Both the position numbers and the translations under genes were made by a program. Shown piece after piece: positions 1 through 64,000 of a stretch of 64,000 bases of DNA. The DNA is from Polyangiaceae bacterium (GTDB lineage Bacteria > Myxococcota_A > Polyangia > Polyangiales > Polyangiaceae): contig JANXOF010000045.1 of the NCBI GenBank assembly GCA_025353725.1, forward strand, positions 62,001 to 126,000. The letters are read 5' to 3'. The notes below the pieces were generated by a model, which was not told the DNA's origin, ran no database searches, and worked only from the letters and a program-made list of their open reading frames with translations. Each line of letters opens with the position of its first letter. The first letter of the stretch is position 1.

Positions 1-1
1 T

Positions 2-1588
2 CTCGCAGGCGCTTTGCTCGGGTTTGTCGCTCCTGACGGGTTCGGAAAGGACGGCCTCGAGCTGTCGCTCGACGACGAGCTGCGCGGACGTGCAGAAGAG
101 GTCCGCGGGCTCCGCGACAGGTCCGGTCGACTCATTTTTTCCGAAGGCTCCACGGACGAAAGTGCATTTGCGGGACACGACGTGCAGCTGTCCATCGACG
201 AAGGTATTCAGCACGTGGCCGAACGTGAGCTCACGGTCGCGCATGGCACCTACGAGACGAAAGGCGCGTCGATCGTCGTTCTCGACCCGAGCACGGGTGA
301 GCTCCTCGCCATGGCTTCTGTCCCCGGCTACAACCCTAACGACTACGGCGACAGCGAGCCTTTGGCGCGCCGCGACCGCGCCGTCACCGACAGGTTCGAG
401 CCAGGCTCGGTGATGAAGACGTTTACCGTCGCCGCGGCACTTGCGAGCGGCAGCCTTACGCCGAATGAGACGATCTACTGCGAACACGGTAGCTTCAAAG
501 TCGCCAACGTCACGATTCACGATACCCACGAAAACGACTGGCTTACGCCGACTCAAGTGCTCGCAAAGAGCTCGAACATTGGCGCGCTGAAAATCGGCCT
601 GAACCTCGGCGAGCCTTTGATGTACGCGGCGTATCGTCGTTTCGGGTTCGGTGAGCCTACGGGGTTGCCACTTCCCGGTGAAGCGGGGGGCGTACTTCGG
701 CCCCGAGGGCGCCCGTGGTTCGAGGTCGAAACTGCCAATGCGTCGTTCGGTCAGGGCATCAGCGTGACGACCGTGCAACTCGCGGTCGCGATGGGGGCTA
801 TCGCGAACGCCGGCAAGTTGATGGAGCCTATTGTCGTTCGCAAAGTGACGGACGCGCGCGGCGCCGTTCTCAAGGAATGGACGCCGCACGTAAGGCGCGA
901 AGCGGTCCCGGCAAGCGTCGCGAAGACGGTCGCCGAAATGCTCACGGCGGTCGTCGAAGAGGGCGGCACGGGCGTCGAAGCCGCGATGAATGGCTTTCGC
1001 GTGGCAGGCAAGACCTCGACGGCCCAGAAGGTCGACCCCGCCACGGGCAAGTATTCAGAAGACAAGTACACCGCTTCGTTTGTCGGTTTTGTTCCCGCAG
1101 AGAAACCTCGCTTGGTCATCGCCGTCGTGCTCGACGAGCCCATGATCGGCCGCTACGGGGGAGACCTTGCCGGTCCCGTGTTCCGCCGTGTCGCCGAGGC
1201 GAGCCTGCGGTATCTCGGTGTTCCGCCCACCGACGGCGCCCCGAAAATCAAGAACGTGACACGTAGCCTTGACGTTGCTGACGCGACTATCTCCGCATTA
1301 AAGGCAAGTGCTGTCCTCTCTGGAGGTTCCGCAGCATCGTCCGCCTCGCGCGAGGGAGAAGCTGCACTCGCACGTCCGCCCGCGCCGGTGGGCCCTCCTG
1401 TAGCAAGTGATGTGCGTGTGCCCGACGCGCTCGGCATGGGGACGCACTCCGCGGTTCGTCGGGTGGGCAGCGCGGGGCTTGTCCCGCTGGTCGAGGGAAC
1501 GGGTCGACTCGTCAAGCAGGTGCCGCCGGCAGGAACGTCGGCGCCACGAGGGTCGAGCGTGCGACTGGTTTTCGAGCCCGCGTCATGA
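2..1588 (+). CDS. ftsI: Division transpeptidase FtsI (PBP2/3 class B), 5' partial
   Basis: This is a class B penicillin-binding protein that cross-links septal peptidoglycan in the periplasm together with FtsW. The reading frame is open from the first bases, so the true start and the membrane anchor lie upstream; 528 residues are visible. The transpeptidase motifs appear in order: SVMK (SxxK nucleophile), SSN, and then KTST where the family normally has KTGT. A single PASTA-like domain of about 60 residues ends the protein (starting near VRVPDALG), as in other class B PBPs of this type. It opens the visible dcw cluster and its stop overlaps the murE start (ATGA). The Ser in the KTG box is a real feature of the sequence and may be lineage-specific. 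Confidence 0.95.
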   Translation, partial: LAGALLGFVAPDGFGKDGLELSLDDELRGRAEEVRGLRDRSGRLIFSEGSTDESAFAGHDVQLSIDEGIQHVAERELTVAHGTYETKGASIVVLDPSTGELLAMASVPGYNPNDYGDSEPLARRDRAVTDRFEPGSVMKTFTVAAALASGSLTPNETIYCEHGSFKVANVTIHDTHENDWLTPTQVLAKSSNIGALKIGLNLGEPLMYAAYRRFGFGEPTGLPLPGEAGGVLRPRGRPWFEVETANASFGQGISVTTVQLAVAMGAIANAGKLMEPIVVRKVTDARGAVLKEWTPHVRREAVPASVAKTVAEMLTAVVEEGGTGVEAAMNGFRVAGKTSTAQKVDPATGKYSEDKYTASFVGFVPAEKPRLVIAVVLDEPMIGRYGGDLAGPVFRRVAEASLRYLGVPPTDGAPKIKNVTRSLDVADATISALKASAVLSGGSAASSASREGEAALARPPAPVGPPVASDVRVPDALGMGTHSAVRRVGSAGLVPLVEGTGRLVKQVPPAGTSAPRGSSVRLVFEPAS

Positions 1589-3240
1589 TCGCCGACCGAG
1601 CGAAGGGCGAGAGCGCCTTCCTCGATGAGGCTCGGCAACCCTTCGAGCTGACGCTTGCCGACGTCGCGCGCGAGATTCCGGGAGTTACATCGATTCAAGG
1701 CGACACCTCCGTGCGTATCCGAGGCGTTCAGCACGATTCGAGGCGGGTGCGGCCTGGGGATCTCTTCGTCGTGCGTCGTGGCGAATCCTTCGATGGACAC
1801 GCCTTCGTCGCCGACGCCGTCGCCCGCGGCGCGGTCGCCGTCCTCACGTGCGTGTCTGCGTCGGCATCGCGTGTGGCCGCGGGCATCGCGCCGTCCGCGG
1901 TCCCGACCCTTTTCGTCGAGGATGCATCCACCGCGCTTGCTTACGCTTCGGTCGCTGTCTACGGACATCCCGAGCTCGCGCTCGACATTATCGGAATTAC
2001 GGGGACGAACGGCAAAACGACGACGGCGCACTTGGTTCGCGCCGCGGTAGACGTTGCGCTTGGATTTAAGGCTTGCGGGATTCTCGGCACGGTCGGTCAT
2101 ACCTTCGCGGGTGAGACGATCGCGGCGACGCACACTACGCCCGAAGCCGACGAGCTTGCGCGCGTCCTCGCCGTGATGCGTAAGCGCGGAGCGACCCACG
2201 CCGCCATGGAGGTTTCGTCGATCGCGCTCGTCTTAGGACGCGTAGACGCCATCCGCTTTCGCGTCGCTGCATTCACGAACTTAACGCAAGATCATCTCGA
2301 TTTCCACGGTTCGATGGAGGCCTATGCGGCCTCGAAACAGCGACTCTTTACGTTACATAAGCCAAGCCTTGCCGTGGTGAACGTCGACGACCCATTCGGC
2401 GCGACGATCGCCGCCGCTGCGACGTGCAGAGTGCTCCGTGTGCGTACACGCGTGGGCGCAGGCGACGCCGACATCGCTCCGCTCCGCGTAGCGGCCAGTG
2501 CGAGTGGCATGCATGTGGTTGCGCGCGTTCCCGGCGGAGACGTCGAGATCCACTCGCGCCTCGTCGGCCTCCACAACCTCGAAAACCTCCTTGTGGCGCT
2601 TGGCGTGGCAAGTGCACTCGACCTGGATGTCGCGCTTGCAGCCACCGCGTTCGCGACGGAACTCGGCGCGCCCGGACGTCTTGAGCGATGCGATGGTCCC
2701 AGCGATGACATCGTCGTGCTCGTCGATTATGCTCACACGGCCGATGCGCTCGCGCGCGTGCTCGATGCGGTTCTTGCCGTGGCATCAAAGCGCCGCGAAT
2801 CCCGAGAATCTCCAAGTCGAGAGCCGCGCGTTTGGTGCGTGTTTGGCTGCGGAGGCGACCGCGATCCCTCGAAGCGCGCGCCGATGGGGGAAGCTGTGGG
2901 AGCTCGCGCAAACGTCGCGGTAATCACGAGCGACAACCCGCGCAGCGAAGATCCGTCCGCCATTGCGGTTCCGATCGAAGAAGGCGTTCGCCGGGCCGGA
3001 CTCGCCCTTTTGCCACCCGAAGCCGTCAACCGCGCGGAGGGCGGCTACGTCGTCGAACTCGACCGAGCGCGAGCGATTGCGCTCGCCGTGGCGTCGGCCC
3101 GTCCGGGCGATGTGCTCCTCATCGCCGGAAAGGGCCACGAGGACTACCAAATCGTCGGTACCGCCAAACGCCCGTTTGACGATCGCGACGAGGCTAGAAA
3201 CGCGCTCCGAGCGCGCCGTGCTCACTCCGAAGGCCCCTAA
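1585..3240 (+). CDS. murE: UDP-MurNAc-L-Ala-D-Glu ligase MurE
   Basis: This cytoplasmic ATP-dependent ligase adds the third amino acid to the UDP-MurNAc peptide. It has the Mur ligase N-terminal domain, the P-loop GTNGKTT near residues 138-144, the central domain and the C-terminal domain with DNPR near residues 450-453. In MurE the DNPR form (Arg) is the established signature for meso-diaminopimelate, so this organism probably has DAP-type peptidoglycan. At 551 residues it is longer than the usual roughly 490. A short N-terminal extension and an Arg/Ser-rich insert just before the GCGGDRD motif account for part of the difference. The start overlaps the ftsI stop by four bases. Confidence 0.97.
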   Translation: MIADRAKGESAFLDEARQPFELTLADVAREIPGVTSIQGDTSVRIRGVQHDSRRVRPGDLFVVRRGESFDGHAFVADAVARGAVAVLTCVSASASRVAAGIAPSAVPTLFVEDASTALAYASVAVYGHPELALDIIGITGTNGKTTTAHLVRAAVDVALGFKACGILGTVGHTFAGETIAATHTTPEADELARVLAVMRKRGATHAAMEVSSIALVLGRVDAIRFRVAAFTNLTQDHLDFHGSMEAYAASKQRLFTLHKPSLAVVNVDDPFGATIAAAATCRVLRVRTRVGAGDADIAPLRVAASASGMHVVARVPGGDVEIHSRLVGLHNLENLLVALGVASALDLDVALAATAFATELGAPGRLERCDGPSDDIVVLVDYAHTADALARVLDAVLAVASKRRESRESPSREPRVWCVFGCGGDRDPSKRAPMGEAVGARANVAVITSDNPRSEDPSAIAVPIEEGVRRAGLALLPPEAVNRAEGGYVVELDRARAIALAVASARPGDVLLIAGKGHEDYQIVGTAKRPFDDRDEARNALRARRAHSEGP

Positions 3241-3243
3241 TAA

Positions 3244-4737
3244 GTGTCGACTCCGATTCCGAAAAACCAGGCCCGATTCGTCGTCGACGAGCTTGTTCGC
3301 GTCGTCCGCGGCACGATCGTCAGTGGCGGTACGAAGCCGTTCGCGATCGCCGGTATCGCAATCGATAGTCGCGCGATCGTTCAGGGAAATGCGTTCGTAG
3401 CCATTGGCGGCGACGTGCATGACGGCCACTCGTTTATCGCGAAAGCAAACGAAAATGGCGCTACGTTGATGCTTGTCAAGCGTGGTGGCGTGCTCCCGCC
3501 AAGCTTCGACTCGGCCCTCGATCGAGGGACCGTCATTGAGGTCGCGGACACGCTTGTTGCGCTCGGCGACCTAGCCGGCTCACACCTCGCACGTTGGCGT
3601 TGCGCAGACGTCAACAGTCCGGCCCGCCGAGTCGTCGCGATCTCGGGAAGTGCTGGAAAAACGACCACAAAGGAGCTTATCTCCGAGCTCCTCCAGGGAG
3701 TCGACAAGACGCACGCGACACCGGGAAACCTTAATAACCGCGTGGGCGTTCCCATGGTGGTGTTCGGACTCGAGGCCGCGCACCGATTCGCGGTGCTCGA
3801 GATGGGAATGAGTCTTTCGGGCGAGCTCGACGCCATCACGTCGATCGCGCCCCCCGACGTGTCAGTCATCACGAACGTCGGCATGGCACACGCCGAGGGA
3901 GTTGGCGGCCTCGACGGCGTCATGCGAGAGAAGGGGGCCCTCTACCGCGCGCTCGACCAAGGCGGGACCGCGATCGTCAATGCGGATGACCCGCGCGTCG
4001 TTCGAGCGGCACAGGAGACGCGGGCTCCTACCATCGTCACGTTTGGTTCGTCGGCGAATGCCGGCTACCGACTCGTCAGGCGCGAGGTGTACGACGGTAC
4101 GAATTCCGTCGTCGTGGTGGCGACGCCCGAACGCGAACTCACGCTGAGGCTCCCGCTTCCGGGGGAGGTCGCGGCGATAGACCTTTGCGCGGCGCTGGCT
4201 GCGCAGGAGGCGGCCAGCGGCGTGCGGCTCCCGACCGACGTTCTCGATGCTCAACTTGCGCGTGTAAGACTTACGGGGCGAGCGACGATTCTACGCCTCG
4301 GTCAGGACATTCTCGTCCTTGACGACACGTACAACGCGAACCCTGCCAGTATGCGTGCAGCCCTCGCGACACTCGCGGACCTCGCCGGTTCTGCGCGCCG
4401 CCGGGTCGCTGTTTTGGGCGAAATGAGGGAACTTGGCCCCCACGCTGAAACGGAGCACGTAGCCCTAGGCGATGCCATCGCAGCCTCGGGTGTGTCCCTT
4501 GCGATAGGGTGCGGAGGGCTCCTCGCGAAAGCGCTCGAGCGCGCCGCCCAGCTCGGCGTGACGGTAGTTTCGGCTGCGAGTGCGGCGGACGCCGCCCGAG
4601 AAGCCAAGGCCCGCATAGGCCGATCCGACGCCGTTCTCGTCAAGGGATCCCGAGGGGTCGCCACGGAAGAGGTTGTGGCCGCGTTGACAGAAGCTTGGCC
4701 CGTCGCCGAAAAACCTGCAGGGACTAGGGCCGTATGA
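3244..4737 (+). CDS. murF: UDP-MurNAc-tripeptide D-Ala-D-Ala ligase MurF
   Basis: MurF joins D-Ala-D-Ala to the UDP-MurNAc tripeptide in the cytoplasm, using ATP. The 497-residue protein has a MurE/F-type N-terminal domain, a P-loop SAGKTTTKE near residue 135, the NNRVGVP region and the YNANPAS motif at the start of the C-terminal domain; the order and length are normal for the family. Translation starts at GTG, three bases after the murE stop, and the stop overlaps the mraY start (ATGA). Its D-Ala-D-Ala substrate must be made by a Ddl encoded elsewhere, since no ddl is in this cluster. Confidence 0.96.
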   Translation: MSTPIPKNQARFVVDELVRVVRGTIVSGGTKPFAIAGIAIDSRAIVQGNAFVAIGGDVHDGHSFIAKANENGATLMLVKRGGVLPPSFDSALDRGTVIEVADTLVALGDLAGSHLARWRCADVNSPARRVVAISGSAGKTTTKELISELLQGVDKTHATPGNLNNRVGVPMVVFGLEAAHRFAVLEMGMSLSGELDAITSIAPPDVSVITNVGMAHAEGVGGLDGVMREKGALYRALDQGGTAIVNADDPRVVRAAQETRAPTIVTFGSSANAGYRLVRREVYDGTNSVVVVATPERELTLRLPLPGEVAAIDLCAALAAQEAASGVRLPTDVLDAQLARVRLTGRATILRLGQDILVLDDTYNANPASMRAALATLADLAGSARRRVAVLGEMRELGPHAETEHVALGDAIAASGVSLAIGCGGLLAKALERAAQLGVTVVSAASAADAAREAKARIGRSDAVLVKGSRGVATEEVVAALTEAWPVAEKPAGTRAV

Positions 4738-5888
4738 TCTATGAGCTGCTCTACCCGCTGCGCCACTCTGCGAGTTGGTTGGGGTGGCTCAACGTTCTCC
4801 GCTACGTGCCCTTTCGCGTCATCGCGTCGACCATGACGTCGATGGTCCTGTGCTTCGTGCTTTCCCCGTGGTTCATCCGTGAGCTTCAGCGAAAGCAAAT
4901 CGGTCAGGTCGTACGCGAAGACGGGATGATCCCCGACGGCCACCTAAAAAAGCACGGCACGCCTACCATGGGAGGAGCGCTCCTCCTCTTGGCGGTGTTG
5001 GGGTCGACGGTTCTCTGGTGTGATCTTCGGAACGTCTTCGTGCTCGGAGCGAGCGCCATCACGGCAGGCTACGGAGTCATTGGCTACTTTGACGATTATC
5101 TAAAGATCCGACGGCGTACCTCGAAAGGCCTTGCCGCGCGGTACAAGCTGCTTGGGCAGTTCGTTATCGCAACCGTCGTCCTGACCTGGATTTTCACGTC
5201 GAAGGAGCATTTGCCGCCCGATTGGTGGGACATTCGCGATCGCTTGGCGATCCCGTTCGTGGCTTTTAATAAGCATCCCGTGCGACTCCCGATGGCGCTG
5301 ATGATCGCGTTCGCCGTCCTCACGGTCGTCGCGATGTCGAACGCGGTGAACTTCACCGACGGTCTCGACGGCCTTGCCATCGGCCCCGTGATCTTCAACT
5401 CGGGAACGTACCTTATCTGGGCGTACCTCTCAGGCGCGACCTTCGGCATTGTCAACGTCGCCCAACGCTTCGTGGTCGCGCGGTACCTTGATATCCCGTT
5501 CATCGCGAACTCGGGCGAGCTCGCCGTGTTTTGCGGGGCGATGGTTGGCGCTGGAATAGGCTTTCTTTGGTATAATACCTATCCCGCACAGGTGTTTATG
5601 GGGGACGTGGGCGCGTTAGCGTTGGGCGGCGGGCTCGGCGCATGCGCCGTCTTCACGAAAAACGAGCTGCTCTCCGTTATTCTCGGAGGCATATTCTTCC
5701 TCGAGGGTCTTAGCGTCGTCACGCAAGTTCTCTCTTTCAAACTGACCGGAAAACGTCTTTTCCTTATGGCCCCGATTCACCACCACTACGAAAAAAAAGG
5801 GTGGCCAGAGCCTAAGATCATTGTTCGTTTTTGGATCGTCTCCATCCTCCTCGCGCTGGTCAGCCTCGCGAGTCTCAAGTTGAGGTGA
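4734..5888 (+). CDS. mraY: Phospho-MurNAc-pentapeptide translocase MraY
   Basis: MraY transfers phospho-MurNAc-pentapeptide to undecaprenyl phosphate, forming lipid I in the inner membrane. The 384-residue protein is strongly hydrophobic with about ten membrane segments. It contains the family's acidic catalytic motifs YFDDYLK (near residue 118), NFTDGLDG (near 206) and MGDVGALALGG, and the HHHYEKKGW loop near residue 348. Its codons for the conserved WYN motif create a perfect extended -10-like element (5567-5577), described as a finding. The start overlaps the murF stop by four bases. Confidence 0.97.
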   Translation: MIYELLYPLRHSASWLGWLNVLRYVPFRVIASTMTSMVLCFVLSPWFIRELQRKQIGQVVREDGMIPDGHLKKHGTPTMGGALLLLAVLGSTVLWCDLRNVFVLGASAITAGYGVIGYFDDYLKIRRRTSKGLAARYKLLGQFVIATVVLTWIFTSKEHLPPDWWDIRDRLAIPFVAFNKHPVRLPMALMIAFAVLTVVAMSNAVNFTDGLDGLAIGPVIFNSGTYLIWAYLSGATFGIVNVAQRFVVARYLDIPFIANSGELAVFCGAMVGAGIGFLWYNTYPAQVFMGDVGALALGGGLGACAVFTKNELLSVILGGIFFLEGLSVVTQVLSFKLTGKRLFLMAPIHHHYEKKGWPEPKIIVRFWIVSILLALVSLASLKLR

Positions 5889-5893
5889 ACGTC

Positions 5894-7276
5894 GTGCCGC
5901 ACACTCGCATCGCAGATCTCAAAGACAAGCGCGTGGTCGTCGTCGGCCTCGGGTTAAGCGGCATTGCGGCCTGTCGACTTCTCGCCGGGCGCGGTGTGTG
6001 TGTCGTTGGGGCAGACACCAAAGGTGCGGACGAGGTGTCACCTTCCGCAAAAGCGCTGGCGGTTGACGGCGTCGAACTGGTTCTCGGCGACCTTGCGGTG
6101 GCGCGGATGAGCGAGGCGGACCTCATCGTGATTTCGCCCGGAGTCGCGTCCTTTCGTGAGTTGGACGAGGCTGAGAGTCGTGGCGTTCCGATCTGGGGCG
6201 AAGTGGAGCTCGCCGCCCGTGCTGCGAACGAGGCGAGCGACGCGGAGGGCCGCACGCGCGCGCGCCTCGTCGCTATCGGCGGCACCAACGGCAAGAGCAC
6301 GGTGACCTCGCTTGTCGGGGCGGTCCTCGAGCGCGCGGGGTTTCGCACGTTTGTCGGTGGCAATCTTGGTGAGCCTCTCTGCGCCCACGCGAACACAGCC
6401 TTCGACGTTCTTGTCGTCGAGGTCTCGAGCTTCCAAATGGAACGCGTCGACGCGTTTCATCCCCACGTGGCGGTGCTGCTGAACGTGACCCCCGACCACC
6501 TCGACCGGTACACCACCATCGACGCCTACGCCCATGCGAAGGGTAACGCGTTCCTCCTGCAAACGTCGACCGACCTTGCCGTCGTGCCCATCAACGACGA
6601 TACGTGTATGAGGCAGGCTTGCCGCGGAGGCGCTCGCGTCGTGACGTTCGGCGTCGGTGGGGACCTCGAGGTTACGCACGAAGCGGTGGTCGACCATGCG
6701 GCGGGAGCGACGTACTTGCGTTCGGAGTGCGGCTTGCAAGGTGGACACAATGCCTTGAATGTGGCGGCGGCGCTCGCCGCGATTCGTCCGTTCCACATCG
6801 ATCCTGCGATCGTAAAAGACGTTCTCAAGATCTTTCGCGGACTGCCTCATCGAATGGCGCTCGTTCGCGAGCTCGATGGCATTCGGTACTTCGATGATTC
6901 AAAAGGAACCAACGTCGGCGCCTCCGTCACGGCGTTACGCGGCCTTACGGAGCCGAAGGTGGTCCTGATCGCGGGCGGCCGCGACAAGGGCGGTAGCTAC
7001 GCGCCACTCGCAGAGGCGCTTCGCGAAAAAGGCCGCGCGATCGTGCTCATTGGCGAAGCCTCGGCTCTCCTTGCGGCTGCCGTCGGCGCCGCTGTCCCCG
7101 TCTTCTGCGCCGCGACGATGGCGGACGCCGTACGCCTCGCGAGCGAAGCTGCCACCGCCGGAGACGCCGTTCTGCTCTCGCCCGCCTGCTCGAGCTTCGA
7201 CATGTTTAGGGACTACAAGCACCGCGGCGATGCGTTCGTCGACGCCGTTCAGCAACTGCGGAAGAGGTCACCATGA
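5894..7276 (+). CDS. murD: UDP-MurNAc-L-Ala D-Glu ligase MurD
   Basis: MurD adds D-glutamate to UDP-MurNAc-L-alanine in the cytoplasm. It has an N-terminal Rossmann-like domain (VVVVGLGLSG), the ATP loop GGTNGKST near residue 130, and a C-terminal domain with DDSKGTN and SPACSSFDMF. I prefer the GTG at 5894, preceded by GAGGTG at a normal distance, giving 460 residues. A GTG at 5885 would overlap the mraY stop, and an open frame extends further back to 5831 inside mraY. The gene ends in an ATGA overlap with ftsW. Confidence 0.95.
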   Translation: MPHTRIADLKDKRVVVVGLGLSGIAACRLLAGRGVCVVGADTKGADEVSPSAKALAVDGVELVLGDLAVARMSEADLIVISPGVASFRELDEAESRGVPIWGEVELAARAANEASDAEGRTRARLVAIGGTNGKSTVTSLVGAVLERAGFRTFVGGNLGEPLCAHANTAFDVLVVEVSSFQMERVDAFHPHVAVLLNVTPDHLDRYTTIDAYAHAKGNAFLLQTSTDLAVVPINDDTCMRQACRGGARVVTFGVGGDLEVTHEAVVDHAAGATYLRSECGLQGGHNALNVAAALAAIRPFHIDPAIVKDVLKIFRGLPHRMALVRELDGIRYFDDSKGTNVGASVTALRGLTEPKVVLIAGGRDKGGSYAPLAEALREKGRAIVLIGEASALLAAAVGAAVPVFCAATMADAVRLASEAATAGDAVLLSPACSSFDMFRDYKHRGDAFVDAVQQLRKRSP

Positions 7277-8538
7277 GAGTTCGCAACGTACGTCGGCCTG
7301 AGACGCTTCCGCTGCAGCTGGTTGTCCCGCTTGACGCAAAGCCCGTCGAGAATGCGTCGAAGAAGCCTGTCGATATCGTACTTGCGGCCCTCGTTGTGGC
7401 GCTCATCGGCTTCGGCGTCGTAATGGTTTACAGTGCTTCCGCCGTTCAAGCGACGTTGCACTACCACGACCCGCAATTTTTTCTAAAGCGCCAAGCGGTT
7501 TACGGAGCGCTCGGACTTGGGCTATTCTTCACGGTCGGCTTACTCGACTACCATCGACTTTACAAATTGACCTATCCCGTACTTGGCGGCGTGGGCGTAC
7601 TTCTCCTGCTGTGCGTCGTCGGGTTCGGGCACAGCGGTGGCGGCGCGACCCGCTGGCTGTCGATTGGCCCCGTTCACGTTCAACCGGCTGAAATGGCGAA
7701 GCTCGCGCTCGTGACGTGGCTCGCGTACTCGCTTGCTAAGAAAGCCGACAAGGTAAAAACATTTACCGTCGGCTTCTTACCGCACCTCATCGTTGCGGGC
7801 ATCTTCATGCTTCTTTGCATGAAACAGCCTGATTTCGGCAGTGCGGTCGTTCTCCTGCTGCTCACGTTCACGATGCTGTTCGTAGCCGGTGCGAAGGTCG
7901 GATACATTCTCGGTGCATCGATTCTCGGCGCAGGTTTCGGAGCGATTTCGATTATGTCGAAGCAGTATCGCTACGAGCGCTACCTCGCGTGGATGAACAT
8001 GGACCAGCACCGCGCGGATCTCGCCTACCAGCCGTTCCAATCGGTCATGGCGTTCGGCTCGGGCGGTACGTGGGGCGCGGGGGTAGGGAAGGGGCTTCAA
8101 ACGCTCTATCTTCCGGAGGCTCATAACGATTTTATCGCGGCTATCATTGGCGAAGAACTCGGCTTCGTCGGTATTCTTGCTTTATGCCTCGTGTACCTCG
8201 CGCTTGTGGCACGAGGCGTCCGTGCCGCGTTCCGCGCCCCAGATGACTACGGTTCATATCTCGCATTTGGCATCGCCGCGATGTTCGGCGTGCAAGCGCT
8301 CGTCAATCTTTCGGTCGCCCTTGCGATTTTGCCGACGAAGGGCCTGACCCTTCCATTCCTCAGTTTTGGAGGGTCGTCGCTTCTCGTCAACGCCGCTGCA
8401 GCGGGCATCTTGCTCAACGTTTCTCGGCAAGGGGCGCCTCGCCCAGTGATTGAGTCCGACGTCGAAACGCCGCCTGCGCCTTCGGTCGAAGAATCGGTTT
8501 TCGTTGTGGCGGCATCGGCCGCGGGAGCTGGGCCTTGA
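7273..8538 (+). CDS. ftsW: Septal peptidoglycan glycosyltransferase FtsW
   Basis: FtsW is the SEDS-family polymerase that works with FtsI to make septal glycan strands from lipid II. The 421-residue protein has about ten membrane segments, the PAEMAKLALV motif, and the ALLPTKG-type loop, seen here as LPTKGLTLPFLSFGGSS. The N-terminus has about 35 cytoplasmic residues and the C-terminus ends in an acidic, Pro/Ala-rich tail. It sits between murD and murG with 4-base overlaps at both ends, the usual dcw position, which separates it from RodA or SpoVE. Confidence 0.95.
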   Translation: MRVRNVRRPETLPLQLVVPLDAKPVENASKKPVDIVLAALVVALIGFGVVMVYSASAVQATLHYHDPQFFLKRQAVYGALGLGLFFTVGLLDYHRLYKLTYPVLGGVGVLLLLCVVGFGHSGGGATRWLSIGPVHVQPAEMAKLALVTWLAYSLAKKADKVKTFTVGFLPHLIVAGIFMLLCMKQPDFGSAVVLLLLTFTMLFVAGAKVGYILGASILGAGFGAISIMSKQYRYERYLAWMNMDQHRADLAYQPFQSVMAFGSGGTWGAGVGKGLQTLYLPEAHNDFIAAIIGEELGFVGILALCLVYLALVARGVRAAFRAPDDYGSYLAFGIAAMFGVQALVNLSVALAILPTKGLTLPFLSFGGSSLLVNAAAAGILLNVSRQGAPRPVIESDVETPPAPSVEESVFVVAASAAGAGP

Positions 8539-9653
8539 AGACGATACTCATCGCGGGTGGAGGCACTGGCGGGCACGTATTTCCAGGCCTTGCCGTGGCT
8601 CGCGCGCTCCGCGACGTGGCGGACGTCACGATCGTCTTCGTGGGCTCACCACGCGGGCTCGAGAACCGAATCGTGCCCACCCATGGCTACGTCCTCGAGC
8701 TTCTGCGCGTCGAGCCGATGAAGGGAGGGGGACCGGCACGGGCAGCGCGAGGTGCCTTCGTGGCCTCAACGGCCATGCGTCAAGCGGCACGCCTTATCCG
8801 CCGTCTTCGTCCGAGTGCGATCCTCAGCGTGGGCGGCTACGCGGCTGGCCCGGTAGCACTCGCGGGCGCTATCGCGCGCGTTCCCCTCGCGATTTTAGAA
8901 CCGAATAGCACCCTTGGTCTCGCCAATCGCCTTGTCGCGCCGTTCGCGAGTCGTGCCTATGTGGCGTGGTCGGACACCGCGCGCCACTTTCGAGGTGACA
9001 AGGTGCGCATGTTTGGTGTTCCCCTCCGCGCGGGATTCGAACCGGATGCGTACACTGTCACACCCGGCGTCAGGCGGCTCCTCGTCCTCGGTGGCAGTCA
9101 GGGTGCTCGCGCGCTCAACGACCGCGTACCGCCTGCTATCGCTCGCGTCGCCGCAGCCCTCGGTGAGGTGCACGTGGTTCACCAAACGGGCCACGAGCGG
9201 GCGGCAAGCGTCGCCTCCGCCTACGCGAAAGCGGGGCTACGCAGCGTCACTGTCGTGCCCTTCATCGACGACGTCGCCGCGCAGATCGCGCGAGCGGATC
9301 TCGTCGTGGCGCGTGCAGGAGCGGTCACGGTGGCCGAGATAACCGCCATCGGGCGTGCTTCGGTGCTCGTGCCGTTTCCGCACGCCGCCGCGGACCACCA
9401 AGCCAAAAATGCGCTATCGCTTGCTTCCCTTGGTGCGGCCGTCTGTGTGCGCCAAGAGGCCGCCGACGAGGTACGACTCGCGACCGAGCTCTCCTGGCTC
9501 TTCGGAAACGACGCGCGCCGTGTAGGTATGGCGCGGACGGCACGTGAGCACGGCCACCCTAGTGCGGCGCTCCACGTGGCGCTCGATCTCCTCGCGCTTG
9601 CCGGGATCGTTCAGCGGCCGGCCAGCCGTCCTGTGTCGAAGGCGGCGTCCTGA
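8535..9653 (+). CDS. murG: Lipid II synthase MurG
   Basis: MurG is the peripheral inner-membrane GlcNAc transferase that converts lipid I to lipid II. The 372-residue protein starts with the family's Gly-rich loop [15 protein letters not shown]. It also has [11 protein letters not shown], the second Gly-rich loop [15 protein letters not shown], and the C-terminal [10 protein letters not shown] and [10 protein letters not shown] motifs that bind UDP-GlcNAc. Translation starts at TTG and overlaps the ftsW stop (TTGA), so initiation probably depends on coupling to ftsW. The murC start overlaps its stop by one base. Confidence 0.96.
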
Positions 9654-11074
9654 TGTTCCGAGGGCGCGTGAGGCACGCTCACTTTATCGGAATCGGAGGG
9701 ATCGGCATGAGCGGACTTGCCGAGATCTTGCGTACGATGGAGTTTGACGTCTCGGGCTCTGACCTCAAACCCAACGACATCACGCGACGCCTAGAAACGA
9801 TGGGTGTTCGCGTCCACGTCGGCCATGCCGCCTCGAACGTCGAAGGGGGCGACGTCGTGGTCTACTCGAGTGCCATCGACGAAAAGAATCCCGAAATACA
9901 GCGGGCGCGCGCACTCGAAATACCGATTATTCAGCGCGCTGAGATGCTCGCCGAACTCATGCGCGTGAAGTACTGCGTGCTTATTGCGGGCTCGCACGGA
10001 AAAACGACCACGACGTCCCTCGTCGCCACGGTTCTCCGTGCCGCAGGTCTCGACCCTACCGTTGTCGTGGGCGGCAAGGTCAACGCGCTTGGGTCGAATG
10101 CGCGTCTCGGTGAGGGCGACTTGTTCGTGGCGGAGGCCGATGAGAGCGACGGGTCATTCCTCAAGCTAACGCCGACGATCGGCGTCATCACGAACATCGA
10201 CGCGGAGCACCTCGACCACTACGGCACCCACGAAAACGTGAAGCAGGCCTTTGTTCAGTTCGCGAACAAGATTCCGTTCTATGGGCTGGCAGTGCTTTGC
10301 CTTGACCACCCCCACGTGCAGGCCATACTCCCTCAGATTTCGCGCCGGCATGTGACGTATGGCGTCTCCCGGCAAGCGGATTATCGCGCTAAGCATATTG
10401 AGTTTAGAGGGCTTTCGACGACCTTCGAGGCCTTCAGACGTGGTGAGTCGTTAGGCCGCTTTTCGGTCCGGATGCCCGGGCATCACAACGTCTTGAATGC
10501 GCTCTCCGTCATCGCGGTAGCTGACGAACTCGAGGTTCCGTTCGACATCGTCCGTGAAGCCATCGAAAGCTTTCACGGCGTGCAGCGGCGATTCACCGTG
10601 GTCGGGCAGCCGGTTCTCGAGCGAGACGGAGCGAAGGGCGATGTCATGGTGATTGACGACTACGGGCATCACCCCGCGGAAGTCGTGGCGACCCTCGACG
10701 CCGCTCAAAATGGCTTCGACCGCCGCGTTCTCGTGGCGTTTCAACCGCATCGTTACACGCGGACGCAGTCGCTTTTCGACGAGTTCACGCGAGCGTTCAA
10801 CAAGGCCGACGTGCTCATTGTCACAGATGTTTACGCAGCAGGCGAAACGCCTATCGCAGGAGCGACGGGCGAGGCACTCGCCGACGCGGTGCGCGCCCAC
10901 GGCCACCACGACGTGCGCTACATCGGCGATAAGAAACAGGTCACTGCCGCGCTTCTCGCGCAAGTGCGTCCCGGAGATCTTGTTCTGGCGCTCGGGGCGG
11001 GCGACATCAACGTGTGCGCGCGCGACTTGGTGGCTGCCCTCGAGCGCAAGTTCGTGAAGGAGACCCTACCGTGA
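9653..11074 (+). CDS. murC: UDP-MurNAc L-Ala ligase MurC
   Basis: MurC attaches L-alanine to UDP-MurNAc, the first peptide step. The 473-residue protein has the N-terminal [14 protein letters not shown] nucleotide motif, the P-loop [10 protein letters not shown] near residue 113, EADESDGSF, and the C-terminal DDYGHHP and QPHRYTRT motifs typical of MurC. It follows murG directly and is followed by ftsQ, whose GTG start overlaps the murC stop. In many dcw clusters murB and ddl lie in this place; here they do not. Confidence 0.97.
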
Positions 11075-12012
11075 GCGTTCATGAGTCGTCCCCTCCCGAG
11101 TCTGCCTCACCTCCCTCGGGCAACATGCGTCGTCGGTCTCCTAACCGTGAGCGAGCCGTTGTGGCCAAGCCCAGTGCCGTCACGCTCCCCACGGCCGCGA
11201 TGGCGGCGCGTCCTGAGCCTCCACCGGCTGACGAGTCTCTCAGTCGCCGTCTTGCGCGCGCGGCGCTCGGTTTCGTGATGGTAGTCGTTATCGGCGGCGG
11301 CGCCGCGTGGGGCGCGCGGCGGTACGTGACGACGAGCCCTCGCTTCGCTGTTAACGATATCCTGACGACGGGCGCGAAGCGTCGGTCTCCCGACGAACTT
11401 GCTTCGACAGCCGGTCTCGCGAAGGGGCAGAATATATTTTTTACCGACTTAAGTGCCGCGCGCGCGCGTCTCGAAGCCGACCCTTGGGTGAGCGAGGCGT
11501 CGCTCTCGCGTAAGCTTCCGAGCACGATCTTCTTGCGCGTTGTGGAGCGCGAAGCTTCCGGCATTGTCGCGACCAACGACGGAACGGCCAAGGCTTCGGG
11601 CGGCGAGACCTACCTTGTGACGCGTGAGGGAGTGCTCATCAAGCGGCTCGAGGCCGGTGACCCTACGGACCTGCCGATCGTTACGGGAGTTGTGCTTCAG
11701 CAGCTTGTGGACGACAGGGAAGGCTCGGCTCGGACGGTACGTCGGGCGCTCGATCTCGCTTCCGACTACGAGCACTCGCCGCTCGGGACGCGGTTGCCCC
11801 TGGAAGAGGTTCACGTGGAGACGAACTTTGAGATGAGGCTCGTCGTGGGGAAAAGTGCGCTGTCTCTCCATATGGGTGCGGGCCCCTACCGGCGAAAGCT
11901 AGAACAAGCCGTTCGTGTCATCAGCGAACTCGATCGCCGGGGCGCGAAGCCGGATTCCATCTTGATGGACAATGAAGCGCGTCCCGACCGCGTCGTTGTA
12001 CGCATGCGCTAG
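11071..12012 (+). CDS. ftsQ: Division protein FtsQ (DivIB), POTRA domain
   Basis: FtsQ is the bitopic inner-membrane divisome scaffold. With a GTG start overlapping the murC stop, the protein has 313 residues. It has a cytoplasmic tail of about 65 residues rich in Pro, Ser and Arg, one membrane segment (about 66-84), a POTRA domain (about 93-160) and an FtsQ-type beta domain. An in-frame start at 11014 inside murC is possible but less likely. FtsQ proteins diverge widely, so the call rests on topology, the POTRA region and the position between murC and ftsA. Confidence 0.9.
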
Positions 12013-12175
12013 CCCCGTCGCTCCGATCCGCGCCTTTCGTGAGATTCGCAGCGCGTTCGCGCTCTTTCCGGTGACCTGAGAAAGGTCGGACGGGTCGACC
12101 AAATGCACCGTCAGCGACCGGCGTGTTGTCACTTATTTGGCCCTTTGCTTTCGGGTATGTGATCCCTACGCCGAG
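12013..12175 (+). promoter_or_regulatory. Leader region upstream of ftsA
   Basis: This 163-base gap breaks the otherwise tightly coupled cluster. It contains a small perfect hairpin, GACCT-GAGAA-AGGTC (12073-12087), and the palindrome GGTCGACC just after it. I could not identify a convincing -35/-10 pair. A promoter or processing site for ftsA is plausible because of the gap alone. Confidence 0.3.
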
Positions 12176-13471
12176 ATGAGCACGTCGGCTTCGCAAGGGG
12201 AGATCGTCGTTGGCCTTGACATAGGCACGACGAAGGTATGCGCCGTGGTCGGCGAGATCGCCGAAGACGGCATCACCATCCTAGGTGTCGGTTCGGTACC
12301 GTGTCGCGGCCTCCGCAAAGGTATTGTCAGCAACATCGACTGGACGGTTCGCGCTATCAAAGACGCTATCGAAGCTGCCCAGACCATGGCTGGCGTCGAA
12401 ATTCGCACGGTTTACGCCGGGGTGGCCGGAAGCCACATTCGGTCCCAGCTGTCTGACGGAGTTGCGGCTATCGCCGGCGGAGAGGTCACTCGCGCCGACG
12501 TAGAGCGCGTGCTCGAAGGCGCCCGGGCCATTCCGGTCGATGCCGATAGGCAAATTTTGCACGTCCTCCCGCGGGAATACATCGTCGACATTCAAGACGG
12601 GATCCGCGACCCGATCGGGATGAGCGGCGTTCGCCTAGGCGCAAAGGTGAACCTCATCACGGCTGCAACGAGCTGCGTCCAAAACGTCATTCGCTGCGCC
12701 GAGCGCTGCGGGCTCGTCGTCGCCGACGTCGTCCTCGAGCCCCTCGCCAGCGCCGAGGCTGTCCTCTCCGACGACGAGCGAGAAATCGGTGTCGCGGTAG
12801 TCGACATCGGCGGCGGGACTACGGACATTCTTATTTACGTCGATGGCGGAATTGCTCATGCGAGTGTGATTCCCGCCGGCGGAAACAACATCACCAACGA
12901 CATCGCGGCGGGGCTGCGCACGCCCATGGCCGAAGCCGACCGGCTCAAGCGTCTGGCCGGGTGCGCTCTTGGGCGCATGGTTGCGGACGAGGAAGACATC
13001 GAGGTTCCCGGCGTCGGCGGACAAAAGCCCCGTCGCACCCCGCGCCGCGTGCTGTCAGATATCATCGAGCCGCGCGTCGAAGAAATCTTCGCTGTCGTCC
13101 GAAAGCGTATTGAAGACACCGGGCTTCTCGAGCAGCTATCCGCAGGCGTCGTGCTCACGGGCGGCGCTGTTCTCCTTGAAGGAACGACGGAGCTCGCGGA
13201 AGAGATCCTTGGAATGCCCGTCCGCATTGGATTTCCCAGCGGCGTACGTGGGATAACGCAGCTCGTTCATGGGCCGCAGTACGCGACCGGCGTGGGGCTC
13301 GTCAAGTACGGCGCGCAGGCGATAGCGGACGCTCACGCGCGCGCCGCCGCCCCAGCTCACTCGATGATGCGCATGACGGCCTCCGCCACGAAGAAATTCG
13401 AAGACGAGCGGCCCGAAGACGCACTCAAGTCACAGTCGAAGCTCTGGGAGTGGCTGAAAGCCGCTTTCTGA
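12176..13471 (+). CDS. ftsA: Cell division ATPase FtsA
   Basis: FtsA is the actin-like protein that tethers FtsZ to the inner membrane and recruits later division proteins. The chosen ATG gives 431 residues; an upstream in-frame start at 12137 would add 13 residues without clear support. Visible motifs are LDIGTTKVCAVVGE (phosphate 1), the SHI/MTF-type 1C domain, VDIGGGTTDI (phosphate 2) and LTGGAVLLEG. The C-terminus KLWEWLKAAF forms the amphipathic membrane-targeting helix. It is followed after 140 bases by ftsZ. Confidence 0.96.
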   Translation: MSTSASQGEIVVGLDIGTTKVCAVVGEIAEDGITILGVGSVPCRGLRKGIVSNIDWTVRAIKDAIEAAQTMAGVEIRTVYAGVAGSHIRSQLSDGVAAIAGGEVTRADVERVLEGARAIPVDADRQILHVLPREYIVDIQDGIRDPIGMSGVRLGAKVNLITAATSCVQNVIRCAERCGLVVADVVLEPLASAEAVLSDDEREIGVAVVDIGGGTTDILIYVDGGIAHASVIPAGGNNITNDIAAGLRTPMAEADRLKRLAGCALGRMVADEEDIEVPGVGGQKPRRTPRRVLSDIIEPRVEEIFAVVRKRIEDTGLLEQLSAGVVLTGGAVLLEGTTELAEEILGMPVRIGFPSGVRGITQLVHGPQYATGVGLVKYGAQAIADAHARAAAPAHSMMRMTASATKKFEDERPEDALKSQSKLWEWLKAAF

Positions 13472-13611
13472 TTCAGAAAACTACGCGTTACCTTTCTGTC
13501 TGATTCGCATAAGTAACGCGTAAACGAGGAAGAGGCGCCTCGCTTACGCGTCGTGACTCGCGCACCCCGCGAGTGTTTCGTTCATACCAATTCCCGGGAG
13601 GCCAGAGGCTC
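13472..13611 (+). promoter_or_regulatory. Structured leader between ftsA and ftsZ
   Basis: Three ACGCGT boxes start at 13483, 13516 and 13546, spaced 33 and 30 bases. The first two lie in a perfect 9-base inverted repeat (13483-13491 with 13513-13521). The second and third lie in a 14-base inverted repeat with one mismatch (13516-13529 with 13538-13551, 8-base loop). These two stems share bases, so they cannot form together. A third perfect hairpin, ACTCGCG-CACCC-CGCGAGT (13556-13574), is followed by GTTTCGTT. An SD-like GGGAGG lies at about 13595-13601 before ftsZ. This could be an attenuator-like leader or a set of phased protein-binding sites. Confidence 0.55.
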
Positions 13612-14946
13612 ATGACGTTTTCGATCGAGTTCGCGGACGAGCAGCAAGAATACCAGGCACGAATCAAGGTGATCGGCTGCGGCGGCTCCGGCGGCAACGC
13701 GGTCAATACCATGATCAACTTCGGCCTCGAAGGCGTCGAGTTCATCGTCGTCAACACGGACGCGCAGGCGCTCAACGCCAACGCGGCTCCGACCAAGCTC
13801 AATATTGGTGGCGCGATTACCCGTGGCCTAGGCGCGGGCGCGGACCCAGAGCGCGGTCGCAAGGCCGCCATGGAAGACCACCAACGCATCAAAGAGCTTA
13901 TTAGCGGCGCCGATATGGTGTTTATCTGCGCAGGTATGGGTGGCGGTACCGGAACGGGTGCGGCACCTGTCATCGCCCAACTTGCGCGCGAAGAGGGAGC
14001 GCTGACGGTGGGCGTTGTCACCAAGCCCTTCCTCTTCGAAGGGCGTCAACGCTCGCGTCGCGCGGAGCTCGGCCTTTCCCAGCTCACGGAGCACGTTGAC
14101 ACGCTGATCACGATTCCGAATCAAAAGCTCCTCATGCTCGGTGAGGAGGACCTTTCTTTCATCGATGCGTTCCGCAAGGCCGACGAAGTGCTCTTCCAAG
14201 CTGTCAAGGGCATCAGCGATCTCATCACGCAAAATGGCATCGTCAATGTCGACTTCGCCGACGTGAAGACGGTCATGAACAGCATGGGCCGCGCGCTCAT
14301 GGGAACGGGCATCGCAAAGGGTAACAATCGCGCGCGCCTCGCCGCCGAAATGGCCATCAGTTCGCCGCTCCTTGATGACATTTCCGTCGAGGGTGCGACC
14401 GGAGTGCTCATCAACATCGTGGGTGGTCCGGACCTCAAGATGCGCGAGATTCAAGAAGCCGCGAGCCTTGTTCAGGAGCAGGCGCACGAGGATGCGAACA
14501 TCATCTTCGGCGCGAGCATCGACGAGGCGCTCGGCGAGAATGTGAAGGTCACGGTGATTGCTACCGGTTTCGAGTCGGTTGAACGCATGGCCAGCATGAG
14601 TGAAGGTGCGCGTGTCTCGACGCCTGTTTCTCAGGCCAACACGTCGACGCACTCCGGCTACCAAGACGCACGACAGTATGCGCCGCAGGCAGGCGCGAAC
14701 ATGGGTCACCCAGCCTCGCATCCGTCGCAGCGAGCCGTTTTTCGGCAACCGCCTTCGCCGCAAGCGCAGTCGCGTGTGGTCGAGACAGCTCCCGCGTTCG
14801 CGAGCCGTCGCGTTCCGTCGACTTCACCCGACACCCGCGTATCTCCCGTAAGCGCACGTATCCCTACGCGTGAGCGCGCGAACGCGAACTTCCCGGCGTT
14901 CGAGTCCGATTGGGATGTGCCGGCTTTCCAGCGAAAAGGCCAGTGA
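13612..14946 (+). CDS. ftsZ: Cell division GTPase FtsZ
   Basis: FtsZ is the tubulin-like GTPase that forms the division ring. The ATG at 13612 follows an SD-like GGGAGG and an AGAGG; an open frame reaches back to 13573 but has no better signal. The 444-residue protein has GCGGSGGNAVN, the GTP signature GGGTGTG near residue 110, the T7 loop region NVDFADVKTVM, and a long disordered linker from about residue 340. It ends in the conserved C-terminal peptide DWDVPAFQRK that binds FtsA. It closes the dcw cluster. Confidence 0.97.
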   Translation: MTFSIEFADEQQEYQARIKVIGCGGSGGNAVNTMINFGLEGVEFIVVNTDAQALNANAAPTKLNIGGAITRGLGAGADPERGRKAAMEDHQRIKELISGADMVFICAGMGGGTGTGAAPVIAQLAREEGALTVGVVTKPFLFEGRQRSRRAELGLSQLTEHVDTLITIPNQKLLMLGEEDLSFIDAFRKADEVLFQAVKGISDLITQNGIVNVDFADVKTVMNSMGRALMGTGIAKGNNRARLAAEMAISSPLLDDISVEGATGVLINIVGGPDLKMREIQEAASLVQEQAHEDANIIFGASIDEALGENVKVTVIATGFESVERMASMSEGARVSTPVSQANTSTHSGYQDARQYAPQAGANMGHPASHPSQRAVFRQPPSPQAQSRVVETAPAFASRRVPSTSPDTRVSPVSARIPTRERANANFPAFESDWDVPAFQRKGQ

Positions 14947-14954
14947 CTCGCGCA

Positions 14955-14994
14955 TCCCCCATTCCGGGATCTCGACGAGACTTCGAGTGGGGGA
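14955..14994 (+). terminator. Possible terminator hairpin after ftsZ
   Basis: TCCCCCA at 14955-14961 is the exact inverse complement of TGGGGGA at 14988-14994, and a shorter CTCGA/TCGAG pair lies inside. It begins eight bases after the ftsZ stop. There is no U-tract, so this is only a candidate for termination or mRNA stabilisation. Confidence 0.35.
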
Positions 14995-15129
14995 GCGTGT
15001 GCGTTGAGATGGCTCATTTAAAATAAGTCGAAAGAGTGCGACGGTTGGGTCGGGCGATGTCTCTTCGCTTCGGAGGTAGAGGTCTGTGAGTCCACTTGGC
15101 TCGCAGCGACCTTCACGGAGTAAAGCCCC

Positions 15130-16587
15130 ATGCTTACAAGAGCGGTCAGTCAGCGACGCTTCACCGCTCCGCGAGCCTGCCAGATTCAATCGCCGTTCTT
15201 CCGAGCCCTCGTTCGTTCCGTCCTCCTGGCGGGTTTGGTTCCGAGCTTCCTTCTTGGCTGCACGGGAGCACTCATCGACCCTATCCCGACCCTTGGCGAA
15301 GGGACGGACCCCGCGACGTCTTCAACGGCCTCCTCGCCAGCTGACATCAAGGGGGCACGGAGCTGCGGCGCGGAAGGACATAAGTGCGGCGCGAAGTTGG
15401 CTTGTGAGACTGCCGAAGACTGCGTTTCTAACGTCTGCACGCTTGGCAAGTGCGAGGGCATTCCGAGCTGCGCAAGAGGCGGCCCGGGGGCTGGTCGAAA
15501 TTGTGGACCCGGTGGAGATGAGGATTGCTGTTCGTCTCTCGCGATACCGACAACGTCGTTCAATCGCTATAACTCTGCGCAACATCCAGCCACGGTAAAA
15601 GGCTTCTCGCTCGATAAGTTCGAAGTCACGGTCGGTCGGATGCGCGCATTTCTTACGTCGATCGAGGGAAACGCAAGGCAGTTCGGACCTCTCGTCGGTG
15701 CAGGTGCACATCCGGGCATTGCGGGGTCGGGTTGGCGCGCGGAGTGGAACGATATGCTTCCGGAGAGCATGGACGACGTAAACCTCTTTTTCGGCGCCGC
15801 GTGCGCGGCCGGTGGTGATGCTTCGCAAGGCGGCGCCCCTACCTATCGGCCTCAGCCGTCGGAAAATGATAAAAAGCCCGCCAATTGCACCGGCTGGTAC
15901 CTCCTCAACGCATTCTGCGCTTGGGATGGTGGCCGTTTGCCCACCGAGGCCGAGTTTCAGCTCGCACTCGTAGGTGGCGAAGAACAGCGGCTGCGCGCGT
16001 GGCCGGATTCAGTCCTTGGGAGGCAGGCGCTGACATTCGAGAACGGTCAGCAACTCGTTTCCGCGTTTCTCGCTCCCGCGAATGCGAACGGGAGTGCGGT
16101 CGGCCTCCACACGTTCGGCGAGCAAAGGCGCCACCTCACCGAGCAGAACGTGGCCGATGACGGCGATTCTCACATCGCTCCGGTCGGTTCGTTTCCACGA
16201 GGAAACGGCCGTTGGGGGCACGCCGACCTTAACGGAAACATCTACGAGCTCGTGCTGGATGAGAGTCGCCCGGTCGACCTGCAAACCGGCCTACCAGCGC
16301 CGGACACGTGTATCAATTGTGCAAATACGAACTGGCCTCTCCTGACTGAACGAAACCCTTCGATTGTTCCTTTCAGCGTCGACGAGGGAGCCGACCCTGC
16401 CGTGGTGACCGACATTGCCGCGTGGGGAAAGTACTACGTCGGCGGAGCCCGAATTCTGCAGGGCGGCTCGTGGTCTCATCTCGGGAGCATCATCAACAGT
16501 CAAAATCACGCCAATGTCGTCCGCTTCAAGTACCCCGTGATGCGCACGTACGAGGCCGTTGGCGGCCGCTGCGCGCGCGATTTCTAA
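15130..16587 (+). CDS. SUMF1/EgtB/PvdO-family lipoprotein with Cys-rich spacer
   Basis: This 485-residue protein has a long signal region ending in a lipobox (LLGC, Cys44), so it is probably a lipoprotein. Residues about 75-140 form a Cys-rich segment with repeated C-x(4-6)-C spacing, a style common in myxobacterial exported proteins. The rest matches the formylglycine-generating-enzyme-like fold: FSLDKFEVTVGRMRAF at its start, LPTEAEFQLA in the middle, and GGSW near the end followed by GGRCARDF. Members of this family include sulfatase activators, EgtB and many proteins of unknown role. The paired active-site cysteines of true FGE are not evident, so enzymatic function is uncertain. It is flanked by ftsZ and a convergent glycosyltransferase gene. 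Confidence 0.75.
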   Translation: MLTRAVSQRRFTAPRACQIQSPFFRALVRSVLLAGLVPSFLLGCTGALIDPIPTLGEGTDPATSSTASSPADIKGARSCGAEGHKCGAKLACETAEDCVSNVCTLGKCEGIPSCARGGPGAGRNCGPGGDEDCCSSLAIPTTSFNRYNSAQHPATVKGFSLDKFEVTVGRMRAFLTSIEGNARQFGPLVGAGAHPGIAGSGWRAEWNDMLPESMDDVNLFFGAACAAGGDASQGGAPTYRPQPSENDKKPANCTGWYLLNAFCAWDGGRLPTEAEFQLALVGGEEQRLRAWPDSVLGRQALTFENGQQLVSAFLAPANANGSAVGLHTFGEQRRHLTEQNVADDGDSHIAPVGSFPRGNGRWGHADLNGNIYELVLDESRPVDLQTGLPAPDTCINCANTNWPLLTERNPSIVPFSVDEGADPAVVTDIAAWGKYYVGGARILQGGSWSHLGSIINSQNHANVVRFKYPVMRTYEAVGGRCARDF

Positions 16588-16598
16588 CGCTTAGCTCG

Positions 16599-17567
16599 CT
16601 AGAGCATCGTGACCTTGACACCGAGATACTCGGCTTCGCGTACGACTGTCGACATACCCTCCGCGATGGACGCGTGAACGAATTCCGTGGCTGCGCCGAT
16701 CCAGGTGAGCGTTTCGCGACGCGGCTTGTTCCCAAGAAACCGAACGTCGATTTGCCACCGCCGCGCGAGTTGTTCGAGTCGAGCGCGCTCGGGCCCGTCA
16801 CCGATGACGACAAGCACGGGTTGTTCGATGCGGTGCCCCGCTACATAGTCGATGACGCGGTCGACGCGCTTGCTCCGAACGAGGCGTCCGGCGCACACAT
16901 AGAGCGGTCGACCGCCAAGCGTCTGACGGCGAGCTCGCACGTCTTCGGTTACGTCCATGAGCGCTATGGGGCTAGGTGCCACAACCGCGATGTTCCGCAG
17001 CTTCGTGACCTCGGCGGGGTCGAGCACTTCTACCAATTTCTCAAGCAAATGAGGCGAGACGAACCTCCAGGAGCTTGCGCGCTCGGTCAACTGCTTCGCG
17101 ACGAACGACCGCAAAGCGTTCGGCATCGCCGCGATGAGCCGTACGTCTCCGCCATGCGATACGACCTCCAACGGAGGATCGCCGAACTCGCGGAACGTGG
17201 CGACAGGCCAAGCACAAGGAACGCTCCAGTGAGCCACGATGACGTCAGGTTGGCAGGCGCGAATTTCTGAGCGCGCGTGCGCCATCCACTGGGCGGCCTC
17301 GACGATTCGCCAAGGCTTCTCTCGCAGCCGAAAGGCTGATCCGGGCCACCCGAACGCGCCTCCGGTGACGGGCGTAACGACGTTCACGCGATGTCCCTCA
17401 CGCTCGAGTTCCTCTACTTCGGACTTTACGAAGTGACCCGCGGGGTCGCCGTCGTTGCCCGGATAGCTCGTCGTGACAACGCACACTGAAGAGTTCGCAC
17501 GCAATCGTAATCGAAGTGTGGGGGCCACGACCTGGCGCTTTACCGCGAATCGCGCCGCGGAAGCCAT
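16599..17567 (-). CDS. Glycosyltransferase family 4-like protein, short C-terminus
   Basis: The 322-residue protein has the GT-B N-terminal pattern of GT4 enzymes (SYPGNDGDPAGHFV, then a THE-like region rich in HxxWS). It also has the C-terminal nucleotide-sugar domain, with CAGRLVRSKRVD, VVIGDGPERARLE and the acidic motif EGMSTVVREAE. It stops only about ten residues after that motif, whereas typical GT4 proteins continue for 50-80 residues. It may be a naturally short family or a truncated gene; the stop lies 11 bases from the convergent SUMF1-type gene. It is probably cytoplasmic. Donor and acceptor are unknown. Confidence 0.7.
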   Translation of the reverse strand: MASAARFAVKRQVVAPTLRLRLRANSSVCVVTTSYPGNDGDPAGHFVKSEVEELEREGHRVNVVTPVTGGAFGWPGSAFRLREKPWRIVEAAQWMAHARSEIRACQPDVIVAHWSVPCAWPVATFREFGDPPLEVVSHGGDVRLIAAMPNALRSFVAKQLTERASSWRFVSPHLLEKLVEVLDPAEVTKLRNIAVVAPSPIALMDVTEDVRARRQTLGGRPLYVCAGRLVRSKRVDRVIDYVAGHRIEQPVLVVIGDGPERARLEQLARRWQIDVRFLGNKPRRETLTWIGAATEFVHASIAEGMSTVVREAEYLGVKVTML

Positions 17568-17659
17568 CGGAAGACGTGAGGCGCCGCAGCATCTGCCCGA
17601 TGAGCCAGGTGTCGATGCCGTTTATCTCGAAATTTGTGGGCGTGCTACGGATCTAGGTC

Positions 17660-19639
17660 ATGGATCTGCCTGCGCACAGTATCCGCATTCATGGCCGCAT
17701 CCTTTACGTTACCGAGGACCCGGAGTTGCTGGAACGCCAGCTCGGCGGCGAAGACCTCGAATTCGATTCGGAACGGGCGCTCGTGGCCAACATCTCGACC
17801 GACGAGCTCACGCCCGCATGGGTTTGCTATTCCTATGACGAGACACTTGCTCGCTACTGCTTGGTCGGACTTCGCGGCGGAAAAGTCGGAAAAGACGCCA
17901 TTCGGGGCGGAGGGTTCGGCGTCCTTGTCAGCGGTGCTTCAAAGGGGTGCGGCTCGAGTCGCGAGACCGCGCCCTACAGCGAGTTGAAAGCCGGAGTGCA
18001 GCTTGTCATCGCACCAAGCATCGAGAAAATTTACCGTCAGAATGCGCAAAATATCGGACTTCTCACGTCGACTGACGTCGGCCTTATTGAGCGCATTGCA
18101 CGCGGTGAAGCCATTCCAATCCGTGAATTCACGAAGGGACTCGACGAGATAAGCGCCTCGATCGTCGAATATGGGGGCCTCTTTGCCTACAACCGCGCCC
18201 GTCTAGAAGGCAAAGTTACGCCTCCCGTTGTCATGACTAGCGCAAGGGCCATGACGCTGTGCGAGAAAATACTCGCCGCTCACGTCGTGGCGGACGCGAC
18301 TGCAGGTCATCTGGGGGTCGTGGCGGTTAAACCAGGAGATGCGTTCTTCGCGCGGACCGACGTGCGATTCTCCCACGAGTATGTGACAGCGATGGCCGAG
18401 TCAGTGTTCACGGCGCAGATGGGCCCACGCGCAAAAGTGACCGACCCTGCCTCCGTGTGGGTCTTCCGCGACCACCTTACGTTGCTCGACCTCGTGATGC
18501 CGACAGCCCATCGTGCGATGGGCTTAGATGAGCATGCGCAAAAGCTTGCGCTCGTGCAGGAGGACTTCGCCTCGCGTCAGGGCGTCAAGCTGTACGGGGA
18601 AGTTTACCGTGAAGGAAAACGGGTCGGCTCGGAGGCGATTTGCCACAACAAGGTCATCGAGGAGATCGCGCTTCCGGGACAGCTCGTTGTGGGCACGGAC
18701 TCGCACACATGCATGGCGGGCGCGCTCGGTTGTTTTGCGTTCGGCGTGGGGTCTACGGACATGGCCAACGCGTGGTTCACAAAAGATGTCCGCGTCACCG
18801 TTCCGGAGACCGCGCGCTTCCTTCTAAATGGCAAGCTGAGACCTGGCGTCTGCGCGAAGGACGTCATGCTTCACATTCTTAGTTTGGAATTTTTTAAAAG
18901 CGGAAAAGGGATCGGTAAAGTCCTCGAATTCGGGGGCGACGGCATAGGTCTCATGGCTCTCGACGAGCGCGCGACGCTTACAAATATGGCGGTTGAGGCC
19001 GGAGGCTTCACGGGAATCATCGAGGCAGACGACGTCGTTATCGACTACCTCGTTGGGCAGCGCGGTCTTGACGGTTCCTCTGTTCGCGCTCACATCGTGA
19101 AAGCAGATCCGGGAGCGGAGTACTTAGCAACCTTCGCGGTTGACCTCAGCGTTATCGAACCGATGGTCGCGACACCGGGAGACCCGCGCAACGGGATTCG
19201 TTTGAAAGACCTCGCGGCGGCGTGCGGCGGGCGGGTCAACGTCGACATCGCATACGGAGGCTCTTGCACGGGCGGAAAGAAAGTCGACATGGACATGTAT
19301 GCGTCCGTCCTCGCAGCGGCCTTGGAAAAGCGACTTCGGGTCGCCGACGGCGTCCGCTTGTATATCCAATTTGGCTCGCAAGAAATTCGTCGCTACGCCG
19401 AATCAAAGGGCTATCTCGCCACCTTCGAGGCGGTCGGCGCCGAGCTCGTCGACCCCTCGTGCGGAGCTTGCATAAACGCCGGCCCGGGCGTAAGCGACTT
19501 GCCGGACCAGGTGACAGTGAGTGCCGTCAATCGAAACTTTCCTGGCCGGAGCGGCCCAGGAAGGGTCTACCTGGCAAGCCCATTCGTCGTCGCCGCAAGT
19601 GCGATCGTCGGTTACATCGCAGGGCCCTGCGCCTTCTAA
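17660..19639 (+). CDS. Fused LeuD-LeuC aconitase-family hydro-lyase (swivel domain first)
   Basis: This 659-residue protein joins, in one chain, a swivel domain like LeuD (about residues 1-170, with GCGSSRETAPYSE) and a large catalytic part like LeuC (about 185-659). The three cysteines expected to bind the [4Fe-4S] cluster are visible: Cys351 in SHTCMAGALG, and Cys601 and Cys604 in DPSCGAC. Isopropylmalate isomerase is usually two subunits, and AcnA-type aconitase has the swivel domain last. Here it is first, as in AcnB but without the HEAT-like part. The substrate could be isopropylmalate, homoaconitate or aconitate; no other leu gene is nearby to decide. It is divergent from the glycosyltransferase and 51 bases upstream of the SlyD-like gene. 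Confidence 0.85.
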   Translation: MDLPAHSIRIHGRILYVTEDPELLERQLGGEDLEFDSERALVANISTDELTPAWVCYSYDETLARYCLVGLRGGKVGKDAIRGGGFGVLVSGASKGCGSSRETAPYSELKAGVQLVIAPSIEKIYRQNAQNIGLLTSTDVGLIERIARGEAIPIREFTKGLDEISASIVEYGGLFAYNRARLEGKVTPPVVMTSARAMTLCEKILAAHVVADATAGHLGVVAVKPGDAFFARTDVRFSHEYVTAMAESVFTAQMGPRAKVTDPASVWVFRDHLTLLDLVMPTAHRAMGLDEHAQKLALVQEDFASRQGVKLYGEVYREGKRVGSEAICHNKVIEEIALPGQLVVGTDSHTCMAGALGCFAFGVGSTDMANAWFTKDVRVTVPETARFLLNGKLRPGVCAKDVMLHILSLEFFKSGKGIGKVLEFGGDGIGLMALDERATLTNMAVEAGGFTGIIEADDVVIDYLVGQRGLDGSSVRAHIVKADPGAEYLATFAVDLSVIEPMVATPGDPRNGIRLKDLAAACGGRVNVDIAYGGSCTGGKKVDMDMYASVLAAALEKRLRVADGVRLYIQFGSQEIRRYAESKGYLATFEAVGAELVDPSCGACINAGPGVSDLPDQVTVSAVNRNFPGRSGPGRVYLASPFVVAASAIVGYIAGPCAF

Positions 19640-19690
19640 GCTTGTCTTGCTTGACGCGCGGCCGGCTGCGGACCATCCGTACGCCGCCAA

Positions 19691-20281
19691 ATGAAGACCA
19701 TCGAGGCGAATGCGCGTGTCGTGCTGGAGTACACACTGAAGAACGAGAAGGGCGAAGTGCTCGACTCGAGCGAAGCCGAGGACGGCACACCGATCGAGTA
19801 TGTGCACGGATACGGCATGCTTGTTCCCGGCCTCGAGGCCGCTCTCGTTGGTCTTGCCCTCGGGGATACGAAAGACGTGACGGTAAGTCCGGAAGAGGGA
19901 TTCGGCGAGCGCGACGAGGACCTAGTCATGGAGCTCGATCGTTCTGACTTTCCCGACCCGAAGACGGTGGCCATAGGCGACGAGGTCGTCGCAGAGTCCG
20001 CCGATGGTGAGGAAATGCCGATGGTCGTCATCGAGCTCAAAGAGGAATCGGTTATCGTTGACGCGAATCATCCGCTCGCGGGGGTCACTCTTCGCTACGC
20101 CGTGAAGGTGAGAGAGCTCGCGCAAGCTACGGATGAAGAGATTGCCGAGGCGGCCTCCGAATTTGAAGAGGCGGGGTACGGCGAGGGGTGTGACGATCCG
20201 ACTCACGACCACGCGCACGGCCACGAGCACGACAAGCCGGCGACGGATCTCGTTCAGATCACTTCGAAGAAGCCGTCGTGA
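19691..20281 (+). CDS. slyD: SlyD-like FKBP-type peptidyl-prolyl isomerase
   Basis: This 196-residue protein has a split FKBP domain with an insert-in-flap chaperone domain. Visible motifs are VVLEYTLKNEKGEVLDSS, VPGLEAALVGLALGD, the PEEGFGERDE stretch, and NHPLAGVTLRYAVKV. It ends in an acidic tail with a His-rich segment (HDHAHGHEHD) that in SlyD binds nickel or zinc. It likely acts in the cytoplasm as a folding catalyst and metallochaperone. It starts a run of closely spaced genes leading to an HtrA protease and an ECF sigma factor. Confidence 0.88.
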   Translation: MKTIEANARVVLEYTLKNEKGEVLDSSEAEDGTPIEYVHGYGMLVPGLEAALVGLALGDTKDVTVSPEEGFGERDEDLVMELDRSDFPDPKTVAIGDEVVAESADGEEMPMVVIELKEESVIVDANHPLAGVTLRYAVKVRELAQATDEEIAEAASEFEEAGYGEGCDDPTHDHAHGHEHDKPATDLVQITSKKPS

Positions 20282-20326
20282 GACGAGCCCTTGCGGCGCA
20301 CGTATGCCGAGGCTAAGCACCCACCT

Positions 20327-20644
20327 ATGACGCAGAAGACGAACCCGTGGACGTTCGATGTTCGCGTGCGTGAGCGCACCTTGAAAGCCGGATCCTTGAC
20401 CGACAAAGATGTCGAAAAATACCTGACGGCGCTGCCTGATCTCGCGGCCCACACCGAGGCCTTCGGAATCTCGCAACCGGCTCTCGCTCAGCCCCCTTCC
20501 GCGCATCACACCAGCGCTAGCCGCAGCGCCGGTGCCGCCGTCGTGGGTGAAAGTGCGCCTGACGACGACAGCGAGGACGACGAAGACGAAGCTGAGGACG
20601 GCACCGCAGAAACCGCGGACGAAGCTCCAAGCGCTGCCGGCTGA
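20327..20644 (+). CDS. Small conserved protein with acidic tail
   Basis: From the ATG at 20327 this encodes about 105 residues; a TTG at 20291 would add 12. The first half (WTFDVRVRERTLKAG, then a helix with LTDKDVEKYLTALPDL) looks folded and conserved in style. The second half is low-complexity Ala/Ser followed by a run of Asp/Glu (about residues 75-95). I do not recognise a named family. Its stop lies only a few bases before the DUF1844 gene, so the two are probably made together. Confidence 0.6.
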   Translation: MTQKTNPWTFDVRVRERTLKAGSLTDKDVEKYLTALPDLAAHTEAFGISQPALAQPPSAHHTSASRSAGAAVVGESAPDDDSEDDEDEAEDGTAETADEAPSAAG

Positions 20645-20651
20645 GCGCGTG

Positions 20652-20918
20652 ATGGGCGACAAAGAGAGTCTGCCGAGCATCGACTTCGCCACGTTTGTGC
20701 TGTCACTCAGCCATTCCGTTCTGATGCACCTCGGAGAGGCGCCTGACCCCGAGACCAACCTTCGCAAAGCTGATCTCTCGCTAGCGCGGCAGAATCTAGA
20801 TATCCTCGTCCTCCTCGAAGAAAAAACGAAGGGTAACTTGTCCGGCGACGAGGAGCGGCTCATCGCGCAGATTCTCTTCGACTTGAACACGCGACTTAGC
20901 GAGACCTCAGGGAAATAA
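20652..20918 (+). CDS. DUF1844 family protein
   Basis: This 88-residue protein matches the DUF1844 pattern: IDFATFVLSLSHSVLMHLG near the start, then a helix with ADLSLARQNLDILVLLEEKT, and ENRL-type ending LIAQILFDLNTRL. The family is small, mostly helical and of unknown function. The open frame extends upstream to 20532 but that part is out-of-frame shadow of the preceding gene. GTG at 20649 is an alternative start one codon earlier. It lies 34 bases before the HtrA-type protease. Confidence 0.8.
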   Translation: MGDKESLPSIDFATFVLSLSHSVLMHLGEAPDPETNLRKADLSLARQNLDILVLLEEKTKGNLSGDEERLIAQILFDLNTRLSETSGK

Positions 20919-20952
20919 ACGACGGCTGTCGGGGGTCAGCTGGGAGAAGACC

Positions 20953-22242
20953 ATGCTGATGCAACGTCAGTTCCGCATTTCCTCAAACATCCTCGCAACT
21001 CGACCTGCCCTTCTCGCCGCCGCGCTCCTGGTGTGCGGATCATCGGCATGTAAGGCAAAGGGAGGGCTCGATAACACCCCCGACCGCCCTGGCATTGCGT
21101 CGGCATTGTCCTCCGGTAGCCCGCCTATAGCGGCTGGAGCTTCGCCAACGGGCACCCTACCTGCTCCCGCAAAGGGTGATGAACGTCAAACGGATTTGAA
21201 GGCAGCTCCGCTGAGCTTCGCACCCATCGCTAAGCGCGCAGACCCCAGCGTTGTCACCATTTACACCTCGGGCGACGGCGACCGGGGTACTGGGCTCGTG
21301 GGTCGTCGCGGGCGAGGCTCAACCTCTAAGGGCCTCGGTACCGGATTTATTGTTGACAGGGCCGGGACCATAATTACGAACAACCACGTCATCGAGGGGG
21401 CTGACGAGATTACGGTCCTGCTCTCCGATGAGCATCGCTATGCTGCGAAAGTGATTGGTCGTGACCCTCGTACGGACATCGCGGTCGTGAGAATCGACGG
21501 TGCCAAGGACCTCACGTCGATCCCGCTCGGCGATTCGGACGTGCTGGAAGTCGGGGATTGGGTCGTCGCGATAGGCAACCCTTTCGGTCTTTCTCACACC
21601 GTCAGCGCTGGCATCGTGAGCGCGAAGGGGCGCGGCGGGAACGACGTTCGCCTTGACGCAACCGGGTATTACAACTTTCTCCAAACGGATGCGTCGATCA
21701 ATCCTGGAAACTCCGGAGGTCCACTGCTGAACCTCAGGGGCGAGGTCGTCGGGATGAACACTGCAATCCGAGGTGACGGCGCTCAGGGCATCGGCTTCGC
21801 GATTCCGATCAATATGGTCAAGCAGCTCCTCCCAACCCTCGTGAAGGATGGGAAGTTCAATCGGAGCGCGCTCGGCGTCGTTATTCGTGATGTTCGTGAC
21901 CTCCTTCCCGAGGAGCGGAAGACGCTCAATGTGGAGATTGAGAGAGGAGCGGTCGTTCAGCAACTGGAGCCGGGTGGCCCTGCCGAGCGAGCGAGCCTTG
22001 CCGTAGGTGATGTGATTGTCGGCTTCGAAGGTCAAGCGATCGACCGCGGTAGTCTGCTGCAATGGCTTGCAAGCACGGCAGGCGTCGGGAAGGTCGCGAA
22101 CGTTCGCGTTCTCCGGTCAGGCAAGCCTGTCGAACTTCGGGTTACCCTCGGCGAGTTGAAGGACCCGAAAACGCGCGCTCCGCAAGTGAGACCGCGAGCA
22201 CCACAGTTCCAGGACGACGACAGCGACCCGTTCACGCGCTGA
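20953..22242 (+). CDS. HtrA/Deg-type trypsin-like protease, lipoprotein with one PDZ domain
   Basis: This 429-residue protein has a signal sequence ending in a lipobox-like ASSAC motif, so it is probably anchored as a lipoprotein in the periplasm. The S1C protease triad is visible: His145 (NNHVIEG), Asp175 (RTDIAVV) and Ser254 (NPGNSGGPL). One PDZ domain follows (about residues 300-400), rather than the two of DegP, giving a DegS-like layout. An SD-like GGGAGAAG precedes the ATG. It sits 84 bases upstream of an ECF sigma factor gene, which suggests a role in sensing misfolded envelope proteins, but that is inference. Confidence 0.92.
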   Translation: MLMQRQFRISSNILATRPALLAAALLVCGSSACKAKGGLDNTPDRPGIASALSSGSPPIAAGASPTGTLPAPAKGDERQTDLKAAPLSFAPIAKRADPSVVTIYTSGDGDRGTGLVGRRGRGSTSKGLGTGFIVDRAGTIITNNHVIEGADEITVLLSDEHRYAAKVIGRDPRTDIAVVRIDGAKDLTSIPLGDSDVLEVGDWVVAIGNPFGLSHTVSAGIVSAKGRGGNDVRLDATGYYNFLQTDASINPGNSGGPLLNLRGEVVGMNTAIRGDGAQGIGFAIPINMVKQLLPTLVKDGKFNRSALGVVIRDVRDLLPEERKTLNVEIERGAVVQQLEPGGPAERASLAVGDVIVGFEGQAIDRGSLLQWLASTAGVGKVANVRVLRSGKPVELRVTLGELKDPKTRAPQVRPRAPQFQDDDSDPFTR

Positions 22243-22302
22243 TGTCATGAAGCGCCTCCCGCCAGCTCGAGGAAGGTCTGAGCGGTAGCCACCTGGCGCC
22301 AC

Positions 22303-22316
22303 GATGGTTTACCATC
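22303..22316. promoter_or_regulatory. Palindrome before the ECF sigma gene
   Basis: GATGGT-TT-ACCATC is a perfect 6-base inverted repeat ending ten bases before the sigma factor ATG. It could be an operator or a small hairpin covering the ribosome binding region. I found no clear ECF promoter motif beside it. Confidence 0.3.
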
Positions 22317-22325
22317 CGGCGGCGA

Positions 22326-23138
22326 ATGACCGACGTGCCCCCAACGCCCTCGGAGGCGGACGACGAGTCACTCGACGCCGCTCCCATGGCTCCGAAGCCT
22401 CACGTCCAGCTCATCTCCCAAGTGAATAGTGGCGCGTTGCACGCGTCGAACGCCAAGCAGGTACGACTGAGGGAGGCAGAGGAAGACCGTGGACTCATCG
22501 CAAAAGCTCAACAAGGCGATGCTGGGGCCTTTCGGTCGCTCGTCGAACGTCATCAGCGCCGAGCGTTCACGGTGGCGCTGTCGCTCGTCCGCGACGAAAA
22601 CGACGCCCGCGAGCTCGTTCAAGACGCCTTTCTCAGAGTGTACAAGGGCCTGGGAAGTTTTCAGGGGTCGTCAAGCTTTTTCACCTGGCTCTACCGGATT
22701 GTTACGAACCTCGCCATCGACCTTATGCGAAAGCCTGGTCGTAAGCGGGTCGACATCGATGAAGCGCGGTTCGCGCCTGACGAGGCGACGGAGGCCGAGT
22801 TTCCGCTACTCAGCAGACTTGAAGGCTCGGACCCGGCAGACATCATTCGAAGGCGCGAAATCGCCGCCCGGCTCCATACGGCTCTCGCCGACCTTCCGCC
22901 TTATCACCGCGGCGTCGTTGTCATGCGTGAGATTGAGGGACTCAGCTACGAGGAGATGGCTCAAGCCATGGGCGTCTCCAAAGGAACCATCATGAGTCGC
23001 CTGTTTCATGCGCGTCAGAAACTACAAAAGGCGCTTGCCGATTGCTATCAAGAGCAGATCGGTCCGGTGCCAGCTTCCGAACTGGCTCTGACTTCAGCCG
23101 CGTCCGAGCCAGATTCCGTGTCTGGAGGTGACTCGTGA
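22326..23138 (+). CDS. ECF sigma-70 family factor (RpoE-like)
   Basis: This 270-residue protein has an N-terminal extension of about 50 residues. Sigma region 2 follows (FRSLVERHQRRAFTVAL, then ARELVQDAFLRVYKGL and the -10 contact helix), and then region 4 with YEEMAQAMGVSKGTIMSRL, the helix-turn-helix that reads the -35 element. Regions 1 and 3 are absent, as in extracytoplasmic-function factors. The gene overlaps the next one (GTGA), which encodes a membrane protein with anti-sigma features, so the pair is probably co-translated. The C-terminal tail of about 35 residues is unusual but not diagnostic. Confidence 0.93.
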   Translation: MTDVPPTPSEADDESLDAAPMAPKPHVQLISQVNSGALHASNAKQVRLREAEEDRGLIAKAQQGDAGAFRSLVERHQRRAFTVALSLVRDENDARELVQDAFLRVYKGLGSFQGSSSFFTWLYRIVTNLAIDLMRKPGRKRVDIDEARFAPDEATEAEFPLLSRLEGSDPADIIRRREIAARLHTALADLPPYHRGVVVMREIEGLSYEEMAQAMGVSKGTIMSRLFHARQKLQKALADCYQEQIGPVPASELALTSAASEPDSVSGGDS

Positions 23139-23764
23139 ACCTGACGTCTGAGTCGGCCCTTCTGCTGATGGCGTACGCGGACGGCGAGCTCGACGAACCC
23201 GATCGCATGCGCGCAGAGCTCCTCGTGGGCCGCGACGTGACGGCCGCTCGCTTTGTTGAGCAGGTCAACGACCTGGGCGAGTACGTGCGCCTCGGCTACG
23301 AATCTGAGGGTGGCGGACGACTCGCGGGCGCTGACATCGCCGATGCTGTGATGCGCCTGCTGGCGGTTGAGAACGATAGCTCCCTTGCCGCGGGCTCTGT
23401 CGCGGTCGCGCCGGTCCGTTCGCTTTCCGCCGAGCGCACGAAGCGAATGAGCCTCTCCCGGACGATGTCGCAGCGCAAGGCCATTTTTGGGGCAGCGGCT
23501 GCGCTGGCGTTGGCAGCTTCAGTGCTTGTGTTCGCACGCAAGCGCACCGAAGAGTTGCCTATGGGACGTCTTGCGGTTGCGGCCTCCTCTCCTCGAGCAG
23601 GACAGCAGGCTCCCGAGGTAGCCCCCGCGTTAAACAGCGGTTTGGGCGTCGACGTCAGCACGATGAACTCGTCGAGCAACGCCGTAAGCGTGTTCTATTT
23701 TCCAAGTGCCAATGAGCTGTCTACGAGTGTTGTGCTTTGGGTTGACGAGACAGGAGAAAAGTGA
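23135..23764 (+). CDS. Probable anti-sigma factor, single-pass membrane protein
   Basis: This 209-residue protein starts at GTG with a good SD (GGAGGTG) and overlaps the sigma factor stop. The first 60 residues (MAYADGELDEPDRMRAELL) resemble the sigma-binding domain of anti-sigma factors, without the HxxxCxxC zinc motif. One membrane segment lies at about residues 115-133, placing the last 75 residues in the periplasm. Topology and gene order fit an anti-sigma factor for the adjacent ECF factor. A release mechanism by periplasmic proteolysis is possible, given the HtrA-type gene upstream. Confidence 0.75.
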   Translation: MNLTSESALLLMAYADGELDEPDRMRAELLVGRDVTAARFVEQVNDLGEYVRLGYESEGGGRLAGADIADAVMRLLAVENDSSLAAGSVAVAPVRSLSAERTKRMSLSRTMSQRKAIFGAAAALALAASVLVFARKRTEELPMGRLAVAASSPRAGQQAPEVAPALNSGLGVDVSTMNSSSNAVSVFYFPSANELSTSVVLWVDETGEK

Positions 23765-24249
23765 TGCGCGCCATGCTCGGTTCTAGACTCGCTCGTGTCT
23801 TGTTGAGTGGTCTTTTCGCAACCGTGGCGGTACTGGCTGACGGAGTAAATGGCGTGGCGATGGCTGAGGTGCAGCCGTCCACAGGCCCGCAGGCCGAAGT
23901 ACTTGTCATCCATGGCACAACGTGTGCGGTGTCAAATGTGGATCCGCAGATCGGTGAGATCCCTCCGCTTAAGCATAACTGCTGGAAGCTGTTGGAAAAA
24001 AAGTTTTTCCCTCTCGCCCAGGGTGTACCGAGCACGATGGCCCTTCCGAATGGACGGACCTTTCAAGTGACGTACGGCGGCCTGTCGGCGGACAAGCGCT
24101 TTAAGGTCGCCGCCGCGATCAGTAAGCCAGACGGCACGGGGTTCAATCCGTTGGCCGAAATCACTGCGGAACCCGGAAAAAAGTTCCACGTTGGCGGATT
24201 TGCCTATCAAAACGGGTCGCTGGTCCTCGCCATCCGGATTGCTCCGTAG
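23764..24249 (+). CDS. Exported protein of unknown function
   Basis: This 161-residue protein (162 from the GTG at 23761) has a signal peptide with a hydrophobic core (LLSGLFATVAVLA) and a likely cleavage near AMAE. The mature part has two Cys residues, about 23 residues apart, that could form a disulfide (TTCAVSN and HNCWKLL). A beta-rich second half follows. I do not recognise a named family. It overlaps the anti-sigma gene by one base, so it belongs to the ECF operon and may be the periplasmic sensor or effector. Confidence 0.65.
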   Translation: MRAMLGSRLARVLLSGLFATVAVLADGVNGVAMAEVQPSTGPQAEVLVIHGTTCAVSNVDPQIGEIPPLKHNCWKLLEKKFFPLAQGVPSTMALPNGRTFQVTYGGLSADKRFKVAAAISKPDGTGFNPLAEITAEPGKKFHVGGFAYQNGSLVLAIRIAP

Positions 24250-24375
24250 CGAGGCCGGCGTAGGCCTGCGAAAGATCCACGTAACGCAGGCATCCGTTCG
24301 ATGCAGGTTACGGACGTCGAAAGAGTGTGGGTAGTTCGACCAAGAACTCTCAGTTTGGTAACACCGCGAATCCAA

Positions 24376-25377
24376 ATGCGTAACGAGCCTCCGCTTCAGG
24401 TCGATGTTCCGGGTTCCGACCGGGATAATCCTGGCTGGGCGAAGGTCGGGGCCATCGCGGCCATTGGCTTCGTGGTTGGCGTTGGCTGGCCCCGTGTTTT
24501 CGGCGTCCGGCTTGGACCGAATGCACCCGGTGAGACAACGTCTGCGTCGTCCGCTTCAGCTACCGCAAGGGCGACCCGTGGTGCCGAAGACCTGCCGCCG
24601 GCGAGCGTTACGACCGTCGCATCGTCGGTGCCCTCGCCTATGCCGAATGCTGTCGCAGTTCCGGCACCGAGTTCGTCCCCCACGGCATTGGCGCCTCCCC
24701 AGACCAGTGTGCAGCGAGGCGCGGTGATCGCTTGCAAGACGCGAGAGGGGGAGAGCAAAAAAGGGAAGGAGTGCGGCGGTCTCCCAGGGCTCGACAACGT
24801 TGTGCCGATACTGCTTCGCAAGCTGACTTCGTGTGCCGCTGCGGAAGGGCAAACCGGGAAGTTGTCGTTTGTCACGACGGCGTCGTTCCCGTCCGGCGGG
24901 CTGAGTTGGGACATCGGCAAGTCGTCGACGGTTGGACACCTTGAAGGCCTGTCGACGTGCTTGAAGGCTTATTTTGCTGGAGTATCGGCGTCTAACGTCG
25001 CTCACGAGCACAGTCGCTACACGGTCGCCTACGCCGTCACGTTCGCGCCGGGAGTCGCAACCCTCCCATCCGTCACGCTACCCAAGGGTGACAGAAGAGA
25101 AGCGGCCGACGTAACGGATAAGGGCGCCAAAGAGGCCAAGAGCGACAAACCCGAGGTCTCTGCGCCGCCCTCACCCGCGACGTCGTCTGGCGAGGCCAGT
25201 ATCGGTTGGGAAGTCGCACTGGTGCGCGATGTCGCAAAAACGGGCGCCGTCGTCGCGCGCTTGCCGCGCGGGACAAAGGTGCGTGTCGGCGCGATGAAAG
25301 ATGGCTGGTACGCGGTGAAGTACGGCGACGGCTTCACGAGCGAAGGCTTTCTTCCCCGCAGCACCGTCGGTCGCTAA
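24376..25377 (+). CDS. Membrane-anchored protein with C-terminal SH3-like domain
   Basis: From the ATG at 24376 the protein has 333 residues; an open frame reaches back to 24301. One membrane segment lies at about residues 23-40, followed by a Ser/Thr/Pro/Ala-rich linker. A Cys-containing domain follows (CKTREGESKKGKECGG, later LTSCAAAEG and STCLKAYFAG). The last 60 residues look like a bacterial SH3 domain (VARLPRGTKVRVG, DGWYAVKYGDG), a fold that often binds cell wall or peptides. It is the last gene of the ECF sigma operon and ends 20 bases from the convergent xseB. Confidence 0.7.
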   Translation: MRNEPPLQVDVPGSDRDNPGWAKVGAIAAIGFVVGVGWPRVFGVRLGPNAPGETTSASSASATARATRGAEDLPPASVTTVASSVPSPMPNAVAVPAPSSSPTALAPPQTSVQRGAVIACKTREGESKKGKECGGLPGLDNVVPILLRKLTSCAAAEGQTGKLSFVTTASFPSGGLSWDIGKSSTVGHLEGLSTCLKAYFAGVSASNVAHEHSRYTVAYAVTFAPGVATLPSVTLPKGDRREAADVTDKGAKEAKSDKPEVSAPPSPATSSGEASIGWEVALVRDVAKTGAVVARLPRGTKVRVGAMKDGWYAVKYGDGFTSEGFLPRSTVGR

Positions 25378-25397
25378 GTGTGAATTCGCTCCGTGAG

Positions 25398-25670
25398 CTA
25401 CTCGCGTTCGCCGCGAACCTCGAAGTCTTTGGTTCGGGGCTTCCCGTCTCGCTCGAACCCCAAGAGTTCTTCAACCCGCTTTTGGGCCGTGTCGAGCCTC
25501 TCCTGTGACGCACGGGAGAGCCCTACGCCCTCTTCGAAGAGTCGGAGAGAATCTTCCAGCGGGAGGTCGCCGCGCTCAAGCGTTTGGACGATCTCCGACA
25601 GGCGCTTGATTCCGTCCTCGAAGGAGACAGGCGCGGCCTCCAGTTTTTCGCCTTGCGTGCGCTCACTCAT
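25398..25670 (-). CDS. xseB: Exodeoxyribonuclease VII small subunit XseB
   Basis: This 90-residue protein matches XseB: SFEDGIKRLSEIVQTLERGDLPLEDSLRLFEEG is the typical core (about residues 16-48), followed by a coiled helix. With XseA, encoded elsewhere, it degrades single-stranded DNA in the cytoplasm. The ATG overlaps the stop of the HEAT-repeat gene (ATGA). Placing a DNA nuclease subunit downstream of two envelope genes is odd but may only reflect chance transcriptional grouping. Confidence 0.9.
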   Translation of the reverse strand: MSERTQGEKLEAAPVSFEDGIKRLSEIVQTLERGDLPLEDSLRLFEEGVGLSRASQERLDTAQKRVEELLGFERDGKPRTKDFEVRGERE

Positions 25671-27841
25671 GGGACCCCAGAGTTGTACGAAGGAAGGCGC
25701 GGCGCAAGCACGAGCCGTGATTCGCCTGGCGGAAGACCTGGAACGATGGCGTACCCGTCGTCGTCGAACGCGATGGGAACAGCGAATCCGTCGGCGCGGA
25801 TGAGCGAGGCGACGTAGGAGCTGCCTGGCCGGTCGCCGTTTTCGAGCGTGAGGCGCAGCCAAGCGACTTCCTGGTCGAGAGGGGACCCGAGGGGCGAGCT
25901 TGTCTCATCCAGGGCCGCCTGCGCGGTGCGTCGGGTCACGCTGTCCGGATCGACGAACGCGGCCGTCTGTAGGAGCGAGCGACGGGTCGGCGAAGAGGAA
26001 TCCGTCACGCGGAGAGAGAGCGCCGCGACGATGGCGCGCCGTACGCCGATGTCGGTTTCGTACGCGTAAGCAAGGGCGAGACGACTCGTTGCATCAGGAA
26101 GCGGGGAACTCGCAAGGCCCCGGGCCGTGTGCCCTCTCAACACGGGGTCGGGTGAGGCGAGGAGCTCGTCCACCCGGCGTGCGAGTCGCGGGTCAGCGCG
26201 CTGGGCAAGCGCATAAGCCGCGAGGGGCGCATCCGGTCCTCCCCCGGCGCTGCGTTCGAGCAGCCACGCGGTCGTTGCGACGCTTTTGGCATGGCCGCCG
26301 AGCAGGCTCGCCGCGACCACTTGTCGCGTCGGTTCGTCGCGTTCGCTGACGAGCTGTTGTTGCAGTGCTTCACGTGTCGTGGGCGAAGGCCTCGAGAGGG
26401 CTCCCATCGTTGCCGCGCGCCGCACGCGCGGGTCGGGATCGCGCAGTGCCGACTCGACGGGTAAGTCACCGAGTGCGACATGGCCGAAGACTCCGAGGGC
26501 TCGCTCAGCACCGTCTTTCGAGGAAGCAAGACGCGTGAGAAGCGCCTTGCCCGCATCGCATCGTTCTCGACGTAAGAGTGCGCGAACTATGTAAGCTCTT
26601 ATCCCGAGTGCAGCGGTTTCCTTGACGCGCGCGAGCGTTAAAATTTCCTGTAGCGCGTTGGGGGCAGGTGAGCGGGCAAGAGCGAGTGCAGCGGCGTAGC
26701 CGACGGTCTGTTCGGCGACGAGGGTGCGGATAGCGACAGCGGCACCTGTGTCGGTCGAATGACTGAGAGCTTGAATGGAAGCTTCGCGTGTCTCGCGGCT
26801 CGCAGGACTCGAAGCGAGAGTTATGAGGAGCTTCGTGATGCTTGTATTTTGCCCACGTTCAGCAAGTCGAATGCCGCTCGACTGCGTCGCCTCGTCCTTG
26901 ATGAGTGAGAGGACGGCGCTGAATTGCTCGGGCGCAGCGAGTCGTACGAACACCTCGCCCGCGGCCGTCCGCAGCCTTGCGTCAGGGGCCGACGACGACG
27001 CGCGAGCGAGTGCGAGCACGCGTTCGTCGCCGATCCCGGCCAGGGCAACGAGTGCCGCCGACTGCACGGTAACGTCGGTACTTCTTGCCGCTAAGTGCAA
27101 GACTCGGAGCGCTCGCAGATCACCTAACCGACCAAGTATGTGCACCAGCGCTGCGGGGATAGCCGGGCTTGCGCCACTAAAAAAGAGAGGTGCGCCGGGA
27201 GCACCGAGCGCAACCCCGTGCAAAGCTGCACGTTGCCCAAAGCCGCGTGCCCGTGCGGCGTCGTAGAGCTGCTCGAACGCTCGATCGACTCCGCAACGGG
27301 CGAGGGCAACCGCGGCGATTTCACGCGAGAGCTCAATTTGTTCGAGTCGTGCGAGTCGTGCGAGATCGTCGGTGCGATCGGCGTGGGTTGGTCCGCTCGC
27401 GAAGCCTTCGGCTTGCGGAACTTGAGGGGGCACCAACAGGACGCCTGCATTCAAGATAAGTAGAAGGGCAGCCTGCGCAGTCTCCTCGGAACTGAAGCTC
27501 GCGAGCGCGCGCGCGAGCTCGATTCGAACGCGGGGATCGGAATCGCGTGCGTCCGGTGACTCTGCGGCTTGGACGAGCAATGAATGCGCCGCGGGCGTAC
27601 CAAGTGCCTGCGCTCGGGCGATCCCACGAAGGCGTTCTTCAATGTCGGCCGACCGCAGCAGGTAAGCCACCTTTTCGTGCCCCACGTGCGCTCGCGCGCG
27701 GAGCGCCACTCCTCCGCCCGATGACGGTGATGCCGAAGCCGTGACGGGTGGACGCCTCGCTTGCGCGTCGGCGCCGACTCCGCTGAGCATAGAGGTTCCC
27801 GTCACGGCGAACAGGAGAGCCGCGCGCGAACGAGGGCTCAT
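25667..27841 (-). CDS. Exported HEAT-repeat protein
   Basis: From the ATG that overlaps the preceding gene's stop, this encodes 724 residues starting with a signal peptide (ALLFAVTGTSMLSGVGADAQA). Most of the protein is made of HEAT/PBS-lyase-like helical repeats with the recurring pattern of a charged helix, DPxVRxxA and a small loop. Examples are DPRVRIELARALASF and DPDPRVRRAATMGALSR. The last 80 residues are predicted to be a beta-sandwich (VAWLRLTLENGDRPG). Exported HEAT proteins usually serve as binding scaffolds. No enzyme motif is seen. It is probably co-translated with the outer-membrane protein upstream. Confidence 0.75.
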   Translation of the reverse strand: MSPRSRAALLFAVTGTSMLSGVGADAQARRPPVTASASPSSGGGVALRARAHVGHEKVAYLLRSADIEERLRGIARAQALGTPAAHSLLVQAAESPDARDSDPRVRIELARALASFSSEETAQAALLLILNAGVLLVPPQVPQAEGFASGPTHADRTDDLARLARLEQIELSREIAAVALARCGVDRAFEQLYDAARARGFGQRAALHGVALGAPGAPLFFSGASPAIPAALVHILGRLGDLRALRVLHLAARSTDVTVQSAALVALAGIGDERVLALARASSSAPDARLRTAAGEVFVRLAAPEQFSAVLSLIKDEATQSSGIRLAERGQNTSITKLLITLASSPASRETREASIQALSHSTDTGAAVAIRTLVAEQTVGYAAALALARSPAPNALQEILTLARVKETAALGIRAYIVRALLRRERCDAGKALLTRLASSKDGAERALGVFGHVALGDLPVESALRDPDPRVRRAATMGALSRPSPTTREALQQQLVSERDEPTRQVVAASLLGGHAKSVATTAWLLERSAGGGPDAPLAAYALAQRADPRLARRVDELLASPDPVLRGHTARGLASSPLPDATSRLALAYAYETDIGVRRAIVAALSLRVTDSSSPTRRSLLQTAAFVDPDSVTRRTAQAALDETSSPLGSPLDQEVAWLRLTLENGDRPGSSYVASLIRADGFAVPIAFDDDGYAIVPGLPPGESRLVLAPRLPSYNSGVP

Positions 27842-29859
27842 GGCGTCTTGGGGCTTGCACCAGAGGACGCTTTGGAAACGGGTACGCCCGACGTGAGCAC
27901 GAGAAACGCGATGCCCTGTCCCGCTTGCGGCTGCTTCTTCACGGCGTCCCAACCCACTGTCTCCGAAACTCCGTCACGATGCGAAAAAGAAGCGATCACC
28001 CGGACGATCGAGAATGACTTGGCCAGTGCATCCATCTGCGCGGCGGATGCCTGGTCGGTGGGGCGAACGCCAATGGCGAGGGTCCATTCGGGATGTCTGT
28101 TCAGCTCGAAAGCGAGCGCGCGCAACGTGGAGAGGCTTGCGACGTCGACGTCGGGCGCCGCTGCCGGGCCACTCATCGTGATGGGATGCGCAACACGTAC
28201 GGCGCGCGTTTCGTCGAACGTAACGAGCCGCGTGCCACCCTCGTCTGGGCAACCGTCGTCGTCGCTCACGCCGTTCCAAACCTCGGGGGTATCCGGGCAG
28301 GCATCGAGCTCATTGTCGAACGTGTCGAGATCGCGGTCGTTGCTCGGACAGCCGTTGCGCGAGGGGTCTGTCGATGTCTCGCCCTTGAGGTTCGGGCACG
28401 CGTCGTCGCGGTCCGCGGTCCGGTCGCCGTCGTTGTCAGGGTCGGGGCAGCCATCGTCGTCCTGGAAGCCGTCCTTGTCCTCAGGCTCGGAAGGGCATTG
28501 GTCGCGGCTATCGGGGATGCCATCACCATCGGAGTCCTTCGCGGGGCAGCCGGTGGTTTTCGGATCGCTCGTCTTGATGCCCTTTTCTCTAGGGCACGCG
28601 TCGTCCTGGTCGACGATTCCGTCCTCGTCAGAGTCGACGCGGCTTTGCGGGCAACCGTTCTTTTTCGGGTCGTCAGAAGGCTCGCCTTTCACGTCTCGGC
28701 AGGCGTCTTCTTTGTCGATGATTCCGTCGTCGTCGTTGTCTATTTCTGGGCAGCCGTCGGAGTCTTCGAAGCCGTCCTTATCCTCGGGGATCTCGGGGCA
28801 ACCATCGATGTCATCCCGCACGCCGTCGTGGTCGAGGTCGTGCTCGCGCGGCGCCCACCCGATGCCGAACACGCCTCGGAAAGCAGGCGTGCCCACAGCT
28901 TGGGTGAGGCCGATCTCGACGCCCGCGAGCAGGAACGCGTCACGGTAGTGTCCGACCTCGATGCGGTCGCTCGCCGTTAGAAGTACTGGGGTGAGCGCTG
29001 AACTCCCGGGGTCGCCAGAGCCGAAAGGGCCGACAGGACCGGCTGGAAACCAGCCGTGTGCGGCAAGCTCCCAGCGCTGTCGGTTGGCCGAATCAACGCC
29101 AAGGATTCCAGGGCGCATCAAAACGCCGATGTGCCAAGGAATTTCGTCACCGAAGCGAAAGCCGCCGACCTCTTCAGCGGGCCATGTCCGGTGAATCGTG
29201 CGGAGCTTGTAGCCCACGCTGACCTGAGCTGAGGCGACGAGTAGCGTGTATTCTGCAAGTAGGCGAGCGCTTGCGGTGACGGCTCCCTCCCCGAGGAAGC
29301 TCGCGCGATCGCCGGTGGGCAACGTGAAGCCGCCAAGTGCGGCAAGACCGAAGCCCCCGCCCTCGTTCCTGATCAACGCGCCTTTCATAGTGAGCCCGAG
29401 GTCGCCTAGCCCTTGGCTCGGTGTCTTGTCGGTTTTAGACGCCGACGCCGGAAGGGCGGCCGAGCCTTTTTGGAGGATAAAGAGAGGTAGCGCCGCGCCG
29501 ACGGCAAAGCGCTCGCCGACACCAAAGTTCGCGACCAAATCGAGACTGAGAGCGTGCTCGACAGGCCGGAGAGAAAGGTTTTCGGCGCGCCTGAGCGTGA
29601 TGGGTCGATAGGCGTAGCTCGCGTAGCCTCCAAAGCTGATCACGCCAGGTCCCGGCGTCATCGCCGATTCGGTGACGAGTCCCGCACTTGGATCGGTCGG
29701 CGCTCGCCATGTTCGCGCGTCGATCGACGGCAATGACTGAGCCGATGCCGATGCGGTTGAGAACGCAGAGAGCACACCGAAGATTTGCGCGACATAGGCG
29801 GCGCGAGCGGAAAACGAGGCGATCGAGGCGATGCGATGAAGTTTAGAGGCGTGTCGCAT
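27838..29859 (-). CDS. Outer-membrane protein with thrombospondin type 3 repeats and OmpA-like C-terminus
   Basis: The 673-residue protein (ATG at 29859; a GTG at 29871 is possible) has a signal peptide ending near SASAQ. A beta-barrel-like region of about 270 residues follows. Then comes a long series of acidic calcium-binding type 3 repeats such as DSDGDGIPDSRDQCP and DNDDDGIIDKEDAC, spread over about 220 residues. The final 140 residues have an OmpA-like layout (STLRALAFELNRHPEW), but the usual peptidoglycan-binding Asp/Arg motif is not clear. It may link outer membrane and cell wall. It starts a three-gene set with the HEAT protein and xseB. Confidence 0.8.
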   Translation of the reverse strand: MRHASKLHRIASIASFSARAAYVAQIFGVLSAFSTASASAQSLPSIDARTWRAPTDPSAGLVTESAMTPGPGVISFGGYASYAYRPITLRRAENLSLRPVEHALSLDLVANFGVGERFAVGAALPLFILQKGSAALPASASKTDKTPSQGLGDLGLTMKGALIRNEGGGFGLAALGGFTLPTGDRASFLGEGAVTASARLLAEYTLLVASAQVSVGYKLRTIHRTWPAEEVGGFRFGDEIPWHIGVLMRPGILGVDSANRQRWELAAHGWFPAGPVGPFGSGDPGSSALTPVLLTASDRIEVGHYRDAFLLAGVEIGLTQAVGTPAFRGVFGIGWAPREHDLDHDGVRDDIDGCPEIPEDKDGFEDSDGCPEIDNDDDGIIDKEDACRDVKGEPSDDPKKNGCPQSRVDSDEDGIVDQDDACPREKGIKTSDPKTTGCPAKDSDGDGIPDSRDQCPSEPEDKDGFQDDDGCPDPDNDGDRTADRDDACPNLKGETSTDPSRNGCPSNDRDLDTFDNELDACPDTPEVWNGVSDDDGCPDEGGTRLVTFDETRAVRVAHPITMSGPAAAPDVDVASLSTLRALAFELNRHPEWTLAIGVRPTDQASAAQMDALAKSFSIVRVIASFSHRDGVSETVGWDAVKKQPQAGQGIAFLVLTSGVPVSKASSGASPKTP

Positions 29860-29907
29860 GCAGCTTCGCACACTACGCGACGGTCGCCGTCTAGGGGAGG
29901 GCCAACC

Positions 29908-30633
29908 TCATTCGGCGTCGATAGACGCTTCAGCCGCCTGCGCCGAGAACTTCGAGGGGAGCTCGTGGGCCATGCGGATGCGCTTTGTCTCGAGGTAGCC
30001 CGCTGAGAAGGGATTTGGCGCGATGAGCACCGGCAACCTCGCCACCACGGTGACACCGAGCGAACGAAGCGCGTCGACCTTCGCGGGGTTGTTCGTCATG
30101 AGTTCGACGCTCTTCACGCCGAAATAATCGAGCATGTGAACCGCAGCGTCATACTCTCGTGCGTCGTCAGGCAACCCGAGGAGACGGTTGGCGTCGACCG
30201 TGTCAGCTCCCTGCGCTTGAAGCTCGTAGGCGCGGAGCTTGTTGGCAAGGCCAATTCCCCGACCCTCCTGCCGAAGGTACAAGACCGCCCCGGCGCCGCG
30301 TCGGGCTACCTCGGTGAGGGCCGCGTCGAGCTGCTCCTTGCAGTCGCACTTGAGCGAGCCAAAAACCTCGCTCGTCATGCACTCGGAGTGAATTCGGACC
30401 GGAACGTTGGTGCCGCCGCGGATGTCCCCGAAGACAAGCGCGACGTGCTCTTTCGCTCGTTCCCCGTCATCGTAACGTGAAGACGAGGCTTTCGAAACAG
30501 AACGGAATGCGTGTGTCTGGAAGGTTCCGAACTTCGTCGGCACGGCGGCGGAAGCCTGCCACTCGGTCTTCGTGTCCTGGTTTTGCGTGTGCGGTGAGGC
30601 CTGAGGCCGGATCACCCTGACGGGGACGTGCAT
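29908..30633 (-). CDS. ribA: GTP cyclohydrolase II
   Basis: RibA opens GTP to give the first intermediate of riboflavin synthesis. The ATG at 30633 is preceded by CAGGAG at a good distance, giving 241 residues; the longer open frame to 30810 is not needed. The three zinc-binding cysteines are in SECMTSEVFGSLKCDCKEQ, and the catalytic region LRQEGRGIGL follows. There is no RibB domain, so this is RibA alone. The first 35 residues are an extension rich in Gln/Thr. ribF, the next enzyme family of flavin metabolism in this window, lies 13 kb away. Confidence 0.95.
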   Translation of the reverse strand: MHVPVRVIRPQASPHTQNQDTKTEWQASAAVPTKFGTFQTHAFRSVSKASSSRYDDGERAKEHVALVFGDIRGGTNVPVRIHSECMTSEVFGSLKCDCKEQLDAALTEVARRGAGAVLYLRQEGRGIGLANKLRAYELQAQGADTVDANRLLGLPDDAREYDAAVHMLDYFGVKSVELMTNNPAKVDALRSLGVTVVARLPVLIAPNPFSAGYLETKRIRMAHELPSKFSAQAAEASIDAE

Positions 30634-30903
30634 CTCAAAATTCTCCTGTCGTAGTTCTTGAAACGGATTTTCCCGGACGGAAGCGGCCTCGATGTCTCTT
30701 CTCCTTTGTTCCGTAGGGCTGCACCGGCGTTTTGTCATCCCGCGCCGCATCGCGCAAGCACAAGCACACGATGAACGCTGCCTTGACCAGTTGGCCGTGC
30801 ATGGATTCACTCACTTCGTCTGTCGGATGCCGCGACCATGGGCCACGGTTCGACCTTTCGGTTGCTCGCTCGCGGGGTGGGGGTTCGATGCTAAGACCGC
30901 CGT

Positions 30904-31866
30904 ATGACCGACGGCCGCCGCTCGCTGTATCCCGAGATCGAACCCTTTCGAACCGGTCGCCTCAAAGTGTCACCCATCCACGAGATTTACTTTGAGGAAA
31001 GCGGTAACCCCAACGGAAAGCCCGTTGTGTTTCTTCATGGTGGCCCCGGCGGCGGCACGGAGCCCAAGCATCGACGCTACTTCGACCCCGCGGCGTATCG
31101 GATCGTCCTGCTTGACCAGCGCGGCTGTGGGCGAAGCACTCCATTTGCCTCACTTGACGAGAACACGACCTGGGACTTGGTCGCTGATATCGAAAAAGTG
31201 CGAATTGAGCTTGCGATCGAAAAATGGCAGGTTTTCGGCGGTTCCTGGGGGTCCACGCTCGCGCTCGCTTACGCGGAGACGCATTCGGAACGCGTGAGTG
31301 AGCTCGTACTCCGAGGCATTTTTCTGATCCGCAAAGAAGAGATTCGTTGGTTTTACCAAGACGGGGCGAGCTGGATTTACCCCGATGCGTGGGAAGCTTA
31401 CGTCGCACACATTCCTCTCGCGGAGCGCGGCGACTTGGTCCGCGCTTTTCATGCGCGCCTGACGTCCAGCGACGTTGCCGTGCAGAGTGCGGCGGCGAAG
31501 GTTTGGAGCGTCTGGGAGGGCAGCACGAGTTGCCTCATTCCGAATATGGAGCTCATTGCGCGGACCGGGGGCGACGAGTTTGCGCTCGCGTTCGCGCGTA
31601 TTGAATCGCACTATTTCGTCAATGACGGTTGGCTCACCAACGGGCGAGAATTGCTCGCGCCCGGGAATGTCGCGAAGCTGCGATCCATTCCAGGAGTCAT
31701 CGTCCAAGGCCGCTACGACGTCGTATGCCCGGCGAAGAGCGCGTGGGATTTGCATCGTGCGTGGCCCGAAGCCGACCTCCGTATCGTTCCTGACGCGGGA
31801 CACGCCGCCGGCGAACGCGGCATTGTCCACGAGCTCGTGAGCGCGACGGACCGTTTCCGTCACTAG
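30904..31866 (+). CDS. pip: Proline iminopeptidase
   Basis: This 320-residue alpha/beta hydrolase of peptidase family S33 removes N-terminal proline from peptides in the cytoplasm. It has HGGPGGG (oxyanion hole), DQRGCGRS, the nucleophile elbow GGSWGS (Ser near residue 114), the acid in GRYDVVCP and His in DAGHAAGE. The family-specific WEGSTSCL segment is present. Length and order are typical. It is divergent from ribA with 270 bases between them, in which I see no clear riboswitch or promoter. Confidence 0.92.
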   Translation: MTDGRRSLYPEIEPFRTGRLKVSPIHEIYFEESGNPNGKPVVFLHGGPGGGTEPKHRRYFDPAAYRIVLLDQRGCGRSTPFASLDENTTWDLVADIEKVRIELAIEKWQVFGGSWGSTLALAYAETHSERVSELVLRGIFLIRKEEIRWFYQDGASWIYPDAWEAYVAHIPLAERGDLVRAFHARLTSSDVAVQSAAAKVWSVWEGSTSCLIPNMELIARTGGDEFALAFARIESHYFVNDGWLTNGRELLAPGNVAKLRSIPGVIVQGRYDVVCPAKSAWDLHRAWPEADLRIVPDAGHAAGERGIVHELVSATDRFRH

Positions 31867-32010
31867 ACCGTCGACGCGCGCTCGGCAAAGGATCGCCGAG
31901 AGAATGTGAACGATAGCGGGAGACTGGGATGGGGTCTAACGGTCGCCCTGGGTGAGGGGGACGAACTTCATCCGAACTTCCCTTTGAAAGCTCCCCGCGG
32001 TAAACGCGCG

Positions 32011-33717
32011 ATGCCCATGGCTGAAGCTCCGTCCGTTGATCCGAAAGCAAAGACAGCCGAACACGCGCTCACGGATGTGCGGCGCGCGAAAGCGGCGCGG
32101 CTTCGCGAGCGCAACGAAAATCCGTTCGCGAACGATGTTGTACCGCGAACTTTAGGCGCACGAACCCTCGACGTCGCCGAAGTCCGCGCGTGCGCAGCCG
32201 TGGCCCGCGACGACGCAGGAAAGTACCCCGACGACAAGGTGAAAGCCGCGACGGGGGGGCAAACGTTTCACATCCGCGGCCGGATCATCGCCTTCCGGTC
32301 GACCGGAGGTCTGTCCTTTCTGCGTTTGCGCGATCGTACCGGCGAGATTCAGCTCCTCGTCAGCGAGGCGGCCATGGGGCCGGGCTACGCGAGCCTCGAA
32401 GACCTCGACTTAGGCGACATCATCGAGAGCGAGGGGACGCTTGCTTCCTCCAAGCGCGGCGAGCTCTCGATTGAGCCTTCGCGCATTCGTATGTTGACCA
32501 AAGCGCTGCGGCCGCCGCCCGAGAAGTGGCACGGCCTTCAGGACGTCGAGACGCGGTATCGCCAGCGCTACGTCGATCTCGTGGCCAATCCGCTTGTTGC
32601 AGAGGTATTCCGTGCGCGGAGCTACATTGTGCGGGCGACGCGCAAGATTCTCGACGACAAAGACTTTCTCGAGGTCGAGACCCCGACGCTCACGCCGCTC
32701 GTTGGCGGCGCGGTAGCGCGCCCTTTTGACACTCATCACAACGCACTCGATATGCCCCTGTTCATGAGGATCGCGCCGGAACTATATCTCAAGCGCCTGG
32801 TCGTCGGAGGGCTCGAACGGGTCTACGAAATTGGGCGGTGTTACCGCAACGAGGGAATCTCAACGCGGCATAATCCCGAGTTTACGATGCTCGAGTACTA
32901 TTGGTCGTATGTAACTTACAAACATCTTGTCGAATTCACCGAAGTGATGATTCGCGGGATCGATGCCGAGCTCCGCAAGGCGATGCCCGAAGCGCACGCG
33001 CGCTGGTCGAGCGAGAGGCCCTTCGCGATCGATGAGGCGTTCGCACGCGTTCCCATGGCGCAGGCGGTCCGAAAAGGTTTGGCGGCGACGGAAATAGCGG
33101 CGTTTAGCGATTTTCTCGGAGCCGACCGAGGGTTTGACGCGGCCGCATGCAGCCAGGTACTCGGCACGGACTTTGGCGAGCACATCAAGGGGTGGGCAAA
33201 ATCTTCGCCGCGAGCAAAAGCCATTGATTGGGGGAACTTTCGCAAAGGCTGGATGAAGTGTGACAACGACGGCGAGCGTCTCTTCGCGGCCTATGAGTAT
33301 CTCTGCGAGCCGTTCCTTACCGACGATTACAAAGCTGCGGACGGTAAGCGAAGTCTTCCCGTGTTCGTCATGGACTATCCGTTCGAGACCTCTCCGCTCG
33401 CACGAAGGAATGACACGTCACCCGACCGGGTTGACCGGTTCGAATTGTTTGTTCACGGCCGCGAACTTTGCAACGCGTTTAGCGAGCTGAACGACCCTGA
33501 CGACCAGGCCGAACGCTTTCGCGAACAGGTTCGAAAGAAGGCCGCCGGTGCGGAGGAGACGATGGATTTCGACGAAGACTACATTCGAGCGCTGGAGTAC
33601 GGCATGCCGCCGGCCGCGGGGTTCGGCATGGGAATGGATCGCCTGACGATGATGCTCACCAACGCTCCGTCGATCCGCGACGTCATTCTCTTTCCGTTGC
33701 TCCGGGCCGAGACCTGA
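32011..33717 (+). CDS. lysS: Lysyl-tRNA synthetase, class II
   Basis: LysS charges tRNA-Lys with lysine. From the ATG at 32011 it has 568 residues; ATG 32017 or an upstream start at 31906 are alternatives. The OB-fold anticodon domain (IRGRIIAFRSTGGLSFLRLRD) is followed by class II motifs: motif 2 YRNEGISTRHNPEFTMLEYY-type and motif 3 GMGMDRLTMM near the C-terminus. An insert of about 40 residues lies between motifs 2 and 3 (around residues 350-390), longer than in E. coli LysS. The stop overlaps the start of the permease gene by one base. Confidence 0.95.
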   Translation: MPMAEAPSVDPKAKTAEHALTDVRRAKAARLRERNENPFANDVVPRTLGARTLDVAEVRACAAVARDDAGKYPDDKVKAATGGQTFHIRGRIIAFRSTGGLSFLRLRDRTGEIQLLVSEAAMGPGYASLEDLDLGDIIESEGTLASSKRGELSIEPSRIRMLTKALRPPPEKWHGLQDVETRYRQRYVDLVANPLVAEVFRARSYIVRATRKILDDKDFLEVETPTLTPLVGGAVARPFDTHHNALDMPLFMRIAPELYLKRLVVGGLERVYEIGRCYRNEGISTRHNPEFTMLEYYWSYVTYKHLVEFTEVMIRGIDAELRKAMPEAHARWSSERPFAIDEAFARVPMAQAVRKGLAATEIAAFSDFLGADRGFDAAACSQVLGTDFGEHIKGWAKSSPRAKAIDWGNFRKGWMKCDNDGERLFAAYEYLCEPFLTDDYKAADGKRSLPVFVMDYPFETSPLARRNDTSPDRVDRFELFVHGRELCNAFSELNDPDDQAERFREQVRKKAAGAEETMDFDEDYIRALEYGMPPAAGFGMGMDRLTMMLTNAPSIRDVILFPLLRAET

Positions 33718-36218
33718 TGCGCCGCGCGGCGGCCCTGCTAAGCGGCCTCTTTCTCATCGCGTTCGGCCTCGTGATTAGCCTCACCAGTGTCATCGAGGCC
33801 ACCAATTCCGGGGTTCGCTTCGTTCTCACGACGTTCGCAATCGTTGTGGGCATTTTATGCTTACTCGCCGCCGTTCAGCGCGAGGACGGACCGCCGTTCG
33901 ACCCGAGCTCTCGCCTCGCTGAACATCCGTGGACGAACGACGAACAAGCGTGGTCGATAGGCGAAGCCCTTGGAATGTCTTTGTGGACGTTTCGTAAAGC
34001 TGGCGGTCATCTCGCTCTCCTCGCTCTTCCGATTCCAATCTCTGCAGTACTGGCGAGCCTAGGCGGCGAAAAGGTTTGGCGCCGGCTCGCTCTACTTGGC
34101 TCGACGTCGTTGAGCCTCGAGAGCCGGTTTCGCGAGCCGTTACTCCTTGTGAAACCGTACCTCGGTACGGCGTTCCCTTGGCTGCTCATGACCGTTTTCT
34201 CCGTTGTGGTCACGGCGCCCCTTTTGAAGCTTTGTCTCGCCACGTTGCGAACGGACACGGTCTCGCTCAGGGAGACTCGTTCGTGGCTACGGTTTGTGCC
34301 CCGCCTCTTTGGGTTTTCACTTGTCTACGCGATTATTCTCGTCGCTTCCATACCGCTCCTCGCGCTGCCCGCGGTGCCGTTTGCGCTTACGCCGTTTTTC
34401 GTTGTCGACCAAGACCTGCCGCTGCTCGAGGCCATGCGTAAGAGCTGGCGCGCGGCTCGCCATGATTTTGGCAAGTTATGGTTGGTGCATGTTGCATTCT
34501 TACCGTTGACGCTGATTGGAAACCTTACCGTTGTGGGCCGGGTGTTCACCGATCCGCTCTTGATGGCGGCGCTCGCTTATGCGTACGTCCGGGCGAGCGG
34601 GCGGGTTGGAATGCCTTGGTTTCCCCCTGAAGCAGGGAGTCGGTTCATTCGCAGCTTCCTGCGAATCTCGCTCCTCGCACTCACGGCGCTCTTCGGAGGG
34701 TTGCTTTTCTGGGTCGAAAACCTACCCAAACTAAGGGGATCGGCTTGGAATATTCGCGACGCGGCCATTCGCGCGAGTGCGATTGTTTCGGGAGTTGCGG
34801 TGATTATCGTCATGATGGCGCTCGTTCTCCCGTACATGCTTGACCAGCTCGAGGGCCGGCGTTTCACCGCGTTCGTGGCGGCGCGTCACGTGCGGTCGCA
34901 AAAGAGTGGTTTTCTCACCGTGATAAGTGTGCTGTCGATCTGCGGTGTCGCGATATCGTCGTGTGCGCTTTCGAGCGTCGTGAGTGTCATGGGCGGCTTC
35001 AGTCAGGACTTGAAGCGTAAGATATTAGGTAATAACGCGCACATTGTCGTTGATACAGTGCCGGGAACACCCTTCGCGGATTACGAGTCAGCACTCGATC
35101 GTATTCGCCGAATCCCGGGGGTGGTGGGCGCTACGCCTGTCGTGCACGGGGAGGTAATGGCCTCGAGTGCCTCGAATCTTGCGGGTGTGATTGTTACGGG
35201 GATCGACCCGCAGTCTATCCATAGTGTGATCGACCTCGCACACAACCTCGAGGTCGGAAAGCTCGATTACCTCGAGCACCCCTCGAAACTCACGCGGCTT
35301 CCCGCGCAGGAGATTATCGGTATAGGGCCTGGAGGCGAGCCTTATTATAAGGGCGCTGAGTTACCCGGGGTCGCCGATGATATTGACCCGTCGGTTCGAG
35401 CGGTGCTTCTGCCTTCGAAACCAGACCGACCTGGCCTGATCCTCGGTCGCGAGCTTGCGAAAACGATTCACGTTTACATTGGTGACGAGGTGACGCTCGT
35501 GTCTCCGTTAGGAGATCTCGGCCCAACGGGTGTCATGCCGCGCACGAAAAAATTTCGGGTTGCGGCGATTTTCTACAGTGGGATGTACGAGTACGACGCC
35601 ACGTACGTTTACACGATGATGGAGACCGCGCAGGAGTACTTCCAAACGGGGTCGAAGGTCAGCGCTATCGAGGTCAAAGTCGACGAAGCGGAAAACGCCG
35701 ATCGCTTTACGCCCCAGGTCGTCGCCGCAGTGGACAGACCTGAGCTGCGCGTCCGTGACTGGCGCGAGATTAACAAAAACTTATTCAGCGCGCTCAAACT
35801 CGAACGTTTCGCGACGTTCATTATTCTGTCCGTGGCGATCCTTGTCGCCAGCTTTTGCATCGTTTGTACACTCCTTTTGATGGTGACTGAGAAAGGCAAG
35901 GAGATTGCTATCCTCAAAGCTATCGGAGCCAGTGACGGCGCCATTCTCCGAACGTTCATCACCGAGGGGATGATCATCGGAGGCATAGGCACGGTCTTCG
36001 GCGTGGTTACCGGGCTCGCCTTGTGCACGGGTTTGTCGTGGTTTGGACTTCGACTCGACCCGGAGGTCTATTACATTGACCGCTTGCCGATCAGCGTGAA
36101 CCCTGGGGACTTTCTCACCGTCGCCGTGGCAGCCCTTACGATTTGCACGCTTTCGACGCTTTATCCAGCTTACGCCGGCTCGCGCCTGCGACCCGTCGAC
36201 GGTTTGAGAGACGCATGA
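33717..36218 (+). CDS. LolC/LolE-type lipoprotein-release permease fused to an extra membrane domain
   Basis: The last 455 residues (from about 380) are a LolC/E-family permease. There is one membrane helix with the sequence FLTVISVLSICGVAISSCAL, a large periplasmic domain, then three helices with the FtsX-like coupling motif EKGKEIAILKAIGAS. The first 370 residues are a separate membrane domain with about eight hydrophobic segments, including one region (FVVDQDLPLLEAMRKSW) like uncharacterised DUF975-type proteins. This fusion makes an 833-residue protein, twice the usual size. It sits directly upstream of lolD, so it probably extracts lipoproteins from the inner membrane, possibly as a homodimer since no second permease is seen. 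Confidence 0.85.
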   Translation: MRRAAALLSGLFLIAFGLVISLTSVIEATNSGVRFVLTTFAIVVGILCLLAAVQREDGPPFDPSSRLAEHPWTNDEQAWSIGEALGMSLWTFRKAGGHLALLALPIPISAVLASLGGEKVWRRLALLGSTSLSLESRFREPLLLVKPYLGTAFPWLLMTVFSVVVTAPLLKLCLATLRTDTVSLRETRSWLRFVPRLFGFSLVYAIILVASIPLLALPAVPFALTPFFVVDQDLPLLEAMRKSWRAARHDFGKLWLVHVAFLPLTLIGNLTVVGRVFTDPLLMAALAYAYVRASGRVGMPWFPPEAGSRFIRSFLRISLLALTALFGGLLFWVENLPKLRGSAWNIRDAAIRASAIVSGVAVIIVMMALVLPYMLDQLEGRRFTAFVAARHVRSQKSGFLTVISVLSICGVAISSCALSSVVSVMGGFSQDLKRKILGNNAHIVVDTVPGTPFADYESALDRIRRIPGVVGATPVVHGEVMASSASNLAGVIVTGIDPQSIHSVIDLAHNLEVGKLDYLEHPSKLTRLPAQEIIGIGPGGEPYYKGAELPGVADDIDPSVRAVLLPSKPDRPGLILGRELAKTIHVYIGDEVTLVSPLGDLGPTGVMPRTKKFRVAAIFYSGMYEYDATYVYTMMETAQEYFQTGSKVSAIEVKVDEAENADRFTPQVVAAVDRPELRVRDWREINKNLFSALKLERFATFIILSVAILVASFCIVCTLLLMVTEKGKEIAILKAIGASDGAILRTFITEGMIIGGIGTVFGVVTGLALCTGLSWFGLRLDPEVYYIDRLPISVNPGDFLTVAVAALTICTLSTLYPAYAGSRLRPVDGLRDA

Positions 36219-36240
36219 TGTATAGAAAGCAGTCCGTCTG

Positions 36241-37020
36241 ATGATTTCCGATTCCGCGACACCTCTCATCGTCGCTTCTGGCGTCAAAAAAGCGTTCCAA
36301 CACATGGGGCGCACCCTTGAAGTGCTGAGAGGCATTGATCTCACGATCTACGTGGGCGAGATGGTCGGTATTGTCGGCCAATCGGGTGCTGGTAAGTCAA
36401 CGCTGCTGCACTGTATGGGTACGCTCGACTTGGTAAGCTCAGGGTCGATTACGATTGCCTCGGAGGAACTGACAACGATGTCGGGCGCTCGCTTGGCGGA
36501 CCTCCGCAACCGGACGATCGGATTTGTCTTTCAGTTTCACCACCTTTTGCCTGAATTCAACGCCCTCGAAAACGTACTGATGCCCGGTCTTATCCAGGGG
36601 CGCTCTCGGAAGGAGATGGCACCGCGCGCGTCGGCCTTGCTCGAGGAGGTTGGCCTCGCGGATCGGATGCTTCATCGGCCCGGTGAGCTCTCAGGCGGTG
36701 AGCAGCAGCGCGTGGCCCTGGCGCGTGCGTTGGTCCTGGACCCTAAGTTGCTCCTCGCGGACGAGCCGACCGGCAACCTCGACTCGCGGACGAGTGAGGC
36801 GATGCACCAGCTTTTTTATAAGATCAACGAGACGCGAAAAACGACGATCGTGATCGTTACCCACAACGCGGCGCTCGCGGGTGGCATGGAGCGCGTCATT
36901 ACGCTTCGCGACGGGAAGGTCGAGCGAGATGAACGCCGCAACGACGCCTCCTATCGCCACGCGGGACCCGACGCCGTCGTGGCTGAGCGAGCGGGCACCG
37001 GAAAAGTGGACGTCGCGTAA
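36241..37020 (+). CDS. lolD: Lipoprotein-releasing ABC ATPase LolD
   Basis: LolD powers lipoprotein sorting to the outer membrane together with LolC/E. The 259-residue protein has Walker A GQSGAGKS near residue 48, a Q-loop in [12 protein letters not shown], the signature [15 protein letters not shown], Walker [13 protein letters not shown] and the switch His in [14 protein letters not shown] matches the LolD type better than the FtsE or MacB types. A C-terminal extension of about 30 charged residues follows. It is 22 bases downstream of the permease. Confidence 0.92.
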
Positions 37021-37447
37021 CAAGGCCGCAGCGCCAACTCGACCTCGGTACGACACGACCGCAAGTCATCGCACGGTGACGTAGCGCGAGGAATGTTGAA
37101 GGAGAGGCCGGATAACGTTGCTCGGGGCTAACTTCTTGCCGGTGGCCGTGCGAGAGGCGCTTGAAGTAACTCGTCGAGGCAAGGAGACCTCGTGCCCTCG
37201 ACAAGCAAGGTGCACGCGTCGCGAGTGCCCAACTGCCCTAAAACACGAAAGGTGGCGCGCGGTGCGCCTGTGTTCTAGGTCCTGGAACTAGATAACAAGC
37301 TCGATGACTCTCCTTGGTTCGGGACACCCCCTACGGCTGCAGCCCGACCAATGGCGACGGCGCACCGATGGAGAACTATCGACGGAAAGCCGCTGAAAGC
37401 GCGTGAGTAATCGTTGAACTTCTCGAAGGTTCTAAAGGGCGCTTAGG
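37021..37447. other. 427-base non-coding stretch between convergent lolD and cdaR
   Basis: No supported gene lies here. It contains a nested inverted repeat (AACAC at 37242-37246 with GTGTT at 37270-37274, inside it GGCGC with GCGCC). Directly after comes a near-perfect 17-base palindrome at 37272-37288 (GTTCTAGGTCCTGGAAC, one T-G pair). These could end transcription from lolD, or from cdaR on the other strand, although no T-tract follows. I see no match to tRNA, tmRNA, RNase P or SRP RNA landmarks. Confidence 0.45.
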
Positions 37448-38395
37448 TTAGGGACCCCAGCGGGTGACGACGTCACGCGGTGTCGAATACGCCTCGCACT
37501 TGTCGATGCGGACTTGAACGTGGAGGGCCATGCTACCCGCGGCGTCTTTCGACGTAACGTCGACTTGAGGAACGATCTGTTCCGGTCTCAGGCTTCGCAC
37601 GATGTCGGGCGGGCATACCAATCGGACGTCGACCTCCGTCGGAGTCGTCTTGCCTTTCGGAATACCGACGATCGAGACGGGTAGTTTTTGGAACACGCGT
37701 TCGGACACTTCGCGCGTGACTTCGGCCGTTACGATGACCGAGGTTGGGTCGATGCGGAGGCGCGGGTTTACGCGTTCGACCGTGAGGTTTCGCGGATAAG
37801 CGCCTTCGGTCAAGCCACGCACGTCGAACGCGTCGGCGCGTATGAATTGGAGCGTCATGACGTCGCTTTGTGGGCCACGCACTTTCGCCCACTTGGGTTC
37901 TGCTAGGAGTGGACCTTTCACGACAAAACCGTCGGCCGGCGTGCCGACCACGCTGACTTGAATCGGTACGTCGCGCACGATTCGCTGCTCCCATCGCAGG
38001 TCAATCGTGGGAGGGTCGAACTGCTCGACCTCGACGCTAATGCCGTCGGGGAGACGCACCATTTTTGGCTCGAAGGCTACGTGCTCAGGATGGAGGCGGG
38101 TGAGGTCGATCTGTACCGAGACGGCCGAGGCGCGGAGGTTGTCGATGGTCTGGTTCGAACCGCGCACGAAGATACGAATGCTCTGCGGAAGCGACCCGAC
38201 GAGAACGCGATCGCTGCTCTCCGGCGGCAGGCCAACCTCGAGATCGACGACGATCGAACGACGCGAATCTTGCCCGCCGTGCACGAGCGAATAGAGAACA
38301 AGTGCAAAAGAAAAACTGAGTATCTTTAAATTGAGATTCTCGGTCAACGCCGTTTGGAGGCGCTCGAAGAGGCTTAGGACAGGAGGAGCCTTCAT
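37448..38395 (-). CDS. cdaR: YbbR-domain protein CdaR, regulator of diadenylate cyclase
   Basis: The 315-residue protein has an N-terminal membrane segment (ILSFSFALVLYSLVHGG) after a short cytoplasmic helix (ENLNLKILSF, a typical YbbR start). About three extracytoplasmic YbbR repeats follow, with motifs such as VRGPQSDVMTLQFIRADAFDVRGL. CdaR proteins bind CdaA and tune cyclic di-AMP production. The ATG overlaps the cdaA stop (ATGA). glmM, the third member of the operon in Firmicutes, is not downstream. Confidence 0.88.
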   Translation of the reverse strand: MKAPPVLSLFERLQTALTENLNLKILSFSFALVLYSLVHGGQDSRRSIVVDLEVGLPPESSDRVLVGSLPQSIRIFVRGSNQTIDNLRASAVSVQIDLTRLHPEHVAFEPKMVRLPDGISVEVEQFDPPTIDLRWEQRIVRDVPIQVSVVGTPADGFVVKGPLLAEPKWAKVRGPQSDVMTLQFIRADAFDVRGLTEGAYPRNLTVERVNPRLRIDPTSVIVTAEVTREVSERVFQKLPVSIVGIPKGKTTPTEVDVRLVCPPDIVRSLRPEQIVPQVDVTSKDAAGSMALHVQVRIDKCEAYSTPRDVVTRWGP

Positions 38396-39516
38396 TCGTT
38401 GCCGTGACCTCGGGGCGTCGTCGGGAGGGTCGGCGCCGCGGGGGCCGGCGGCGGAATGCTTGGAGGCATGGGAACGGCCGTTTCGTCGTCTCCCGTGAGT
38501 GGCATGAGACGCGTCGCTCCTACGTCCGACACGCGAATCGGAACCGAGTCGTCGGCGGGGGGAGGGGAGGGAGCCCCGCCAAACTGCGACGGACGGAGTT
38601 GGAACGACCCCGTGGTCAGGCCTGCAGCGCCAGGGTTTGTCGTGCGAAACGACCCTGTCATGAGGCCCGTGGTGAGCGTCGTCCGTTTGCTTGCGACGAC
38701 ACCGGAGGGGGTCTTCTTTTTCGCGCGGGACCGCTGTCCGAAAAGGCCGAGAAGCGCTTGTTTCAGTGACGCGCCGTCGAGGTTCGGTACAATGTTGCCG
38801 TTAAAGCAAAAGCTTATCGTGCCTCGCTCTTCGGAGACGACGACCACGACCGCGTCGGTCTCCTCCGTAATCCCAAGGGCCGCGCGATGTCTCGACCCCA
38901 TCGATTTGTCGAGCATCTTCGTATCTGGCATCGGAAAAAATACGCCTGCTTTCGCGATGCGCAGGTTTCGAATCACGACCGCTCCGTCGTGAAGTCGGTT
39001 GAGACTGTCGGGAACGAAGAGCGTGACGAGAAGTTCGCGCTGCACGGCCGCGTCGAGCGTTGTCCCTTGCGCGACGACGAACTCGTCCAGGTTGGCGTCT
39101 TGCTCGAAGCAGATGAGCGCGCCCATGCGATGACGCGCGAGCTCCGTCGCCGCCGCTACGACCTCATCGATTACGCGCGTCTCCTGCTGCCTTGCGATGC
39201 CTGCGACAAACGCGCGCGAGCCAACGCGCATCAGACCTCGGCGGATATCGTTTTGAAAGACGACAACTACAATCAAGATGATCGACGACAGCAACGTCGA
39301 AAGAAGATTAAAAAGGGTAACGAAGCCCGCCCACTTCGCTACCACGTAGATGAGAAAGATGACGCCGAGGCCCGTACCCATCTGCATCGCGCGGGTTCCT
39401 CTTAAGACGAGGAGTGCGCGGTAAACGACATAAGCCACGACGAGGATGTCGAAGAGGTCGACGACCACCTGCAGCCACGGCCGCGACGAAAAGAGATGGC
39501 GAAGGCCTTCGAGCAT
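38392..39516 (-). CDS. cdaA: Diadenylate cyclase CdaA
   Basis: CdaA makes cyclic di-AMP from two ATP. The 374-residue protein has three membrane segments in the first 90 residues, then the DAC catalytic domain with the DGA motif at residues 177-179 (LHDGAVVI) and RHR at 209-211 (GSRHRAALG). SEERGTIS follows at about 228-235. The enzyme core ends near residue 262. The remaining 110 residues are a Ser/Thr/Pro-rich tail with a repeated TTG(LM)TGSF unit, not part of known CdaA. The gene overlaps the folP stop by one base. Confidence 0.93.
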   Translation of the reverse strand: MLEGLRHLFSSRPWLQVVVDLFDILVVAYVVYRALLVLRGTRAMQMGTGLGVIFLIYVVAKWAGFVTLFNLLSTLLSSIILIVVVVFQNDIRRGLMRVGSRAFVAGIARQQETRVIDEVVAAATELARHRMGALICFEQDANLDEFVVAQGTTLDAAVQRELLVTLFVPDSLNRLHDGAVVIRNLRIAKAGVFFPMPDTKMLDKSMGSRHRAALGITEETDAVVVVVSEERGTISFCFNGNIVPNLDGASLKQALLGLFGQRSRAKKKTPSGVVASKRTTLTTGLMTGSFRTTNPGAAGLTTGSFQLRPSQFGGAPSPPPADDSVPIRVSDVGATRLMPLTGDDETAVPMPPSIPPPAPAAPTLPTTPRGHGNE

Positions 39517-40448
39517 TAGAGGTAGCCCTCGCCGGAGGCAGCCGTTGCCGTCCTGGGGACGCCTCGCGGGTTGGCGTGGCCGAACGGAGTCACCAGCGCG
39601 TGATCCATGTCGATCGCTTGTCGCGTCGCACGCACGTCGTGTACCCGTAGGACGCGGACGCCGCAGCGAGCCGCATGAATGGCCGCGGCGACGGAGGCGC
39701 CGACGCGCTCACCCGGCTGGGCGGTGCGATCGACGAGCGTGAGGAACGACTTGTGACTCGCGCCCACGAGCACAGGAACGATGGGCCCGACGCCGGCAAC
39801 GAGCTCGCGCGCTCGCTGTAACAGCTCGAAACTGTGGCGCGACGCCTTGGAGAAGCCGAGCCCCGGATCCATCACGAGCGCCTCGCGCTTCACTCCCCGA
39901 GAGAGCGCCACCTGCGCCGCGCGCTCCCAATCGACGAGGACGTCGCGGACGACGTCGTCGTACGCCTCGAGAGGAAAACCGCCGGGAATGGACATGGTCG
40001 CTTGAGGCGCCCGCGCGTGCGAAAGGATAAGCGCCGCGCCCCATTTGGCCGCGACACTCGCGAGGCCTGGATTGGCGAGCATCGAGACGTCATTGACGAC
40101 GTGAGCACCTACCTCTAGGCACGCGTCTGCGACCAAAGGGTCGGTCGTGTCGATCGAAACACACGCGCGCGCGGCAGCCCAGCGAACGACGTCCAGGACG
40201 CGAGAAAGCTGCTCCTCCGCAGGTACGGGGTTCGCTCCCGGTCGCGTGGATTCGCCTCCGATGTCGACGATGTCCGCGCCCTCCTTCAGGAGTTGCTCCA
40301 CTTTCACGCGCGCCGCTGCCTGCGACAGGTAACGCCCACCATCGCTGAAAGAGTCCGGAGTGATGTTGCATACGCCCATCAGCGCGACCCCGCGCCGTGT
40401 GCCGGAGCTCCTCAGAGCCTCAGTGAAGTTTGCGCAACGAGCCGCCAC
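39516..40448 (-). CDS. folP: Dihydropteroate synthase
   Basis: FolP condenses p-aminobenzoate with hydroxymethyl-dihydropterin diphosphate in folate synthesis. I chose the GTG at 40448 because GGAGGAGGG stands just before it at a normal distance; this gives 310 residues and leaves room for a divergent promoter. The longer frame to 40553 has no better signal. Motifs are GVCNITPDSFSDGG, DIGGESTRPGA, SIDTT, VNDVSM and the C-terminal RVHDV. The TIM-barrel order is normal. It leads the folP-cdaA-cdaR operon, a grouping also seen in other proteobacterial lineages. Confidence 0.93.
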   Translation of the reverse strand: MAARCANFTEALRSSGTRRGVALMGVCNITPDSFSDGGRYLSQAAARVKVEQLLKEGADIVDIGGESTRPGANPVPAEEQLSRVLDVVRWAAARACVSIDTTDPLVADACLEVGAHVVNDVSMLANPGLASVAAKWGAALILSHARAPQATMSIPGGFPLEAYDDVVRDVLVDWERAAQVALSRGVKREALVMDPGLGFSKASRHSFELLQRARELVAGVGPIVPVLVGASHKSFLTLVDRTAQPGERVGASVAAAIHAARCGVRVLRVHDVRATRQAIDMDHALVTPFGHANPRGVPRTATAASGEGYL

Positions 40449-40583
40449 GATTCCCTCCTCCGCCAATGACGTATTTCCACCTCGACCGTCTTCGACCCTA
40501 CGTCGAAGCAAGACGACGAAAGCGTTAGCAAGGCCTGCCGCTTCGGGCAACACTTCAGGCCCTCATGGTACGCTTGGTAGAAC

Positions 40584-42302
40584 ATGGCGGACGAATCGTT
40601 CATGAAAAGCCTCTTTGGCGGGGTGATTGCCGACGGTGTTATTTTTCCGTATCCCGAGCCCCTTCGCGGGCACGCCGACGAGGTGCATGGCGTTCTCGAC
40701 ACATTTCGTCGCTATGCGGCCCATCACATCGACTCCGAACGACTCGACCGTGAGGCCGCCATCAGCCCGGAACTCCTCAACGGGCTGAAGGCGCTTGGAC
40801 TGTTTGGGCTAACGGTTCCGAAAGAGTACGGCGGCAGTGGGTTCGGTAAGACGGCGTACGCGCGGGCTATTCAGGAAATCGCCGGTGTCGACGCCGCGGT
40901 CGCGATGACGCTCTCGGCTCACGAATCGCTCGGAGTCATGGCCCTGTTGCTTTTCGCGGAGGAGGAGGTCAACGCGCGCTGGCTCCCTCGCCTTGCGACG
41001 GGGGAGTGCATCGCAGCCTTTGCACTCGCAGAAGTGGGCGCGGGGAGTGACGCGGCGTCCCTCCAAACGCGTGCTGACTTTGACGCCGCGCTGAATGAGT
41101 ACGTTTTAACAGGTGAAAAGGCGTGGGTCACGAATGGCGGCATCGCAGATCTTTTCGTCGTCTTCGCGCGCACGTCGCCCGCGGAGGAGGGCGCGAAACC
41201 CAGACTGACGGCCTTCGTCGTCGAGCGCGGTCCGGGCGTGACGAGTGGCCCGAGCGAGGAGAAACTCGGCGTTCGGGGCACCTCGACGACGCGCGTCGTG
41301 TTCGACAGGGTCCGCGTTCCGGCAACGCAGGTTCTTGGCGAGACCGGACGTGGGTTCAAAGTCGCGATGGAGGCGCTCACTCACGCTCGTATTTCGCTCG
41401 CGTCGAGCTGCCTCGGGAAGGGCAAGCGTCTGCTTCGAATGGTCGTTGACCGCGTCGCCGAGCGCCGAGCGTTCGGACGTTCTCTCGCCGAGTTCGGGCT
41501 CGTGCGGGACAAGATAGCCAGGATGACCTCCGAGCTCTTTGCCCTAGAGAGCATGACGTATCTTACCGCGGGTCTTGTCGACGCGGGTCACCCTGACTTC
41601 GCTATTGAGAGCGCTATCTGCAAAGTCTTCGGTTCTGAAACGCTTTGGCGTGTGGCCAACGAAGCGCAGCAGGTCGCAGGCGCGCTCGGATACATGCGCG
41701 CGCAACCCTGGGAGCGACTCTTGCGCGACGCTCGTATTGCGATGATTTACGAGGGAACGAACGAGATTTTGCGCTGTTTTATCGCACTTTCAGGAATGCA
41801 GAGCCCCGGGCGATCGCTCGAGGAGGTCTCGAAAGCGATGCGTGAGCCCATCAAAGGTTTTGGCTTCTTGAGTGAATTTGCGATTCGAAAGGCAAAAAGC
41901 GCACTCGGTCGGGAACGCCTTTCGGGTTCTCACGTGATTCTCGAGCGTGAGGCTGTCGTGTTTGAAGAGTCGACGGGACAACTCGCGAAGAGCGTCGACA
42001 TCGTGCTCCGCCGTCACGGAAAGAACATTGCGGAAATGCAGTATGCACAGAAACGCATCGCGGACGTGGCGATCGACCTGTTTGCGATTGCGAGTGTCGT
42101 GTCGCGCACGTCGCGCGCCATCGAGCGTCGGGGTGAGGAGGGGGCCCGACGTGAAGTCGACCTGACCCGCGTGTTCGTGTCGAGTGCGCGTCGTCGGCTC
42201 GCGGAAAACCTCAGCGGCCTCGAAGACAACGACGACGAACTCCGCAAGGCCGTGGCCCAGCGTACGTGCACCGACGGCGGCTACCCGCTCGACGTGCTTT
42301 GA
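40584..42302 (+). CDS. Acyl-CoA dehydrogenase with C-terminal extension
   Basis: This 572-residue flavoprotein oxidises acyl-CoA in beta-oxidation. The N-terminal helical domain, the middle beta domain (AFALAEVGAGSDAAS, WVTNGG) and the C-terminal helical domain are clear. The catalytic Glu is in the IYEGTNEILR motif (near residue 390). About 180 further helical residues follow. VLCAD and ACAD9-like enzymes, which work on long chains and associate with membranes, have such an extension. Its last 22 bases overlap the 3' end of the convergent DUF4912-like gene. Confidence 0.92.
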   Translation: MADESFMKSLFGGVIADGVIFPYPEPLRGHADEVHGVLDTFRRYAAHHIDSERLDREAAISPELLNGLKALGLFGLTVPKEYGGSGFGKTAYARAIQEIAGVDAAVAMTLSAHESLGVMALLLFAEEEVNARWLPRLATGECIAAFALAEVGAGSDAASLQTRADFDAALNEYVLTGEKAWVTNGGIADLFVVFARTSPAEEGAKPRLTAFVVERGPGVTSGPSEEKLGVRGTSTTRVVFDRVRVPATQVLGETGRGFKVAMEALTHARISLASSCLGKGKRLLRMVVDRVAERRAFGRSLAEFGLVRDKIARMTSELFALESMTYLTAGLVDAGHPDFAIESAICKVFGSETLWRVANEAQQVAGALGYMRAQPWERLLRDARIAMIYEGTNEILRCFIALSGMQSPGRSLEEVSKAMREPIKGFGFLSEFAIRKAKSALGRERLSGSHVILEREAVVFEESTGQLAKSVDIVLRRHGKNIAEMQYAQKRIADVAIDLFAIASVVSRTSRAIERRGEEGARREVDLTRVFVSSARRRLAENLSGLEDNDDELRKAVAQRTCTDGGYPLDVL

Positions 42303-43357
42303 AATGTGGTTTGAGCAAAAGGCAGCGCGGTGCGTGAACCCCGAATCGCGCGAGCTAGTGAAACGGCGTCAGCACCGTCCGAAGCTACGGGAATCCAGCC
42401 ATAAGGCGTCCACCTTACGACGCTCGCGTCGTGGCCGAAATCGAGCGGCGGTGAGTGCGCGATCGGTACAAACGCCGAGTTATCGAGCCATCCCACGGCG
42501 ACGCGGACGACCGACGGTTCAGGTAGCGCGACCAGCGTGAGGTCAGGCTCGTTGGATGCGAGGTCGACATCGAAGTCGCGGATTTCGGTTTTCGGGCCGT
42601 CCCACGTCGGCGTGATGATGAGCGCCCGGACGACGAGTCGCCCGCGCGGACTTGCTTCACGGACCGCGCGCAGCGTCGCCGTCGAAGCGCTCCAACGTGC
42701 GTACATGCGGCTGCCGGCCGCGTCGGACGGAACGGGAATCGCGATGCAGTGATCGGCGACATCGCTCGATGTCTCGGCTTCACGTTGCGGAAGGGCGGCA
42801 ATCGCTGCGGCCTCTACCTCAACGAACTCGTGGGTGATGGTCTCCGGCTCGTCGTTCGGATGGGCATCTGGCTCGAGTTCGAACTCGGGCGGTAGTTTTG
42901 GTTCGGGCGGAATATACGTTTCGTCTTGGAGTCGTTCGAGCAACATCGAAGCGGCGGCATGATCGGGCTCACGCTCGAGCACGCGTCGGAGTGTCTCGAC
43001 GGCCCGCGCGCGATGACCTTGCGCGGCGTAGATTTCTGCGAGCGTCACGGTCGGCATCGCTTGCGGCTCGGCGTGCGCCGCGCCCGGTGGAACGAGGTCG
43101 AGCGCGAGAGTGCGAATTCGATCCGCTGCGTCGGGCAGGTGCAGTCCGCGCTCCACAACGCGTGCGACGAGGTCTCTCGCGCGACCGAAAAAGCCGCGAC
43201 TCCTCCGAAGCTGCGAGGCGTCGACCGTGAGGTCAAGACGGAGCAGCTCGTCCATGAGTTCGGGGCGCGTGAGGATGCGCGCGCGCCGTATTCCGGCAGC
43301 CTGAGCTCGAACGACTAAGGTTTCGCGATCGAGATTCTCGAGCTCCACGCGGTCCAT
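42281..43357 (-). CDS. Rho_N/TPR/DUF4912-like protein
   Basis: The 358-residue protein starts at ATG 43357 (GTG 43360 is one codon earlier). The first 40 residues (LENLDRETLVVRAQAAGIR) resemble the Rho_N nucleic-acid-binding helix pair. Two TPR-like helices follow (TLAEIYAAQGHRARAVETLRR), then a Pro/Glu-rich linker. The last 150 residues fit DUF4912 (MYARWSASTATLRAVRE, VAVGWLDNSAFVPIAHS). The Rho_N plus DUF4912 pairing is known in other bacteria, but its function is not. It lies seven bases after ribF and could be co-transcribed with it. Confidence 0.65.
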   Translation of the reverse strand: MDRVELENLDRETLVVRAQAAGIRRARILTRPELMDELLRLDLTVDASQLRRSRGFFGRARDLVARVVERGLHLPDAADRIRTLALDLVPPGAAHAEPQAMPTVTLAEIYAAQGHRARAVETLRRVLEREPDHAAASMLLERLQDETYIPPEPKLPPEFELEPDAHPNDEPETITHEFVEVEAAAIAALPQREAETSSDVADHCIAIPVPSDAAGSRMYARWSASTATLRAVREASPRGRLVVRALIITPTWDGPKTEIRDFDVDLASNEPDLTLVALPEPSVVRVAVGWLDNSAFVPIAHSPPLDFGHDASVVRWTPYGWIPVASDGADAVSLARAIRGSRTALPFAQTTFQSTSSG

Positions 43358-43366
43358 CACGTCACC

Positions 43367-44302
43367 TTACCGCAGCTTGTCCCGAGCCGCCTGAGCGTCC
43401 ATTTCTATTTGGGCTCGGAGCAGGTCGAGGCTTGCAAACTTTCGTTCTTCTCGGATGCGCGCGACGAGTTCGACTCTCATGGTTTGCCCGTAAAGGTCGC
43501 CGTCGAAATCGAAGAGGTGAACCTCGAGGCGCTGCGCGAAGCCGTCTACGGTAGGTCGGACGCCCAGGTTCATCACACCACCGACGCTCGCCACGTCACG
43601 CACGTGACCCACGTGACCGAGACCTTCGTTTTGCGCGGCCAGGGTCGATGTCACGCACGCGCGAACGGCATACACTCCATACGCCGGGAGCATCTCGAAA
43701 ACGCCGCCCAGGTTCGCTGTCGGAAACCCTAACGTGCGGCCACGTCGGTCGCCGGATTCGACCGTGCCGCTAAGTGCATGGCACCGGCCGAGCACCCGAG
43801 CCGCGCCTTCTACCGTACCCATGGCCAGTGCCTCGCGGACGCGCGTACTGGAAAATGGGCCCTGTTCGTCGCCCGCTACGTCGGCAGCGACGGCCTCGAA
43901 GCCGTGCGCGGCACCTAGCGTTCGTAGCGCGTCGAAGTCCCCGGCGCGCTTGTGCCCGAAGCGAAAATTCTGACCCACAACGACTGCGCGCGCGTTGAGC
44001 TGTGCCGTCAAGATCTCCTCCGCGAACCAAGAAGGTGAGGCGGCCGCAAGCTCCATCGTGAAGGGTTCGACCGTTACGGCGGTCGCCCCGTGGCTGCGCA
44101 GGAGTTCGAGTCGCGTTGGGAGTGTCGTCAGTTGAGGCGGCGTGCCACGGCCGAGTACGGACGAGGGGTGCGGGTCAAACGTGAGCACGACGCAGCGCAG
44201 CCTTTGTGCATCGGCCAGCGCGCGCGCTTGCGCAAGGACAGCCTGGTGCCCTCGATGAACGCCGTCGAAATTCCCGATGACAACCACACTCGGTTCGGTC
44301 AC
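43367..44302 (-). CDS. ribF: Bifunctional riboflavin kinase/FAD synthetase
   Basis: RibF phosphorylates riboflavin to FMN and adenylates it to FAD. The 311-residue protein has the N-terminal adenylyltransferase part with GNFDGVHRGHQ near residue 10 and FSSTRVREAL, then the kinase part with RTLGFPTANL and GVRPTV. The kinase domain has an extra loop of about 15 residues with a short repeated HVGHVRDV unit, encoded by repeated CACGTGACC-like bases near 43590. Length is otherwise normal. Confidence 0.95.
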   Translation of the reverse strand: MTEPSVVVIGNFDGVHRGHQAVLAQARALADAQRLRCVVLTFDPHPSSVLGRGTPPQLTTLPTRLELLRSHGATAVTVEPFTMELAAASPSWFAEEILTAQLNARAVVVGQNFRFGHKRAGDFDALRTLGAAHGFEAVAADVAGDEQGPFSSTRVREALAMGTVEGAARVLGRCHALSGTVESGDRRGRTLGFPTANLGGVFEMLPAYGVYAVRACVTSTLAAQNEGLGHVGHVRDVASVGGVMNLGVRPTVDGFAQRLEVHLFDFDGDLYGQTMRVELVARIREERKFASLDLLRAQIEMDAQAARDKLR

Positions 44303-44396
44303 GGTTTCGGCCCCGCACAGCCTCTAAACCTCGCATGCATCGTCTGAGCCCGAGACTAGTGCCGCGCGCGGTACTTTCGGATAGATTTCGCAAGCC

Positions 44397-45347
44397 ATGC
44401 GTCCCTCGCCCGACAGGTCCAGCCAGTTTACTCCTCGAAGTGCTGCAAGTGCCGCCGATTCCAGTCCTTCTCGCCCGCCGTTTCGGTCCCATCCATGGCG
44501 TGCCGGTTTGTTGCCTACGCTTTTGGTGGCGTGCCTCGCGCTCGTTCTGACGTTCGCGCGTGACGCTCGCGCCTCTGGGACGTTCAAGTTGAAGAGTACC
44601 GAAGCGACAGAGGTGTCCGGAGCGTGGCATCTCTACGTGACCATCGAGATGCCGAAGGCGCCCCTTACGGCCCATCAATCGATGAAGTTCCTCTTCACCA
44701 AGACGATGGCCTACGAGCGCTCGCTCGTGGACGGGAACGCCGAGCCCGTCATGAACCGACAAGCGCTGCAAAACCAGACCCCGACAGTCGAGAGTCTCGA
44801 CGTCGACTTCGCCGACCCAAGCGGAAAAGTCTTCAAAGGAACGCGATTCGACTTCGGCCTTACCCGCACGCGCGGCTACGAGGCGGGCGAGTACAAGGTC
44901 GAGGTGAGAACGTCGGAAGGCGTCCAAGTCGGCACGATGCAGACGCTCATTCTTAAAGGCGACAATGCCGTCGTCGACCGCCGAGCGATGGCGTTCAACG
45001 CGAAAGAGCCGAAGGTAAGGAAGGTCGAAGGTTACGACGGCGGCTCTGCGGCCGGCACTGGTGAGCCCGCTGGCGCTGCGGCGAACCAGTCGATGGGCGA
45101 GGTTACGCCGACAGGTGTAGGTCAGTCGTTCGTGCCGAAAGAAGGACTCAACAAAACGCCGGAGGAGGAGATCAAAGTACGTCCCCAAGGGTGTGGGTGC
45201 GCCGTCCCAGGCATGTCGGCTTCGTCGACCGGTGCCTTCGCCACGGGCTCACTTTCAGGGTTGGGCACGCTCGGTGGCCTGGCTTGCCTCGTCGGTCTTG
45301 CCGCGTTGGGACGTCGCCTTCGCGGCCGCCGCCGCGCCCATGCTTAA
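44397..45347 (+). CDS. Exported protein with MYXO-CTERM-like sorting tail
   Basis: The 316-residue protein has a long N-terminal region with a hydrophobic segment (LLPTLLVACLALVLTFA, about residues 38-55) and a likely cleavage near ARASG. The mature beta-rich part (STEATEVSGAWHLYVTIEM) has no family I recognise. The C-terminus has the tripartite MYXO-CTERM layout: a CGC motif (QGCGCAVPG), a hydrophobic helix and an Arg-rich end (RRLRGRRR). Such tails direct myxobacterial proteins to the cell surface. It lies three bases before holA. Confidence 0.75.
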   Translation: MRPSPDRSSQFTPRSAASAADSSPSRPPFRSHPWRAGLLPTLLVACLALVLTFARDARASGTFKLKSTEATEVSGAWHLYVTIEMPKAPLTAHQSMKFLFTKTMAYERSLVDGNAEPVMNRQALQNQTPTVESLDVDFADPSGKVFKGTRFDFGLTRTRGYEAGEYKVEVRTSEGVQVGTMQTLILKGDNAVVDRRAMAFNAKEPKVRKVEGYDGGSAAGTGEPAGAAANQSMGEVTPTGVGQSFVPKEGLNKTPEEEIKVRPQGCGCAVPGMSASSTGAFATGSLSGLGTLGGLACLVGLAALGRRLRGRRRAHA

Positions 45348-45350
45348 ACG

Positions 45351-46394
45351 ATGACGCCCGAAGAGGCGATAAAGCGCGCGGAACGCGGCGAACTTCTCCC
45401 GGTGTGGCTCATCCTTGGCGAAGAGCGAATGTTCCGCGACCAAGTCGTCGCGGCCATCACCAAAGCCGCGCTGCAAGGAGGCTTGCCGGAGTTCAACTAC
45501 GATAGGTTCACGGCCGGCGAATCGGATGTCGACAGGGTCATCGCGGCTACGCGAACCGTGCCGATGATGGCCAAAAAGCGCGTCGTCTTCGTGCGTGGTC
45601 TGGAGCGTTGGGATACCGCGACCTCCAAAAGTGATCCTGACGGCAGTGGCAAATCGGTCCCACCACTCGATCGACTCGCCGAGTATGCGAAGGAGCCTAT
45701 CGACTCCACGACGCTGATTCTCGTTGCAGAAAAGCTCGACGGCCGTCGGAAGCTCGTTGCCCTGGCGAAGAAAAATGGGTTCTTGGTGGACTGCGCCCAA
45801 GTTGACCGACGCTCGCTGCCCGCGTGGATTCGACAGCGCGCGGACGGGAAGGGTCACGTCATCGACAAGGACGTTTGCGAGCTCATTGCGGAGCTGGCGG
45901 GCCCCGATCTTTCATACCTCGATGACGTACTCGAGCGATTATCTCTTTACGTCGGTCCGAGCGCTCCGATTACGGAAGATTCCGTCGCCGTCAACGTGAC
46001 ACGTGTGCGTCTTGCCGATACGTGGAATCTCGTCGATGCCGCGAGTACGAAGGACCTCGGTCGCGTCCTTGCGCTGTTCGCCGACGTTTACGACCCGCGC
46101 GATCGCGGCCTTCCCCTCGTGGGCGCCATCGCGTGGTCGATTCGCCAGCTCCTCAAGCTTCAGTCGGCACTCTCCTCTGGCGCGAGCCTCGACGAAGCCG
46201 CTCGTCGCGCCGGCATATACCCGGCATTCCGCGCGCGTGAGCACGCTCAAAAGCTCAAGGCGTTTCGACCTCGCGAGCTCGAACGGTGGCTTGTCGTCGT
46301 GCAGGAGACTGACCTTGCGCTGAAGAGCTCAAGGCGACCCGCCGACTCGATTCTCGAAGAGATGTTCACGCGGCTATGCAAACGAGCCGCGTGA
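45351..46394 (+). CDS. holA: DNA polymerase III delta subunit HolA
   Basis: HolA is the clamp-loader subunit that opens the sliding clamp. The 347-residue protein shows the delta N-terminal pattern (PVWLILGEERMFRDQVV), a Rossmann-like ATPase-type region lacking a P-loop (VVFVRGLERW), DLSYLDDVLERLSLY, and a C-terminal helical part ending KSSRRPADSILEEMFTRL. This order and length fit the family. It is followed after 27 bases by the fumarase gene. Confidence 0.9.
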   Translation: MTPEEAIKRAERGELLPVWLILGEERMFRDQVVAAITKAALQGGLPEFNYDRFTAGESDVDRVIAATRTVPMMAKKRVVFVRGLERWDTATSKSDPDGSGKSVPPLDRLAEYAKEPIDSTTLILVAEKLDGRRKLVALAKKNGFLVDCAQVDRRSLPAWIRQRADGKGHVIDKDVCELIAELAGPDLSYLDDVLERLSLYVGPSAPITEDSVAVNVTRVRLADTWNLVDAASTKDLGRVLALFADVYDPRDRGLPLVGAIAWSIRQLLKLQSALSSGASLDEAARRAGIYPAFRAREHAQKLKAFRPRELERWLVVVQETDLALKSSRRPADSILEEMFTRLCKRAA

Positions 46395-46421
46395 TTTGGA
46401 GTAAGCTACGCCGGAACGACA

Positions 46422-48107
46422 ATGAGTGAGTCCCCGTTTCGCTACCAGGAAATGCTCCCTCTCGGAGCTGACGCGACGCCCTACCGTTTGCTCACGAGCG
46501 CACACGTCTCCACGTTCGAGGCGGGAGGGCAGACGTTCTTGCGCGTCGCTCCGGAGGCGTTGACCGTTCTCGCGCGGGAAGCGATGCGTGACATTGCTCA
46601 TCTCCTTCGTCCGGGGCATCTGGCTCAGCTTCGAGCCATTTTCGACGACCCAGGGGCGTCGCCAAACGATAAGTTCGTCGCGCTCGACTTGCTTAAAAAC
46701 GCGAATATAGCGGCGAACGGCGTCCTTCCGATGTGCCAGGACACGGGCACCGCGATCGTGATGGGAAAGAAAGGGCAATTTGTGATCACGGGAGGCGCCG
46801 ACGAAGAAGCCCTCTCGCGCGGCATCTTCGAGACGTACCGAACAAGTAACCTGCGCTATTCGCAGATGGCGCCGCTCGATATGTATTCCGAGACGAATAC
46901 AGGGTCTAACTTACCCGCGCAAATCGAACTTTTTGCGACGGATGGCGATGCCTACAAGTTTCTATTCATGGCAAAGGGCGGAGGCTCCGCGAACAAGAGT
47001 TATCTTTTTCAAGAGACCAAGGCGCTGCTCAATCCGGCATCGCTCCTCGCGTTCGTCGAAGCAAAGCTCAAGGGGCTAGGGACGGCGGCGTGTCCTCCTT
47101 ACCACCTCGCTTTGGTTGTCGGCGGTACGTCGGCCGAACAAACTCTCAAAGTCGCTAAACTCGCGTCGGCTCGCTATCTCGATACATTGCCGACGAGCGG
47201 CAACGAGCTGGGGCGGGGGTTTCGCGATCTCGAACTCGAAAAGGCAATTCTCGAGCTTTCGCAACGCACCGGAATTGGCGCGCAGTTTGGCGGGAAGTAC
47301 TTCTGCCACGACGTGCGCGTGGTGCGGCTGCCGAGGCACGGAGCCTCGTGCCCAGTAGGTCTTGCGGTGTCGTGTTCGGCCGACCGCCAAGTTCTCGGCA
47401 AGATTACCAAAGACGGAGTGTTCCTCGAACAACTCGAGAGCGACCCTTCGAAGTATTTGCCTGAACTCGATCACGACGAGCACGAGAGTGATGTCGTTCG
47501 CGTTTCGCTTGCCCAGCCGATGAGCGCCATTCGCGCCCAGCTTTCACGTTACCCTATCAAGACGCGCCTCTCGCTGAGTGGTCCGATGATCGTCGCGCGC
47601 GATATTGCTCACGCGAAGCTCAAAGAGCGCTTAGACGCAGGAAGAGGTCTTCCTGCCTACATGAAGGACTTTGCCGTTTACTACGCAGGCCCCGCGAAGA
47701 CGCCTGAGGGAATGCCCTCGGGGTCGTTTGGGCCCACGACCGCCGGAAGGATGGATGCGTACGTCGACGCGTTTCAAGAGAACGGCGGCAGTTTCGTCAT
47801 GCTCGCGAAAGGCAATCGCGGTGCTGCAGTCACGCAAGCATGCAAAAAACACGGAGGGTTTTACCTCGGTTCGATCGGGGGACCCGCGGCGCGCCTCGCC
47901 CAAGACTGTATTACGAAAGTCGAGGTTCTCGAATATGCCGAACTCGGGATGGAGGCCGTGTGGAAGATCGAAGTCGTCGACTTTCCCGCTTTCATCATTG
48001 TGGACGACAAAGGAAACGACTTTTTCGAAACGCTTACCGGACCTCCGTCGGCGAAGCGTTCCCTCCCGGTTGCGACTCAATCAGCGGCTCAATCAGCGAA
48101 GGAGTGA
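46422..48107 (+). CDS. Class I fumarate hydratase ([4Fe-4S])
   Basis: This 561-residue iron-sulfur fumarase interconverts fumarate and malate in the TCA cycle. The family cysteines are in LPMCQDTGT (near residue 104) and [19 protein letters not shown] (two Cys). The C-terminal beta domain with GPTTAGRMD and [12 protein letters not shown] is present. The length suits FumA/FumB-type enzymes with both domains in one chain. The last codons contain a 12-base tandem repeat (48076-48099). The 3' end overlaps the convergent lipoprotein gene by 15 bases. Confidence 0.95.
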
Positions 48108-49385
48108 GCCGAGAAACTGCCGGCTCCATCGCGCGGAGCGGCAGGTCGTTTCACCGCCGCCTGCCGTGATGCATCGAGCGACCATCGACTCGGGAAACGG
48201 CCCAAAGGCGTCGTCGCCCTCCACGCAGTAGCGAAGTGCGGAATCGAACGAAGCGCCAATCGCGCATTGTCCAGTTCCTCGTGCCCGCTCAGCGAGTCGC
48301 AAACTCCAGCGATCACTTCTGCACGCCTGGACGCCTCCGCCCCATTGGATGCATTTTTCAACCATCGCCTCGGTGAACGGTCCCCATGCGTTCGTACCGT
48401 CCGTGCAAAGCACGCCGCCGGCGTTGCCAACGCTTTGTTTCTCGTAGCCTGCTGGGCACGCGATCTCGCCTGAGTTCACGCGAGAGGGTCGATCGAGAGG
48501 CTGCACACCGCCGCGGCCGTCCGTGCGTACCCCTTGCGAATTGTCGAGCTCGTGTTGGAGCTCCGGAAGTATGGCAATGAAGACATGATATTGCAGCGGG
48601 TCTAAGTCGTCGACGGCAGGTAGAGCGCTCTCGAGCCCCGTGAGTCCACTGCCACTTTCGCCTTCGCGGGTGAGGGCGAGCCATGGCGTTGCCATCCATT
48701 GGCGCTTGAACCCGAGTTCATAATAGGAGTGCCGCGAGATCATGTTGGGTACCCAGACTCCGTTATTGTTGTCGGGGCGATACCAGTTGTTGTGATAGAG
48801 GCGCAGCGTCGTCGCGCGGCCGTCGCCCTCAGGCAAGCTGTCACCGACCATGGCGATATGATCGTCTCCAGCTTCACCCGTGCAGTCTGAGCGGAGGCAT
48901 CCTCCTACCAACGTTCCCACGGGAAGGTTTCCGCCATTAATCGTACGCAACGAAGCCAAAGCTCCCGATTTCGACCTCGGGAGCATGACCACGCGGCCAC
49001 CTGCATCGCGGACGTTTTCGAGCATTTCGGCGACGGACGGCGAGCTGTAGCGATCGATTCCGGTCATTTCGAGCACGTGCGAAAGGTTGTTTGCGCACTG
49101 TGCCGGTTGCGGAAAGGAGGGGTGATTTTCTTGTTCGTTCATCCACGTAAGCGCGTTGCGAAAGATGCGTTCGCCGGTCGGCGTTATCGCGTCGAAGCGG
49201 TACGCCACCTTGACGTCACTTGGCACCGTGACGGCCTGGGACATGGCCCCTAGGTGTTCGCCGGTGGCCGAATCCGATGTCTCTGCTCCGGCCGAGCAAC
49301 CGGTGAGGAGCGCGAGGGAAGGAACAAGAGCAAGTGCGAACGTAGCCGCGGAACGACGAGGATACGAAGTCGACGTGGTGAACAT
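48093..49385 (-). CDS. Lipoprotein with papain-like fold features and tandem Cys-rich C-terminal repeats
   Basis: From the ATG at 49385 the protein has 430 residues and a lipoprotein signal (ALLTGC). The N-terminal 200 residues have the pattern of an NlpC/P60 or CHAP-type cysteine peptidase: Cys in [10 protein letters not shown], His in GDDHIAMVG and Asn in LYHNNWYR. No closer family is recognised, so the activity is a guess. The C-terminus has two similar units of about 55 residues, each with GPF(T/P)E(A/S)MV followed by a conserved Cys pair and (T/A)CRS(D/A)RWS. The 3' end overlaps fumarase. Confidence 0.6.
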
Positions 49386-49654
49386 AGATGGGGTAGCTCC
49401 GGCGGTTTGAGGCCGGTGCTCTAGCGCCAAGAATCGACACGTGCAAGCTGACACCCTTCGTTGGACCACGCGTCCTGCCGTCCGTTGTAGCGGCCAACGT
49501 CCGGGCCTCGGGGATTTCCGTGTCGGGTGACGGCCTGTCGTGGCTGTCCGGAAGTGCCCCAGAGCGAGACAAGAAGCGACGCATTCACCCCAACTACACG
49601 CTCGCCACGCGCTTCCTACGCGCGGGCATACCGCGTGCAGCGCCGAGCTCCGCC
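49386..49654. other. Divergent intergenic region
   Basis: This 269-base gap separates the Cys-repeat lipoprotein gene from the NtrC-type regulator gene. I found no sigma-54 type GG-N10-GC element or convincing sigma-70 promoter on either strand. The open frame from 49520 into the regulator has no conserved sequence, so I treat it as leader. Confidence 0.4.
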
Positions 49655-51061
49655 ATGAATGCAGGCCGAATTCTTGTGGTCGACGATGAGCAGGAGACGT
49701 GCGATCTGCTGGCGGCGGTCTTGGAGCGTGAGGGCTGCGCCATCACGACGTCGACGTCGGCGGTGCACGCCTTGGAGCTCGTTGGAATCCAAGATTTCAA
49801 TGTAGTCCTCACCGATCTCACCATGCCCGAGATGGGGGGCCTCGAGTTTTGTGAACGCGTGCTGGGGACGCGGCCGAACGTCCCTGTGGTCGTCATCACC
49901 GGACAGGGAAGCCTCGAAAGCGCCATCGGCGCTATACGCGTTGGAGCGTACGATTTCATCACGAAGCCCGTCGATGCGAAGTTGCTCGTCGTGAGTGTCA
50001 CGCGCGCGCTTCAACATCGCGGTCTCGAGGACGAGGTGAAACGCCTGCGTTCATCGGCCGTCCCAGTAGGCACTGCACTCGAAAATATCGTCGGTGTGAG
50101 CTCGGCGATGCGTCATGTGTTCGGTCTCGTGAGTCGAGTCGCGGACAGTGATGCGGGCGTGCTGATTCATGGCGAGACGGGAACGGGGAAAGAGCTCATC
50201 GCGCGTGCCATTCACGAACGAAGCCGTCGCAAAGATGGGCCGTTCGTTGCCATTAACTGCGCTTCGATTCCCGCAAACTTGCTTGAGAGCGAACTCTTTG
50301 GACACGAGCGAGGTGCGTTTACGGATGCGAAGCAGCAACGTATGGGGCTCTTCCTCCAAGCAAACGGAGGGACGCTCTTCCTCGACGAAATCTTCGAGCT
50401 GCCGCTCGAGGTGCAACCGAAACTTCTTCGCGCGCTCCAGGAGCGAACGGTCCGTCCGGTAGGCTCGAACCGAGAAATGTCGTTCGACGCGCGCGTGCTC
50501 ACGGCGACAAACCGCGTGCTCGAGGACGAGGTTTACGAGCATCGCTTTCGTGAGGACCTTTTTTATCGAATTAACGTCGTAAAAATTGACGTCCCACCGC
50601 TGCGAGAGCGTGGCGGGGACGTGCTTCACCTTGCTAGGCACTTTCTTGCGCAGTACGCCAAGCGACATGGCAAAGGCGATGTCGAGATGGTGTTTGCGCC
50701 GGCTGCGGCGACAAAGCTAATGGGCTACGCGTGGCCCGGCAACGTTCGCGAGCTTGAAAATTGCGTCGACGGAGCGGTGGCCCTTGCGCGGAGTCACATT
50801 ATCGAACTCGATGACTTACCCGAAAAGGTGCGAAACTACCGCTCGGAGAGGTTTGTCATTGCGGCCAACCAACCCGAAGAGATTGTGACGATCGAAGAGC
50901 TCGAGCGGCGCTACGTACTCCGCGTACTTTCGCTTGTTGGCGGAAACAAGTCGCGCGCAGCTCAGGTACTCGGGTTCGACCGGCGCACGCTTTACCGCAA
51001 GTTGGAGCGCTATCACTCGGGATTTTCGCCGAACATCGAATACTCGACTGCGCGAGTTTAG
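49655..51061 (+). CDS. NtrC-family sigma-54 dependent response regulator
   Basis: The 468-residue protein has a receiver domain (ILVVDDEQETCDLL at the start, phosphorylation Asp in VVLTDLTMPEMGG), a sigma-54 AAA+ domain and a Fis-type DNA-binding domain (SRAAQVLGFDRRTLYRKL). In the AAA+ domain Walker A is GETGTGKE and Walker B is TLFLDEI. The loop that contacts sigma-54 reads GAFTDA rather than GAFTGA. No histidine kinase is next to it, so it is an orphan regulator here. The upstream open frame to 49520 adds an unlikely 45 residues. Confidence 0.93.
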   Translation: MNAGRILVVDDEQETCDLLAAVLEREGCAITTSTSAVHALELVGIQDFNVVLTDLTMPEMGGLEFCERVLGTRPNVPVVVITGQGSLESAIGAIRVGAYDFITKPVDAKLLVVSVTRALQHRGLEDEVKRLRSSAVPVGTALENIVGVSSAMRHVFGLVSRVADSDAGVLIHGETGTGKELIARAIHERSRRKDGPFVAINCASIPANLLESELFGHERGAFTDAKQQRMGLFLQANGGTLFLDEIFELPLEVQPKLLRALQERTVRPVGSNREMSFDARVLTATNRVLEDEVYEHRFREDLFYRINVVKIDVPPLRERGGDVLHLARHFLAQYAKRHGKGDVEMVFAPAAATKLMGYAWPGNVRELENCVDGAVALARSHIIELDDLPEKVRNYRSERFVIAANQPEEIVTIEELERRYVLRVLSLVGGNKSRAAQVLGFDRRTLYRKLERYHSGFSPNIEYSTARV

Positions 51062-51094
51062 TTCGCTTTTAGATAGGGGGCTTGAGTCCGTGAC

Positions 51095-51745
51095 TTAGTT
51101 GTCGAGATGGCGGTCGTGAAGGATTACCGTAGGAAGAACCTCGAAGTCTCCCGAGCCGCTGGCGTCTACCACTTGGGCGTGGCGGTAACCGAGCTTCATA
51201 TGCATGAACCCGTTGGTACGTCCTGGCGTCGTCGCCGTAAAGCCGAGTTGACGCCAGTGACCCGCGGCAAGTGCATCGCCGTAGCGCAAGACGGCGAGTT
51301 GGCAGCCGCTACCGAGGGTGTCGCAGAGGCGCCGAACGGCAGCTAGGTCGACATTTTTGTGACGATGGGAGGCGTCAATCTCGATACTTTCGATGTAGAG
51401 GAGATCGATTCCCGCCCCATCTGCGAACTCGTCTCGGTACCACCCGTGGGCAAAGTACGCGTCGCCGAGTGATTCGAGTTTCATCTTTCGGAGCGCTGGA
51501 AAGAGGTCACCGTAGGCGTCTGCGATCTCGCCCACGTGGACGACCGCGACGCGTGCGGTACCGTAAATCCGACCACGATGCGGCTCGAAGGCGGGGACCT
51601 TTAGGTTAGTCCCCGGACGCGCAGTGTCGTTGTCAGGCGCAGAGTGGTTCGACTCCACAATCTGGACGCCGAGCCAGGTCACGTAGGCCCTTGAGGCGGA
51701 GTCGGGAGTATCGAGCTCGATGTCGGCGTGTATCGAGAGCTTCAT
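51095..51745 (-). CDS. GNAT-like N-acyltransferase domain protein
   Basis: The 216-residue protein has an N-terminal beta-rich part and a C-terminal GNAT-like core. That core has LLYIESIEIDASHRHKNVD (beta 4 with the acetyl-CoA loop region) and HWRQLGFTATTPGRTNGFMHM (the final strands and helix). The normal Q/RxxGxG/A loop is degenerate (SHRHKN). Its substrate is unknown. It is convergent with the NtrC-type gene, with 33 bases between the two stop codons. Confidence 0.55.
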   Translation of the reverse strand: MKLSIHADIELDTPDSASRAYVTWLGVQIVESNHSAPDNDTARPGTNLKVPAFEPHRGRIYGTARVAVVHVGEIADAYGDLFPALRKMKLESLGDAYFAHGWYRDEFADGAGIDLLYIESIEIDASHRHKNVDLAAVRRLCDTLGSGCQLAVLRYGDALAAGHWRQLGFTATTPGRTNGFMHMKLGYRHAQVVDASGSGDFEVLPTVILHDRHLDN

Positions 51746-51930
51746 CCATCAACCGTCTCAAGCCCGCTCGCTTTGGTCAATTCCTGAGAAGCAGGGCGGT
51801 ACAGTTTTGCCACAACTGCCGCACTAGTGTAAGCGTGACGTCGTTCGCGGCTTTTGACCGCAGGACGTGAAACTCGAGTGCAGCCTCAACACGCCTGACG
51901 CGCCTGACGCGCGCCGCCTTGGACATTTTC

Positions 51931-52266
51931 TTATCGCGGTTTTTCGAGGGAGCCGTGTGCTGCGCTCGCGACGAGTGCCGCAAGTGCCCGAGGGTCGACG
52001 TCGGGTGCGAGGCGAAGGACCTCGGCACCGATGGCGACGCAACGGTCTACCAGCCCCTCGTCTTCGTCCTTCCTCAAGTTGGCCGGTACGATAACGAGGT
52101 GAGGCATGACGACAGGCATTCGCTCGAGGGCCGGCGCGACGTGTCTCACACGAATCACGCGGAAGCCCGCATCATCGAGGAGCGTCACGCATGCACCAGC
52201 GGTGCGATCGTCGAGGGCGACCAACATCGCCGTGGCGACGTCCATTCGGGGCATGGTCTGAGACAT
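51931..52266 (-). CDS. Pseudo-receiver (degenerate response-regulator domain)
   Basis: This 111-residue protein fits a lone receiver fold: TAMLVALDDR as strand 1 and its helix ACVTLLDDAGFRVIRV. The phosphorylation strand reads VIVPANL, with Pro in place of the Asp, and the strand 5 Lys is missing. It would therefore not be phosphorylated in the normal way and may bind a partner. It is divergent from the ArsC/Spx-like gene. It is small and its confidence is moderate. Confidence 0.5.
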   Translation of the reverse strand: MSQTMPRMDVATAMLVALDDRTAGACVTLLDDAGFRVIRVRHVAPALERMPVVMPHLVIVPANLRKDEDEGLVDRCVAIGAEVLRLAPDVDPRALAALVASAAHGSLEKPR

Positions 52267-52341
52267 TGGAAGGCCAGCCTACACCAACCCAGCCCGTCTC
52301 GTGCCGCGCCATTCGTCTTTGGGGGTGGTAGCGTCGCGGAA

Positions 52342-52713
52342 ATGGCGACAACTCCGAGCAAGAAACCCGTCCTGCTGTCTTACGCCGGCTGTTCGACCTG
52401 TAAAAAGGCGCTTCGCTGGCTCGCGGACCACGGCGTTGAGGTAGACGTGCGCCCCATCGTCGACGCTCCGCCCACGGCGGAGGAGCTAACGGCGTGGCTC
52501 CCCCGAAGCAACCTGCCTGTTCGTAAATGGATGAATGCGAGCGGACAAAGCTATCGAGCGCTCTCCAAAGAAAAGGTCCGCTTGGCCAAGGATGCGGACG
52601 TGCTTTGCTGGCTCACGCAGGACGGTAAGCTGGTTAAGCGTCCTGTCCTGGTCACGCCCGAACATGTGCTGGTGGGCTTCGCCGAGGCCGCGTATGCCGA
52701 ACTCTTCGCGTGA
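52342..52713 (+). CDS. ArsC/Spx-family thioredoxin-fold protein
   Basis: The 123-residue protein has a thioredoxin fold with YAGCSTCKKALRWL near the start (CxxC), then VRPIVDAPPTAEELTAWL and KRPVLVTPEHVLVGF. These are the marks of the ArsC/Spx/MgsR family. It could be an arsenate reductase-like or an Spx-type regulator; no arsenic gene is next to it. The open frame extends upstream to 51919 but has no family sequence there, so the ATG at 52342 is preferred. Confidence 0.85.
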   Translation: MATTPSKKPVLLSYAGCSTCKKALRWLADHGVEVDVRPIVDAPPTAEELTAWLPRSNLPVRKWMNASGQSYRALSKEKVRLAKDADVLCWLTQDGKLVKRPVLVTPEHVLVGFAEAAYAELFA

Positions 52714-52771
52714 CTCGGTGTCCCTGAACCTTGGGTCCGGCGCGTGCGAAACGGCGTGCTACGTTCCACCC

Positions 52772-53854
52772 ATGGTGGACTTGGGTCTTGGGGCGAGTGT
52801 TTTTCGTCGCTTTCGAGGAGTCCGAGGCCTCACACCCGTACGCCTTCCGGCGAAGTCTGTCGGTCAAGGTGGATGTGCGCGCGTCTCGAGCGGGCCTCGC
52901 GTGCTCCGTCTTGCGCTCATCGTCATCTTCGCGTCGGAGGCGCTGACGCCGAGTTCGGCTGCTGCGTTCTGTCGAACGACAACCACCGCGCTACCTGCTA
53001 GTTACAGCCCGACGCGCGGCTGTTTCCGTGAGGGGCTTCTTCTTTTTTGGAAAGGATCGTGCATTGGGTACAGCGCCAATCAAGCCGCGAGCGCCAAGAT
53101 CGATCTCGCGACGGTCAACCGCGTCACCGACGCTGCATTCGCGGCCTGGAACGACGCGACGTGCGCGTCAGGGGCGAAGGTTGGGATAACGACTTCGAAT
53201 CTAGGGCCGGTCGAATGCAATGAGGTTCGGTATAACCAAAATGGGCCAAACCAAAACGTGATTGTGTTTCGTGAAACGACGTGGCCATACACCGATCCGA
53301 ACAGCACGCTCGGCCTGACGACGGTGACGTTCAACGAGGAGACCGGCGAGATCTACGATGTTGATATGGAGATCAACGGGACGGCGGGAAACCTGACGAC
53401 GTCCGACACGGTACCCGCGAACGGCTATGACCTACAGAGCGTTTTGACGCACGAGGCGGGACACTTCTTGGGTCTGGCCCACGCAACCGATGCGGAAGCT
53501 ACGATGTTTGCCCGTTACGATCGGGGCACGTCCACGCTGCGAACGCTCACCAACGACGACGCCGCGGGACTTTGCGACATCTACCCCAGCACGACGAATC
53601 GTCGCGTGTCGACGACGATATCGGCGTCTGGGATTGTTCCCGCTTCGGCTTGCGAGCCCGCGCCGCGCCATGGCTTCGGTTCGGGATGCGCCGAGAACCC
53701 GCCTGCTCCCGTGACGAGCAGCAGCGGGTGCGCCGTGGGCGGGTTGTCAACAACAGAAGAGCGAGCCCGCGCTTCTTCTCCTCTCTTATGGTGTGCCGTC
53801 CTGGGAGCCATCGCTGCGGTGGCGGGATCGCGTCGGTGTCGCTTAACGCGTTAG
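52772..53854 (+). CDS. Matrixin-like zinc metalloprotease with MYXO-CTERM tail
   Basis: The 360-residue protein has a signal peptide (LIVIFASEALTPSSAAAF) and a matrixin/M10-like domain with the zinc motif HEAGHFLGLAH (near residues 226-236). About 15 residues later comes a Met-turn-like ATMFARYD. Several Cys residues suggest disulfides. The C-terminus has a MYXO-CTERM-like tail: SGCAVGG, a hydrophobic helix and RRCRLTR, so the enzyme is probably surface-attached. An open frame reaches back to 52535 inside the preceding gene, but ATG 52772 is the first likely start. Confidence 0.85.
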   Translation: MVDLGLGASVFRRFRGVRGLTPVRLPAKSVGQGGCARVSSGPRVLRLALIVIFASEALTPSSAAAFCRTTTTALPASYSPTRGCFREGLLLFWKGSCIGYSANQAASAKIDLATVNRVTDAAFAAWNDATCASGAKVGITTSNLGPVECNEVRYNQNGPNQNVIVFRETTWPYTDPNSTLGLTTVTFNEETGEIYDVDMEINGTAGNLTTSDTVPANGYDLQSVLTHEAGHFLGLAHATDAEATMFARYDRGTSTLRTLTNDDAAGLCDIYPSTTNRRVSTTISASGIVPASACEPAPRHGFGSGCAENPPAPVTSSSGCAVGGLSTTEERARASSPLLWCAVLGAIAAVAGSRRCRLTR

Positions 53855-53960
53855 ACATAGAGTCGACGGCTCGCCGTGGCGCCTGGGCGGGGTAGACTTC
53901 CGACCTTCGGCTTGAACGTGGTGCGCTGAATCGTCGAATTCGCACTATGCTGGGCATCGC

Positions 53961-54242
53961 ATGAAACGAAAACCGATGCTGACCAAGCGTGAGAAGAAGG
54001 CCCTCGAACCGAAGCGCCCCTCGGGCCAGGCCGCGACAGGCAACGGACACATCCATTGCATCGCGTGCGGCAAGCACCTGAATGAAAGCGACTTCGAGGC
54101 GCCTGCCGTGGCGACGACGATCGTTTGCGACCACGGTTCGCGGTTTCCTACGTGCACGATGTGCTTGATGAAGAGCACGGCGTTGGTGAAAGAGCACGAC
54201 GCCACGAGCTCACCTATCCGCTCGGCAGCCGCCTGGCACTGA
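53961..54242 (+). CDS. Small zinc-ribbon-like protein
   Basis: This 93-residue basic protein has an N-terminal Lys/Arg-rich segment. A compact metal site follows, made by IHCIACGKH (CxxC) and VCDHGSRFPTCTMC (Cys, then CxxC), giving at least four Cys spaced for zinc. No enzyme motif is seen and I do not recognise a named family. It may bind nucleic acid or a protein partner. It is convergent with the ABC-F gene with a 13-base gap. Confidence 0.6.
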   Translation: MKRKPMLTKREKKALEPKRPSGQAATGNGHIHCIACGKHLNESDFEAPAVATTIVCDHGSRFPTCTMCLMKSTALVKEHDATSSPIRSAAAWH

Positions 54243-54255
54243 CGGCTGCTGCTTT

Positions 54256-56091
54256 CTACTTCGAGCCGCGCACCCGCGTGGGTCCCCTCGGCGCGAGTTC
54301 CGGCGCAGGTGGTGGCGGCGCGGGGAGAGACTTTGAAGGTTTCGCCTTCGAGCTGGTGTTCGCCGGCGGCGGAGGTGCCGAGCCAGTGCGGCGCGCGGAG
54401 GGCGGCGACGACGCGCTGCGAACCAAAAGCTTCGCGGCCTTCTCTTCTTCGCGCTTGTAGTCCCGGTAGCTCTCCCAATTACCGGCGTATTGCTGCACCT
54501 TTCCGTCCCCCTCGAAGGCGAGAATCGACGTAACGACGCGGTCGAGAAAGAAACGATCGTGGGACACGACGAGCACGCAGCCTGGCCAGCTTTCGATGAG
54601 CTCTGCGAGACTACCGAGCGTCGCGATATCGAGGTCGTTCGTCGGTTCGTCGAGTAAAAGCACGTTCGCGCCCGTTTTGAGCGCTAGCGCGAGTGCCACG
54701 CGAGCGCGCTCGCCTCCCGAAAGTGCCGAGACTTTGCGGCGGAGCGCGGGGCCTTCGAAAAGAAAGAGTTCGAGATAGGCCCGCATTTCGAGCACTCGGT
54801 CACCGATGGTCACGACGCCTGCGCCGCTTCGGTCCGAACCTTCGCGTTCGGTGACGTTGTCGAGCACCGTCCAATCGTCGCGCAGCGTGGTCCGCGCTTG
54901 ATCGAAGTACGCAATTTTCGTCTGCACTCCGCGCACGATGCTTCCGGCCGTCGGCGATAGCTCTCCGGTGACGAGCCGAAGTAGCGTGGTCTTGCCCGCG
55001 CCGTTCGGACCCACGATGCCCACGCGGTCTCCCTTGACGAGGCGCAGTGTCAGGTTCTCGATAAGGCGGCGCTCGCCTAGGTCCAGGGTGACGTCGAGCG
55101 CTTCGAGGATGGTCCCTCCGAGTCTCGAGGAGCCAGCCTCGAGGCCTCCCAACTCTACCTCACCGCGGACGCGCAACCCCTCCGCGCCAATGGCGGTTTC
55201 GGCACGCTGAATGCGCGCTTTTTGCTTGGTCGATCGCGCTTTCGGGCCGCGCCGAAGCCACTCGATTTCTTTTCGAAGGAAGTTTTGACGGTTCGATTCG
55301 ACGCGTTCGGCTTGGGCGAAACGCTCGGCCTTTTGCTCGAGAAAGTCCTCGAAGGTCCCGACGCTGTCGTTTCGCTTCGTGTACTCGGCGACGCGGCCAT
55401 CTTCGAGGTCGAACACGCGCCGAGCCACCTTGTCGAGCAGGTAGCGATCGTGGGTCACGAGAAGCACGGCGCCAGGAAACTCGCTGACGAGGTACTCCTC
55501 GAGCCACGTAATCGTATCGGCATCGAGGTGGTTCGTGGGCTCGTCGAAGATAGCAAGCTCGGGCTTTGCAACCAGAATCCGGGCGAGCGCGACGCGGCGC
55601 CTCTCCCCGCCACTCATCGTGCCGACGGGCCGTTCGACGTCGCGAACGCCGAGATGCGCCAGAATTTCGTCGACTTCGTGGTCACGCGACCAGCCGCCGA
55701 GGCGTTCGACGTCCTCCGCGAGCGTGGCCTGTTCAGTCATCAATGCGTCGCTCATCTCGCCGTTGCCAATGCGCGCAGAGACTTCTTCGTAGCGTGACTT
55801 CGCCGCATGCCAAAGCGTGAGGCCCTCGCGCGCAATCTCGCGTGGGGTGCTTGTGGGGTCGAGCTGCGGCTCCTGCGGAAGGTAAAGAATGGACGCGTCG
55901 CGCCGACGATCAATGCCCCCTGAATCGAGTGGCTCGAGCCCCGCGAGGACGCGCAGGAGAGTCGATTTTCCCGTGCCGTTTGGGCCGAGGAGCGCGACCT
56001 TCTCACCCCGCCTTATCGTGAAGGTAGCCTGGTCGAAAAGTGGTTTGAGGCCGTACGCCTTGGTGACGGCGCGTGCGGTGAGAACGGGCAT
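54256..56091 (-). CDS. ABC-F ATPase, Uup-like
   Basis: The 611-residue protein has two ABC domains and no membrane segment. Domain 1 has GPNGTGKS, MSGGERRRVALA and DEPTNHLD; domain 2 has GPNGAGKT, LSGGERARVALA and DEPTNDLD. The linker between them has the Uup-type helices with FLRKEIEWLRRGPKARSTK. These proteins act on ribosomes. The C-terminus is Pro/Ala/Lys-rich instead of the coiled coil of E. coli Uup. I start it at ATG 56091 (MPVLTAR); ATG 56106 is possible. Confidence 0.93.
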   Translation of the reverse strand: MPVLTARAVTKAYGLKPLFDQATFTIRRGEKVALLGPNGTGKSTLLRVLAGLEPLDSGGIDRRRDASILYLPQEPQLDPTSTPREIAREGLTLWHAAKSRYEEVSARIGNGEMSDALMTEQATLAEDVERLGGWSRDHEVDEILAHLGVRDVERPVGTMSGGERRRVALARILVAKPELAIFDEPTNHLDADTITWLEEYLVSEFPGAVLLVTHDRYLLDKVARRVFDLEDGRVAEYTKRNDSVGTFEDFLEQKAERFAQAERVESNRQNFLRKEIEWLRRGPKARSTKQKARIQRAETAIGAEGLRVRGEVELGGLEAGSSRLGGTILEALDVTLDLGERRLIENLTLRLVKGDRVGIVGPNGAGKTTLLRLVTGELSPTAGSIVRGVQTKIAYFDQARTTLRDDWTVLDNVTEREGSDRSGAGVVTIGDRVLEMRAYLELFLFEGPALRRKVSALSGGERARVALALALKTGANVLLLDEPTNDLDIATLGSLAELIESWPGCVLVVSHDRFFLDRVVTSILAFEGDGKVQQYAGNWESYRDYKREEEKAAKLLVRSASSPPSARRTGSAPPPPANTSSKAKPSKSLPAPPPPAPELAPRGPTRVRGSK

Positions 56092-56163
56092 GTGGGACCA
56101 GCCCATAGCAGAAACGCGAACGGCTCACTCGCTCCGCATGACATGTCTTTTCGCTCAGCTTCT

Positions 56164-56754
56164 CTAAGGGCTCGCGTCTCCACCGTCTCGGGCAAAACCC
56201 GCGTCAAGATTCACGGTTGGGCTTGTCTTTTCGCCCAAGCAGTTTGCTATCCATTCGTGAAGTTCTGAGAACTCGCTCACGGTCGGTGTCGGCGTTGGGG
56301 GCAGCGGAGGCGCAACCGCGGGAGGCATTTGACCTTGAATCACCCGTTGGTAAAAGTTTGACTCGCTTGGTTTGCCAGGGATGATTAAACGCATGGGCTT
56401 CCCCGCGTCGTCGAGTGAGGTTGACGACACGGCAGAGGCGAGCCGTGCGTCGTCGAGGACAAAGTCGAAACCGCCGAACTTCGCAGGCGGCGCGTGACAC
56501 GATGCACAATACATCTGCCGGATGGCCAGCGAGCGCTGCCTCGTACGAATACAGGGATCCTTCGTCGTTCCGCCGTCATCGAGGTCGATGGGCGGCGTCG
56601 CGAAGTCGGTCGGTGTATCCGTGACTTGCGACGATGCGCCTTCGGTTGACGACCCGCGCGCCGCTCCGCGGTCAAGAGGTTGAAAACAGGCGGCTATCGC
56701 ACTCGCGCACACGAGCAAGGCGGTAAGCCCGCGGGCGCGTGAGTGCCGCGTCAC
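56164..56754 (-). CDS. c-type cytochrome lipoprotein
   Basis: The 196-residue protein starts at GTG overlapping the stop of the upstream gene. It has a lipoprotein signal (ASAIAAC), a short linker and one heme-binding CxxCH in MYCASCHAPP. Downstream are GKPSESNFYQRVI and MPP, the usual distal methionine region of the planctomycete-type cytochrome c domain. It is probably on the periplasmic face of a membrane. The reaction partner is not known. It is the last gene of a three-gene operon. Confidence 0.8.
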   Translation of the reverse strand: MTRHSRARGLTALLVCASAIAACFQPLDRGAARGSSTEGASSQVTDTPTDFATPPIDLDDGGTTKDPCIRTRQRSLAIRQMYCASCHAPPAKFGGFDFVLDDARLASAVSSTSLDDAGKPMRLIIPGKPSESNFYQRVIQGQMPPAVAPPLPPTPTPTVSEFSELHEWIANCLGEKTSPTVNLDAGFARDGGDASP

Positions 56755-57779
56755 TAGAACGACCCCGCCACGGAGGCGACAGCACCAGAAGACGTCGGCT
56801 TCACGTCGAGTCCGAAGGAAGCCGAACGCGGAGGTGGTGCTTGCTCGTTCGTGCGCGACGTCGCGAACCACACAGTGGCTACACCCAACGCCGCAATTCC
56901 AACGCCGAAGGCCACATCGGCCGCAATGTAGAGCGCTTGAATGTGGTCGATGCTGCCTTGCCGGCAGTTGGGTGAACACTGCGCGAGTTGCGCGTTGTCG
57001 TTTCTTCCCCAGTAGGTCAGCAGGGTGCCGCCCCCTAGCGCGGCGAGCCCCGCGGCTCCTATCCAGTAAGGTGCCCACGATCTTCCCGTCTTCGTTGTCG
57101 AGAGGTGAGCGGGCGGGTCGCGCGGTGTCGGAAATGCGGACTCGCTGCCAGGGAGTTGCGAAACTCGAGGATTTTCCAATACCGGTTGCCTCGCGGCAAC
57201 ACCGCGCGGTGCTAGACGCGAATTTGGCGCGGGCAGCGAGAGCACGATGCGACGTCCTCGGTCGTCAGGGTCGATCTCGACGTTGAGAGTCGCGACCAAC
57301 GCGAATTTTTGTTCCCCACGAAACCCGCTGTCTACAGAAAAGGTCACAGCGTGCGGCCCCGGGTCGATGGGCCACGGACGTCCGGCCGCGCGTGGTGGAA
57401 GCAACTCGCCATCCACTTTCACTTCGATGTCCGCGAGGGGCGCTCCAGTGTCATCTACGACGACCGGAACGAACGTAGGAATCTCGGATTCCACCTGAGC
57501 GCGTGCCGCCGTGCACTTCAGAACAGTCTCCGCGCCGCACGTCGGCTTCGCGCACGAAAAGAAGAGCGCGCTCGCTTCGCGGAGATGACCCGACTCCTGA
57601 CGCTCTACGGCCGATTGGTAGGCTACGGCGCAAGGGGGTGGAGACTTTCGAGCTACCGAGGGCTTCGCTTGCGGAGACGCGCTCGCGGTCGAACCATCAA
57701 GCGATGCGAGCGATGCGGACGTTCCCACGACAAGCGCGACTCCGCGTGCGTAACGCTCGGTGCGTAAGATGACTCTCAC
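56754..57779 (-). CDS. Exported membrane protein with PEGA-like segment
   Basis: I choose the GTG at 57779 (341 residues) because AGAAGG precedes it; a TTG at 57812 would overlap the upstream gene by 20 bases. It has a signal peptide and a Cys-containing helical part (FFSCAKPTCGAETVLKC) like those in many myxobacterial secreted TPR-type proteins. A beta domain of PEGA type follows (VVVDDTGAPLADIEVKVDG, RGRRIVLSLPA), then a linker and two membrane segments. No known enzyme motif is seen. It lies between two c-type cytochrome genes. Confidence 0.65.
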   Translation of the reverse strand: MRVILRTERYARGVALVVGTSASLASLDGSTASASPQAKPSVARKSPPPCAVAYQSAVERQESGHLREASALFFSCAKPTCGAETVLKCTAARAQVESEIPTFVPVVVDDTGAPLADIEVKVDGELLPPRAAGRPWPIDPGPHAVTFSVDSGFRGEQKFALVATLNVEIDPDDRGRRIVLSLPAPNSRLAPRGVAARQPVLENPRVSQLPGSESAFPTPRDPPAHLSTTKTGRSWAPYWIGAAGLAALGGGTLLTYWGRNDNAQLAQCSPNCRQGSIDHIQALYIAADVAFGVGIAALGVATVWFATSRTNEQAPPPRSASFGLDVKPTSSGAVASVAGSF

Positions 57780-57792
57780 GTTCGCCGCCTTC

Positions 57793-59367
57793 TCAATGAG
57801 ACTCTTCGACAACGAACTGCGAGAAGATGTGGCTTATATTAATAAGCTTTGGGCCTAGAATCTTGAGGCTCGAGCTATCTCTGTCAACCGGTATGCCTCG
57901 AGCTGAAATGGCTTGGGTGTTGTGACATACGAAGCAGTTGGGGAATCCTGCGGGTGATTGGGTGAAGGATTCCATTGCAGTACTCGAGAGGCGGTCCTCG
58001 CCCGCGAGCAGCGAGAACGGACTGTCCCCCCCGTTCTCCAGCAGGTCTTGCGTCGCAGAGGTGCCGTGCGCGAGAAGTGCCGAGCGCTCATCGTTTTGGC
58101 TGATCTCTGGCCGGTCTGCCGCGGTCAAAAGCGAGTTGGACCGATCGTTTTGAAACGAGCTATTGAGCTTAAAAAAAGCCGGCTTGTCCATCCACGTCGC
58201 GCCAATGAGCTTATAGTGCCCGCGCTTGTCGCCGGGCTTGAGCGTCGCAGATTTTTCGGCGAACAGGGCTTTGACGTTTCGGTTGAGCGTTCCAATGGCG
58301 GCATCGGCTTCGATTCCGTTCGACTTCGACCCAGGATACATCCGGTAGACGGACGTCTGCTGGCCCGGAAAAGACTGCGAGGCCTCGTCAAGGTGAAGCT
58401 CCGCGTCTGTCAACGGTTGGTTTCCCTTGTTGGTGGTCGTACCAGCTTTGCAAAGCGGAGACTTCTTCGGGCAGACCACACTTGTTTCCTTCAAGTTGAA
58501 CGGGTCCGTAAGCGGTGGATTCAACGACGCGGCAGGCGTGTTGTCTGGCTCACCAGCGTCGTCGACGTGCTCGAACGTCGCCCATATGAACTCCGGATGC
58601 CCAGGCAGGGTAAAGACAACGTGCAGCGCTAAAAGAGCGACCCGAATCTGATGCGGAGCGTTCTTGTTCTCGATGATTTGGTGTGTGGTCGGATCCTGGC
58701 GAAGGTGAGGAACCCACGCGCTCGTCGTGATGTAGCTTTTGTAGTCCGACGCGGCGGCGCCCTCTATGTTTTGCCAGGCTGACTTAAACTCGACTACGCC
58801 AGCGGGAAAGAAGAGCGACGGGTTTGCGTTGGTAATTCCCTCGACCGTCTTGAGGCCGCTTGCGTCGACGAAGTCAGCGAACGCTTGGTTCGCGTGGATA
58901 CCATAATAGATGCTGTGCCCATTTTGGTCGACGAGAACTTGGCGCCCACCTGCTTGCTTGATATCGCCTAGCCAAGCTCTCTGAGCTGTATTGCGAACTC
59001 CGTGGGGAGTTTTGCTTACGAACAAGTCGTCGACGGTTGGATAGGAGATAAACGCAGCTTCGCCTTTTGAGTTAGGTTCGGTTGCGATGAGAAACGACTG
59101 CCAGGCACCTCGATAGAATGGGCATTCCGTCTCGGGATGCGGCATCGGCGTAAACTGCGCGAGTGAAGGTGTTGCGGGCAGCCAGTCTGCCGTAGCCGGG
59201 CAATTTTCGGGGAGGCTAACCTCTTCTGCCAAGCTCGCCGGTGTCGCGTCGAACGCCGTGGGGTCTTTGCAGGCCCAAAGAGTCGCGACGGTCGTGACGA
59301 GAACCAAACCTAACGATGACCCCCACCGTCTCTTCCCGTAGGTGGGCACGCTGTGGGTCTTTCTCAA
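57793..59367 (-). CDS. Large c-type cytochrome-like lipoprotein
   Basis: The 524-residue protein starts at TTG with GAGG just before it. The N-terminus is a lipoprotein signal (TTVATLWAC). The middle 400 residues have no named domain I recognise. Near the C-terminus is one heme-binding motif, FVCHNTQ (CxxCH), close to a helix with ISHIFSQF. A distal ligand is not obvious. It opens an operon with a PEGA-like membrane protein and a smaller c-type cytochrome, so a periplasmic electron-transfer role is plausible but not shown. Confidence 0.65.
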   Translation of the reverse strand: MRKTHSVPTYGKRRWGSSLGLVLVTTVATLWACKDPTAFDATPASLAEEVSLPENCPATADWLPATPSLAQFTPMPHPETECPFYRGAWQSFLIATEPNSKGEAAFISYPTVDDLFVSKTPHGVRNTAQRAWLGDIKQAGGRQVLVDQNGHSIYYGIHANQAFADFVDASGLKTVEGITNANPSLFFPAGVVEFKSAWQNIEGAAASDYKSYITTSAWVPHLRQDPTTHQIIENKNAPHQIRVALLALHVVFTLPGHPEFIWATFEHVDDAGEPDNTPAASLNPPLTDPFNLKETSVVCPKKSPLCKAGTTTNKGNQPLTDAELHLDEASQSFPGQQTSVYRMYPGSKSNGIEADAAIGTLNRNVKALFAEKSATLKPGDKRGHYKLIGATWMDKPAFFKLNSSFQNDRSNSLLTAADRPEISQNDERSALLAHGTSATQDLLENGGDSPFSLLAGEDRLSSTAMESFTQSPAGFPNCFVCHNTQAISARGIPVDRDSSSLKILGPKLINISHIFSQFVVEESH

Positions 59368-59460
59368 TGGGCCTCGAGGAGGTGGAGCATTAGCGGCGTC
59401 CGGCGGTCAGTGCAGACTATCTCTAAAGACTATCTTCGGTACTGCGGACGTCCAGCGGGA

Positions 59461-59488
59461 ACTCGGGTTTTGTTGACGTAAACCGAGT
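59461..59488 (-). terminator. Weak hairpin downstream of pbpC
   Basis: ACTCGG(G)TTT pairs with AAACCGAGT across an eight-base loop, with one bulged base. It lies 23 bases past the pbpC stop on the minus strand. There is no T-tract, so its role as a terminator is uncertain. Confidence 0.25.
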
Positions 59489-59510
59489 GTGCGAACTCGC
59501 TCATCGGTTT

Positions 59511-61931
59511 CTAGCGTACACAAATGTGAGCTCGGCCCACCTTCGTCGCGATACGACCGTCGAAGGGGCGCACTTCGATCACATGGTCGCCGCGGGCGAG
59601 GACTACGCGCGCGCGGTACCCACTGTCCAACCGCGCTGCGACCTGTCCGTCGACCAGCACTTCGAGAAGCTCCTTTGCGGCGAGCCCGCGCGTCTCGGCT
59701 GCTACGTCGATAGCGTCGTGGGAGAAGCTCTTGCTGCGTTCTGCCTGAACCACACTTCCATCCGTCGGAGAAAGCAATCGAATGCTTGGATTCATCGGGC
59801 TCAGATCTTCGCATCCACGCACGCGCGACCTTGCGAACCACGGCACTCCTTGCGGGTCGGCCGAGGGGGCGCCGAGGGGGCGCCGCTCGAGCCAGGTTTG
59901 GAACTCCGGAGGCAGGGTGACGATTCGATCACGACCCTCCGGATCGCACCGAAAAGGAGCATGCCCCGCGTCGGCGGCTCGGGTGACGGCAAAGGCGTGT
60001 ATTGTGCATGGCTGAGTGGGTGCGCGACCCGCGGGAAACATGCGCCGAACCGCGTCCGTGCAAGCGGCGGTCGGGCGTTGGCCGGAGAGAGGGCAAACCG
60101 AAGCCTCCTCGAGCTGGTCCGCCGCGAAGAGCGACGCACGATCGCGTACGTCGTTCATGGCGCGCTTCATCACGTCGAAGAAGAGGGGCCCCGCGCCGAC
60201 GGCTCCGGTCAGTTTGTTCGTTGCCTTGCCGTCCGCGTTCCCGGCCCAGACAATCACGGTGCGCTCGCGCGTAAATCCTGCGGTCCAAGCGTCGCGGAAG
60301 CCCGTGCTCGTTCCTGTCTTAACCGCCACGGGGTAAGGAAAAGCAAACGGTCCTCGTGTTCGAAGACCACGAATTCGGGCGATAGGGTCCGAGAGCGTCT
60401 CCGCGATGGACGCTGCCGCGGAGGCCTCGATCACGCGCGTCGCTGTCGCCATGGATGGGGGGTCGCTTGAACGCTCGCGCAGGACGATGTGTTCGCCGCC
60501 TCGCGCGAGCGTGACGTACGCCGACGCGAGCTCAAGTGGCGTGACCTCTCCGCTTCCAAGAACGACCGAAATTCCGTAGCGCTCATGACCCTCCGGTAGC
60601 GAAAGTCCGACGGCCCGAAGCGTGGCCACGAGTTCGCGGGCTCCGATGTCTGCCGCGATACGGACCGCGGGAAGGTTGAGACTTCCGGCCAGCGCTTCGC
60701 GCGCAGAGACCGGGCCCATGAACGTCCCGTCGAAGTTCTCCGGCGACCATGTCGACGCACGCCCTTCGAAGTCCGTAGGGACGTCGGCAAGCATCTGCAT
60801 CGGCGACATTCCGCGTTCGATGGCCCGCGCGTACGCAAAGGGCTTCAGCGTCGAACCCGGCTGGCGCCTGGCGCGGACCATATCGACCGCCCCAGCAATG
60901 GCCGCGTCGCCCCAATTGGCGCTTCCGACGCGCGCGATGACGTCTCCGGTCGCGTTATCGACGACCACAAGAGCGGTCGTACTTGCCCCGTGCTCGTTCA
61001 GTCTCGGCGCGTGGCTCCTCACCATTGCTTCGACGTCGCGCTGGAGATCGAAATCGAGCGTTGTCGTGATTGCGTTGGCTTTGGATTCGGAATCACGTGC
61101 GCGCCGTGCGCTCGCCAAGACGAGGTGGGGCGCTATCATGTCACGATTTGCGCTTCGCGGAAGAAGCTGGACGCTTTCGCCAAGCGCGCGAGCTCCGTCT
61201 TCGGGTGTAATTTCGGAATGCGCAATCATGCTCTCCAAGAGCGCGCGCTGTCTTCGGGTGGCGCGGCCCAAGTGTCGGTACGGATTGAGCGCACTCGGTG
61301 CGCGCGGAAGTACGGCGAGGAGCGCCGCCTGGGCGAGCGACAAGTCTTTGGCTTTTACACCGAAGTAACCAGCAGCGGCCGCTTCGGGGCCGGCCCAGCC
61401 GTTACCGTAGTCGAGGTGATTGAGGTAGGCCTCGAGTAGCGATGGCTTGTCGAACCGAGCTTCCAAATTTTGCGCTCGCGCCATCTCTCTCAGTTTCATC
61501 GACATCGTTTGCGGCCTCGGCTTGCCCTCGAAGTCGAGTCGTTTGACGAGCTGCTGCGTGATCGTGCTTCCTCCGGACACGACGTGCCCGTGCCGGACAA
61601 AACTCACGAAGGCGCGCAGCAGTGCCACGCGGTCGATCCCGTCGTGTGTCGCCCACCGCTTGTCTTCGCTCGCGCGTGTCGCGAGGATGAGGCGCGGGCT
61701 TACTTCGTCGAGTCTCACCCTCCTGCCACGCAGACCCGAGGCGTTTCGCTGTTCGCCCAGCAGCCGCCCGTCGCGAGCCAGCACACGCGTCCCCTCCGTC
61801 CAGGAGGAGTTTGCGAGCGCTTCACACGGTGCCCCGCACGACGCGCGAAACATGCGCCACGAGAGGCACGCTACGAGGATGAGAAGCGCGACGGCTTTGA
61901 GCAAGCGCGAGGAAAGGAACCTACCTTTCAC
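59511..61931 (-). CDS. pbpC: Penicillin-binding protein 1C
   Basis: This 806-residue class A PBP makes and cross-links glycan strands. A membrane anchor (LLKAVALLILVACL) leads into the GT51 domain with SEDKRWATHDGID and GGSTITQQLVKR. The transpeptidase domain follows with SxxK in PGSTLKPF, SLN in AGSLNLP and KTGTS. The C-terminal 100 residues match the PBP1C-specific domain. It follows the alpha-2-macroglobulin gene by six bases, the same pair as yfhM-pbpC in E. coli, in which the two proteins are thought to protect the envelope together. Confidence 0.95.
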   Translation of the reverse strand: MKGRFLSSRLLKAVALLILVACLSWRMFRASCGAPCEALANSSWTEGTRVLARDGRLLGEQRNASGLRGRRVRLDEVSPRLILATRASEDKRWATHDGIDRVALLRAFVSFVRHGHVVSGGSTITQQLVKRLDFEGKPRPQTMSMKLREMARAQNLEARFDKPSLLEAYLNHLDYGNGWAGPEAAAAGYFGVKAKDLSLAQAALLAVLPRAPSALNPYRHLGRATRRQRALLESMIAHSEITPEDGARALGESVQLLPRSANRDMIAPHLVLASARRARDSESKANAITTTLDFDLQRDVEAMVRSHAPRLNEHGASTTALVVVDNATGDVIARVGSANWGDAAIAGAVDMVRARRQPGSTLKPFAYARAIERGMSPMQMLADVPTDFEGRASTWSPENFDGTFMGPVSAREALAGSLNLPAVRIAADIGARELVATLRAVGLSLPEGHERYGISVVLGSGEVTPLELASAYVTLARGGEHIVLRERSSDPPSMATATRVIEASAAASIAETLSDPIARIRGLRTRGPFAFPYPVAVKTGTSTGFRDAWTAGFTRERTVIVWAGNADGKATNKLTGAVGAGPLFFDVMKRAMNDVRDRASLFAADQLEEASVCPLSGQRPTAACTDAVRRMFPAGRAPTQPCTIHAFAVTRAADAGHAPFRCDPEGRDRIVTLPPEFQTWLERRPLGAPSADPQGVPWFARSRVRGCEDLSPMNPSIRLLSPTDGSVVQAERSKSFSHDAIDVAAETRGLAAKELLEVLVDGQVAARLDSGYRARVVLARGDHVIEVRPFDGRIATKVGRAHICVR

Positions 61932-61937
61932 GATGGC

Positions 61938-64000
61938 TTATCGCACCGTGATCGAGCGTGCGTCGGTATATCCGTCGGAGGCGGGCTCGTACATGAGCTC
62001 TCCGTTCGCAGGCGGAACACGGAACGTGCCCGGAGTCGTCGCTCGCGCCAGGTAAGAGGCGTAAACCGCTCGACCGTCGTGAACGTGGTCGAAATAGAGG
62101 CTCACTCGGTCGGTTTTGAGATCGATGTAGCTCGCCGCGGATCCGTAGCGCGAGAGCCCCTCGAAAAACGGATGCGCTCGGCGCAATTCGGGCAGAGAAC
62201 CCGTCGTCGCGAGGTCGGTGTTGAGAGCCTCGAACCCTGCGGGAAGCCTGTCCGTCACGGCCAAGTAACTCAGGCGCCCTTGGTCGAGTTTCGGCAACTC
62301 GACGCGCACCGCCACGCGTACGACCTGACCGGGCTTGACGTTCTCCAAATCGAGCGGTCGACCTGCGGCATCGCTATAGACGCGATAGAGGCTGACGCCG
62401 TGCGCACCGCGGCGCGCGAGGCGTGATCCCGCCGCGGCGAGAGGACGCTTGTAGTGCGCTTCGATGGCGAACGCGCTTGCCGTGCGCGCCTCACCTGTTA
62501 AAACCAGCGACACGGCGGTGCCTGCGAGTTGCTGGAGTGGCACGTGCACTTCTTTGTTATCCCCGCCAAGCTTCAACGAGGTCTTAAGGCGCTTTCCCGA
62601 CAGCTTGACCCCGACGTCGACGTCGCCATTGGGGCGGCGCGTACCGATGTATTCCGAGAGTGCCATAAGCGACCACGCCGTGCTTTGCGTGGAATACCGC
62701 TCAAGCGTTTTCGAGAGCCTCAGCGCCAGGACGGGAAGTAACTTTGATGATTTTCTAAGTCTGGCAAAGGCTATCGCCGCCTGCGCGCGAGTGCGGTCAT
62801 GTGAGCCCCACACGTGCTGTGGTGTTGCATGGGCTTCGTTTTGGCCGTCGGTTGCGCCCGTCGGTTTTGCTTCCTCGCCTCCGGCGTCGAATGCGATTTC
62901 AAGCCGATCGAGCACCTCGCGCACGCGATCCTCTTGGTGAGGGACGGACGAGAGAGCGACCGCGAGACTCGCAAGACCCGAAGCCGTGAGCTTTTCTCGT
63001 GCGTCGTAGAGGCTGTCCGCGAGGCTTGCGGGCAAGGCGTGCGCCATCGCGAGAACCTCGGCTACCTCCATGCGCGTCACTTGCGAGGGCTCGCTCTGTT
63101 CGCCTGTTCCCTCAAGTACGCTTCCAAGAAAACGCGTGACGCGCTCGATGAGTTTTGGTCGCTCGATCCCAAGCTCTTTGGCTTGCAAGAGCGCGCGCAT
63201 CGCGTAGGCGGTTCCCTCGGTGTCGGCCGTATCGCCGCCCGGCCAATAGGCGAGTCCGCCGCTCGGTGTTTGCATTGAAGCCAGGCGCGTGATTCCCGCG
63301 TCGATGCGCTTACGCAGCTCGTTGTCATCCATCGTGGCCGTGCCGGTCCACGGGAGGATGGTGCGTGCGGCCAGCAGCGGCAGTGTCCCCGACGTCGTCT
63401 GTTCGACACATCCGTGCGGGTAGTCGAGCAGGTACGAGAGGCGCTGCCCGAGCTCAGGATAAAGAGCCGACCCCGTCTTGATCGAAAGTACGGCTCCGGG
63501 CTCGAACAGCGCGTCCGCGGGAATGGCGAGGCGCACTTCTTGGCGATCTCCGAACACGCCCGAGATCATCGGATGCTCGTCGATGCCCGGCTCATCCACG
63601 CGCAACTCGAGTTCCACCTTGTCCTGGGAAGCGCCCGCTACGTCGAGGGAGAACAGGAGCTTGCGCACCCCGGCCGTGCTGGTGCTCATGGGGATGGCGA
63701 CGCGCTGCCTACTCCTCGGTTCGAGCGTTACATCACGCTTTTCGCCCGCGATCGTGACCCGTGCGGTCACCTTCGCGTCCGTATTGTTGTGGACCATGGC
63801 GGCGGCCTCGAACGTGTCGCCTCGGAGGGCAAAGCGCGGCATCACGGGTTCGAGCAGAAACGCTTTCGTGACCACAAAACTCGACTCCGCCGTGCCTCCC
63901 CCCCCAACGTCATCGACGACCACGGCGGTCATGCGAAACTCCGTGAGGCTGTCCGGAAGCTTGACCTTTACCTTGGCGCGGCCGTCGTTGTCGGTGACTA
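61938..64000 (-). CDS. Bacterial alpha-2-macroglobulin, 3' part
   Basis: The frame stays open through the window end, so the start lies beyond it; about 687 residues are seen. They cover the C-terminal half: TAVVVDDVGGGGTAES, the thioester motif HGCVEQTTSG (Cys-Val-Glu-Gln), the alpha-alpha barrel (SGGLAYWPGGDTADTEGTAYA) and the receptor-like domain near the end. Bacterial alpha-2-macroglobulins are periplasmic protease traps that bind attacking proteases covalently. The thioester is intact. It is in an operon with pbpC. Confidence 0.93.
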   Translation of the reverse strand, partial: VTDNDGRAKVKVKLPDSLTEFRMTAVVVDDVGGGGTAESSFVVTKAFLLEPVMPRFALRGDTFEAAAMVHNNTDAKVTARVTIAGEKRDVTLEPRSRQRVAIPMSTSTAGVRKLLFSLDVAGASQDKVELELRVDEPGIDEHPMISGVFGDRQEVRLAIPADALFEPGAVLSIKTGSALYPELGQRLSYLLDYPHGCVEQTTSGTLPLLAARTILPWTGTATMDDNELRKRIDAGITRLASMQTPSGGLAYWPGGDTADTEGTAYAMRALLQAKELGIERPKLIERVTRFLGSVLEGTGEQSEPSQVTRMEVAEVLAMAHALPASLADSLYDAREKLTASGLASLAVALSSVPHQEDRVREVLDRLEIAFDAGGEEAKPTGATDGQNEAHATPQHVWGSHDRTRAQAAIAFARLRKSSKLLPVLALRLSKTLERYSTQSTAWSLMALSEYIGTRRPNGDVDVGVKLSGKRLKTSLKLGGDNKEVHVPLQQLAGTAVSLVLTGEARTASAFAIEAHYKRPLAAAGSRLARRGAHGVSLYRVYSDAAGRPLDLENVKPGQVVRVAVRVELPKLDQGRLSYLAVTDRLPAGFEALNTDLATTGSLPELRRAHPFFEGLSRYGSAASYIDLKTDRVSLYFDHVHDGRAVYASYLARATTPGTFRVPPANGELMYEPASDGYTDARSITVR

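Follow-up and report, generated by a model that had tools for sequence, protein, structure and literature searches.

A hairpin with a fixed loop in the ftsZ leader, conserved in pairing more than in sequence: a candidate cis-acting RNA

Introduction

The control of FtsZ abundance in bacteria is a long-standing question. ftsZ encodes the protein that forms the bacterial division ring, and in the window (the whole 64,000-nt stretch of DNA that was analysed) it is separated from ftsA by a 140-nt leader. A preliminary description of this locus had read the leader as an attenuator or a tandem operator. The question is whether the leader carries an element controlling ftsZ and, if so, whether that element acts as a DNA operator, as an attenuator or as a structured RNA. 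In the literature examined, control of ftsZ at the RNA level is that of enterobacterial small RNAs, going by the sections of PMC10907235 used here.

Results

The gene upstream of ftsZ, ftsA, occupies positions 12176–13471 (stop at 13471) and ftsZ occupies 13612–14946 (ATG at 13612); these genes, the Shine-Dalgarno-like motif, both hairpins and arm 1 described below are on the + strand. A Shine-Dalgarno-like GGGAGG, read from the sequence, lies at 13596–13601, and CGGGAGG-like motifs are found in many relatives. Three ACGCGT boxes start at 13483, 13516 and 13546, as first reported. Their spacing of 33 and 30 nt would suit a DNA operator built of phased boxes. The window contains 44 ACGCGT sites vs. 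45.7 expected, that is, no enrichment, and when 44 random sites were simulated some triple fell within 63 nt in 3.6% of the runs. Against an operator, no box precedes ftsZ in 93 of the 101 family genomes; seven have a single box, and three boxes are found only in this genome. Moreover, the arms that contain boxes 2 and 3 conserve pairing but not sequence (see below), which favours a folded strand and disfavours a double-stranded operator. On this sequence comparison the boxes are accidental. The operator, which we consider hardly credible, was dropped.

The middle arm (arm 2, 13516–13529) pairs with the third (arm 3, 13538–13551) at 13 of 14 positions around 8 bases, and this part of the preliminary description holds. 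Judged from the sequences, this 13-of-14 helix with its loop AAGAGGCG (13530–13537) is the conserved part of the leader. The hairpin spans 13516–13551 and was modelled with flanks as 13513–13554. In its outer stem, 13516–13523 (containing box 2) pairs with 13544–13551 (containing box 3), and in relatives this pairing is kept more than the sequence. In its inner stem, CGAGG (13525–13529) pairs with CCTCG (13538–13542). Both 3′ arms were assigned from complementarity and from the alignment described below. In its general architecture, a small internal mismatch separates an outer stem (∼8 bp) from an inner stem (4–5 bp), which carries a fixed loop, AAGAGGCG in this genome and RAGAGGCR by consensus.

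Taken by itself, the arm 2/arm 3 hairpin is more stable than shuffled versions of its sequence (z −3.13, 1/200 as good), which holds neither for the whole 140-nt leader (z −0.85, 33/200) nor for the segment 13472–13560 (z −0.88, 36/200). In 158-nt contexts, 64 leaders gave a mean pairing probability of 0.58 for the inner and 0.50 for the outer stem, counted in the octaloop register and thus missing leaders with a shifted loop. Predicted folding in context for about half of the time is a point against a permanently formed structure.

AGAGGC occurs again at 13604–13609, directly 5′ of the ftsZ start codon (CCAGAGGCTCATG), and likewise in L002, while L013 has AGAGGA just before the start codon. 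The copy abutting the start codon could reflect chance or binding-site mimicry.

The comparison across relatives that had been proposed to reveal compensatory changes showed that arms 2 and 3 vary yet stay complementary, and that the boxes are not kept. Within this genus, a hairpin whose loop is AAGAGGCG or AAGAGGCC and whose arms differ but are complementary is present in 10 of 12 genomes; the remaining two (G005 and G008) have no hairpin and no AGAGGC before ftsZ. A gapless alignment (A1) was built from 21 leaders picked by their loop ([AG]AGAGGC), so that the invariance of AGAGGC in all 21 rows reflects the choice. In total 24 sites were picked and 21 entered: L033 and L036 repeat L032, and the loop of L024 is shifted. 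The sites picked did not include L025, and where a leader had two matches (L003, L011 and L023) one was chosen with the folds in view. The rows span distant lineages, with a Sorangium (L034), a Polyangium (L032) and two members of another family (L019 and L022).

In A1, 73.5% of the cells are paired, compared with 50.7% in shuffles (0/500 as high) and 34–45% when the partner was slid by 1–3 columns. The covariation score is 0.534 vs. 0.186 in shuffles (0/500), and the two loop-adjacent pairs are kept in 21/21 rows. Changes on both sides were found in all 14 pairs; shuffles average 11.4 of 14 and 1/500 reaches 14, and by itself this is weak evidence. Overall, covariation supports a helix, as is expected of a cis-acting structured RNA.

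In an arm-swap test, sites were chosen by the loop only, near-copies were removed, and the duplex energy of each site's own arms was compared with that of pairs formed by exchanging arms among sites. Own arms gave −18.4 and swapped arms −11.9 kcal/mol in 59 distinct loci (0/5000 permutations). The 40 loci that were neither in A1 nor near copies of its members gave −17.8 vs. −12.2 kcal/mol (0/5000). An earlier version of the test had yielded 0/2000 in each of the two sets that it used. There, GGCGAG, one of five control words, was also low (15/2000, against 0/2000 for the octamer), which indicates that some arm complementarity is background.

The family is, by inference, Polyangiaceae, with members that include Sorangium cellulosum and Polyangium. 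Counts refer to 101 of its 108 genomes: G044, G075, G088, G096, G106 and G108 had no usable ftsZ start, and G051 (L172) was left out for failing the start search, though the A1-based model matches its leader. A second ftsZ start of G009 (L239) was also left out. The claim of a leader element at ftsZ is borne out: an RAGAGGCV octamer flanked by arms of −14 kcal/mol or better precedes ftsZ in 61 of the 101 genomes, covering 30 of 46 genera, compared with 1.45 expected in dinucleotide shuffles and 0/64 in the adjacent ftsA 3′ coding sequence. Bare AGAGGC is found before ftsZ in 69/101 genomes (8.8 expected in dinucleotide shuffles; 7/64 in the ftsA controls) and is absent from this region in the other 32, G005 and G008 among them. 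Outside the family, the element precedes ftsZ in two genomes (L019 and L022), both from a single other family. When the order (183 genomes) was searched with the strict model, two other out-of-family matches were among those listed (G029 and G131), neither with an ftsZ within 1 kb.

A looser definition (AGGCR, loops of 6–9 nt) reached 71/101 genomes, but was abandoned in favour of the octamer because 18/64 ftsA coding controls also matched. Six ftsZ leaders (L169, L176, L190, L207, L211 and L212) have a variant loop, AAGGCAG or similar, on a GGG/CCC stem at the same place. Such loops are perhaps a diverged form of the hairpin; they were not counted, because their arm-swap support was weak (97/2000). 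In two ftsZ leaders of another family (L026 and L266), GAGGGCGAA lies between short G and C runs ∼40–50 nt before ftsZ and is possibly a distant relative of the element.

A covariance model (R1) was built from A1 and applied to whole genomes, with the best 150 (this genome), 60 (each of the 108 family genomes) or 35 (each genome of the order) first-look candidates scored. In this genome the ftsZ site scored 39.7 bits and the runner-up 21.9 (best 150 of 2398 first-look candidates). Across the 108 family genomes, 29 of the 31 matches listed with E ≤ 7.1e-5 sit just before ftsZ.

Twenty non-ftsZ matches were read, namely two runners-up in this genome, which are antisense in frames with PrsW-protease and DUF790 domains, and 18 others in the family. 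All 20 lie under open frames of at least 150 codons. These frames are weak evidence, because at this G+C content frames are found nearly everywhere; an antisense frame of 178 codons spans the ftsZ site as well, so that overlying frames fail to prove the other matches to be due to chance. A Pfam scan of the longest frame at all 20 sites, and of the second longest at 10, placed four sites inside a domain (L249, L250, L253 and L259) and four in frames whose domain lies at another position (L246, L255, L256 and L258); for the other 12 no Pfam domain was found in the frames scanned. In G092, one match (L255, 1001–1042) scored 32.4 bits; it precedes the domain of a phospholipase A1-like frame by a good distance, and was the sole non-ftsZ site among those read that looked possibly real. 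It may belong to the leader of that gene; before ftsZ, G092 has only the variant loop. The hairpin is strongly linked to ftsZ, although some genomes may also carry it elsewhere.

A further element, CACTTATTTGGCC (12130–12142), begins 46 nt before the ftsA start. It is also found before ftsA in L004, L013 and L023 and before ftsZ in L005–L008, L025 and L239. It has the look of a promoter or operator for the ftsA-ftsZ unit, of which some relatives would have gained a copy at ftsZ. Where it precedes ftsZ, the hairpin lies on its ftsZ side in L006, L007, L008, L025 and L239, and L005 has no hairpin. L239 (G009:C124:1–886) is a second ftsZ start at a contig edge, with its own hairpin and promoter-like element, and resembles G002, G003 and G006; given that G009 has a listed contamination of 7%, it is either a second ftsZ or from foreign contigs.

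In this genome arm 1 (13482–13491, containing box 1) can compete for arm 2. The preliminary description had a perfect 9-base pairing between the two; the pairing is perfect, but is 10/10 in length (13482–13491 with 13513–13522). It is more probable than the outer stem in six of the seven folded stretches that contain arm 1 (0.89 vs. 0.07 for 13472–13611), the exception being 13472–13700 (0.37 vs. 0.54), and the outer stem reaches 0.97 in the two stretches that do not contain arm 1. The two hairpins thus compete in silico here, as had been claimed, but their mutual exclusion is not conserved. Across 64 leaders, the sequence preceding the hairpin is no better a partner for the 5′ arm than shuffled sequence (mean z −0.04); this genome is the outlier (z −3.99), and three others are below −2. 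Since the competitor is not kept, it is a local feature of this genome, and an arm 1 switch was rejected as a conserved mechanism.

The second GC-rich hairpin (13556–13574), followed by GTTTCGTT, is present as had been described. By pattern it is a weak terminator-like site; neither its sequence nor the T run is conserved in relatives. The stretch that separates the hairpin from the ribosome site was folded where it measured ≥22 nt, which gave 50 segments out of 54 distinct leaders. On average these were more stable than their shuffles (mean z −0.66), with 20/50 below −1 and 13/50 below −2; the value for this genome was −2.65. GC-rich hairpins of unrelated sequence are found at this place in L001, L002, L007, L011 and L023. 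Comparable hairpins in part of the relatives led us to drop the idea that it is this species' own, and it may be an optional companion of the conserved hairpin.

These data bear on an attenuator in which arm 2 would pair with either arm 1 or arm 3 and the downstream GC-rich hairpin would be the terminator. It gains from the competition of helices in this genome and from hairpins 3′ of the conserved one being commoner than in shuffles. The competitor is not conserved across the 64 leaders, however; the downstream hairpin has no room in L003, L004, L198 and L226 and no stable fold in L013, and no conserved T run follows those of the relatives. An attenuator is therefore very improbable.

The element lies before ftsZ on the sense strand. 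Its distance to the start codon varies, from 49 to 165 nt in the good cases. In eight leaders the loop starts 49–62 nt before the start codon, which leaves ∼27–40 nt after the helix, ribosome site included. Such spacing leaves no room for a promoter, from which we infer that the hairpin is transcribed with ftsZ there.

Varying distance and a stable helix would also suit an mRNA processing or 5′ stabilisation hairpin, at which general ribonucleases would cut or protect so that the ftsZ segment outlives that of ftsA, with no dedicated regulator involved. Consistent with this, and equally with the main reading given in the Discussion, the 72 family loci with the ftsA end in view (≤700 nt searched) have 41 sites between ftsA and ftsZ and none inside ftsA, and part of the relatives have a second hairpin downstream. 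Processing does not need a fixed loop, however, yet the octamer is enriched together with arms that themselves vary; we regard this explanation as unlikely, while still one to be weighed. A factor that recognises a loop requires just such an arrangement, in which the loop is fixed and the helix is free to vary.

The fixed single-stranded octamer could instead serve as the seed target of a small RNA, by kissing or pairing. Hfq gave a match in 0/23 genomes, in a search in which the named controls gave a signal in 5/14, and Hfq-dependent small RNAs are unlikely partners. Within the leader itself, a hexamer complementary to the loop was found in 7/64 cases vs. 9.6 expected; this lack of enrichment argues against a small-RNA target, and the same count led us to reject base pairing between the loop and other leader segments. 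The chances of a small-RNA target are slim.

CsrA/RsmA sites are short hairpins with a purine-rich loop in a leader, and in this respect resemble the element. A CsrA-type translational repression site would be in keeping with a G-rich loop in an mRNA leader and with the presence of CsrA in some relatives (7/29). In contrast to such sites, neither AAGAGGCG nor the consensus RAGAGGCR contains GGA, and CsrA was matched in 0/12 genomes of this genus, including this one, which refutes a CsrA site there unless the protein was missed in all twelve. This possibility is next to nil. KH_KhpA-B domains are present in 23/23 genomes. KhpA/KhpB-type proteins are first candidate partners and no more, because the genomes lacking the hairpin (G005 and G008) have them too.

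Discussion

The hairpin's structure and position are well supported, and its partner and the direction of control are inferred. Our main reading, to which we give a probability of about 0.6, is that the ftsZ leader contains a cis-acting RNA hairpin whose loop is read by a trans-acting factor, probably an RNA-binding protein. According to this proposal, the hairpin would sit in the ftsA-ftsZ intercistronic RNA and act in cis on ftsZ. The factor would read the loop, shown on a helix of any sequence, and would alter how the ftsZ portion of the message is translated or how stable it is, which would let the level of FtsZ be set apart from that of FtsA. Because the distance to the start codon varies, the hairpin would probably be a docking or processing platform rather than a direct cover of the ribosome site.

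The preliminary description knew of no such element upstream of ftsZ, and the leader matches no Rfam family at threshold. With Rfam 15, neither this leader nor any of 40 other ftsZ loci gave a match at the gathering score, and no family of any name reaches threshold on these leaders. The families are alike only in kind, as cis-regulatory leader RNAs. Below threshold, a twister match lies inside ftsZ, and six matches were obtained in 20 loci, of which one, to a flavivirus SL6 hairpin, scores 20.3 bits against a cut-off of 38.3 and coincides in part with the variant hairpin of L169. A motif named ftsZ-DE reportedly stems from the line of work of a 2017 survey of candidate structured RNAs. Judged by titles and the opening lines of abstracts, no paper in the open-access literature searched describes such an element.

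Two known systems are comparable in part. In S. pneumoniae, KhpA/KhpB (EloR/Jag) were proposed to act on leaders including the 5′ untranslated region of ftsA mRNA, after Zheng et al. 2017, as related in the sections of PMC6403258 used here; rescue by extra FtsA was not reproduced by the authors of PMC6403258, according to the same sections. There, as here, a division-ring gene is under proposed leader control by an RNA-binding protein, but the gene is ftsA rather than ftsZ and no hairpin is named in those sections (PMC6403258). The enterobacterial small RNAs DinR and DicF act on ftsZ mRNA by pairing at the ribosome-binding site, and DinR needs Hfq, in the account given by the sections of PMC10907235 used here. 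Both cases have post-transcriptional control of ftsZ via its leader, which here is proposed; in contrast, the present hairpin is in cis and further upstream, and Hfq was not found in the 23 genomes (PMC10907235 for DinR/DicF). The element is thus a candidate for a new cis-regulatory RNA, of a known kind, with a place and form not met in the literature searched.

More speculatively, and with some doubt on our part, the hairpin may in most carriers be the only site in the cell for a dedicated RNA-binding regulator that sets FtsZ apart from FtsA in Polyangiaceae, a lineage in which Hfq and, in this genus, CsrA were not found. Such a regulator might contain a KH domain, or might be a division protein that controls its own mRNA. 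Maintained before ftsZ through compensatory changes in 30 of 46 genera, the hairpin provides a 36-nt bait with which to fish out a putative regulator, and offers a ready mutational test, in which the arms are broken and restored and the loop is changed. In many Polyangium-type soil bacteria, the hairpin is a candidate for a control element of ftsZ mRNA that had not been recognised before.
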